Origin: Agrococcus pavilionensis RW1
GTDB taxonomy: Bacteria > Actinomycetota > Actinomycetes > Actinomycetales > Microbacteriaceae
Direction: 5' to 3'
NCBI RefSeq assembly: GCF_000400485.1
Contig: NZ_ASHR01000023.1
Coordinates: 1 to 36,416 of the forward strand
DNA length: 36,416 bases
In this document: positions 1-36,416 of the stretch, piece by piece
How the letters are laid out: every line of letters begins with the position of its first letter
How positions within the stretch are numbered: the stretch's first letter is position 1
Program-made: the position numbers and the translations under genes
Notes under the pieces: model-generated
The model's database searches: none
Told to the model about the DNA's origin: nothing
The model's input: only the letters and a program-made list of their open reading frames with translations

Positions 1-1
1 G

Positions 2-1462
2 CAGCAGCGCCGCTTCGACGACCGCGCCCCGCGCGGCGAGCGTCGCTTCGAGCGCGACGAGCGCCCGCAGCGCGGCTTCCGCGAGCGCGACGAGCGCGGC
101 GGCGACCGGCGCCCCGAGCGCGACGAGCGCCCGCGCCGCAGCTTCGACGATCGGCCGCAGCGTCGCGACAGCACCTACTACCCCTCGACCGAGGCGAAGC
201 CCTTCGCGCCGAAGGAGGACGTCGTGCTCGACCGGCTCGACGCGACCGCGACCGTCGCGGCCGACGTCGAGGGCGTCTCGTTCGTCGACCTCGGCCTCGG
301 CGCCGGGATCGCGGGAGCCCTCAAGTCGATGGGTGCCCCGTCGCCGTTCCCGATCCAGGCCGCGACGATCCCGGACGTCATCGCCGGCAAGGACGTGCTC
401 GGCCGCGGCCGCACCGGCTCCGGCAAGACCATCGCGTTCGGCGCCCCGATCGTCGAGATGCTGCTGCGCAACCGCCCGGAGCGCCGCGAGCTCGGACGCC
501 CGCCGCGCGCCCTCATCCTCGCGCCCACGCGCGAGCTCGCGCAGCAGATCAACCACACCGTCATGGGCCTCGGCCGTGCGGTCGGCATCTTCACGACCGT
601 CATCGTGGGCGGGGTGAAGCAGGACAGCCAGGTCGAGTCGCTCCGCCGCGGCGTCGACATCCTCATCGGCACGCCCGGCCGCATCGAGGACCTCGTCGAG
701 CAGCGCAAGCTCAACCTCGGGGCGGTCGAGATCGCGGTGGTCGACGAGGCCGACCACATGTGCGAGCTCGGCTTCCTCGAGCCGGTGCAGCGCATCCTCC
801 GCCAGACCCGCCCCGGCAGCCAGAAGCTGCTGTTCTCGGCGACCCTCGACGCCGAGGTGCAGACGATCGTGCGCGAGTTCCTGCCCGAGCCGGCCGTCCA
901 CGAGGTCGCCGGCGAGGAGCAGTCGACCTCGACGATCGACCACCAGGTGCTCGTCGTCGACCGCTACGACAAGGACGCGGTGCTCGAGCAGATCGTCACC
1001 AACCCCGGCCGCATCATCGTCTTCACCCGCACGCGCGCCTACGCCGAGCGGCTCACCGAGCAGTTCTCCGACGCGGGCATCGCGGCGGTGAGCCTCCACG
1101 GCGACCTGACGCAGGCGAAGCGCAACCGCTCGCTCGAGAAGCTCAAGCGCGGCAAGGTCGACGTGCTCGTCGCGACCGACGTCGCCGCGCGCGGCATCCA
1201 CATCGACGACGTCGCGCTCGTCGTGCAGGCCGACCCGCCGGACGAGTACAAGACCTACCTGCACCGCGCCGGCCGCACCGGCCGCGCCGGCAACGCGGGC
1301 CGGGTCGTGACGGTCATCGCCCCCGCTCGCCGCAAGCGCACGCAGCAGCTGCTCGACCGCGCCGAGATCGAGGCGCCGATGATCCCCGCGGTCCCCGGCG
1401 ACGACCTGCTCGACACGCTCACCGCGGCACCGACCGCCGAGGCCGAGCCCGCCGCGGAGTAG
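2..1462 (+). CDS. DEAD-box ATP-dependent RNA helicase (5' partial)
   Basis: ATP-driven RNA duplex unwinding, as expected for the RhlE/CsdA/DeaD group acting in ribosome assembly or RNA turnover. The frame is open from base 2, so the start lies left of the window; the GTG at 224 is internal. The first 70 or so visible codons are an Arg/Asp/Glu-rich low-complexity tail with ERDERP-type repeats. Both RecA-like domains follow with every core motif: Q motif FPIQAATIP, motif I RTGSGKT, PTRELAQQI, TPGR, DEAD at 743-754, SAT, ATDVAARG and HRAGRTGR. Only about 50 residues follow motif VI, so there is no C-terminal RNA-binding domain; the charged N-terminal tail may serve that purpose (inference). A strong hairpin follows the stop. 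Helicase identity is certain; the subfamily is not. Confidence 0.95.
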   Translation, partial: QQRRFDDRAPRGERRFERDERPQRGFRERDERGGDRRPERDERPRRSFDDRPQRRDSTYYPSTEAKPFAPKEDVVLDRLDATATVAADVEGVSFVDLGLGAGIAGALKSMGAPSPFPIQAATIPDVIAGKDVLGRGRTGSGKTIAFGAPIVEMLLRNRPERRELGRPPRALILAPTRELAQQINHTVMGLGRAVGIFTTVIVGGVKQDSQVESLRRGVDILIGTPGRIEDLVEQRKLNLGAVEIAVVDEADHMCELGFLEPVQRILRQTRPGSQKLLFSATLDAEVQTIVREFLPEPAVHEVAGEEQSTSTIDHQVLVVDRYDKDAVLEQIVTNPGRIIVFTRTRAYAERLTEQFSDAGIAAVSLHGDLTQAKRNRSLEKLKRGKVDVLVATDVAARGIHIDDVALVVQADPPDEYKTYLHRAGRTGRAGNAGRVVTVIAPARRKRTQQLLDRAEIEAPMIPAVPGDDLLDTLTAAPTAEAEPAAE

Positions 1463-1471
1463 TCGACCCGA

Positions 1472-1496
1472 CGCATCCGCACGAGAGGCGGATGCG
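1472..1496 (+). terminator. hairpin after the DEAD-box helicase
   Basis: Perfect 9-bp stem, CGCATCCGC at 1472-1480 with GCGGATGCG at 1488-1496, 7-base loop, 10 bases after the stop codon. There is no U-tract, as is common for actinobacterial terminators. Both arms carry the window-wide GGATGCG/CGCATCC heptamer. Confidence 0.6.
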
Positions 1497-1564
1497 CGAC
1501 CCGAGTGGCCCGGACCGGAGACGGTGCCGGGCCCTCGGCGACTGCGCCCCGCCCGCTTCCGGCG

Positions 1565-1570
1565 TACGGT
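1565..1570 (+). promoter_or_regulatory. -10 box TACGGT, leaderless start
   Basis: TACGGT lies exactly 6 bases before the ATG at 1577. With transcription starting about 7 bases past the hexamer, the mRNA would begin at the start codon. No Shine-Dalgarno sequence is present. Confidence 0.5.
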
Positions 1571-1576
1571 GGGGCC

Positions 1577-2335
1577 ATGCGGATCGTCGTCGTGGGTGGA
1601 TCGGGGAACGCGGGCTCGGCGATCGTGCGAGCCATCGGTCGGCGGGGCGAGCTGCCGACGCCGATGTCGCGCTCCGGCAAGGCGATCGCCGGCGCGCCCG
1701 GCGTCAAGGCCGATGTCGTCACGGGCGAGGGCCTCGACTCGGCGCTCGCGGGAGCCGACGTCGTCGTCGACGCGCTCAACTCGCGCAACCCGCTCGACCT
1801 TCGCCCCTTCACGATCGGCGCGCGCAACCTCGTGCAGGCGGCCGAGCGCGCCGGCGTCGGCCGCGTCGTGCTGCTCTCGATCCTCGGCGTCGAGCGCTCG
1901 CGGCTCGGCTACCACCGCCGCAAGCGCCAGCAGGAGCTCGCGTACCTCGAATCGCCGCTCGAGGTGTCGGTCGTGCGCGCGGCGCAGTTCCACGAGTGGT
2001 CGGTCGACCAGTTCGAAGCGGGCTCCGCCCTCGGCGCGATCCCGGTCGCGCTCGGCGGCCGGCTGCAGCCGGTGGCCGTGAGCGAGGTCGCGGCGCTCGT
2101 CGCGCAGGAGGCGCTCGAGCCGACCGGCAAGCGCTTCACCGAGATCGCCGGGCCCGAGGTGCGCATCTCCCGCGACCTCGCGAAGTCGTGGCAGCGCATC
2201 ACGGGCGCGCGCGGCCTGATCGTCAACGGCCCGTTCCCGCCGTCGCTGCTCGACTACCTCCGCTCGGGCGCGAACCTCACCGAGCAGCACAAGGGCTCGA
2301 TCACCTTCGAGGAGTGGCTCGAGCGCCGTCGCTGA
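1577..2335 (+). CDS. NmrA-like / atypical SDR NAD(P)-binding protein
   Basis: 252-residue single-domain Rossmann protein. The N-terminus MRIVVVGGSGNAG carries the dinucleotide-binding Gly-rich loop (residues 7-13), followed by alternating strands and helices (VVVDALNSRN, RVVLLSILGVE) and a late GPEVRISRDLAKSW segment typical of NmrA/NAD-dependent epimerase-like proteins. Such proteins are redox sensors or small-molecule reductases; the substrate cannot be read from the sequence. A YHRRK motif near residue 115 could supply a Tyr/Lys pair. I chose ATG 1577 over an upstream in-frame ATG at 1505 because homologs begin at the Gly-rich loop and because a TAnnnT box sits 6 bases before it. It stands as a single gene between helicase and recQ. 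Confidence 0.75.
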   Translation: MRIVVVGGSGNAGSAIVRAIGRRGELPTPMSRSGKAIAGAPGVKADVVTGEGLDSALAGADVVVDALNSRNPLDLRPFTIGARNLVQAAERAGVGRVVLLSILGVERSRLGYHRRKRQQELAYLESPLEVSVVRAAQFHEWSVDQFEAGSALGAIPVALGGRLQPVAVSEVAALVAQEALEPTGKRFTEIAGPEVRISRDLAKSWQRITGARGLIVNGPFPPSLLDYLRSGANLTEQHKGSITFEEWLERRR

Positions 2336-2404
2336 GCCCACAGGGCCGGTGGCGCCCCGCGCGCCGTGTCGGTCGCCGCGCCTAGGCTGGACGGGCAGGG
2401 CCAC

Positions 2405-2412
2405 GGAGGGGG
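2405..2412 (+). promoter_or_regulatory. Shine-Dalgarno of recQ
   Basis: GGAGGGGG lies 4 bases before GTG 2417 and decides the start. A TAGGCT -10 box at 2383-2388 gives a short leader of roughly 20 bases, so unlike its neighbours this gene is not leaderless. Confidence 0.6.
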
Positions 2413-2416
2413 ATGC

Positions 2417-4396
2417 GTGACGGACGCGAGGCACGACGACTGGGTGCCGCCGAGCGACGACGACGCCCCCGAGGCGTGGGAATCGTGGGACGAGCCGGCC
2501 GACGGCTGGCTCCCGCCGACCGACGCAGACGCGCCCCGCGGTGGCGTCCGCACCGCGGTGCGCCCCGCGACCCGCGCGCCGGGCATCGCCGCGACCGCGA
2601 AGGCGGCGACGCCGCTCGAGGCCCTCACGCGCGTCTGGGGCTACGACGCGTTCCGCGGCGAGCAGGCGCAGATCATCGACGAGGTCGTCGCCGGACGCGA
2701 TGCCGTCGTGCTCATGCCGACGGGCGGCGGCAAGAGCCTCTGCTACCAGATCCCCTCGCTCGTGCGCGAGGGCACGGGCGTCGTCATCAGCCCGCTCATC
2801 GCGCTCATGCACGACCAGGTCGACGCGCTCGAGCAGCTCGGCGTGCGCGCCGCCTACCTCAACTCGACGCAGAGCCCCGACGAGCGCCGCGACGTCGAGC
2901 GCCGTCTGCTCGCCGGTGAGCTCGACATGCTCTACCTCGCGCCCGAGCGGCTGCCCGTCGCACAGGCGCTGCTCGACGCCGCCCCGATCGCGCTCTTCGC
3001 GATCGACGAGGCGCACTGCGTGAGCCAGTGGGGGCACGACTTCCGGCCCGACTACCTGCAGCTCTCGGTGCTCGGCGAGCGCTGGCCCGAGGTGCCGCGC
3101 ATCGCGCTCACCGCGACCGCGACGGTCGAGACCCGCGCCGAGATCGTGGAGCGGCTCGGGCTGCACGGCGCGAAGGTGTTCGTGTCGAGCTTCGACCGCC
3201 CCAACATCCAGTACCGCATCGCTCCCAAGCAGGACGCGAAGGCGCAGCTGCTGCGCATCATCCGCGACGAGCACCCCGGCGCCGCCGGCATCGTCTACTG
3301 CCTCTCGCGCAAGTCGGTCGAGTCGACCGCCGACTGGCTGCGGGCGCAGGGCATCGACGCGCTCCCGTACCACGCGGGCCTCGACGCCGGCACGCGCGCC
3401 GCGAACCAGCAGCGGTTCCTGCGCGAGGACGGCGTCGTCATGGTCGCGACGATCGCATTCGGCATGGGCATCGACAAGCCCGACGTGCGCTTCGTCGCCC
3501 ACCTCGACCTGCCGAAGTCGGTCGAGGGCTACTACCAGGAGACCGGGCGCGCGGGTCGCGACGGGGAGCCGTCGACCGCGTGGCTCGCCTACGGGCTGCA
3601 GGACGTCGTGCAGCAGCGGAGGATGATCGCCGACGGTGAGGGCGACGCGCAGCGAAAGCGCAACCAGACGATGCACCTCGATGCGATGCTCGCGCTGTGC
3701 GAGACCGTCGAGTGCCGCCGCGTGCAGCTGCTCGCCTACTTCGGCGAGCCGAGCGAGCCGTGCGGCAACTGCGACACGTGCCTCTCGCCGCCCGATTCCT
3801 ACGACGGCACCGTCCCGGCGCAGAAGCTGCTCTCGACGATCGTCCGGCTGCAGCGCGAGCGGCGGCAGTCGTTCGGCGCCGGCCACCTCGTCGACATCCT
3901 CGTCGGCGCCGACACCGAGCGCATCCGTCGATTCGGCCACGACCAGCTCGCCACCTACGGCATCGGCAGCGACCTGAGCGCCGTGCAGTGGCGCGGCGTC
4001 GTGCGCCAGCTGCTCGCGCAAGGGCTGCTCCAGCCGCAGGGGGAGTACGGCGTGCTCGCGCTCACCGATGCGTCGGCGGCCGTGCTCGCCGGCGAGCGAG
4101 AGGTGCGGCTGCGGCACGAGGTGAAGGCACCGGCGAAGGTCGCGCGCCGCTCCGAGAGCACCGCGCAGCTCGACGACGCCGCGCAGGCGGTGTTCCAGTC
4201 GCTCCGCTCGTGGCGCGCGAGCACGGCGAAGGAGCAGGCGGTGCCCGCCTACGTCGTGTTCAACGACAAGACGCTCGCGGCGATCGCCGAGCGCCGCCCG
4301 CGCACGATGGTCGAGCTCTCGACCATCTCGGGCGTGGGCGAGTCGAAGCTCGAGCGCTACGGGGCCGCCGTGCTCGAGGTGCTGACCGAGGCATGA
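2417..4396 (+). CDS. recQ: ATP-dependent DNA helicase RecQ
   Basis: 3'-5' DNA helicase for recombination repair and fork processing. 659 residues from GTG 2417. Walker A TGGGKS near residue 102, [17 protein letters not shown] near 197, GRAGRDG motif VI, zinc-binding Cys set ECRR...EPCGNCDTC (about 433-455), an RQC winged helix, and a C-terminal HRDC domain from about 580 ([29 protein letters not shown]). Odd feature: an acidic N-terminal extension of about 60 residues holding two copies of a W-[VL]-P-P-[ST]-D-x-D-A-P motif (residues 9-18 and 31-40). The stop overlaps the next start as ATGA, so the S4 protein is probably translationally coupled. RecQ identity is certain. Confidence 0.95.
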
Positions 4397-4764
4397 GCGA
4401 GCGCGTGCGGCTCGACGTCTGGCTCTGGGCGGTGCGCCTCGTCAAGACGCGTGCCGCCGCGACTGAGGCGTGCCGCGGCGGTCACGTGAAGCTGAACGGC
4501 AACGCCGCGAAGGCGGCGCAGCCCGTGCGCATCGGGGACGAGGTGCGCGTGCGCGTCCACGGCTTCGACCGCATCGTCATCGTCAAGCAGCTGCTCGCGA
4601 AGCGCGTGAGCGCGCCGCTCGCCGCCGACGCGATCGAGGACCGCTCGCCGCCCCGGCCGAGCGCGATCGACGCCGCCCAGGTGCCGTTCCGGCCGCGGGG
4701 CGCCGGCCGCCCCTCGAGCCGCGAGCGGCGCGAGATCGACCGGCTGCGCGGCCGCGCCGACTGA
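4393..4764 (+). CDS. S4-domain RNA-binding protein, Hsp15-like
   Basis: 123 residues. The S4 fold starts at once ([18 protein letters not shown], then GHVKLNG and [10 protein letters not shown]), and the tail [16 protein letters not shown] matches the Hsp15 (HslR) pattern GRPTK-RR-IDR. E. coli Hsp15 binds 50S subunits that carry stalled peptidyl-tRNA; the same job is inferred here. The start overlaps the recQ stop by 4 bases and no independent promoter is visible, so it should be made from the recQ transcript. A functional link to RecQ is not obvious. Confidence 0.85.
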
Positions 4765-4772
4765 TCGCTCGA

Positions 4773-4988
4773 CTACCAGAGCCCGGGCTGGTCGTCCATG
4801 AGGCCACCCAGCACGGACACGAAAAGCGTCACCCCGCAGCAGAGCGCGACGAGTCCGCTCAGGAGCGCGAGCCAGCCGCCGCGCGTCGGCGTCGAACCGG
4901 TGCCGCGGATGCTCATCGCGATGCCGACGAGCGCGAGCACGACGGCCGCGACGACGACGGCCAGGACGACCGCGAAGCCTGCGGGCAC
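4773..4988 (-). CDS. small two-helix membrane protein
   Basis: 71 residues from GTG 4988. Two hydrophobic segments (about 3-26 and 38-62) are separated by a short Arg/Gly/Thr loop, and the protein ends DDQPGLW. It lies 6 bases after the stop of the next small membrane gene on the same strand and has no clear Shine-Dalgarno, which fits translational reinitiation. It resembles the two upstream genes in size and layout (two helices, about 70 residues), though sequence identity is low. No family recognised and no function assigned. Confidence 0.6.
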   Translation of the reverse strand: MPAGFAVVLAVVVAAVVLALVGIAMSIRGTGSTPTRGGWLALLSGLVALCCGVTLFVSVLGGLMDDQPGLW

Positions 4989-4994
4989 GACCGG

Positions 4995-5225
4995 TCAGCC
5001 GCCCGTCGTGAGGGCCGTGATCCACGAGATCGCGCCGAGGATGGCCGCGATCGCGCCGGCGACGATCAGCACGAGCGCGAGCACGCGGTTCTGGGAGCCG
5101 TGCTCCTGCTTCTCGCGGCGACGGCGCCCGCTCGTCAGCAGCAGGGTGCCGAGCACGAGGGAGCCGAGGCCCAGCGCCAGCACCCAGGTGGCGACTCCCT
5201 GCGACATTCCGAAGATGGCGTCCAT
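4995..5225 (-). CDS. small two-helix membrane protein
   Basis: 76 residues. Two strongly hydrophobic segments (about 9-31 and 46-70) flank a cytoplasmic-type basic loop GRRRREKQEH. The ATG at 5225 is preceded by TAGGCT (5233-5238) with a 7-base spacer, so the message is probably leaderless. It is followed directly by another small membrane gene. Family not recognised. Confidence 0.65.
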   Translation of the reverse strand: MDAIFGMSQGVATWVLALGLGSLVLGTLLLTSGRRRREKQEHGSQNRVLALVLIVAGAIAAILGAISWITALTTGG

Positions 5226-5232
5226 GGCGCCG

Positions 5233-5238
5233 AGCCTA
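5233..5238 (-). promoter_or_regulatory. -10 box TAGGCT, leaderless start
   Basis: Minus-strand TAGGCT, 7 bases before the ATG at 5225; no Shine-Dalgarno in between. Confidence 0.5.
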
Positions 5239-5271
5239 GGAGCGGATCCTGGACGATCGCCCGCGCGCCGT

Positions 5272-5487
5272 TCAGGCCATGAGCGGCAGCAGCGTCCACA
5301 GCAGCGAGGGGACGGCGATCGCGGTGCCGATGACGAGCAGCGTCACGCCGATCGCGAGCGGGGGGCGCGACGTGGAGTCGTCGCGCCGCCGGGAGCCGAT
5401 CACGAGCAGCACGATCCCGCCGGCGATGAGCAGCAGCCCGAGCACGAGGCCGGCGACGCTGAACAGGCCGGAGAACAGCATCGACAT
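5272..5487 (-). CDS. small two-helix membrane protein
   Basis: 71 residues. Hydrophobic helices at about 5-31 and 43-68 with a basic, hydrophilic loop GSRRRDDSTSRPP between them. It has its own leaderless promoter (TAGGCT at 5494-5499, 6 bases before the ATG). It is the first of three consecutive minus-strand genes of the same plan. Not assigned to a known family. Confidence 0.65.
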   Translation of the reverse strand: MSMLFSGLFSVAGLVLGLLLIAGGIVLLVIGSRRRDDSTSRPPLAIGVTLLVIGTAIAVPSLLWTLLPLMA

Positions 5488-5493
5488 GCCGCG

Positions 5494-5538
5494 AGCCTAG
5501 CCAGGGGCCGCGCCGGGCGCGACCGCGCGGGTTAGCCT
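5494..5538. promoter_or_regulatory. divergent pair of leaderless promoters
   Basis: Minus-strand TAGGCT at 5499-5494 serves the gene starting at 5487 (6-base spacer). Plus-strand TAGCCT at 5533-5538 serves the lyase starting at GTG 5546 (7-base spacer). Only 33 bases separate the hexamers, so the -35 regions must overlap and the two promoters probably compete. Confidence 0.55.
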
Positions 5539-5545
5539 GGAGTAC

Positions 5546-6397
5546 GTGCCTCAAACCGACATCTCTCCCGCCATCGCCCGCTCCTGGCTGCTCGTGCCCG
5601 CCTCCAAGCCCGAGCTCTTCCAGATCGCCCAGGAGAGCGAGGCGGACGCGATCATCATCGACATCGAGGACGCCGTCGCGGCGAAGGACAAGGCGCAGGC
5701 GCGCGCCGACACGGTCGAGTGGCTCTCGACGGGCCACCGTGCCTGGGTGCGCATCAACGACGCCGCGAGCGACTTCTGGAGCACCGACCTCGCCGAGCTC
5801 GAGCAGGCGCCGGGCCTCGAGGGCGTCATGCTCGCGAAGACGGAGTCGGCGAGCCACGTGAACGACACCGCCGACCGCCTGCCGGAGGGGATGCGCATCC
5901 TCGCGCTCGTCGAGACGGCGCGCGGCGTGCTCCACGTCGAGCAGATCGCGAACGCTCCTTCGACGTTCCGGCTCGCGTTCGGCACCGGCGACTTCAAGCG
6001 CGACACCGCGACGGGCGACGACCCCATCGCGCTCGCGTACGCGCGCTCGCAGCTCGTGATCGCGTCGCGCGCCGCTCGGCTGCCCGCCCCGATCGACGGA
6101 CCGACGCTCTCGATGGACGGCCTCGACGCCGGCACGCGGCTCGCGAAGGAGATGGGCATGTCGGGCAAGCTCATGCTCACCCACGAGCAGGCCCCGATGG
6201 TCAACGCGGGCCTCGCGCCGAGCCCCGACGAGGTCGCGTGGGCGCACGGCTTCGTGCGCGCCTTCGAGGAGTCCGGCGGCAAGATCACCGACGGCAGCGA
6301 CCTGCCGCGCCTCGCTCGCGCGCAGAAGATCCAGGCGCAGGCGCGCGACTTCGGCATCGAGATCGACGCGGCGAGCCTCGCCGAGCTGAACTACTGA
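5546..6397 (+). CDS. HpcH/HpaI aldolase / CitE-like lyase
   Basis: 283-residue TIM-barrel lyase of the citrate-lyase-beta / malyl-CoA lyase group, which cleaves or forms C-C bonds in acyl-CoA or 2-keto acid substrates with Mg2+. Visible family blocks: SWLLVPASKPELF at the N-terminus, DAIIIDIEDAV, AWVRIND, GVMLAKTES, LALVETARGVLH (metal-binding Glu) and LAFGTGDFKRD (metal-binding Asp). No citrate lyase alpha or gamma genes are near, so it is a stand-alone CitE-like enzyme; the substrate cannot be set. The GTG start is supported by TAGCCT 7 bases upstream. A hairpin shared with the convergent csbD follows. Confidence 0.85.
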   Translation: MPQTDISPAIARSWLLVPASKPELFQIAQESEADAIIIDIEDAVAAKDKAQARADTVEWLSTGHRAWVRINDAASDFWSTDLAELEQAPGLEGVMLAKTESASHVNDTADRLPEGMRILALVETARGVLHVEQIANAPSTFRLAFGTGDFKRDTATGDDPIALAYARSQLVIASRAARLPAPIDGPTLSMDGLDAGTRLAKEMGMSGKLMLTHEQAPMVNAGLAPSPDEVAWAHGFVRAFEESGGKITDGSDLPRLARAQKIQAQARDFGIEIDAASLAELNY

Positions 6398-6408
6398 GGC
6401 ACAGCGAA

Positions 6409-6434
6409 GGGGGCGAGCGCACGCGCTCGCCCCC
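6409..6434. terminator. bidirectional hairpin between lyase and csbD
   Basis: GGGGGCGAGCG at 6409-6419 pairs perfectly with CGCTCGCCCCC at 6424-6434 around a 4-base loop. It lies 11 bases after the lyase stop and 16 bases after the csbD stop on the other strand. Confidence 0.75.
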
Positions 6435-6450
6435 CTCGCATCCGGAAGAC

Positions 6451-6642
6451 CTACTTGAAGGTGTCCTTGACGTCCTTGCCGGCGTCCTTGACGTGCTCGC
6501 CCGCCTGCTTGGCGTTGGCGCTCGCCTCGTCCTTGTGGCCCTCGGCCTCGAGGCGCTCGTTGTCCGTCGCGTCGCCGATGCCCTGCTTCGCCTTGCCGAC
6601 TGCCTCCTGGGCAGCGTTCGAGATCTTGTCGTCGAGACCCAT
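6451..6642 (-). CDS. CsbD family stress protein
   Basis: 63 residues, Lys/Asp/Ala-rich and highly hydrophilic: starts MGLDDKISNAAQEAVGKAKQ and ends AGKDVKDTFK, the usual CsbD length and composition. B. subtilis CsbD belongs to the sigma-B general stress regulon; the molecular role is unknown. The start is set by a full Shine-Dalgarno AAGGAGG 5 bases before the ATG; a longer upstream frame is an artefact. The strong ribosome site suggests high expression. A TACCTT hexamer about 45 bases upstream is the only promoter candidate. Confidence 0.85.
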   Translation of the reverse strand: MGLDDKISNAAQEAVGKAKQGIGDATDNERLEAEGHKDEASANAKQAGEHVKDAGKDVKDTFK

Positions 6643-6709
6643 CTCAACCTCCTTGATCGTGGAGCGGTCGCTCCGCCATCCAAGGTAGGGACGGTGCCTG
6701 GGAGTCGGC

Positions 6710-8503
6710 TCAGGAGCTGCTGGAGGACCCGTCCCGCCCGCCGGGCGTCCGCACGACCGGGTTCGACGCGGTCGTGACGGGAGAGGCGATCGAACCGGGG
6801 GCCGACGCATCCGCCTCGAGCTGCGCTTGCGCGGCACGCTCCTCCATCGCCTCCTCCATGGCCGACTTCTGCCGCAGCGGCGGCACGCGGAAGAAGAGGG
6901 CGATGACGAGCGCGACGCCGACGACCGCGAGCGCGACCCAGAAGGGCCCGCTGGATGCGTTCGAGAAGCCGTCGAGGAACGGGGCAGCGAGCCGCGGGTC
7001 GGCGGTGTTGAGGAACGACGAATCCTCGTTGAGCGCGCCGCCGATCTGCTCGGGGCGCGCGAGCACCTCGAGGATGCGGGCGTTGCCGGGGTCGGCCAGC
7101 ACGGAGGGATCCTGCACCGCTGCCTCGAGGTCGGCGCGCAGGTCGCGGCGCCCGAACGCGGTCTGGAGCGTCTCGGGCAGGCGCGCGAAGAGCATCGAGA
7201 AGACGACCGCGACGCCCGCGGTGCCGCCGAGCTGCCGGAAGAACGTCGCCGAGCTCGTCGCGACGCCCATGTCCTTCGGCTGCACCGCGTTCTGGCTCGC
7301 GATCGTCAGCGTCTGGTTGACCTGGCCGAGGCCGAGGCCGAGCAGCAGCTGCCCGAGCAGCAGCACCCAGAGCGGACTGTCCCACTGCAGGGTCACGAGC
7401 ACGCCGTAGGCGATCGCCATGGAGGCGAGGCCGAGCACCGGGAAGGCGCCGTAGCGACCCGTGCGGGCGATGATCTGGCCCGACGCGATCGACGCGATCA
7501 TGAGCCCGACGATGAGTGGCAGCGTCGCGAAGCCAGCCTCGGTCGGGTTCATGCCGTGGACGATCTGCAGCACGAACGGGATCATCATCATCCCTGCGAA
7601 CATGCCGAAGCCGCTGAAGACGCCCAGCAGCGTCGCCATCGAGAAGGCGCGGTTGCCGAACAGGTGCAGCGGGATGAGGGCCGCGGTGCCCATCCGGCGC
7701 TCGACGAGCACGAACGCGATGAGCCCGAGCACGCCGACGACGTAGCAGGCGATCGAGGCGATCGACGTCCAGCCCCACACGCGGCCCTGCTCGGCGACGA
7801 GCAGCAGCGGCACGACGCCCACGACGAGCAGCGCGGCGCCCCACCAGTCGATCCGGACGCGCTCGTGGTGGGCGGGCAGGTGCAGGTAGCGCCAGACCAT
7901 CCAGAGCGCGGCGACGCCGATGGGCAGGTTGAACAGGAACACCCAGCGCCAGCCGTCGAGCGCGAGGATCTCGTCGGTGCCGGCGAACATGCCGCCGATG
8001 AGCGGCCCGAGGATGGACGAGACGCCGAAGACGGCGAGGAAGTAGCCCTGGTACTTCGCGCGCTCCCGCGGGCTCAGCACGTCGGCCATGATCGTGAGCG
8101 GCAGCGCCATGAGGCCGCCGGCGCCGAGTCCCTGGACCGCGCGGAACGCGGCGAGCTGGATCATGTCCTGCGCGAAGGAGCACAGGATGGAGCCGACGAG
8201 GAACAGCACGATCGCCGCGAGGAAGAGCGGTCGGCGCCCGAAGATGTCGCTGAGCTTGCCGTAGATGGGCGTCACGATCGTCGAGACGATGAGGAACGCC
8301 GTCACGACCCACACCTGCAGGTCGAGCCCGTGCAGGTCGTCGGCGATGGTGCGCATCGAGGTGCCGACGACCGTCTGCGACAGCGACGACAGGAACATGG
8401 CGATCATCAGGCCGACCAGCACGAGCATGATCTGGCGGCGGGTCATGAGGGGGTCGCCGGGCACAGCGGTGCTCTCGGCGGCGCGCGGATCGCGCTGCGG
8501 CAT
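6710..8503 (-). CDS. MFS drug exporter, DHA2 (EmrB/QacA) family
   Basis: 597-residue proton-driven efflux pump with about 14 predicted helices. Motif A GKLSDIFGRRPLF follows helix 2; the DHA2 block GWRWVFLFNLPIG, the RAVQGLGAGGL segment and LLLGLGLGQVNQTL are present. The TM1 signature usually read as LDQTIVGTA is LSQTVVGTS here, so the membrane Asp of motif D1 is replaced by Ser. A hydrophilic loop of about 70 residues precedes the last helix, and a 60-residue charged, Ser-rich tail ends in SSSSS. The start has GAAGGA (8509-8514) 5 bases upstream and a TAGACT -10 box. No regulator gene is adjacent. Substrate unknown. Confidence 0.9.
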   Translation of the reverse strand: MPQRDPRAAESTAVPGDPLMTRRQIMLVLVGLMIAMFLSSLSQTVVGTSMRTIADDLHGLDLQVWVVTAFLIVSTIVTPIYGKLSDIFGRRPLFLAAIVLFLVGSILCSFAQDMIQLAAFRAVQGLGAGGLMALPLTIMADVLSPRERAKYQGYFLAVFGVSSILGPLIGGMFAGTDEILALDGWRWVFLFNLPIGVAALWMVWRYLHLPAHHERVRIDWWGAALLVVGVVPLLLVAEQGRVWGWTSIASIACYVVGVLGLIAFVLVERRMGTAALIPLHLFGNRAFSMATLLGVFSGFGMFAGMMMIPFVLQIVHGMNPTEAGFATLPLIVGLMIASIASGQIIARTGRYGAFPVLGLASMAIAYGVLVTLQWDSPLWVLLLGQLLLGLGLGQVNQTLTIASQNAVQPKDMGVATSSATFFRQLGGTAGVAVVFSMLFARLPETLQTAFGRRDLRADLEAAVQDPSVLADPGNARILEVLARPEQIGGALNEDSSFLNTADPRLAAPFLDGFSNASSGPFWVALAVVGVALVIALFFRVPPLRQKSAMEEAMEERAAQAQLEADASAPGSIASPVTTASNPVVRTPGGRDGSSSSS

Positions 8504-8532
8504 AGGGGTCCTTCGCTCTCGGGAAGATCGTT

Positions 8533-8538
8533 AGTCTA
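8533..8538 (-). promoter_or_regulatory. -10 box TAGACT of the MFS exporter
   Basis: Minus-strand TAGACT; the predicted transcript has a leader of about 20 bases carrying GAAGGA. The surrounding bases (8532-8550) form a weak imperfect inverted repeat of the TAG...CTA kind, a possible TetR-type operator, but the match is poor. Confidence 0.4.
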
Positions 8539-8601
8539 CCGAATGATCTAGTCGCGCGCCAGTCTGCGCCGGCGTCGCGAGGCGGATGGCACGATGGATG
8601 C

Positions 8602-9393
8602 GTGCGTCGAGTCGTGGTGGTGGTGGCAGCAGCGCTCGTGCTGACGGGGTGCGGCGCGGCGGAGGAGCCCGCTCCGAGCGAGACCGCGACGCCCGTGAGC
8701 GCGACGCCGACGCCGACGCCGAGCGCGACCGCGGCGGTGCCCGAGCCGACCCCGACCGCGACGCCGACACCCGCGCCCATCGAGCCCGACGCATCCGCCT
8801 TCGACATCGACTCGGGCGCGAGCCTGCAGGTCGTCGTGAACAAGCGGCGGCCGCTGCAGCCGCCCGAGTACCGGCCGGAGCTCGTCGCCGTCTCGAGCGG
8901 GCAGGAGGGCGGCGAGCTCGTGCGGCCCGAGCTCGACGCGGCGCTCGCGGGGATGTCGCAGGCGATGCGCGCCGAGATCGGCGAGGGCACGTTCGTGTTC
9001 TCCTCCTACCGCGGCTACGAGCGGCAGGCGGAGCTCTACTCGGGCTACGTCGCGCGCTACGGTCAGGCGGAGGCCGACACCACGAGCGCCCGCCCCGGGC
9101 ACAGCGAGCACCAGACGGGGCTCGCGATCGACGTCTCGGGCACCGGCGGCGCGTGCCGCCTCGCGACGTGCTTCGGCGACACCGCCGCCGGGCGCTGGCT
9201 CGCCGAGCACGCGTGGCAGCACGGCTTCGTCGTGCGCTACCCGCAGGGGCTCGAGCACATCACCGGCTACGAGTGGGAGCCGTGGCACCTCCGCTACGTC
9301 GGGATCGAGGTCTCGACCGCGATGCACGAGGAGGGCGCGGCGACCCTCGAGGAGTTCTTCGGGCTCGAGCCGGCGCCCGACTACGCGCCGTAG
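8602..9393 (+). CDS. M15-family D,D-carboxypeptidase lipoprotein (VanY-like)
   Basis: Peptidoglycan peptidase anchored outside the membrane. 263 residues. A short hydrophobic signal ends in lipobox LTGC (Cys17), then a Pro/Thr/Ala-rich linker to about residue 65, then the M15 zinc peptidase domain: SSYRGYERQAELY, SEHQTGLAIDVS (zinc His and Asp) and EPWHLRY (catalytic Glu and zinc His). Starts at GTG 8602 with CACGAT 6 bases upstream. Its TAG stop also forms the first half of the next gene's -10 box. It shares lipoprotein architecture with the CapA-like gene 900 bases downstream, with three Gly/Ser-rich membrane genes between. Confidence 0.88.
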   Translation: MRRVVVVVAAALVLTGCGAAEEPAPSETATPVSATPTPTPSATAAVPEPTPTATPTPAPIEPDASAFDIDSGASLQVVVNKRRPLQPPEYRPELVAVSSGQEGGELVRPELDAALAGMSQAMRAEIGEGTFVFSSYRGYERQAELYSGYVARYGQAEADTTSARPGHSEHQTGLAIDVSGTGGACRLATCFGDTAAGRWLAEHAWQHGFVVRYPQGLEHITGYEWEPWHLRYVGIEVSTAMHEEGAATLEEFFGLEPAPDYAP

Positions 9394-9396
9394 CAT
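9391..9396 (+). promoter_or_regulatory. -10 box TAGCAT overlapping a stop codon
   Basis: The TAG at 9391-9393 is the stop codon of the M15 peptidase and at the same time the start of a TAnnnT box 6 bases before ATG 9403. Confidence 0.5.
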
Positions 9397-9402
9397 GCCG
9401 CC

Positions 9403-9693
9403 ATGGCGAAGGCGAGCGTGAGCGGCGGGTTCCGCGGCGGTGGAGGAGGCTTCGGCGGCGGCGGTCGATCGTTCGGGGGATTCTCGAGCGGCGGCGGCTC
9501 GTTCGGCGGCTCGACGCCGAGCAGCAGCTCGTGGAACTGGGCCTCGAGCGGCAGCTCGAGCGGCTCGGACGGGCTCGACCTGTGGAGCACGGGACGCGGC
9601 GACGACCGCGCCGAGGGCGGTGCGGCGCCGTGGTGGCTCATCGCGCTCATCCTCGCCATCTCGATCGGCATCTCGCTCCTCGGGGGCCGCTGA
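9403..9693 (+). CDS. Gly/Ser-rich single-helix membrane protein, paralog A
   Basis: 96 residues. The N-terminal 60 residues are Gly/Ser/Phe-rich (RGGGGGFGGGGRSFGGF) and end in SSWNWASSGSSSG; an acidic stretch (DRAEGG) leads to one C-terminal helix PWWLIALILAISIGISLL. There is no signal peptide, so it resembles a tail-anchored protein. It shares MAKxS, RGGGGGF and WNWASSGSS with the next gene. It sits among envelope lipoproteins, suggesting a cell-envelope role (inference). No known family recognised; the Gly-rich start makes annotation by homology unreliable. Confidence 0.7.
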   Translation: MAKASVSGGFRGGGGGFGGGGRSFGGFSSGGGSFGGSTPSSSSWNWASSGSSSGSDGLDLWSTGRGDDRAEGGAAPWWLIALILAISIGISLLGGR

Positions 9694-9704
9694 ACCGCAT
9701 CGCG

Positions 9705-9710
9705 TAGCCT
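9705..9710 (+). promoter_or_regulatory. -10 box TAGCCT, leaderless start
   Basis: TAGCCT 6 bases before ATG 9717. Paralogs A and B therefore each have their own promoter. Confidence 0.5.
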
Positions 9711-9716
9711 GCCGCC

Positions 9717-10010
9717 ATGGCGAAGCGCAGTGTGAGCGGTGGGCGCAGGGGCGGCGGGGGCGGCTTCGGCCGCAGCTCGTCGCGGCGGAGCTTCTCGGGC
9801 GGCGGATCCCGGCGCGGCGGGGGCGGCTCGTTCGGGCGCTCGTCGGGACGCTCGTCGTCGAGCCGCAGCTCGTGGAACTGGGCGTCGAGCGGCTCGAGCT
9901 CGAGCTCGAACCGGCGCCGTGGTGGCGGTTCCTCGTCCGGCGGGTCGGCGTGGGGGCTACTGCTCGTGATCATCGTCGTCGCGCTGCTGCTGACGTACTT
10001 CGGCGGCTGA
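9717..10010 (+). CDS. Gly/Ser/Arg-rich single-helix membrane protein, paralog B
   Basis: 97 residues, same plan as A: MAKRSVSGG, RGGGGGFG, many Ser/Arg/Gly repeats, the block SSWNWASSGSSSSS, then one C-terminal helix WGLLLVIIVVALLLTYF ending FGG. The soluble part is strongly basic (numerous RR and SR pairs), where A is closer to neutral. Paralog C starts 4 bases after its stop. Duplication origin is clear from the shared blocks; function unknown. Confidence 0.7.
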   Translation: MAKRSVSGGRRGGGGGFGRSSSRRSFSGGGSRRGGGGSFGRSSGRSSSSRSSWNWASSGSSSSSNRRRGGGSSSGGSAWGLLLVIIVVALLLTYFGG

Positions 10011-10014
10011 GCGG

Positions 10015-10257
10015 GTGGCGAAGCGCAGCGCACGCCCTCGCTTCCGCGGCGGCGGTGGCGGATTCCGCGGCGGATCGTTCCGCTTCTCCGGCGGCGGCGG
10101 CGTGCGAGGCGGCGGCGGCTCGTTCGGCGGCTCGTCGAGCGGCTCGACCTCGCACGCGCGCGGCGGCGGGCGCGGATCCCTCGGCTCGCCGCTGTCGTGG
10201 CTGCTGCTCGTCGGCACGGTCGTCGTCTGCATCGCCGTCGCGATCGTCGAGCGCTGA
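10015..10257 (+). CDS. Gly/Arg-rich single-helix membrane protein, paralog C
   Basis: 80 residues from GTG 10015, starting MAKRSARPRFRGGGGGF. It keeps the MAKRS start and RGGGGGF block but has lost the WNWASSG block; a C-terminal helix (SWLLLVGTVVVCIAVAIV) closes the protein. With only 4 bases after the stop of B and no promoter of its own, it is probably translated by coupling. Third member of the tandem family. Confidence 0.6.
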   Translation: MAKRSARPRFRGGGGGFRGGSFRFSGGGGVRGGGGSFGGSSSGSTSHARGGGRGSLGSPLSWLLLVGTVVVCIAVAIVER

Positions 10258-10286
10258 GGCGCGATCGCCGCTGCCTCTGCCCCGTT

Positions 10287-10292
10287 TAGCCT
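10287..10292 (+). promoter_or_regulatory. -10 box TAGCCT, leaderless start
   Basis: TAGCCT 6 bases before ATG 10299 of the CapA-like lipoprotein. Confidence 0.5.
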
Positions 10293-10298
10293 GGGGGC

Positions 10299-11552
10299 AT
10301 GAGCGAGCGAGCATCGGTGGGCGGATCCAGGGCTCTCGGCGGCGTGCTCGTGCGACGCCGGCGCGGGTTGCTCGCGGTCGCCGCGGCGGTCGCCCTCGTG
10401 CTCACGGGGTGCCAGCAGGGCGCGCTCGACCCCGCGCCCTCGGCCACCGACGGCGCGGCCGAGCCCACCGCATCCGCGACCCCGACGCCCACCCCCGAGC
10501 CGATCACCGTCTCGGTGAGCGCGATGGGCGACATCCTGCCGCACGACTCGGTGACGATGGATGCGCGCACGGAGGACGGCGGGTACGACTACGGGCAGTT
10601 CTTCGACGCGGCGAAGCCGATCTGGGCCGACAGCGACCTCGTCTACTGCAACCAGGAAGCGCCCTCGGGCGGCGTCGAGCTCGGGCTGACGTACTTCCCG
10701 GCGTTCAACGCGCCGCGGGAGTTCGCCGAGGGGATCGCCGACGCCGGCTGCAACATGATCGGCTTCGGCAACAACCACACCTTCGATCGCGGGCAGGAGG
10801 GCGTCGACCGCACGCGCGCGGTGTGGGACGAGCTCGACCCGCTGCTCATCTCGGGCGGCTTCCGCTCGCCGGAGGAGCAGGCCGAGGTGCCGACCGCCGA
10901 GGTGAGCGGCATGACGGTCGCCTTCCTCAACTTCGTCGACCTCTCGAACACCCCCACGAACGACTTCGTCGTCACGTGGCTCGACGACCCGCTCGTCGAG
11001 CAGCAGATGGCCGAGGCCGAGCAGATCGCCGACGCGACGATCATCGCGGTGCACTGGGGCGACGAGTACTCGAGCGTCGTCAATGCCCGGCAGCGCGAGC
11101 AGGCGCAGCGGCTCGCCGACCTCGGCGCCGAGGTCATCCTCGGCTCCCACCCGCACGTGCTGCAGGAGGCGGAGTGGCTCGAGCGCGCCGACGGCTCGCG
11201 CGCCTTCGTCTACTACTCGCTCGGCAACTCGGTGACGACGCAGATGGCGATCCCGCGGGTCGTCAGCGCGGTCGCGCAGTTCGAGCTCGTCGGGGAGCCC
11301 GGCGGACCCGTCGAGGTCGTCGACCCCGCGGCCGTGCCGATCTACATGCACTTCGATCTCACGCCGCAGCAGTTCCGCTCGCAGGACTGGATCCACCGCC
11401 GCAACCTGCAGCTGCACCCGCTCGTCGACGCGGCCGAGCCGATCACGCGCTCGGCGTGGCGCGATGAGCTGACGGTCGAGTCGGGCATCGAGCTCGTGAC
11501 GGATGCGCTGGGTCCCGACGTGCGCATCGTCACGGACTCGTTCGCCCCGTGA
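10299..11552 (+). CDS. CapA-family metallophosphatase-like lipoprotein
   Basis: 417 residues. Basic N-terminus (VRRRRG), hydrophobic segment and lipobox LTGC (Cys38), a Thr/Pro/Ala linker, then the PGA_cap / CapA domain, a calcineurin-like fold: SAMGDILPHD, DLVYCNQEAP, GFGNNHTFDRG, VHWGDEY, LGSHPHVLQ, YYSLGN. CapA of Bacillus works in poly-gamma-glutamate export; in actinobacteria without capBC nearby, as here, such proteins are stand-alone envelope enzymes of unknown substrate. Metal-site residues appear intact. It is exported and lipid-anchored, sharing architecture with the M15 lipoprotein upstream. Confidence 0.85.
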   Translation: MSERASVGGSRALGGVLVRRRRGLLAVAAAVALVLTGCQQGALDPAPSATDGAAEPTASATPTPTPEPITVSVSAMGDILPHDSVTMDARTEDGGYDYGQFFDAAKPIWADSDLVYCNQEAPSGGVELGLTYFPAFNAPREFAEGIADAGCNMIGFGNNHTFDRGQEGVDRTRAVWDELDPLLISGGFRSPEEQAEVPTAEVSGMTVAFLNFVDLSNTPTNDFVVTWLDDPLVEQQMAEAEQIADATIIAVHWGDEYSSVVNARQREQAQRLADLGAEVILGSHPHVLQEAEWLERADGSRAFVYYSLGNSVTTQMAIPRVVSAVAQFELVGEPGGPVEVVDPAAVPIYMHFDLTPQQFRSQDWIHRRNLQLHPLVDAAEPITRSAWRDELTVESGIELVTDALGPDVRIVTDSFAP

Positions 11553-11561
11553 CGCGGCCTC

Positions 11562-11627
11562 TTCGTCGAGCAGCGACCGTTCCAACCCCCGTTCGTCGAG
11601 CAGCGGACGCAGGCCGCGTATCGAGAC
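11562..11627. repeat. extragenic palindromic repeat, one partial and one full copy
   Basis: The 14-mer TTCGTCGAGCAGCG occurs at 11562-11575 and again at 11592-11605; the second copy continues to GTATCGAGA near 11618-11626. The TCGAGYAG...GTATCGAGA pattern recurs at 22498 and 27073 in this window and is a common extragenic element in Microbacteriaceae. Confidence 0.65.
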
Positions 11628-11637
11628 GGATCCGCTG

Positions 11638-11988
11638 ATGAAGCGCTGGCTCCTCCTCGCCGCCGCGATCGTCCTGGAGGTCACCGCGACGCTCTCGCTC
11701 AAGGCGGCGCTCGACGCGCCGGCGCTCTACGCGGTCGTGACGGTCGGGTACAGCGGCGCCTTCGCCGCGCTCGGCCTCGCGCTCCGTGCCGGCATGCCGC
11801 TCGGCGTCGGCTACGGCATCTGGGGCGCGTGCGGCGTCGTCATCACGGCGGTCGCCTCGGCGCTGCTGTTCGGCGAGGCGCTCACGCCGCTCATGGGCGC
11901 GGGCATCGCGCTCATCATGGGCGGCGTGCTGCTCGTCGAGGTCGGCTCGCAGCGCGCGCAGCGCGATGCGCGGGAGGCGACCTCGTGA
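11638..11988 (+). CDS. SMR-family exporter subunit A
   Basis: 116 residues, four helices. Small multidrug resistance fold: the essential TM1 Glu sits in AAAIVLEVTATLSLKAA, and GMPLGVGYGIWGACGVVITA carries the GxGYGIW signature. Followed by, and overlapping, a second SMR gene, so the two likely form a heterodimer of opposite topology (as EbrAB or YkkCD). Substrates in the family are quaternary cations or guanidinium; none can be chosen here. ATG 11638 is chosen because it begins the first helix; the longer upstream frame runs through the repeat element and previous gene. Confidence 0.85.
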   Translation: MKRWLLLAAAIVLEVTATLSLKAALDAPALYAVVTVGYSGAFAALGLALRAGMPLGVGYGIWGACGVVITAVASALLFGEALTPLMGAGIALIMGGVLLVEVGSQRAQRDAREATS

Positions 11989-12317
11989 TCGCCTGGCTCG
12001 TGCTCATCGCGTCGATCGTCGCCGAGGTCGGCGGCACGCTCTCGCTGCGGATGGCGACCGTCGGGGAGCGACCCAAGCGGCGCTGGTCGCTCGTCGTCGC
12101 GGGCTGCTACCTCGTCGCCTTCACGCTCCTGTCGGTGTCGCTCGCGCACGGCATGCCGCTCGGCGTCGCCTACGGCATCTGGACCGCGGTCGGCGTCGCG
12201 CTCACCGCGGTGCTCAGCCGCGTGCTCTTCCGAGAGCCGCTCACGCGCACGATGCTCGCGGGCATCGCGCTCATCGCGCTCGGCGTGCTCCTCGTCGAGC
12301 TCGGCGCCGCCCACTGA
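11985..12317 (+). CDS. SMR-family exporter subunit B
   Basis: 110 residues from GTG 11985, overlapping the stop of subunit A by 4 bases, with GGGAGG about 9 bases upstream. TM1 has SIVAEVGGTLSLRMA with the conserved Glu, and GMPLGVAYGIWTAVGVALTA is nearly identical to the matching stretch of subunit A. Loop 1 is basic (ERPKRRW), in line with opposite membrane orientation to A (inference from charge bias). Ends 12 bases from the convergent epoxide hydrolase. Confidence 0.85.
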   Translation: MIAWLVLIASIVAEVGGTLSLRMATVGERPKRRWSLVVAGCYLVAFTLLSVSLAHGMPLGVAYGIWTAVGVALTAVLSRVLFREPLTRTMLAGIALIALGVLLVELGAAH

Positions 12318-12329
12318 GCAGCGCCGCGC

Positions 12330-13397
12330 TCAGCGTGCGAGCGCCTCGAGCTCGCGCACCGCGGCGGCGACCTCGGCCGGCGTCTCGAGCGCCGGGAAGT
12401 GCCCGCCCCGCTCGAGCACCGAGAAGGAGCGCAGGTCGCGGTACGAGCGCTCCGCGAGCGAGCGCGGGTAGTCGCGCTCGCGGCGCTGCACGCGCACCGC
12501 GGCGGGCGCGTCCACGAGCGGATGCGGCGCCCCGCCCGCGTCGCTGTACGGGCGGAACGACGTGCCGATCGACCGCGTCAGCGAGTAGAGCGTCACGGTC
12601 GTGAGCACGGTGTCGTCGGGCAGCCCCTCGTCGCCCGCCCACTCGAGCAGCTTCTCGCCGACCCACGCGAGCAGCCCGACGGGGGAGTCGAGCAGCGCCG
12701 CGGTGGTCGTGTCGGGCCGCGATCCCTGCTGGTGCGCGTAGCCGGCGGCGAGCGGCCCCTCCGCGTCGAAGCGCGCGAAGAAGGCTTCCTCCTCGGGTGT
12801 GAGCGACTCGCCGCGATCCCGCGCGCCGAACGACGAGTGCGTCGCCACCAGGCCCGCCACCGCATCCGGATGTCCGCCCGCGAGCCAGTCGCTCACACCC
12901 GCGCCGACGTCCTCGCCGTAGGTGAGGAAGCGCTCGTAGCCGAGCTCGTCGACCATGAGCGCGCGCCAGCGGCGGGCGACGGCCTCCTCGGTGAACGGCT
13001 CCGGCAGCGGCTCCGACCACGCGTAGCCGGGGAGCGACGGGATCACGACGTCGAGCTCGCCGCGGAGCGCCTCGGCGAGCGGCAGCATCTCGGCGAACGA
13101 GTAGGGCCAGCCATGGGTGAGCACGATCGGCAGGCGGCCCGGCCGGCCGCCGCGCACGTGCACGAAGTGGATGCGCGTGCCCTCGACGGTCGCGACGCGG
13201 TGCTCGAGCGCGAAGAGGCGTCGCTCCGCCGCGCGCCAGTCGAAGCCGCCGCGCCAGCGGTCGAGCAGGCGCTCGAGGGTCGGCATCGGGATGCCGTGGG
13301 CACCGGGCGTCGGCGCGGGCACCGTCGACTCGTCGAGCCGGCGCTGCAGCCGCTCGAGCTCCTCGTCGGTCGCGCGGAACGTGAACGGCTCGCTCAT
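12330..13397 (-). CDS. epoxide hydrolase, alpha/beta-hydrolase fold
   Basis: 355 residues. The N-terminal EHN region (FTFRATDEELERLQRRLDES...DWRAAERRLFALEHRV) and the hydrolase core IVLTHGWPYSF with oxyanion HGWP, nucleophile Asp in YGEDVGAGVSDW and catalytic His in ERGGHFPALETP match microsomal-type epoxide hydrolases, which open epoxides to diols. I chose ATG 13397 rather than the GTG three codons upstream (13406), because that GTG overlaps a TAGCGT -10 box (13405-13410) lying 7 bases before the ATG. Stands alone, tail to tail with the SMR pair. Confidence 0.85.
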   Translation of the reverse strand: MSEPFTFRATDEELERLQRRLDESTVPAPTPGAHGIPMPTLERLLDRWRGGFDWRAAERRLFALEHRVATVEGTRIHFVHVRGGRPGRLPIVLTHGWPYSFAEMLPLAEALRGELDVVIPSLPGYAWSEPLPEPFTEEAVARRWRALMVDELGYERFLTYGEDVGAGVSDWLAGGHPDAVAGLVATHSSFGARDRGESLTPEEEAFFARFDAEGPLAAGYAHQQGSRPDTTTAALLDSPVGLLAWVGEKLLEWAGDEGLPDDTVLTTVTLYSLTRSIGTSFRPYSDAGGAPHPLVDAPAAVRVQRRERDYPRSLAERSYRDLRSFSVLERGGHFPALETPAEVAAAVRELEALAR

Positions 13398-13404
13398 GCG
13401 AGCC

Positions 13405-13410
13405 ACGCTA
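13405..13410 (-). promoter_or_regulatory. -10 box TAGCGT, leaderless start
   Basis: Minus-strand TAGCGT, 7 bases before ATG 13397. Confidence 0.45.
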
Positions 13411-13538
13411 CGCGTGGCCGCCCACGCCCGCCTGGCTCGCCGCGCGCGCGAGCGCCTCCCGCGACCGGGGCCGTTCCGCCCGACAGGGGCGGGCGCGCCA
13501 GCCCCTCTCGGGCGCAGCAGCCCCCGTCGACGGACGGA

Positions 13539-15188
<1,650 letters not shown>

Positions 15189-15252
15189 GGCCCCATCAAA
15201 GCACCGGCCGCTGGGCGACGGCAGGTCGCCCGCCGGACGCCGCCCCTCCGCG

Positions 15253-15315
15253 GACAGGCATATGCCGAGTGGCTCGAATGTGCCGCGCTTTCGAGCACTT
15301 GCGCATATCCCTGTC
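15253..15315. repeat. 26-27 bp imperfect inverted repeat between divergent genes
   Basis: Left arm 15253-15278 and right arm 15289-15315 match over about 22 positions with small bulges, around a 10-base centre. The left arm starts GACAGGCATATGCC and the reverse complement of the right arm starts GACAGGGATATGC. The left arm also contains the perfect palindrome GGCATATGCC (15257-15266). It lies between the divergent starts of pgm and the decarboxylase. Confidence 0.7.
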
Positions 15316-15391
15316 GGCCCAGTCGGTGAGCGGCCGACCCCGCGGAATTCGTCCGTTGTCGATGCCCGACACCGGTGCCACACTGGCGCCC

Positions 15392-16774
15392 GTGGACGCA
15401 CGCGATGGCGCGGACGACCGTGAGCGGGCGCTCGAGGCCGCCCACGCCGCCGCGCTCGACTGGCTCGCCTCGCTCGACGACCGACCGGTGTGGCCGCGCG
15501 CGAGCCTCGACGAGATGCTCGAGGTGTTCGGCGGGCCGCTGCCGGACGACGGGCGCGACCCGGCGGCGGTGGTCGAGCAGCTCGCGACGGGCGCCGGCCC
15601 GGGCCTCGTCGCGATCCCCGGCCCCCGCTTCTTCGGCTTCGTGATCGGCGGCACGCTCCCCGCGGCGCTCGCGGCCGACTGGCTCGTCTCGGCATGGGAC
15701 CAGAACTCCGGCTCGGCGATGCTCACGCCCACGACCGTCGCGCTCGAGCGCGTCGCGGGGGAGTGGATGCTCGACCTCTTCGGGCTTCCCGAGGGCGCGA
15801 GCGTCGGCTTCGTCACCGGCGGCCAGGTCGCGAACCTCGCGTGCCTCATGGCCGCGCGCAGCGCCGTGCTCACCCGCGCGGGCTGGGACCTCGGCGAGCA
15901 GGGCCTCCGCGGCGCACCGCGCGTGCGCGTCGTCGTGGGCGCCGACCGGCACGGCTCGATCGACCGCGCGGTGCGCTTCTTGGGGCTCGGCCGCGCCGAC
16001 ATCGTCGTCGTGGCCGCCGACGACGAGGGCCGCATGCTGCCCGACCAGCTCGAGCCGGCGCTCGGCGAGAGCGAGGAGCCGCTCATCGTCTGCCTGCAAG
16101 CGGGCGAGGTGCACACCGGCGCCTTCGACGACTTCGCCGCGCTCATCCCGATCGCGCACGACCGCGGCGCGTGGGTGCACGTCGACGGCGCCTTCGGGCT
16201 GTGGGCGGCGACGAGCCCGCGGCTGGCGCACCTGACCGCCGGGATGCAGGCCGCCGACTCGTGGGCGACGGATGCGCACAAGACCCTCAACGTGCCGTAC
16301 GACTGCGGCATGGCGATCGTGCGCGACCCGGCCGACTCGATCGCGGCGCTCCGCACGGGCGGCGACTACCTCGTCTACACCGGCCTCGACCCGTGGGACG
16401 TCACGCCCGAGCTCTCGCGCCGCGCCCGCGGCGTGCCCGCGTGGGCGGCGCTGCGCAGCCTCGGCCGCGCGGGCGTCGCCGAGCTCATCGAGCGCCTTCA
16501 CGACAACGCGGTCGCGATGGCCGAGGGCCTCGCGCAGATCGGCGGCATCGAGCTGCTGCACGAGGTCGGCTACACCCAGGTGATGTTCCGGATGCCCTCC
16601 GACGAGCAGACGACGGCGCTCGGCGCCGCGATCCTCGCCGAGGGCACCGCGGTCGTCACCGGCGCCCAGTGGCGGGGCCGCGCGGCGCTCCGCTGCGCGA
16701 TGTCGTCGTGGGCGACGACGCCCGCCGACATCGAGCGGACGCTCGCCGCGATCCGGTCGCTCGCCGCCGCGTGA
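15392..16774 (+). CDS. PLP-dependent group II amino acid decarboxylase
   Basis: 460 residues, fold-type I PLP enzyme of the aromatic-L-amino-acid / glutamate / diaminobutyrate decarboxylase group. Blocks: [37 protein letters not shown] (PLP phosphate binding), [10 protein letters not shown] (Asp to the pyridine nitrogen) and [14 protein letters not shown] with the Schiff-base Lys. Substrate unresolved. Start choice: GTG 15392 has CACACT 7 bases upstream, matching the leaderless spacing elsewhere in the window, while ATG 15362 (10 codons longer, in frame) has neither box nor Shine-Dalgarno. The alternative start cannot be excluded. Confidence 0.8.
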
Positions 16775-16799
16775 GCGCGGCGCGCATGCGGGCCCGACC

Positions 16800-16805
16800 T
16801 AGGCT
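16800..16805 (+). promoter_or_regulatory. -10 box TAGGCT, leaderless start
   Basis: TAGGCT 6 bases before ATG 16812 of pheA. Confidence 0.5.
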
Positions 16806-16811
16806 TGGGCC

Positions 16812-17750
16812 ATGAACCACCCTCGCGCCGTCACGTTCCTCGGGCCCCGCGGCACGTTCACCGAGGCGGCGCTCGAGCAGGTTCCCGGGCTCGAGCAGAC
16901 CGAGCGCGTGCCGGTCGCGAACGTCGCCGAGGCGCTCGCGGCCGTCGCGGAAGGTCGCTCCGACGCGGCCATGATCGCGATCGAGAACTCCATCGAGGGC
17001 GGCGTCACCGCCGCGCAGGACGCGCTCGCCGCCACCCCGGGCCTCCGCATCCTCTCGGAGCACGTGGTGAGCGTGAACTTCTCGCTCGTCGCGCTCCCAG
17101 GCACGCGCCTCGACGACATCCGCGTCGTCGCCGCGCACCCCGTCGCGTGGGCGCAGTGCACGGGCTGGCTGCAGCGCGAGCTGCCCGGCCGCGCCCACCT
17201 GCCCGCCGCGTCGAACGTCACGGCCGCCGCCGACCTCGGCGCGAGCGGCGCGCAAGCCGCGCTCTCGACGCCCACGATCGGCGACTGGGTGGAGGGGATC
17301 GACGTGCTCGCCGACCGGATCGGCGACAACCCGGATGCGGTGACCCGGTTCCTCTTCGTCGGTCGCGCGGGCGCTCCGGGGGAGCCGACCGGCGCCGACA
17401 AGACGAGCCTCGTGGTCGAGCTGCCGAGCGACGAGCCGGGCATGCTGCTCGACATGCTCGAGCAGTTCGCGACCCGAGGCGTCAACCTCTCGCTCATCCA
17501 GTCGCGGCCGATCGGCGACCGGCTCGGCCGCTACCGCTTCGTGATCGACGCCGACGGGCACATCCGGGACGAGCGAGTGGCGGATGCGCTGCTCGGCCTC
17601 AAGCGCTTCTCCCCGTCGGTGACGTTCCTCGGCTCGTACCCGCGGGCCGACGGGCAGCGGATCCACGTCGAGCGCCGCTACAGCGACCGCTCGTTCGTCG
17701 AGGCCCGCGACTGGCTGCGGGGGCTCGTCGCCGGCGAGCCGTCGGCATAG
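16812..17750 (+). CDS. pheA: prephenate dehydratase
   Basis: Converts prephenate to phenylpyruvate in phenylalanine synthesis. 312 residues: PDT catalytic domain (TFLGPRGTFTEAAL, AMIAIENSIEGGV, and NPDAVTRFLFVG with the catalytic Thr-Arg-Phe) followed by a C-terminal ACT domain (VVELPSDEPGMLLDMLEQF, NLSLIQSRPI) that usually binds phenylalanine for feedback inhibition. The canonical ACT motif ESRP reads QSRP here. No chorismate mutase domain is fused. Single gene with a leaderless promoter; convergent with the lipid kinase. Confidence 0.93.
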   Translation: MNHPRAVTFLGPRGTFTEAALEQVPGLEQTERVPVANVAEALAAVAEGRSDAAMIAIENSIEGGVTAAQDALAATPGLRILSEHVVSVNFSLVALPGTRLDDIRVVAAHPVAWAQCTGWLQRELPGRAHLPAASNVTAAADLGASGAQAALSTPTIGDWVEGIDVLADRIGDNPDAVTRFLFVGRAGAPGEPTGADKTSLVVELPSDEPGMLLDMLEQFATRGVNLSLIQSRPIGDRLGRYRFVIDADGHIRDERVADALLGLKRFSPSVTFLGSYPRADGQRIHVERRYSDRSFVEARDWLRGLVAGEPSA

Positions 17751-17760
17751 GCGTCAAGCG

Positions 17761-17807
17761 ACGCGGACCCGATCTCGACAACGGGACCCGAGATCTCGGG
17801 TCCGCGT
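17761..17807. terminator. long hairpin and perfect palindrome between convergent genes
   Basis: ACGCGGACCCGA (17761-17772) pairs with TCGGGTCCGCGT (17796-17807), extended by TCTCG (17773-17777) with CGAGA (17789-17793) around a 2-base bulge. The right half alone contains a perfect 20-bp palindrome at 17784-17803 centred on AGATCT, so two folds compete. It lies 10 bases after pheA and about 70 bases past the end of the lipid kinase. Confidence 0.65.
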
Positions 17808-17875
17808 GCCGAACTGGGGTCCGGGTATTGCGGCGGACCTCCACCCGCGAGCGCGGGACGGTCGCGGGCAGAGCG

Positions 17876-18856
17876 TCAGACCGCGGGGCCCTCGTCGTGC
17901 TTGTGCTCGCCCGGCACGCGCACGCGCAGGGCGTCCTCCCGGATGCCGGCGCGCAGCGCGATCGCCTCACCAACGACGTCGCCGTCGACCTGCACGGCGC
18001 GCGGCTCGTCGAGGCGCGCCTGCGTCTCCTTCGCCTGCCCGTAGCCGAGCGCGGCGCCGGTGCGCTGCCGCCCGAGGTGGCCGCGGCGGCGCAGCAGCTT
18101 CGTGACGATCATGTTGTTGCGGGCGATGTAGCCGGCGACCTGCGCCCAGCCGCGCACGCCGCGCGGGCGCACGAGCGCGATGTCGAGCATCCCGTCGTCG
18201 ATAGCGGCGTCGGGGAGGATGATGATGCCGTTCGTCACGGTGCCGCAGTTGCCGATGAGCATCGTGTTGACCGTCGAGCGGGTCGTGCGGCCGCCGTCGA
18301 GCCGCACCGCCACCCGCACCTTGTCGAGCGACGAGATGACGCGACCGGCCGCATCCACGTAGGCGAGCCAGCCGACCTTCTTCTTGAGTCCCTCGTCGGT
18401 CTTGTCGATCATCTCGGCGTCGAGGCCGAAGCCGACCATGACCGCGAAGGCGTGCTTCGAGCGCGTGCCGTCGGGCGCCTGGATCTCGAGCTCGCCGAGG
18501 TCGATCTCGCGCTCAGCGCCGCCGAACGCGGTCCGGAGGGCCTCGACCACGTCGGTCACGTCGATGCCGAGGTTCCGGGCCAGCAGGTTGCCCGTGCCTG
18601 CGGGCACGATCGCGAGCGGCACGTCGGTGCTCGTGATCTCGTCGGCCGCGACCCGCACCGTGCCGTCGCCGCCGGCGACGATGAGCAGGTCGATGTCCTC
18701 GGCGAGCGCCGCCCTGACGGCCGCGCGGCCGGAGTCGTCCGCATCCGTCTCGAACCAGAGCGGCTCCGACCACTCGATCGGCTCGGCGGTCTCGACCTGC
18801 CGGGCGAGGGTGTCGCGATCGACCTTCACCGGGTTGTAGACGATGCCTGCGCGCAT
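17876..18856 (-). CDS. diacylglycerol / lipid kinase (DagK-YegS family)
   Basis: 326 residues. ATP-dependent lipid kinase fold: MRAGIVYNPVKVD, the nucleotide motif IVAGGDGTVRVAADE, PAGTGNLLARNLGI, and a C-terminal beta domain with DDGMLDIALVRPRG and AVQVDGDVVG. Phosphorylates diacylglycerol or a related lipid at the membrane face. ATG 18856 is chosen over a start 23 codons upstream because homologs begin with I-[VY]-NP and because TACTGT (18863-18868) sits 6 bases before it. Divergent from serS with only 91 bases between starts. Confidence 0.9.
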   Translation of the reverse strand: MRAGIVYNPVKVDRDTLARQVETAEPIEWSEPLWFETDADDSGRAAVRAALAEDIDLLIVAGGDGTVRVAADEITSTDVPLAIVPAGTGNLLARNLGIDVTDVVEALRTAFGGAEREIDLGELEIQAPDGTRSKHAFAVMVGFGLDAEMIDKTDEGLKKKVGWLAYVDAAGRVISSLDKVRVAVRLDGGRTTRSTVNTMLIGNCGTVTNGIIILPDAAIDDGMLDIALVRPRGVRGWAQVAGYIARNNMIVTKLLRRRGHLGRQRTGAALGYGQAKETQARLDEPRAVQVDGDVVGEAIALRAGIREDALRVRVPGEHKHDEGPAV

Positions 18857-18862
18857 GTCGGC

Positions 18863-18868
18863 ACAGTA
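18863..18868 (-). promoter_or_regulatory. -10 box TACTGT, leaderless start
   Basis: Minus-strand TACTGT 6 bases before ATG 18856. Confidence 0.45.
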
Positions 18869-18935
18869 CCCCGTGCATCCGGGGCGGTCGCCGAGGCCCG
18901 TCGTCGCCTCCGACGGTCCGTTCACCTGCGGCTCC

Positions 18936-18941
18936 TAGACT
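18936..18941 (+). promoter_or_regulatory. -10 box TAGACT, leaderless start of serS
   Basis: TAGACT 6 bases before GTG 18948. Purines at GGAGG between box and start are too close to the GTG to act as a Shine-Dalgarno. Confidence 0.5.
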
Positions 18942-18947
18942 GGAGGG

Positions 18948-20228
18948 GTGATCGATCCCCAGCTGCTGCGCGACCAGCCCGACCTCGTGCGCGAGAGCCA
19001 GGAGCGCCGCGGCGACCCCGTCTCGCACGTCGACGAGGCGCTGACCGCCGAGGCCGCCCGCCGCGCCGCCATCACCGAGTTCGAGCGGCTGCGCGCCGAG
19101 CAGAACGCGCACGGCAAGCTCGTCGGCCAGGCCGCCAAGGAGGACCGCCCAGCGCTCATCGAGCAGGGCAAGGCGCTCGCCGCGGGCGTGAAGGAGGCGC
19201 AGGCGCGGGTCACCGAGGCTGAGGCCGCCTTCGACACCGCCGTCTCGCGGCTCGGCAACCTCGTGCACCCCGACGTGCCCGCCGGCGAGGAGGCGAACTT
19301 CGTCACCCTCGCGACCCACGGCGAGGAGCGCTCGTTCGACTTCGAGCCGCGCGACCACGTCGAGCTCGGGGAGAGCCTGAAGGCATTCGACATCGCCCGC
19401 GGCGCGAAGGTCGCCGGCTCCCGCTTCTACTACCTCACCGGCATCGGCATGCGGCTCGAGCTCGCGCTCATGCTGCTCGGCCTCGACCAGGTGCTCGCCG
19501 ACGGCTTCACGCCGCTCACGACGCCCACGCTCGTGCGCCCCGAGATCATGCGCGGCACGGGCTTCCTCGGCGAGCACGCCGACGAGGTCTACCACCTGCC
19601 GGCCGACGACCTCTACCTCACCGGCACCTCCGAGGTCGCGCTCGCGGGCTTCCACGCCGACGAGATCATCGATGTCGAGGAGCCCAAGCGCTACGCCGGC
19701 TGGTCGACGTGCTACCGCCGCGAGGCGGGCTCCGCGGGCCGCGACACCCGCGGCATCCTGCGCGTGCACCAGTTCAACAAGCTCGAGATGTTCTCGTACG
19801 TCAGGCCCGACGAGGCCGAGGCGGAGCACGACCGGATGCGCGCCCTGCAGGAGCGCATGCTGCAGGCATGCGAGCTGGACTACCGGGTGATCGACGTCGC
19901 CGCGGGCGACCTCGGCTCCTCCGCTGCGCGGAAGTTCGACATCGAGGCGTGGATCCCGAGCCAGCAGCAGTACCGCGAGCTCACCTCGACCTCGAACTGC
20001 ACGACCTTCCAGTCGCGCCGGCTCGGCACGCGCTACCGCACCGAGAGCGGCAAGACCGCCCCGGTCGCGACGCTGAACGGCACCGCCGCCACGACCCGCT
20101 GGCTCGTCGCGATCCTCGAGACGCACCAGCAGGCCGACGGCTCGGTGCGCGTGCCCGCGGCGCTGCAGCCCTACCTCGGCGGACTCTCGGTCATCGAGCC
20201 GGTCGAGACCGCGGCGGTGGGTGCCTGA
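18948..20228 (+). CDS. serS: seryl-tRNA synthetase
   Basis: Charges tRNA-Ser (and tRNA-Sec where present). 426 residues from GTG 18948. N-terminal tRNA-binding antiparallel coiled coil (about 25-105), then the class II catalytic domain: [28 protein letters not shown], motif 2 [20 protein letters not shown], motif 3 region [19 protein letters not shown]. Standard length. It overlaps the HAD gene (TGATG), and two tRNA-Ser genes lie within 2.4 kb downstream. Confidence 0.96.
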
Positions 20229-21028
20229 TGGAGCCGCTGCTCATCGCGCTCGACATCGACGGCACCGTCGTGCACGAGGACGACTCGCTCTCGCCCCGAG
20301 TGGCGGATGCGATCCGCGCGGTCGTCGACGCCGGTCACGTCGTGGTGCTCGCCACCGGCCGCTCGCAGTCGACGACCGAGTCGACCGCCGAGCGGCTCGG
20401 CATCGAGCCGAGCCACCTCGTCTCGGCGAACGGCGCGCTCGTGCTCGAGCGCAAGGACGGCCGCTACGAGCCGCTGCACGTCGAGACCTTCGACCCCGAG
20501 GAGGCGCTCCGCACCATCTCGCAGGGGCTGCCGAGCGGCGCCTACATGGTCGAGGACGCGACCGGCCACCGTCGGTACACGAACGGCATGCATGACTGGA
20601 ACCTCGACGAGGCCGAGCAGGTCGAGTTCGACGACCTCTTCCAGCAGCCGGCGATGCGCGTCGTGGTGATGAGCCCCGACCACGAGGTCGACGAGTTCCT
20701 CGAGATCGTCGAGCGGATGGGCCTCCACAAGGTCTCCTACGCCATCGGCTACTCGTCGTGGCTCGACATCGCGCCCGATGGGGTGACGAAGGCGACGGGT
20801 CTCGAGCGGGTCGCGAGCCTGCTCGAGATCCCGCGCGAGCGGATCCTCGCCGTCGGCGACGGGCGCAACGACATCGAGATGTTCGAGTGGGTGGCCGCGG
20901 GCGGCGGCCGCGCGGTCGCGATGGGGCAGGCGCCCGACGAGGTCAAGGCTGCCGCGAACGAGTCGACCTCCGACGTGCACGACGACGGCCTCGCCGAGGT
21001 GCTCGAGGGGCTGCTCGTCCGCTCGTAG
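20228..21028 (+). CDS. HAD-superfamily (Cof-type) phosphatase
   Basis: 266 residues. Motif I LIALDIDGTVV (nucleophile and acid Asp), motif II VVLATGRS, motif III Lys in GVTKATGLERV, motif IV VGDGRNDIEMFE: a complete Cof/HAD-IIB phosphatase with a C2 cap. Substrates in the family are sugar phosphates or nucleotide monophosphates; none can be specified. The start overlaps the serS stop by one base (TGATG), implying translational coupling. The serS-HAD pairing is frequent in actinobacteria (family knowledge), its reason unknown. Confidence 0.88.
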   Translation: MEPLLIALDIDGTVVHEDDSLSPRVADAIRAVVDAGHVVVLATGRSQSTTESTAERLGIEPSHLVSANGALVLERKDGRYEPLHVETFDPEEALRTISQGLPSGAYMVEDATGHRRYTNGMHDWNLDEAEQVEFDDLFQQPAMRVVVMSPDHEVDEFLEIVERMGLHKVSYAIGYSSWLDIAPDGVTKATGLERVASLLEIPRERILAVGDGRNDIEMFEWVAAGGGRAVAMGQAPDEVKAAANESTSDVHDDGLAEVLEGLLVRS

Positions 21029-21055
21029 TCGACGCATCCCCTCGCGCCGTACAAT
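21028..21055 (+). promoter_or_regulatory. promoter of tRNA-Ser(UGA)
   Basis: TACAAT at 21050-21055, the best -10 match in the window, with GTCGAC (21028-21033) as a -35-like hexamer and a 16-base spacer. Predicted start is about 35 bases before the mature tRNA. Confidence 0.55.
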
Positions 21056-21097
21056 CACCCGAGGCCCCCGCCGCGCTCCCAGCCGCGCGAGGCGCCT

Positions 21098-21182
21098 GGA
21101 GGGCTGTCCGAGCGGCCGATGGAGCCGGTCTTGAAAACCGGTGGGCAGCGATGCCTCGTGGGTTCGAATCCCACGCCCTCCG
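21098..21182 (+). tRNA. tRNA-Ser (anticodon UGA)
   Basis: Acceptor stem GGAGGGC (21098-21104) with GCCCTCC (21175-21181), discriminator G at 21182. Anticodon stem CCGGT/ACCGG encloses loop CTTGAAA, anticodon TGA; GGTTCGAATCC T-arm. A long variable arm makes it a class II tRNA, as expected for serine. CCA is not encoded. The LCP gene starts 30 bases later with no terminator between. Confidence 0.95.
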
Positions 21183-21212
21183 CACGAGACCGCCAGACCA
21201 GGAGGGCGCCCC

Positions 21213-22490
21213 ATGGCAGCCGAGCGCGCGACGACCGTCGTCGACACCTCGTCGATGACGCCGCGCCACGGGCGGCTGCGCCGCCACTCCGGGGTGGCGC
21301 ACGTCTTCCGCTGGATCGCGCTCGGCATGGCCGTCGTGCTCACTGCGGTCGTCGGCGTCGTCGGCATCTCGGTGCTGCGGGTCACGACGGGCATCACGAC
21401 CGTCGACCTCGCCGCCGACGTGCCGCCCGCGCAAGCCGGGTTCGCGCCTTACGAGGGCGGGTTCACGATCCTGATGGTCGGCTCCGACCAGCGCGAGGGG
21501 CAGGGCGAGGAGTTCGGGGAGTCGGCCTACGACGGCGGCAAGCTCAACGACGTCACGATGCTCCTGCACGTCAACGAGGACCACAGCCGCGCGCGGGTGG
21601 TCTCCTTCCCGCGCGACCTGCTCGTCGACTTCCCGGCGTGCGAGGACCCGGAGACGGGCGAGACGGTGCCCGCCGCGCGGAACGTGCAGTTCAACCAGGC
21701 GCTCGGCCGCGGCGGCCTCGCGTGCGTCGCGACCGTCGTCGAGAGCCTCACGGGCATGGACGTGCCCTACGCGGCGATGATCACCTTCCAGGGCGTCATC
21801 AACATGTCGACCGCGGTCGGCGGCGTGCCGGTCTGCTTCGCCGGCCCCATCGACGACCCGTGGACCGGGCTCCAGATCGAGGAGGCCGGCGTCCACGAGC
21901 TCGAGGGGGAGCGCGCGCTGCAGTTCCTGCGCTCGCGCCACGGTGTCGGCGACGGCTCCGACCTCGCGCGCATCTCGTCGCAGCAGGTGTTCCTCTCGTC
22001 GCTCGTGCGCACGCTGCAGTCGGACGCGGTGCTCACCGACTTCACGCGGCTCTACGCCATCTCGCAGGTCGCGATCGAGAACATGACGCTCTCGTCGGGC
22101 CTGGGTGACATCGGCACGATGGTGTCGATGGCGCGCGTGCTCGCCGACATCCCGCTCGAGACGATGCAGTTCGTGCTCTACCCGAACGTCTACCAGGGGG
22201 CGCGCGTCGTGCCCGACGAGGAGCGCGCCGAGGAGCTCATGCGGCGCATCCGGCTCGACCTGCCGATCGAGCTCGGCGAGGACTCGCTCGGTGTGGGATC
22301 GACCGACGAGACGCCCGCGCCGACGACCGGGCCCACCGCAACCGCGACCCCGGAGCCGACCGCGACGCCCGAGCCGACCGAGAGCGCGGCTCCGGGGACG
22401 ACGCCGACGCCGACCCCGACGGACGAGCTCGACGGCGTCATCGGTCAGGATGCGTCGCAGGAGTCGTGCGTCGTGCCCTTCGGCGGCTGA
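21213..22490 (+). CDS. LytR-CpsA-Psr (LCP) family glycopolymer ligase
   Basis: 425 residues. Basic N-terminus, one signal-anchor helix (about 31-53, FRWIALGMAVVLTAVVGVVG), then the extracellular LCP domain: ILMVGSDQREG, KLNDVTMLLHV (metal/phosphate Asp), VVSFPRDLLV (Arg), and LQFLRSRHGVGDGSDLARIS. The family transfers wall glycopolymers such as teichoic acid or arabinogalactan onto peptidoglycan. A Thr/Pro/Glu-rich tail of about 60 residues ends CVVPFGG. ATG 21213 is fixed by AGGAGGG (21200-21206), 6 bases upstream; a longer frame would begin inside the tRNA. Probably co-transcribed with tRNA-Ser(UGA). Confidence 0.92.
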   Translation: MAAERATTVVDTSSMTPRHGRLRRHSGVAHVFRWIALGMAVVLTAVVGVVGISVLRVTTGITTVDLAADVPPAQAGFAPYEGGFTILMVGSDQREGQGEEFGESAYDGGKLNDVTMLLHVNEDHSRARVVSFPRDLLVDFPACEDPETGETVPAARNVQFNQALGRGGLACVATVVESLTGMDVPYAAMITFQGVINMSTAVGGVPVCFAGPIDDPWTGLQIEEAGVHELEGERALQFLRSRHGVGDGSDLARISSQQVFLSSLVRTLQSDAVLTDFTRLYAISQVAIENMTLSSGLGDIGTMVSMARVLADIPLETMQFVLYPNVYQGARVVPDEERAEELMRRIRLDLPIELGEDSLGVGSTDETPAPTTGPTATATPEPTATPEPTESAAPGTTPTPTPTDELDGVIGQDASQESCVVPFGG

Positions 22491-22497
22491 CCGCCGT

Positions 22498-22533
22498 CGG
22501 TCGAGCAGCGCGCATAGCCCGCGTATCGAGACC
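22498..22533. repeat. extragenic palindromic repeat copy
   Basis: CGGTCGAGCAGCGCGC at the left and GCGTATCGAGACCG at the right form an imperfect inverted repeat 7 bases after the LCP stop. Same family as 11592-11627 and 27073-27107. Confidence 0.65.
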
Positions 22534-22547
22534 GTCCCCCGCTTTGC

Positions 22548-22553
22548 TAGACT
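22548..22553 (+). promoter_or_regulatory. -10 box TAGACT of tRNA-Ser(GCU)
   Basis: TAGACT, with TCGAGA (22526-22531) as a weak -35 at a 16-base spacer. That -35 would fall inside the right arm of the extragenic repeat. Confidence 0.45.
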
Positions 22554-22581
22554 TGCCGTCGGCCTGCCCACCGCGGGCCTC

Positions 22582-22670
22582 GGAGACGTCGCATAGTCCG
22601 GCCTAGTGCACCACCCTGCTAAGGTGGAGTCCCCAATAGGGGACCGAGGGTTCAAATCCCTCCGTCTCCA
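22582..22670 (+). tRNA. tRNA-Ser (anticodon GCU)
   Basis: Acceptor GGAGACG (22582-22588) with CGTCTCC (22663-22669); anticodon loop CTGCTAA, anticodon GCT; long variable arm GTCCCC-AATA-GGGGAC; GGTTCAAATCC T-arm. Discriminator base reads A at 22670, where G is usual for bacterial tRNA-Ser. CCA not encoded (ACGG follows). Confidence 0.93.
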
Positions 22671-22676
22671 CGGACT

Positions 22677-22709
22677 GAGGCCCCGCTTCCTTCTGGAACG
22701 CGGGGCCTC
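22677..22709 (+). terminator. terminator hairpin after tRNA-Ser(GCU)
   Basis: GAGGCCCCGC (22677-22686) pairs perfectly with GCGGGGCCTC (22700-22709); inside the loop TTCC/GGAA extends the stem past a single bulged C. No U-tract. Confidence 0.75.
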
Positions 22710-22848
22710 GCTCGTCCTCCGGCGCAAGCCGGCGGGAAAGTTCTCAGCGCGGCGTCGGTCATCGACGCTACGCTGAGGACGGCGCAGGGCGGATCTTGCT
22801 CGGCGCTTCTGAACGCGGCTCCGGCCGCACAGCATGATTGAAGGAAAT

Positions 22849-23052
22849 ATGGCAACCGGCACCGTCAAGTGGTTCGACTCCGGCAAGGGCTTCGGCTTCA
22901 TCGCTCCGGACGACGGCGGCAAGGATCTGTTCGCTCACTACAGCCAGATCCAGTCCAACGGCTTCAAGACCCTCGAAGAGGCTCAGGCAGTCGAGTTCGA
23001 GATCGTCGAGGGCAACAAGGGCCCGCAGGCTGCGAACATCCGCGCCCTGTGA
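22849..23052 (+). CDS. cold-shock domain protein (CspA family)
   Basis: 67-residue OB-fold nucleic-acid-binding protein, full length for the family: [18 protein letters not shown] (RNP1 KGFGFI), DLFAHYSQI (RNP2 variant), and [10 protein letters not shown] at the end. RNA chaperone role inferred from family. ATG 22849 is preceded by GAAGGA (22840-22845); the ATG at 22834, five codons upstream, is in frame but lies before the Shine-Dalgarno and is not used. Codon use is less extreme in GC than its neighbours, in line with high expression. The leader from the candidate TACGCT box (22769-22774) is about 65 bases. Confidence 0.95.
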
Positions 23053-23097
23053 GCCTGGTCGCGTCCTCCTGACGCGGCTCGATTCGCGCTGACGGCC

Positions 23098-23119
23098 GGG
23101 GATCAGGTAGTCTGATCCC
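23098..23119 (+). promoter_or_regulatory. hairpin overlapping the tRNA-Arg -10 box
   Basis: GGGGATCAG and CTGATCCC flank GTAGT, giving an 8-bp stem that contains TAGTCT (23108-23113), the likely -10 box of tRNA-Arg. It may also end the cspA transcript. Which role holds cannot be told from the sequence. Confidence 0.4.
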
Positions 23120-23134
23120 TGGCCGTTCGGCCAA

Positions 23135-23207
23135 GCGCCCGTAGCTCAACGGATAGAGCATCTGACTACGGATCAGAAGGTTGGGGGTTCGAGTCCCTCC
23201 GGGCGCG
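23135..23207 (+). tRNA. tRNA-Arg (anticodon ACG)
   Basis: Acceptor GCGCCCG (23135-23141) with CGGGCGC (23200-23206), discriminator G. Anticodon stem TCTGA/TCAGA with loop CTACGGA, anticodon ACG (wobble A normally becomes inosine). T-arm GGGTTCGAGTCCC region intact. 73 bases; CCA not encoded. Confidence 0.95.
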
Positions 23208-23225
23208 CACTGTGTTGAGACAGTA

Positions 23226-23255
23226 GAAGGCCACTTGCGGAAGCAAGTGGCCTTC
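23226..23255 (+). terminator. terminator hairpin after tRNA-Arg
   Basis: Perfect 13-bp stem GAAGGCCACTTGC / GCAAGTGGCCTTC closed by a GGAA tetraloop, 18 bases after the tRNA. Confidence 0.8.
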
Positions 23256-23327
23256 GTGGTTCGCGGATGCGTCCGCTCGCGCGTCGACGCCCGTTCCGGC
23301 CCGCGCGGTGCCAGGATCGCGAGCACC

Positions 23328-23702
23328 ATGGACTTCGACTACAGCGAGCTCACGCCGAGCCCGGAGGCCGTTCGGGCAGCGCACGAGCGCATGGACGCGA
23401 GCCTCGCGGCCGAGGCGGTGAACGGGCTCCGCGCCCGGCTCCTCGAGCGCTGGCCGACGGCGACCGAGCTGCGGTGGACGAGCGCCCCGGATGACGAGGG
23501 CGTGCTGCGTCACGCGCTGCTGCTCGACGCGCGCGGGCGGCTGCTCGCGACCGGTGAGGACTTCACGGTGCCGGCGCTGTTCCGCGGCGCCGTCTTCCGG
23601 CACAGGCTCGAGCCCCACTCGGAGCGGCTGCATGCCGACGGCGAGGCGGACTCGTGGTCGCTCGACCTGACGTTCGAGCGGCGCCGTCGCGCGGACGGCT
23701 GA
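23328..23702 (+). CDS. hypothetical protein
   Basis: 124 residues, soluble, Glu/Arg/Leu-rich. It begins MDFDYSELTPSPEAV and has a mixed alpha/beta pattern with LRHALLLDARGRLLATG and a C-terminal strand SWSLDLTFERRRR. No family recognised, no signal or helix for the membrane. ATG 23328 is preceded by CAGGAT (23312-23317); no Shine-Dalgarno. Coding is supported by third-position GC bias and convergence with the next gene 17 bases after its stop. Confidence 0.6.
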   Translation: MDFDYSELTPSPEAVRAAHERMDASLAAEAVNGLRARLLERWPTATELRWTSAPDDEGVLRHALLLDARGRLLATGEDFTVPALFRGAVFRHRLEPHSERLHADGEADSWSLDLTFERRRRADG

Positions 23703-23719
23703 GCCGGGCCGCGAGCCGC

Positions 23720-24157
23720 TCAGGGCTCCGGGGTCTGGCCCGCCTCGGTCGCGTTGAACCACGCGAGCCATCCGTCGCCCGACTCGTGCACCTCGTAGGC
23801 GCCGCACCAGAGCACCTCGTCGGGCAGCTCGCTCGCATCGGCGAAGCCGCCGTACCGCCCGTCGAACGGGAGCGATGAGCGGGGGCCGGTGACGCATCCG
23901 CTCGGCTCGCTCCCCGTGAACGCGATCACGGCCCTCGTCTCGTCGTTCGTCGCGGTCGTGCGGATGCTCGCGGCGTCGTCGGGCAGCCAGCTCGGCATCT
24001 CGACGCCGACCCAGCCCTCGGAGGCCTCGGCTCGGGTGTCGAACGCTTCGCTGTGCACGCGCTCGAAGGTGTCGGTGACGCTCGTGCAGCCCGCGAGGGC
24101 CGTCACGGCGAGGGAGGCTGCGGCGAGGGCGGCAACGGTCGGGAGGCGTCTCTTCAT
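23720..24157 (-). CDS. hypothetical lipoprotein
   Basis: 145 residues. Basic start MKRRLPTVAA, hydrophobic core and lipobox LAGC (Cys24), then a soluble domain with two Cys (SGCVTGP and LWCGAYE) that could form a disulfide outside the cell. WLPDDAASIRTTATNDE and GWLAWFN are the distinctive stretches. Start set by the signal peptide; TTCGAT lies 6 bases before the ATG. Function unknown. Confidence 0.7.
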   Translation of the reverse strand: MKRRLPTVAALAAASLAVTALAGCTSVTDTFERVHSEAFDTRAEASEGWVGVEMPSWLPDDAASIRTTATNDETRAVIAFTGSEPSGCVTGPRSSLPFDGRYGGFADASELPDEVLWCGAYEVHESGDGWLAWFNATEAGQTPEP

Positions 24158-24233
24158 GCCTCCATCGAAGCGGTCGAGGGCACGTGCCCGCGTCGGACGG
24201 ACGACGGATCGCGGGTCGTCCGCGCGGATGATC

Positions 24234-24740
24234 TCAGGGAGCGTCGTCGTGCACGCCGCACGAGCAGCCGACCGCTCCCGTCTCGCGGCTCCGCTCGGTG
24301 TAGGCCTGCAGCACCGCCTGCTCGAAGAGCACCTGGTGCGGCGAGAGGAACTGCTGCACCGCGGCGGGCAGTCGGCCGGCGAAGCGGTGTACGGGGCTGC
24401 CGATGGTGAGCTCGGCCACGTGCACGGCGACGTACACGAGCGAGAGCAGCGAGAAGAGCGTGAGCCCGCGGCCGTCGGGCATGAAGGCGCTCGCCACCGG
24501 GATGAGCACGACGACCGCGAGGAGGCCGTGCAGGAGCGGCGAGCGGCGGAGCCGCGCCCGCGCGGCGTCGCGCCCGTAGTCGCGCGCCGCGAGCACCGCC
24601 GTCGCTCGAGCGATCTCGTGCGCCTCCTCGTGCGAGGTGCGCTCCTCGGCGGCGATCCTGCCGATGCGCGCAGCCCGGCGCGCATAGCGCTCGATCGCGT
24701 CGATCGCCGATCCGTCGCCCTGCGTGCCCTCGTGGTCCAC
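24234..24740 (-). CDS. hypothetical membrane protein with C-terminal Cys pair
   Basis: 168 residues from GTG 24740, set by GGAGGAGG about 7 bases upstream; the longer frame upstream is non-coding. The N-terminal half is helical and charged (AIERYARRAARIGRIAAEER), then two membrane helices (LLHGLLAVVVLIPVASAF and FSLLSLVYVAVHVAELTIG), a short helix, and a tail ending GCSCGVHDD. The C-x-C-G-x-H tail could bind a metal (inference). Not recognised. Divergent from the ureohydrolase. Confidence 0.6.
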   Translation of the reverse strand: MDHEGTQGDGSAIDAIERYARRAARIGRIAAEERTSHEEAHEIARATAVLAARDYGRDAARARLRRSPLLHGLLAVVVLIPVASAFMPDGRGLTLFSLLSLVYVAVHVAELTIGSPVHRFAGRLPAAVQQFLSPHQVLFEQAVLQAYTERSRETGAVGCSCGVHDDAP

Positions 24741-24895
24741 TGCCGCACCTCCTCCACCATTCTCTCGTGCTCCTCGCTGTGCTCGCATCCGGGCCGCTCG
24801 GTGACACGAGGGCGACCGCCGCGTGCCAGAATCGCGACGAGAGCGACCGCATCCGGCACGGTCGCGGCCTCGACAGGGCCGGACAGGGAGACGAC

Positions 24896-25831
24896 ATGAT
24901 CGGTCAGCGGGACGACCCGGGGCTGCCGCGCTACGCGGGCATCGCGACGTTCGCGCTGCTGCCGCAGCTGCACGAGGTCGAGCACGCGGATGTCGCCGTC
25001 GTCGGCATCCCGTTCGACTCCGGCACGAGCTTCCGCCCGGGCGCGCGCTTCGGGCCAGCGCACGTGCGCGAGCACTCGCGCCAGCTGCATCCGTACCACC
25101 AGGTGCACGAGTCGTTCCCGTTCCGCGACCAGCAGGTGGTCGACGGCGGCGACCTCCGGGTGGGCCCCTACGACATCGAGGCCGCGGTCGAGGCGATCCA
25201 TGAGCAGGCACGGGCGCTCGTGCAGGGCGGCACGACGGTCGTGGCGATCGGCGGCGACCACACGATCGCCCTGCCGCTCTTGCGGGCGGCCGCCGAGCGG
25301 CACGGGCCGCTCGCCGTGCTCCACTTCGACGCGCACCTCGACACGTGGGACACGCTGCACGGCGCGAGCATCTGGCACGGCTCCCCGTTCCGTCGCGCGG
25401 CGGAGGAGGGGCTGCTCGACCTCGAACGCTGCCAGCACGTCGGCATCCGCGGCGGCGTCTACGACCCGAGCGAGCTCGACGACGACGCGCGGGTCGGGTT
25501 CGCGATCATCCGGAGCGACGACTTCGCCCGTCACTCGCCCGAGCAGCTCGCCGAGCGCATCCGGGACCGCCTCGGCACCGGGCAGGTGTATGTGTCGATC
25601 GACATCGACGTGCTGGATCCGGCGCACGCGCCCGGCACCGGTACGCCGGAGGTCGCCGGCATCAGCACCCGCGAGCTCTTCGGCGTGCTGCGCGAGCTGC
25701 GCGGGCTCGACATCGTCGGCGGTGACGTCGTCGAGGTGCTGCCCGCCCACGACCACGCGGGCATCACGGGACTCGCCGCCGCGCACACCGTGTGGGAGCT
25801 GCTCGCGCTCATCCCGCCGCCGTCGCGCTGA
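24896..25831 (+). CDS. ureohydrolase, agmatinase / arginase family
   Basis: 311 residues. Mn2+-dependent hydrolase that splits urea from agmatine or a related guanidino compound. Metal ligands are visible: GGDHTIALP (His), HFDAHLDTWD (Asp, His, Asp) and SIDIDVLDPAHAPGTGTPE (two Asp), with N-terminal IPFDSGTSFRPGARFGP as in SpeB. The agmatinase-type GTGTPE loop favours agmatinase or guanidinobutyrase over arginase, but not decisively. ATG 24896 has AGGGAG about 6 bases upstream. Convergent with the small repeat peptide gene. Confidence 0.9.
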   Translation: MIGQRDDPGLPRYAGIATFALLPQLHEVEHADVAVVGIPFDSGTSFRPGARFGPAHVREHSRQLHPYHQVHESFPFRDQQVVDGGDLRVGPYDIEAAVEAIHEQARALVQGGTTVVAIGGDHTIALPLLRAAAERHGPLAVLHFDAHLDTWDTLHGASIWHGSPFRRAAEEGLLDLERCQHVGIRGGVYDPSELDDDARVGFAIIRSDDFARHSPEQLAERIRDRLGTGQVYVSIDIDVLDPAHAPGTGTPEVAGISTRELFGVLRELRGLDIVGGDVVEVLPAHDHAGITGLAAAHTVWELLALIPPPSR

Positions 25832-25853
25832 GCGGGCAGCCGCCGGACGCAGC

Positions 25854-25892
25854 GCGGCCGCGGGCCGACATCGCTGTCAGCACCGCGGCCGC
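25854..25892. terminator. bidirectional hairpin between ureohydrolase and repeat peptide
   Basis: GCGGCCGCGG (25854-25863) pairs perfectly with CCGCGGCCGC (25883-25892). The loop holds a second small stem, GACA (25867-25870) with TGTC (25875-25878). It lies between two convergent genes. Confidence 0.7.
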
Positions 25893-25908
25893 GGGGGTCG
25901 GGGCGAGG

Positions 25909-26025
25909 CTACTTGGAGCTGCCGCCGCCCATGATGATGAAGTCGTCCTCTCCGCCCATGATGATGAAGTCATCCTCGCCCAGCGGCGAGAGGAGGAGGT
26001 GGGTGGGAAGCTGCTTGAAGCCCAT
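25909..26025 (-). CDS. 38-residue peptide with a duplicated EDDFIIMGG unit
   Basis: Short ORF missed by length cut-offs. The N-terminal 15 residues are MGFKQLPTHLLLSPL; residues 16-24 and 25-33 are two exact copies of GEDDFIIMG, and the tail is GGSSK. The two 27-base units differ at two bases only, both synonymous (GGC/GGA and GAT/GAC), which points to selection on the peptide. AAAGGA lies 6-7 bases before the ATG and a TACATT box about 75 bases upstream. There is no signal peptide and no Cys. A RiPP precursor, signalling peptide or small regulator are all possible; no modifying enzyme is adjacent. Family not recognised. Confidence 0.75.
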   Translation of the reverse strand: MGFKQLPTHLLLSPLGEDDFIIMGGEDDFIIMGGGSSK

Positions 26026-26099
26026 TGGCGTTCCTTTGCGAGTGGTGGTGGGTGGTTCCCTCGCCGGTCCGTCGAGGCCCCTGCGCGGGTCTACTGCTG

Positions 26100-26105
26100 A
26101 ATGTA
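26100..26105 (-). promoter_or_regulatory. -10 box TACATT upstream of the repeat peptide
   Basis: Minus-strand TACATT in the 111-base gap after osmC; predicted leader about 65 bases. The stretch 26026-26136 is less GC-rich in places than its surroundings and holds nothing else I can name, apart from the AAAGGA ribosome site near its end. Confidence 0.4.
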
Positions 26106-26136
26106 AGGCATCGCACCCACTTCCGCGATGGCTTTC

Positions 26137-26559
26137 TCAGCCCTCGAGCGTGGCGCTCTCGAGCTGGATCTCGATGCCCGCGAGGGCCTGCGAGACCGGG
26201 CAGCCGGCCTTGGCCTCCTCGGCATGCTTCGCGAACTGCTCCTGGTCGATACCGGGCACCTTCCCGCTCACCGTCAGCACGCTCGTCGTGATGCCCTTGC
26301 CGGGCTCGAACGAGACCTTCGCGCTCGTGCTGAGCGACTCGGGCGCGTGGCCGGCCTCCTCGAGCGCGTGCGAGAGCGCCATCGCGTAGCAGGAGGCGTG
26401 CGCAGCGGCGATGAACTCCTCGGGCGTCGAGGCGCCGCCCTCCTCGGCGCGCGCCTTCCACGTGAGGTCGAAGCTCGAGCCGGTGCCGAGCGTGGTCGTG
26501 CCGGAGCCGCTGCTGAGCGGCCCGTTCCAGCTGGTGCTCGCGTTCGAGGTGATGGCCAT
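26137..26559 (-). CDS. OsmC-family peroxiredoxin
   Basis: 140 residues. Thiol peroxidase reducing organic hydroperoxides. Both redox Cys are present: HASCYAMALSHAL and GCPVSQALAGIEI. FDLTWKARAEEGGASTPEEFIAAAH matches the OsmC subgroup rather than Ohr. Start set by AAGGAGG 5 bases before ATG 26559. Followed on the same strand, after 111 bases, by the 38-residue repeat peptide; co-transcription is possible but not required. Confidence 0.9.
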   Translation of the reverse strand: MAITSNASTSWNGPLSSGSGTTTLGTGSSFDLTWKARAEEGGASTPEEFIAAAHASCYAMALSHALEEAGHAPESLSTSAKVSFEPGKGITTSVLTVSGKVPGIDQEQFAKHAEEAKAGCPVSQALAGIEIQLESATLEG

Positions 26560-26688
26560 GGAGTCCTCCTTGAGTTCGCGTCGCGCCCTCCGTCGGCGGG
26601 CGAGTGGCCCAAGGCTACGCGCGCAGGCTGGAGGTCGGGTGGTCGGATGCGCGGAGGCACTCGGGCGGGCGCGTGCGAGGATGGGCGC

Positions 26689-27060
26689 ATGATTGAGAAG
26701 CCCGAGATCGACGCCCCCGAGGGGCCCGCGCCCGCTGACCTCGAGATCACCGACATCACCGTCGGCGACGGCGAGGAGGCGGTGAACGGCAAGCAGGTGA
26801 GCGTGCACTACGTCGGCGTCACGCACTCGACCGGCGAGGAGTTCGACGCCTCCTACAACCGCGGCGCACCGCTCGAGTTCCCGCTCGGCGTCGGCATGGT
26901 CATCAAGGGCTGGGAGCAGGGCATCCTCGGCATGCGCGTCGGTGGCCGCCGCAAGCTCGTCATCCCGCCCCACCTCGTCTACGGCGAGCGCGGCGCTGGC
27001 GGCGTGATCGGCCCGAACGAGGCGCTCATCTTCGTGTGCGACCTGGTCGCCGTCCGCTGA
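26689..27060 (+). CDS. FKBP-type peptidyl-prolyl cis-trans isomerase
   Basis: 123 residues, cytoplasmic (no signal). FKBP fold: VSVHYVGVTHSTGEEFDASYNRG, LEFPLGVGMVIKGWEQGILGM, GGRRKLVIPPHLVYGERGAG and a closing FVCDLVAV strand. Active-site Tyr, Phe, Asp, Val-Ile, Trp and Tyr positions all look conserved. ATG 26689 has GAGGAT 6 bases upstream in place of a full TAnnnT box. Divergent from osmC. Confidence 0.93.
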   Translation: MIEKPEIDAPEGPAPADLEITDITVGDGEEAVNGKQVSVHYVGVTHSTGEEFDASYNRGAPLEFPLGVGMVIKGWEQGILGMRVGGRRKLVIPPHLVYGERGAGGVIGPNEALIFVCDLVAVR

Positions 27061-27072
27061 TTCGCTACCGCT

Positions 27073-27145
27073 GATCGAGTAGGCCGCGCCGCGGCCGTAT
27101 CGAGATCGTCGCGATCGTCTCGATGCGGCCTCCGGCCTGCTCGCC
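27073..27145. repeat. two extragenic palindromic repeats in inverted orientation
   Basis: First copy 27073-27107: GATCGAGTAG at the left, GTATCGAGATC at the right, GGCCGCGCCGCGGCC centre. Second, reversed and decayed copy 27113-27145: TCTCGATGCGGCC then GGCCTGCTCG. They fill the gap between the convergent FKBP and glcD genes and may also act as terminators. Confidence 0.65.
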
Positions 27146-27158
27146 GAACGGGGTGGCC

Positions 27159-28502
27159 TCAGACGGCCTTGCCCGGATTCAGGATGCCGAGCGGGTCGAA
27201 GGCCGCGCGCACCGCGCGCTGCAGCTCGAGCTGCCGCTCGCCGAGCTCGTCGACGAGCCAGCGGCGCTTCAGGATGCCGACGCCGTGCTCGCCCGTGAGC
27301 GTGCCGCCCATCGCGATCGCCGCCTCGAAGACCTCGTTCGCGCACGCCCAGATCTCGTCGCTCGGCTCGGTGCCGTCGAAGACGAAGGTCGGGTGCAGGT
27401 TGCCGTCGCCGGCGTGCGCGGTCGTCGCGAGCCGCACGCCGTGCCGAGCCGACGCCTCCTCGCACGCGCGGAACATGTCCGCGAGCCGCGACCTCGGCAC
27501 CGAGACGTCCTCGACGAGCACCGTGCCGAAGGACTCGAGCGCGAAGTGCACCTGCCTGCGCACCTGCACCAGCACATCCGACCTCGCTGCGTCGTCGGTG
27601 CGCTCGACCCGCCCGCCGTGCGCGGCGAGGATGCCGGCGACCGCCTCCGACGTCGCGGCGGCGCCGAGGTCGTCGGTCTGCACGAGCACGAACGCGCCCT
27701 CCATCGGCTGGCCGGTGTAGGCGGCGAGCATCGAGACGGCATCGCGACCGACGAGCTCCATGATGGCGGGGCGGATGCGCGCGGCCGTCACCGCGGTGCA
27801 CGCGGCGGCGGCGATGGCCTCGTCGTCGAAGAACGCGCCGACCGTCCAGATGCCGCCTTCGACGAGCGGACGCAGCTTGAGCGTCGCGCCGACGACGATG
27901 CCGAGCGTCCCCTCCGAGCCGATCATGAGCGCCGTCAGGTCGAGCCCGGTGACGCCCTTGACGGTGCGGTGGCCGGTCGAGATGAGGCTGCCGTCGGCGA
28001 GCACGACGTCGAGCGCGAGCACCCACTCGCGCGTCACGCCGTACTTCGCGCACAGCAGCCCGCCGGCGTTCGTGGCGATGTTGCCGCCCACGGTCGAGAT
28101 CGCGCGGCTCGCCGGGTCGGGCGGCCACCACAGCCCGTGGGCGGCGAGCAGCTCGTTGAGCTCGGCGTTCCGGATGCCCGGCTCGACCACGCAGGACTGG
28201 TCGACGAGCGAGACGTCGAGCAGGCGCCGCATGCGGTCGACCGAGACGACGAGCTCGCCCTCACCGGCGATCGCGCCGCCCGCGAGGCCCGTGCCCGCGG
28301 CGCGAGGCACGACCGGCACGCGGTGCTCGCTCGCCCAGCGGAGCGCTGCCTGCACGTGCTCCACCGCCTCTGCCTCGACGATCGCGATCGGCGCCGCGAG
28401 GGCGCGATGGCCCGACTTGTCGGCGCGCGCGACGTCGAGCGCGATCGGGTCGGTGACGAGCACGTGGGCCGGCAGCGCCGCGCGCAGCGCGTCGAGGCTC
28501 AC
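27159..28502 (-). CDS. FAD-binding 2-hydroxyacid oxidase, GlcD / D-lactate dehydrogenase type
   Basis: 447 residues from GTG 28502. FAD-binding_4 domain (VPVVPRAAGTGLAGGAIA, STVGGNIATNAGGLLCAKYG, LTALMIGSEGTLGIVVGATLKLRP) followed by the FAD-oxidase C-terminal domain with TTAHAGDGNLHPT and GEHGVGILKRRWL. Oxidises glycolate, D-lactate or a similar 2-hydroxyacid. No glcE/glcF partners are present, so it is a single-subunit form. Start overlaps the stop of the upstream phosphatase (GTGA), so the two are coupled. Confidence 0.9.
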   Translation of the reverse strand: MSLDALRAALPAHVLVTDPIALDVARADKSGHRALAAPIAIVEAEAVEHVQAALRWASEHRVPVVPRAAGTGLAGGAIAGEGELVVSVDRMRRLLDVSLVDQSCVVEPGIRNAELNELLAAHGLWWPPDPASRAISTVGGNIATNAGGLLCAKYGVTREWVLALDVVLADGSLISTGHRTVKGVTGLDLTALMIGSEGTLGIVVGATLKLRPLVEGGIWTVGAFFDDEAIAAAACTAVTAARIRPAIMELVGRDAVSMLAAYTGQPMEGAFVLVQTDDLGAAATSEAVAGILAAHGGRVERTDDAARSDVLVQVRRQVHFALESFGTVLVEDVSVPRSRLADMFRACEEASARHGVRLATTAHAGDGNLHPTFVFDGTEPSDEIWACANEVFEAAIAMGGTLTGEHGVGILKRRWLVDELGERQLELQRAVRAAFDPLGILNPGKAV

Positions 28503-29059
28503 GCGAGCACCAGCCCGTCGACGAGCGTCCACGCGCCGGGCGTGCCGCGGAACCGGACGGAGTGCGCGTTGTCGGGCGTGCGGGTCTCGAGCCCGGTGAC
28601 GTGGTCGGCGAAGGCGCGGATGAACGTGCCGTGCGAGACGATCACGAGCGCTCCGACGGGATTGCGTGCCGCGACGTCGTCGATCGCCGCGACCGCGCGC
28701 CGCTGCAGGTCGTCGAAGTCCTCCTCGCCCGGCCAGTCCGTGCCGAAGCGCGCGATCGCCTCGTCCTTCGTGAGGCCCTCGGCCTCGCCGTAGGCGCGCT
28801 CGATGAGGCTCGCGAAGCGGCCGCCGACCTCGAGGTCGAGCTCCGCGGCGATGATGTCGGCCGTCACCGCCGCGCGCTCGAGCGTCGACGAGACCACGGC
28901 ATCCCAACGACCGTCGCCGGGCGTCTCGGCGGCGAGCAGCCGCGCGGCGGTGTGCGCCTGGGCGATGCCCGTCTCGTTGAGCGGGATGTCGCTCGTGCCC
29001 TGCAGTCGGCCGGCGAGGTTCCAGTCCGTCTGGCCGTGCCGGACGAGCGCGATCTCCAT
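28499..29059 (-). CDS. histidine phosphatase (phosphoglycerate mutase-like)
   Basis: 186 residues. Catalytic RHG motif in ALVRHGQTDWNLAGR, phosphate-pocket VVSSTLERAAVTADI, acid Glu in RAYGEAEGL, second His in VIVSHGTFIRAFADH. Broad-specificity phosphatases and cofactor-dependent mutases share these; at this length a phosphatase is more likely. A leaderless promoter (TAGGCT, 6-base spacer) drives it together with the coupled GlcD-type oxidase. A phosphoglycolate-to-glycolate-to-glyoxylate route would be one neat reading (speculative). Confidence 0.88.
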   Translation of the reverse strand: MEIALVRHGQTDWNLAGRLQGTSDIPLNETGIAQAHTAARLLAAETPGDGRWDAVVSSTLERAAVTADIIAAELDLEVGGRFASLIERAYGEAEGLTKDEAIARFGTDWPGEEDFDDLQRRAVAAIDDVAARNPVGALVIVSHGTFIRAFADHVTGLETRTPDNAHSVRFRGTPGAWTLVDGLVLA

Positions 29060-29065
29060 GCTTCG

Positions 29066-29071
29066 AGCCTA
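29066..29071 (-). promoter_or_regulatory. -10 box TAGGCT, leaderless start
   Basis: Minus-strand TAGGCT 6 bases before ATG 29059. Confidence 0.5.
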
Positions 29072-29166
29072 GGCGGCGCGCGAGCGCGGCCCGCGCATCC
29101 GCCGTCATCCACAACCTCACATTCCGCGCCGCTCGCGCGTTGGCAGGGTGTGAGAGGAATGCGGCC

Positions 29167-29655
29167 ATGACCCACACCACCATCGACAGCCCGATCGGCG
29201 AGCTGACGCTCGTCGCTCGCGACGGCGCGCTCTCGGGCGTCTACATGCCCGAGCACCGGCCCGCGCCCGACCCGGCCGGCTTCGGCGACCGCGACGACGC
29301 GGTGTTCGCGGATGCCGTGCGCCAGCTCGCCGAGTACTGGGCGGGCGATCGCGAGGCGTTCGAGCTGCCGCTCGACCCGGCCGGCAGCCCGTTCCAGCTG
29401 CGCGTCTGGGATGCGCTGCGCGAGATCCCCTACGGCGAGACGCGCACCTACGGCTGGATCGCCGCCCGGATCGGCCAGCCAACCGCCGTGCGCGCCGTCG
29501 GGCTCGCGAACAGCCGCAACCCGCTCTCGATCGTCGTGCCGTGCCACCGGGTGGTCGGCTCGACCGGCGCGCTCACCGGCTACGCCGGCGGCGTCGAGCG
29601 CAAGCGCTTCCTGCTCGATCACGAGCGGCGCGCGCGGCTAGATTCGGTCGCGTGA
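29167..29655 (+). CDS. ogt: methylated-DNA-protein cysteine methyltransferase
   Basis: 162-residue suicide repair protein that takes the alkyl group from O6-alkylguanine. Canonical DNA-binding and active-site blocks: FQLRVWDALREIPYGETRTYG, Arg finger RAVGLANSRNP, acceptor Cys126 in VVPCHRVVGSTGALTGYAGG. ATG 29167 is supported by GAGAGGA (29152-29158). First gene of a three-gene unit; its stop overlaps the sigma gene start (GTGA). This is the conventional enzyme of the two alkyltransferases here. Confidence 0.93.
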   Translation: MTHTTIDSPIGELTLVARDGALSGVYMPEHRPAPDPAGFGDRDDAVFADAVRQLAEYWAGDREAFELPLDPAGSPFQLRVWDALREIPYGETRTYGWIAARIGQPTAVRAVGLANSRNPLSIVVPCHRVVGSTGALTGYAGGVERKRFLLDHERRARLDSVA

Positions 29656-30113
29656 GCCGTGCCCCGTTCGAGAGGATCGTCGAGCGGCACGGCGCTCGCG
29701 TCTGGCGGGTGTGCCGGGCGCTGCTCGACGAGGCCGACGCCGACGACGCATGGAGCGAGACGTTCCTCGCCGCGCTCGAGGCCTACCCGACGCTCGCGCA
29801 CGGCGCCCGCATCGAGGGCTGGCTCGTGACGATCGCGCACCGGAAGGCGATCGACGTCCTGCGGCGGCGCTCGCGGCTCGTCGTCGGCGAGGTGCCCGAG
29901 CGCATCGCCCCCGATCGCGCCCGCGACCTCGACCTCGCCCGCGCACTCGCGCAGCTGCCGCAGCGCCAGCGCGAGGCGGTCGTGCTGCACCACCTCGGCG
30001 GGCTGCCGTTCGCCGAGGTCGCGGCGCAGCTGCAGTCCTCGACGGATGCGGTGCGTCGCGCGTCGTCCGACGGCGTGCGGCGGCTGCGGGTGCTCATGGG
30101 GGAGGAGCGATGA
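29652..30113 (+). CDS. ECF-type RNA polymerase sigma factor
   Basis: 153 residues from GTG 29652. Region 2 spans about 5-75 (FERIVERHGARVWRVCRALL, WSETFLAALEAYP, IEGWLVTIAHRKAIDVLRRR) and region 4 about 95-145 (LAQLPQRQREAVVLHHLGGL, FAEVAAQLQSSTDAVRRASS). No extra C-terminal domain. It overlaps ogt at its start (GTGA) and the second alkyltransferase at its end (ATGA). No conventional anti-sigma gene (zinc-finger or membrane type) is adjacent. Control by alkylation damage is inferred from context only. Confidence 0.88.
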   Translation: MSRAPFERIVERHGARVWRVCRALLDEADADDAWSETFLAALEAYPTLAHGARIEGWLVTIAHRKAIDVLRRRSRLVVGEVPERIAPDRARDLDLARALAQLPQRQREAVVLHHLGGLPFAEVAAQLQSSTDAVRRASSDGVRRLRVLMGEER

Positions 30114-30736
30114 CCGAGCCGCTCTCGTCGGGCGTGCCGTTCCGCGCCGCGCCGCTCGAGCCCTCCGCCGATCGGGTCGTCGAGCTGCGCGCGAGGCTCG
30201 CGGATCGCGCCGCCGAGCGCGGGCTGCTCGACGTCGCCTACCGCTCGCTCGACACCGAGCTCGGCGCGCTGCTGCTCGCGAGCACGCCGGCGGGCCTCGT
30301 CTCGGTGACCTTCGACGGCGCAGCGCCCGACGCCACCCTCGAGCGGCTCGCGACCTCGCTCAGCCCGCGCATCCTCGAGGCGCCCGACCGGCTCGACGCA
30401 GCGGCGCGCGCGATCGACGACCTCATCGCGGGTCGTGCTCGCGCCTTCGTCGGGCCCCTCGACCTCTCGCTCGCGCGCGGCTTCGGTCGCGACGTGATCG
30501 AGCGGCTGCGCGAGATCCCCTACGGCGAGACGCGCAGCTATGCGCAGGTCGCGGCGGCCGCGGGCTCGCCGCGAGCCGTGCGGGCGGTCGGCACGGCGTG
30601 CCGCCGCAACCCGCTCCCGGTGGCGATCCCGTGCCACCGGGTGGTGCGCAGCGACGGTGCGCTCGGGCAGTACGTCGGCGGCGTCGAGGCGAAGCAGCGG
30701 CTGCTCCGCATCGAAGGCGCAGGCGTCGCGCACTAG
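30110..30736 (+). CDS. second O6-alkylguanine alkyltransferase with N-terminal extension
   Basis: 208 residues. The catalytic half is Ada/Ogt-like: VIERLREIPYGETRSYA, RAVGTACRRNP, and Cys175 in AIPCHRVVRSDGALGQYVGG. Two things set it apart from the first copy: the usual Trp in VWxxLxxIP is Ile (DVIERL), and about 45 extra residues precede the domain (SADRVVELRARLADRAAERG), without Cys/His metal motifs. Start has GGAGGAG 3 bases upstream and overlaps the sigma stop. It occupies the place of an anti-sigma gene. It could be a normal repair enzyme or a damage sensor; the sequence does not settle this. Confidence 0.88.
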   Translation: MTEPLSSGVPFRAAPLEPSADRVVELRARLADRAAERGLLDVAYRSLDTELGALLLASTPAGLVSVTFDGAAPDATLERLATSLSPRILEAPDRLDAAARAIDDLIAGRARAFVGPLDLSLARGFGRDVIERLREIPYGETRSYAQVAAAAGSPRAVRAVGTACRRNPLPVAIPCHRVVRSDGALGQYVGGVEAKQRLLRIEGAGVAH

Positions 30737-30739
30737 CCT
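30734..30739 (+). promoter_or_regulatory. -10 box TAGCCT overlapping a stop codon
   Basis: The TAG stop of the second alkyltransferase (30734-30736) forms the first half of TAGCCT, 6 bases before ATG 30746 of the asparaginase. Confidence 0.5.
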
Positions 30740-30745
30740 GGGCGA

Positions 30746-31663
30746 ATGCCAGCCACCGAGCTCCTCGCCGTCGTCGAGCGCGACGGATTCGTCGAGTCGG
30801 AGCACCGCGGTGTCGCTGTGCTCATCGACCCTGAGGGGCGCGTCATCGAGGCCCACGGGCCGGTCGAGCGCCCGTTCCTCGCGCGCAGCGCGCTCAAGCC
30901 GCTCTTCGCGGCGACGCTGCTCGAGCGGGGCCTCGTCGAGCTCGAGCCGGCGCACGCCGCGCTCGCGAGCGCGAGCCACTGGGCCGACGCGGAGCACGTC
31001 GCGACCGCCCAGGCGATGGCGGCCGCCCTCGCGGTCGACGAGGAATCGCTGCGCTGCCCGCCGATGCAGGCGCCCGACGGCACGCAGCGGCGGTTCGCGC
31101 ACATGTGCGTCGGCAAGCACATCGCGTTCGCGGCCGCGGCGCGCGCGCTCGGCGTGCCCGACGGGTACTGGGAGGAGTCGCATCCGCTGACCGCGGTGCT
31201 CCGCGAGGGGATCGACGGCGCCACGGGCGAGCGCGTGCCGAGCATCGCGCGCGACGGCTGCGGGGCGCTCGTCTTCGCGACCACCCCGGTCGGGCTCGCG
31301 CGAGCCTTCCGGCGCCTCGCGCCCGACGGGGCGGGCGGGCACCGCTTCGTCGGAGACGCCATGCGGGCGCACCCCACGCTCATCGACGGCGCGGGCCGGC
31401 CCGACGCGATCGTGATCGAGGGCACCGGATGCGCGACGAAGTTCGGCGCGGAGGGCACGCAGGCGATGGTCGCCCCCGACGGCACGACCGCGGTCGTGAA
31501 GAGCGCCGACGGCGCGCGGCGGGCTGGCGCACCGGTCGCCCTCGCGATGCTCGAGCGGGCCGGCGCGATCCCGGAGGGCACGCTCGAGCGCCTCGGCGAG
31601 CCGCTCGGCCTCGTGCAGCGCAGCGCGGGCGAGCCGGTCGGCCTGCTGCGCCCGGTCGTCTAG
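30746..31663 (+). CDS. asparaginase, type II thermolabile (Rhizobium etli) family
   Basis: 305 residues of the Asparaginase_II family, unrelated to E. coli AnsA/B. The catalytic S-x-x-K is at Ser48/Lys51 (RSALKPL), the same spacing as in the R. etli enzyme; Cys121 and Lys124 in MCVGKH, Asp170 and Cys172 in RDGCGALVFAT, and Lys in TKFGAEGTQ follow. The first Cys block reads MCVGKH where NCSGKH is typical. Hydrolyses L-asparagine to aspartate and ammonia (family inference). Its TAG stop overlaps the TAG stop of the opposite-strand membrane gene in a shared CTAG (31660-31663). Confidence 0.88.
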   Translation: MPATELLAVVERDGFVESEHRGVAVLIDPEGRVIEAHGPVERPFLARSALKPLFAATLLERGLVELEPAHAALASASHWADAEHVATAQAMAAALAVDEESLRCPPMQAPDGTQRRFAHMCVGKHIAFAAAARALGVPDGYWEESHPLTAVLREGIDGATGERVPSIARDGCGALVFATTPVGLARAFRRLAPDGAGGHRFVGDAMRAHPTLIDGAGRPDAIVIEGTGCATKFGAEGTQAMVAPDGTTAVVKSADGARRAGAPVALAMLERAGAIPEGTLERLGEPLGLVQRSAGEPVGLLRPVV

Positions 31664-32280
31664 GCGCGTCCACCGTCGCGTGCAGCCCGCGGCGCCGCGA
31701 GGATGAGCGCCACGGCCTCGAGCGCGAGCGCGACGAGCGGTCCGTGCGGGTAGTAGCCGAGCGCGAGCAGGCCGAGCACGAGCACCGGCAGCGTGAGCGC
31801 GAGCAGCGCGCGGCTCCAGCGCGGCCACGCGCGCCCGGCGGTCCACGCCGCAAGGACGCCGAGCAGGCCGATGGCGACGAGCCAGTAGCCCTCCGCGCCC
31901 CACAGCGCGTGCAGCGGCGCATCGGCGGGCGTGCTGACGTAGCTGACGGCGGTGACCGCCGCCCCGACGATGATCGCCCAGGCCAGCGCCGTCCCGCCCC
32001 AGCCCGCGCGGCGCAGGTCGGGCAGCAGCGCGAGGCCGATGGCGAGGAAGCTCACGCCGCTCAGCGCGCCGAAGACGACGTACGGGTCATCGACTGCGGC
32101 CCCCGCCGAGCGCCACGGTTCGAGGCGTCCGATCGAGGTGAGCGGGCCGCCCCACGCCGCGACGACGATCGGAGCGCTCACGAGCGCCCACGCTCCTCCG
32201 GCGGCCGCGAGCCACGCGCGGAGCGCTCGCGCTCGATCCAGCGGGTCGGGCAGGCGCGTCCTCGCGCTCGCAGCGGTCAC
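31660..32280 (-). CDS. hypothetical multi-pass membrane protein
   Basis: 206 residues from GTG 32280, about six hydrophobic segments (for example AWALVSAPIVVAAW, VVFGALSGVSFLAIGLALL, WLVAIGLLGVLAAW, LPVLVLGLLALGYY). The conserved-looking loop SYVSTPADAPLHALWGAEGYW lies mid-protein. TAGGCA ends 6 bases before the GTG, an imperfect -10 box. An overlapping ATG in another frame (32287) gives only a shadow. No family recognised. Confidence 0.7.
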   Translation of the reverse strand: MTAASARTRLPDPLDRARALRAWLAAAGGAWALVSAPIVVAAWGGPLTSIGRLEPWRSAGAAVDDPYVVFGALSGVSFLAIGLALLPDLRRAGWGGTALAWAIIVGAAVTAVSYVSTPADAPLHALWGAEGYWLVAIGLLGVLAAWTAGRAWPRWSRALLALTLPVLVLGLLALGYYPHGPLVALALEAVALILAAPRAARDGGRA

Positions 32281-32311
32281 GAGCCATGCCTAGCAGGGCG
32301 GCGCCCGGGCG

Positions 32312-33001
32312 TCACGCGGTGGCGAGCAGGATCCCCGCCGCGAGCACCGCCGCGCTCACGATCGCGAAGGCGATCTCAGCGACGGCGAGGCGGGTCCTGC
32401 CGATCCGCACCATCAGCATGTTGATCGCGGAGTGCGCGGGCAGCGTCAGCAGCACGAGCCACGGCTGCGCGAGCAGCAGCAGGGTGAAGCCGGTGTGGAG
32501 CGCGGTCGCGCTCAGCCGCTCGAGGAGGCCCCAGCCGGCGTGGTGCGGGGCGAGCAGGCCCTGCGCCTCGAGCAGTGCTCGTGCCTCGAGCGACTTCGCG
32601 TCGTCCTTCGCGATGAGGGCGGCCATCGCGAAGCCGTTGCTGAGCACGAGCAGCACCTCGATCGTGGCCCAGCCGAAGCCGGCCCAGATCGCGTCCTCGA
32701 AGGAGCGGAGCGCGAGCAGCACGAGCGCGAGCCGCACGAGCTCCTCCGCCGGCCCCGAGCACCAGCCGATGATCGCGGCGCCTCGAGCCGGAGTCGTCCG
32801 CCGGGCGACGAGGAGCGCCACGGGCTGGCGCGCCGCGAGCGCCAGCAGCCAGCCGGCGGCACCGAGCAGGGCGGGCACGCCGAGCGGCGGCCAGGCGAGC
32901 GCGGCGAGGGCCGCGCCGGCGATCAGCGGCGCGGGCAGCACCGCGAGGGCGTTGCGGCGCAGGGTCGCGGCGAGTCGCCGGTCATCGGTGAGCGCGGTCA
33001 T
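32312..33001 (-). CDS. YhfC-like intramembrane protease-type membrane protein
   Basis: 229 residues, about seven helices. Polar residues inside helices follow the YhfC/CPBP-like pattern: GPAEELVRLALVLLAL (Glu-Glu...Arg), GFGWATIEVLLVLSNG (Glu) and ATALHTGFTLLLL plus LPAHSAINM (His). These could form a metalloprotease-type site in the membrane, but the assignment rests on motif layout only. ATG 33001 overlaps the stop of the regulator upstream (ATGA), so it is the regulator's likely partner or target. Confidence 0.6.
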   Translation of the reverse strand: MTALTDDRRLAATLRRNALAVLPAPLIAGAALAALAWPPLGVPALLGAAGWLLALAARQPVALLVARRTTPARGAAIIGWCSGPAEELVRLALVLLALRSFEDAIWAGFGWATIEVLLVLSNGFAMAALIAKDDAKSLEARALLEAQGLLAPHHAGWGLLERLSATALHTGFTLLLLAQPWLVLLTLPAHSAINMLMVRIGRTRLAVAEIAFAIVSAAVLAAGILLATA

Positions 33002-33543
33002 CGGGTCTCCTTCGCTGGGGCGTCGGCGGGCATCGTGACCGTCGCGATGAGGCGCGGCGAGCGGTCGGGGGAGGGCTCGTGGTGGGAGCGCGCGGCGAGC
33101 ACCGCGCGCAGCTCCGCGAGCAGCGCGCGCAGCTCGGCGTCGCTGAGGTGCAGCACGTGCTCGCGGAAGCCGACGCCGTCGCGCTCGAGGTCGATCTCGT
33201 CGCGCTCGAGGTATCGGTCGTACTGGCCCATGAGGCTGCTCGCGAAGGACGCGAAGTAGCGGAAGTGGTCGTCGCGACTCGCCTCCGCGAGCTCCGCCGC
33301 GGTGATGACCCCACCGCTGCCGAGCGCGTACGTGCGCTCGACCGCGCCGCGCCGCCGGCGCTCCTCGACCACCTCCACGAAGCCGCTCTGCTCGAGCGTC
33401 GAGAGGTGCCGGTAGAGGCTCGCCTGCGAGAGCTCTGGCAGGTCGGCGAGCAGCTCTCTCGGCGTGCGGCGCTGCGACCCGAGGGCGCGGATGATCGCCA
33501 TCCGCTGCGGGTGCAGGATGACATCCGCCTTCGTCGTTCTCAT
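32998..33543 (-). CDS. ArsR-like winged-helix transcriptional regulator
   Basis: 181 residues. The N-terminal winged helix (about 8-75) is complete: HPQRMAIIRALGSQRRTPRELL, recognition helix SQASLYRHLSTLEQSGFVEV and wing EERRRRGAVERTYAL. The rest is helical (DHFRYFASFASSLMGQYDRY, DAELRALLAELRAVLAA), a probable dimer or ligand domain. No Cys-based metal site. A palindrome TGAGAACGTTATCA (33547-33560) lies directly before ATG 33543, over the likely -10 box TAACGT, so autoregulation is probable. Coupled to the membrane gene downstream. Confidence 0.82.
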   Translation of the reverse strand: MRTTKADVILHPQRMAIIRALGSQRRTPRELLADLPELSQASLYRHLSTLEQSGFVEVVEERRRRGAVERTYALGSGGVITAAELAEASRDDHFRYFASFASSLMGQYDRYLERDEIDLERDGVGFREHVLHLSDAELRALLAELRAVLAARSHHEPSPDRSPRLIATVTMPADAPAKETR

Positions 33544-33546
33544 GAT

Positions 33547-33560
33547 TGAGAACGTTATCA
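33547..33560. promoter_or_regulatory. candidate operator TGAnAACGTTnTCA
   Basis: Perfect half-sites TGA-N-AAC / GTT-N-TCA, three bases before the regulator's start codon and overlapping TAACGT on the minus strand. It is the most AT-rich spot nearby. Confidence 0.55.
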
Positions 33561-33586
33561 GAACTGTGAGTGGTTTGAGTGCTCGG

Positions 33587-34276
33587 TCAGAGCCGTGCGG
33601 CGCACGCCTCCGCGAACGCGCCGAAGCCACGCTCGACGACGCCGAGCAGCGTCTCGTCGGTCGCGAGGTGCGCGCGCCACTCGGCCACCGCATCCGCGTC
33701 TCGCAGCTCCGAGAGCGTCGGCGAGGCGACGGAGTCCCACAGCCGCATGACCCGGTCGTCGGCCTCGAGGTGGAACTGCATGCCGAGCGCCGAGCCGTAG
33801 CGGAACGCGTCGTTGTCGACCGTGGCGCTGCTCGCGAGCAACCGCGCGCCGGGCGGGAGCGAGACGACGTCGCTGTTCCAGCGCATGGCGCCCAGCGGGC
33901 CGACGTGGTCGCCCAGCCACGGGTCGGGCTCGAGGAGCTCGATGTCGAGGATGCCGACGGCGTCGACGACGCCCTCGCGGTGCACCCCGCCGAGCGCGCG
34001 GCCGATGATCTGATGGCCGAGGCAGATGCCGAGCACCGGGACCTCCGCGTCGATCGCCTGCAGCGCGAGCTCGGCCGTCGCCTGCAGCGAGGGGTAGCGG
34101 TCGACCTCGGCGGCGCTCATCTGCCCGCCCGTGATCACGATGCCGGCGATCTCGTCGAGCGGCGGCATCGCCGTCTCGAACACCGCCTCGCGGGTCGGCA
34201 GGTGGCTCAGCAGCGTCGTCGCGTGCCCGCCCGTCTCGTACTCGATGTGCTTGATGAACAGGACGGATCGCGCCAA
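33587..34276 (-). CDS. class I glutamine amidotransferase
   Basis: 229 residues, GATase1 fold like the GMP synthase amidotransferase domain, but stand-alone. Nucleophile Cys in LGICLGHQIIGRALGG, oxyanion strand IVITGGQMSA, catalytic His-x-Glu in GMQFHLEAD. Such proteins hydrolyse glutamine or gamma-glutamyl compounds; the acceptor is unknown. TTG 34276 is the best start: AGAAGGG lies about 7 bases upstream and TAGGCT (34300-34305) gives a leader of about 17 bases. Divergent from the alpha/beta hydrolase. Confidence 0.85.
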   Translation of the reverse strand: MARSVLFIKHIEYETGGHATTLLSHLPTREAVFETAMPPLDEIAGIVITGGQMSAAEVDRYPSLQATAELALQAIDAEVPVLGICLGHQIIGRALGGVHREGVVDAVGILDIELLEPDPWLGDHVGPLGAMRWNSDVVSLPPGARLLASSATVDNDAFRYGSALGMQFHLEADDRVMRLWDSVASPTLSELRDADAVAEWRAHLATDETLLGVVERGFGAFAEACAARL

Positions 34277-34370
34277 CCCAGCACCCTTCTCTCGTCGCTA
34301 GCCTAGGGCGCGGCGGGCGCCCTGCCCGCCCGCCGGACGCACCGCATCCGCCCCCGAACGGAGGAGCAGC

Positions 34371-35129
34371 ATGACCGTCTTCGCGATGGCGCCCGACGGG
34401 GTGCGGATCGCCCTGCACGAGCTCGGCGACCCGGACGGCGCACCGGTGCTGATGATCCACGGCTTCTCGTCGAACGCGAGGCGCAACTGGATCGGCAGCG
34501 GCTGGGGTGCGGCGCTCGCCGAGGCGGGGCTGCGCGGCATCGCGATGGACCTCCGCGGCCACGGCGAGAGCGACCGGCCCTCGACCGGCTACGACGTGCC
34601 GCGCTTCGTCGCCGACGTCGACGCGGTGCTCGAGCAGCTCGCGCTCGACGAGCCGCCCGGCGCGATCGGCTATTCGATGGGGGCGCGGCTGCTGTGGCGC
34701 CATGCCGGCACCCGGCCGCACGCGTTCCGCGCGCTCGTGCTCGGCGGGCTGCCGGCGAGCGACCCGTTCGAGCGCTTCGACGTCGACCTCGCGCGCCGAG
34801 CGCTCGCGGGGGAGGCGGAGCCCGGCCCCATGGAGTCGTTCATCGTCGACCTCGCGGCGGTGTTCCCCGAGCACGACCCCGCGACGCTCGTCACGCTCGC
34901 GGGCGAGGTCTCGCGCACGCTCTTCGACCCGGCCCAAGCGCCGCCGGCCGTGCCGACGCTGCTCATGACGGGCGCGAAGGACACCCGCGCGGACGACACC
35001 CGCGAGCTGCTGCCGCTGCTGGCCGATGGCCGCTTCGAGGAGATCCCCGGTCGCGACCACGTGAACGCGCCGACCTCGGGCGCCTTCCGGCGCCGCGCAT
35101 CCGCGTTCCTCGCCGAACACCTCGGCTGA
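34371..35129 (+). CDS. alpha/beta-hydrolase
   Basis: 252 residues. Oxyanion motif MIHGFSSNAR, strand MDLRGHGESDRP, nucleophile elbow IGYSMGARLL (Ser), acid Asp near TGAKDTRAD, His in GRDHVNAP. Generic serine hydrolase (esterase or haloperoxidase-like); substrate not predictable. GGAGGAG 4 bases before ATG. Strong hairpin 12 bases after the stop. Confidence 0.85.
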   Translation: MTVFAMAPDGVRIALHELGDPDGAPVLMIHGFSSNARRNWIGSGWGAALAEAGLRGIAMDLRGHGESDRPSTGYDVPRFVADVDAVLEQLALDEPPGAIGYSMGARLLWRHAGTRPHAFRALVLGGLPASDPFERFDVDLARRALAGEAEPGPMESFIVDLAAVFPEHDPATLVTLAGEVSRTLFDPAQAPPAVPTLLMTGAKDTRADDTRELLPLLADGRFEEIPGRDHVNAPTSGAFRRRASAFLAEHLG

Positions 35130-35140
35130 CCTGCCCGGAT

Positions 35141-35189
35141 GTGCAAGAGGGCCGATCGGGTTCTCCCGACCGGCCCCAGTCCCTTGCAC
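35141..35189. terminator. nested hairpin after the alpha/beta hydrolase
   Basis: Outer stem GTGCAAG (35141-35147) with CTTGCAC (35183-35189); inner stem GGGCCGATCGGG (35149-35160) with CCCGACCGGCCC (35165-35176) around TTCT, one A-C mismatch. Lies between convergent genes. Confidence 0.75.
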
Positions 35190-35313
35190 CAAGTGAGGCT
35201 GCTGCCTCCGCTTCCGCCGATCGCCACAGCACTACGATCGACGTGCGACGAACGTATAACGGATGGGTAACGAACCGACCCAGTTCTACCTGTGAATGGG
35301 CTGTGGGCGCTGG
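35190..35313. other. intergenic stretch with TAACG direct repeats
   Basis: Between the terminator and the end of the winged-helix gene. ATAAC (35256-35260) and GTAAC (35267-35271) are spaced 11 bases start to start, the geometry of OmpR-family sites (GTnAC-N6-GTnAC). TACGAT (35233-35238) could be a plus-strand -10. A 10-codon ATG ORF (35263-35295, MGNEPTQFYL) follows, without Shine-Dalgarno. No gene can be called with confidence. Confidence 0.35.
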
Positions 35314-36054
35314 TCAGAAGCGGTCGGGGCTCGGCCCGGAGGCGAGCACCGTGACGTCGGCATGCCCGTCGAAGCGGTAGCCCGCGCCGCGCACGGTGCG
35401 GATGATCTCGGCGTAGGCGCCGAGCTTCGCGCGCAGGCGCCGCACGTGCACGTCGATCGTGCGCTCGTTGGGACGGTCGTCGGCGTCGGCGTCCCACAGC
35501 GCGTCGATGATGTCGCAGCGGCCGACCGTCGAGCCCTCGCGCAGCACGATGTGCTGCAGCAGCTCGAACTCGCGGTAGGTGAGCGGCGCGATCTCGTCGC
35601 CGATCGCGACGCGCTTGCGGGTGAGGTCGATGACGATGCCCGGGTCGGTCTCGGCAGCCGGCTGCTGCACCGCGGGGTCGCCGAGCGCGCGCCGCACGAC
35701 GTCGACGTCGCGACCGCCGGCGCCGGCCGGCGCGAGCGCGACCGCGGCGTGGGTCTGGGCGCTCGGGGCGAGCTTCGACGTGAGGGCGCGCAGCTCGGTG
35801 ACGAGCCGCGCGAGCTCGACGCGGTCCTCGGCGGCGGCGTCCTCGCCGAGGCCGACGTAGAGCACGAAGCCGCGCGCCTCGGTGCCCTCGGGGACGGCCC
35901 GGACGGCGGCGTGCGGCGCGGCCGTCGGGCTCGGGGCGGATGCGGCGGGCAGCGGCTTGAGGGCGCTCGAGCCGCTCGTGCGGGGCTGGGCGAGCGACGG
36001 GCGGCCGAGCTGACGGTGAAGGGCAGTGCGGGCGGGGAGAGCGGTGATGGTCAT
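35314..36054 (-). CDS. winged-helix (OmpR/PhoB-type) DNA-binding protein without receiver domain
   Basis: 246 residues. The C-terminal half (about 140-235) is a full OmpR-type winged helix: PLTYREFELLQHIVLREG, NERTIDVHVRRLRAKLG, IRTVRGAGYRF. The N-terminal 135 residues are not a phosphoreceiver: first a Pro/Ala/Ser-rich segment, then FVLYVGLGEDAAAEDRVELARLV, so control is not by ordinary phosphorelay. GGAAGG lies 6 bases before ATG 36054. A long structured leader with a Met-rich small ORF lies upstream on the same strand. Confidence 0.82.
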   Translation of the reverse strand: MTITALPARTALHRQLGRPSLAQPRTSGSSALKPLPAASAPSPTAAPHAAVRAVPEGTEARGFVLYVGLGEDAAAEDRVELARLVTELRALTSKLAPSAQTHAAVALAPAGAGGRDVDVVRRALGDPAVQQPAAETDPGIVIDLTRKRVAIGDEIAPLTYREFELLQHIVLREGSTVGRCDIIDALWDADADDRPNERTIDVHVRRLRAKLGAYAEIIRTVRGAGYRFDGHADVTVLASGPSPDRF

Positions 36055-36250
36055 GGGAGGGCCTTCCGGCGTGCGGTCGGCAGCGCCCGCGGAGGGGCGA
36101 TGAGTGCTGCCGACTCGAGGAGTCGAGGGGTGGTGCGCGGACCTCGGATGGGTCCGGTGACCGCTCGCAGGCCTGCTCAGGGCCTCACGGGGTGCGACGG
36201 TGATGCGTCAGCGACTCCGATGCGGAGCGGTCGGGCGGTGCGAGCTGGGC
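36055..36250 (-). promoter_or_regulatory. structured leader of the winged-helix gene
   Basis: About 196 bases between the 31-codon ORF and ATG 36054, with no terminator-like gap. A perfect 9-bp stem GTCGGCAGC (36076-36084) / GCTGCCGAC (36106-36114) encloses alternative pairings such as CGCCC with GGGCG (36095-36099); CGACTC/GAGTCG form a 6-bp hairpin around 36112-36126. Possible attenuation or antitermination leader; not a riboswitch class I recognise. Confidence 0.45.
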
Positions 36251-36346
36251 TCAAGCACACATTCGACGCATGCCGACCATCGGCATCATCATGCCGTTCG
36301 TCCCGTTCGTCGCGAGGACGGACTGGGGGCCGAAGGTGGTCGTCAT
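36251..36346 (-). CDS. Met-rich 31-residue leaderless small ORF
   Basis: Starts MTTTFGPQSVLATNGTNG; the C-terminal 13 residues are MMMPMVGMRRMCA. Seven Met in 31 residues. The ATG is preceded at 7 bases by GATACT (36354-36359) and, 18 bases further, TTGACT (36378-36383), the best -35/-10 pair in the window, so transcription should begin at the ATG. There is no Shine-Dalgarno. It lies upstream of the winged-helix gene in the same orientation, so it could be a regulatory leader peptide or a small protein. Translation is inferred, not shown. Confidence 0.55.
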   Translation of the reverse strand: MTTTFGPQSVLATNGTNGMMMPMVGMRRMCA

Positions 36347-36353
36347 GCCTGCC

Positions 36354-36383
36354 AGTATCGCCGCTTCTCGCGTCGCAAGTCAA
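36354..36383 (-). promoter_or_regulatory. strong promoter TTGACT-N18-GATACT
   Basis: Minus-strand -35 TTGACT (36383-36378), 18-base spacer, -10 GATACT (36359-36354), 7 bases to the ATG at 36346. Locally AT-richer than the rest of the region. Confidence 0.6.
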
Positions 36384-36416
36384 ATGACCGACGTGCCTCA
36401 GCTTCTTTGAGCGCGG

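Follow-up and report, generated by a model that had tools for sequence, protein, structure and literature searches.

Gene-encoded peptide signals have been described mainly in Bacillota; the signals of Actinomycetota are typically small molecules made by enzymes (PMC10075063, in excerpt). The mature SHPs of the streptococcal SHP/Rgg systems (DIIIIVGG and EIIIIIAL, for example) have an acidic residue in first position and bulky aliphatic residues after it, and the cut that matures them is usually located before Asp or Glu (PMC12445099, in excerpt). Tandem copies of a pheromone occur within propeptides of Bacillota, and duplicated copies were not found among Rgg/ComR propeptides (PMC9765709). 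In neighbouring Rap propeptides, the mature peptides are distinguished by a single position, a difference that the authors tie to receptor specificity (PMC9765709 and PMC11343458).

Here we describe a micropeptide ORF of Agrococcus pavilionensis RW1, carried on a 36,416-nt stretch of contig NZ_ASHR01000023.1 (the whole of this stretch being referred to as the window), together with its relatives in the same genus of soil bacteria. Like the precursors of streptococcal SHP/Rgg systems, the Agrococcus precursors are short and in most forms carry an N-terminal Lys, and their mature-like part, as in the SHPs, starts with Asp or Glu and continues with bulky aliphatic residues and often Gly (PMC12445099). 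They are unlike SHP/Rgg systems in that they come from a different phylum, contain tandem copies, and are found without a long hydrophobic stretch, an adjacent receptor, or Rgg. With the propeptides of Rap, NprR, PlcR, and AimR systems (Phr and others), they share the presence of several identical or nearly identical short peptides in one precursor, as well as a single variable position that distinguishes signal types (PMC9765709 and PMC11343458). Whereas the precursors of these systems are 50-120 residues in length, are exported by the Sec route, and are encoded beside the receptor gene (PMC11343458, in part), those of Agrococcus are 32-38 residues long, have no Sec-like leader, and have no receptor gene next to them. 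A leader-like part followed by repeated units is also reminiscent of multi-core RiPP precursors, from which the Agrococcus peptides differ in lacking an adjacent enzyme, Cys residues, and Ser or Thr within the units, and in having a core that is more conserved than the leader. Finally, the aureocin A53-like leaderless bacteriocins of Actinomycetota, which include one from an Agrococcus strain, are likewise products of small unannotated peptide genes (PMC11580447, in excerpt). When compared by description, however, aureocin A53 is a highly cationic, Trp-rich peptide of 51 residues, whereas the Agrococcus peptide is acidic, repeated, and mostly Trp-free. On the tests made, the micropeptide gene resembles a multi-copy signal precursor most, yet is not a family member.

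Anatomy of the micropeptide ORF

Translation of the minus strand from 25909 to 26025 yields MGFKQLPTHLLLSPLGEDDFIIMGGEDDFIIMGGGSSK followed by a stop codon, which confirms that the 38-codon ORF recognized in an earlier examination of the DNA letters (the sequence-only reading) encodes two adjacent and identical 9-residue units (Table 1). Only two bases (GAT/GAC and GGA/GGC) distinguish the two 27-nt units, and inspection of the DNA bears out the assertion that both differences are synonymous. The placement of AAAGGA before the ATG likewise proved accurate, as did the location of the ORF between osmC and a ureohydrolase gene, which is established by matches to PF02566 and PF00491; the latter gene, encoding an arginase-family ureohydrolase, is the downstream neighbour in the window and is convergent. 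Two details require correction, in that the leader contains 16 residues rather than 15 and the tail that follows unit 2 is GSSK rather than GGSSK.

The longest exact tandem unit in 200,000 shuffles of the residues was 6 residues, a length reached in one shuffle, compared with the 9 residues observed. The array received a TRF score of 99, the second highest among the 83 rows for the window. An AlphaFold model of the peptide pairs both units in a hairpin, although with low confidence (pLDDT 60.6).

Table 1. Coordinates of the micropeptide ORF, its parts, and nearby features in the window
Feature	Position	Strand	Basis or remark
Micropeptide ORF, 38 codons plus stop	25909..26025	minus	Translation, homologs, selection
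N-terminal part, 16 codons, MGFKQLPTHLLLSPLG	25978..26025	minus	
Unit 1, EDDFIIMGG	25951..25977	minus	Translation and TRF
Unit 2, EDDFIIMGG, 2 synonymous differences from unit 1	25924..25950	minus	Sequence, translation, TRF
Shine-Dalgarno-like AAAGGA before ATG	26032..26037	minus	Read from sequence
21-nt upstream box ATGCCTTACATTCAGCAGTAG, putative promoter or operator element	26091..26111	minus	Conserved in 6 F-type QLPTHL genomes
Strong G+C hairpin immediately past the 3′ end of the ORF, resembling a terminator but with no T run	25853..25893	minus	z -4.1
osmC (PF02566), fixed upstream neighbour; context, outside the peptide gene	26137..26559	minus	
168-aa unannotated protein, two hydrophobic stretches, C-terminal G-C-S-C; possible partner	24234..24740	minus	Recurrence nearby

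Distribution and sequence conservation in Agrococcus

A match to osmC was detected in 22 of the 24 Agrococcus genomes, the exceptions being G010 and G016 (65 and 86% complete, respectively). In 17 of these 22 genomes, osmC is followed immediately on its 3′ side by a related ORF of 32-38 codons that is encoded on the same strand and starts 89-166 nt past the osmC stop codon; the 17 carriers are related, and the counts do not represent independent events. The proposed peptide therefore has homologs with a conserved frame, and a frameshift within the repeat occurs in 0 of the 17; on both points the outcome is contrary to what the sequence-only reading had named as refuting it. That the micropeptide gene is real and protein-coding is nearly certain. 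The five osmC-bearing genomes without the micro-ORF (G009, G022, and G023; G003 and G013) fall into two supported groups on a tree of OsmC, but because 13 of the 17 inner branches of this tree are open, gain and loss of the micro-ORF are indistinguishable. In the G023 stretch (L216), a short tandem repeat array of about CACCGCTCGGTGAGGTGCGAGCGCAGCGAGC occupies the position 3′ of osmC at which the micro-ORF is found in carriers.

Fifteen distinct peptides are represented among the 17 genomes. All 17 contain the motif D-[D/G/P]-[F/D/W]-I-I-M, and hence share the layout of a short precursor with an acidic-then-hydrophobic mature-like part, and 16 of them retain two or three units of the type D-[D/G]-[F/D/W]-I-I-M, an arrangement that is typical of precursors from which several copies of one short peptide are cut. 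F forms are preceded either by a QLPTHL leader (G000, G015, G017, G014, G021, and G012) or by a K-P-[S/G]-R-R-G leader (G001, with three units, and G007, with two). D forms carry the leader QLPTHLL (G002, G005, G006, G011, G019, and G020) or, in G004, QLPIHLL, and W forms carry the leader MRPNKNDLS (G008, with two units, and G018, with one). Subgroups thus vary in the N-terminal part but retain the unit, although QLPTHLL or a similar leader is present in 13 of the 17 carriers. In each of the 16 genomes with at least two units, the residue at the variable position (F, D, or W) is identical among the units, an agreement that can only have arisen if parallel or concerted change took place at least twice. 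The starts of successive units are separated by 7 to 13 residues, the units thus acting as separate beads, and in all seven D-type peptides the Met of the last unit is also the final residue. The stretch between units in G007 and the D forms (DLVITG, SSIMG, SIITG) looks, judging from its residues, like a decayed third unit. The peptide has no hydrophobic stretch of transmembrane length; Cys is absent from all 17 peptides, as are Ser and Thr from the interior of the units, and in 15 of the 17 carriers the peptide bears a net charge of -3 to -5.

A search of the 24 genomes for the GAYGAYNNNATHATHATG pattern (D-D-x-I-I-M) returned 31 matches in 15 genomes, all of which reside within the micro-ORF and are always grouped in twos or threes; the reversed control returned none. 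Across the six core codons of 17 adjacent unit pairs, we counted 10 synonymous and 0 amino-acid differences, although such counts are few, G000, G015, and G017 represent one common history, and all of the genomes are related. Between genomes, pN/pS is 0.29 for the seven D-type representatives and 0.50 for five F-type representatives (single pairs 0 to 0.80). Both sets of values support the view, already expressed on the basis of the window's two units, that the protein sequence is what has been kept. Among D-type genomes, diversity within the ORF is 0.15, compared with 0.64 and 0.53 in the upstream flank and 0.50 and 0.66 in the downstream flank, and within the ORF it reaches 0.24 at third codon positions versus 0.11 and 0.10 at the other two. 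The micropeptide gene is under purifying selection, and the unit is its most constrained part.

As far as we have searched, the gene is restricted to Agrococcus. A DNA pattern describing two copies of the unit was found in 8 of 398 genomes of the family, all eight among the sample's 10 Agrococcus genomes (which include G009 and G023, both without the micro-ORF), and the reversed control gave 0; because this pattern demands ATCATCATG in the first unit, some genuine members are missed. In a scan of genome contigs, 80 of 89 stretches were examined, and the eight that derive from Agrococcus are the only ones with a small ORF containing repeated units, the other 72 being accounted for by long genes, by matches that are out of frame, or by short frames in which no unit recurs. 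Viral contigs contained the two-copy pattern in two stretches, both out of frame. A tblastn search of plasmids and phages with the window peptide, a query too far from the divergent W forms, gave no match at E ≤ 1. Profile A1 produced three strong matches in 396 genomes of the order, all of them Agrococcus, and the next best (E 0.027) was unrelated on inspection. A W-type peptide gave weak matches in the 398 family genomes (best E 0.0053), from which G008 and G018 were absent, leaving that search without a positive control.

Comparisons with described families were similarly negative. The peptide matched 0 families of NCBIfam and Pfam at E ≤ 10, known precursor families included; profile A1 matched none of the solved structures; and nothing in PHROGs fell below E 0.1 for either the peptide or the 168-aa membrane protein encoded nearby. 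We found no report of the unit motif strings, or of such small ORFs in Microbacteriaceae, in the literature searched. As far as these searches extend, the tandem-unit micropeptide gene belongs to no described family, in agreement with the sequence-only reading, whose broad proposal of a small peptide serving as precursor, signal, or regulator stands. With no NCBIfam or Pfam model, it also illustrates how readily annotation passes over micropeptide genes this small.

Transcription signals and downstream genes

The hexamer TACATT, originally proposed to be -10-like, is indeed present at 26100-26105, but its role as a -10 element is only putative; a scan with consensus sequences for sigma-70 promoters and T-run terminators found none. 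It forms part of the 21-nt box, which is conserved at 6 of the 22 osmC loci and sits 25-28 nt past osmC in the six F/QLPTHL genomes. Most other carriers have a TATAAA-like sequence approximately 45 nt before the ATG. The box, ATGCCYTACATTCAGCAGTAG, is also readable as a mini-ORF encoding MPYIQQ, other promoter-like sequence substituting for it in the remaining genomes. A strict version of the TATAAA-like promoter sequence, TATAAACRGANNTGACRG, has six matches in 6 of the 24 genomes; these brought no shared regulon to light, since all six lie at the micro-ORF locus, and the pattern was derived from those same loci.

On the other side of the ORF, a strong hairpin is present in all 17 carriers, in which the first 90 nt past the stop fold better than crude two-base-block shuffles (z -2.3 to -5.7). 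With elements of its own on both sides, the micro-ORF probably constitutes a short, monocistronic transcription unit. The genes located downstream vary among carriers and are often convergent, and no same-strand downstream gene is conserved. A role as a leader peptide or attenuator was accordingly set aside, because variable downstream genes and the convergent next gene in the window make attenuation of a downstream gene unlikely. A riboswitch or other known RNA was also rejected, as the four cmscan matches in 25500-26700 (E up to 1) are all below gathering scores. The downstream genes differ between most carriers (L021-L033) and the gene order on the upstream osmC side is constant, as at an insertion hot spot.

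Possible roles of the repeated units

We searched the 24 Agrococcus genomes for YcaO (PF02624), SPASM radical SAM (TIGR04085), and lasso leader-protease (Transglut_core3, PF13471) families and found each in 0 genomes (E ≤ 0.001). The Rgg C-terminal family TIGR01716 was likewise present in 0 of 24, while a Lactococcus lactis control was positive. No regulator recurs within 4.5 kb downstream of the micro-ORF; one XRE-like regulator, named by eye, was seen in one genome. Over the 17 carriers, the hydropathy of the leader, taken as its best 7-residue window, ranges from -1.29 to 2.43, with negative values in G001, G007, and G008 and a value of only 0.84 in G018. Export through the Sec route, as might be expected for the secreted signal that had been suggested, is unsupported given the polar N-terminal part of these four carriers.

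Our preferred reading, which we hold tentatively and at somewhat less than an even chance, is that the gene encodes a precursor of short acidic-hydrophobic peptides that are released as identical copies and act on a partner encoded elsewhere. The 32-38-residue precursor would consist of an N-terminal part, exchangeable between forms, and one to three short units separated by Gly- or Ser-containing linkers, each unit comprising acidic residues and then [F/D/W]-I-I-M. A protease would cut before the acidic residues and after Met to yield identical hexa- to octapeptides, and these would be exported, act intracellularly by binding one receptor encoded elsewhere in the genome, or both. The F, D, and W forms would represent clade-specific signal types, and tandem copies would provide a higher dose of peptide. 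Release, export, and the partner of the unit peptides are all predicted components of this scheme.

Conservation of the unit rather than the leader, the concerted units, their free spacing, and the termination of D forms at Met fit peptides that are each recognized by one partner. Also in favour of released peptides are the occurrence of D-D-x-I-I-M in twos and threes, the synonymous-only differences between units, and the gene's own upstream elements and 3′ hairpin. Against this reading stand the lack of an adjacent receptor, of Rgg in any of the 24 genomes, and of a Sec-like leader, the existence of one single-unit carrier (G018), and the modelled hairpin between units, which despite its low confidence is better suited to an uncut peptide. 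It is by weighing the likeness to SHP and RRNPPA systems against the missing receptor and Sec leader, and against the missing duplicates in Rgg/ComR, that we place released peptides first, an uncut ligand second, and a RiPP third. The more specific proposal of peptide signalling in Actinomycetota by a tandem SHP-like pheromone, with clade types F, D, and W, Sec-independent export, and a receptor encoded elsewhere, we consider unlikely. This compact, conserved tandem-unit gene, with units that change together from clade to clade, offers a small, testable case of co-evolution between a peptide and its putative partner.

Doubtful, but still plausible, is that the micropeptide remains uncut and serves as a multivalent intracellular ligand, in which two or three short linear motifs bind and regulate a dimeric or oligomeric protein. 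Concerted units with flexible spacing are a property of repeated binding motifs, several forms have no Sec-like leader, the enzyme families noted above and Rgg are all absent from the 24 genomes, and the low-confidence model pairs both units. However, the termination of every D-type peptide at the last Met and the existence of a carrier with only one unit are both more in keeping with a peptide that is released or C-terminal, and no partner has been identified.

Multi-core precursors are common among RiPPs, in which the leader is usually more conserved than the core. The arrangement of a leader and a Gly-flanked repeated core would be appropriate for such a precursor if the modifying enzyme were encoded elsewhere, for example one performing aspartimide, N-methylation, or macrolactam chemistry on Asp-rich cores. 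The RiPP-like precursor raised by the sequence-only reading nevertheless finds no support here and is improbable: YcaO, SPASM radical SAM, and lasso protease families are absent from 24 of 24 genomes (the examination covering only these families and stretches near the locus), the peptides offer neither Cys nor Ser or Thr within the units, and the leader varies across subgroups and is less conserved than the core.

Small size and restriction to one genus would be compatible with a bacteriocin-like antimicrobial or with a type I toxin-like membrane peptide that acts on its own cell, for which the recurring 168-aa membrane protein could provide immunity. This is nonetheless very unlikely, because most of the peptides are acidic, in contrast to the cationic aureocin A53 type of the phylum (PMC11580447, in excerpt), because they lack a membrane-spanning stretch, and because the 168-aa protein is encoded near the micro-ORF in a minority of carriers. 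That the ORF is untranslated and conserved as an RNA or DNA element (sRNA, attenuator, or repeat), as the strong 3′ hairpin and conserved upstream boxes might suggest, is extremely unlikely given the third-position differences, pN/pS values below 1 in both subgroups, entirely synonymous unit differences, and four best Rfam matches that fall short of the gathering score.

The 168-aa protein is a possible partner of the micropeptide. It has no match in Pfam, NCBIfam, or plasmids, and its structural model has a pLDDT of 61.5. Six of the 17 carrier stretches encode a member of its family, which is characterized by a C-terminal G-C-x-C, at a distance of up to approximately 2 kb from the micro-ORF and in three arrangements, versus 0 of 4 non-carrier stretches; because three of these six genomes are close relatives and only stretches near the locus were scanned, the protein represents a lead only. 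Besides the copy in the window, the family is found in L022, L023, L027, L033, and L021.
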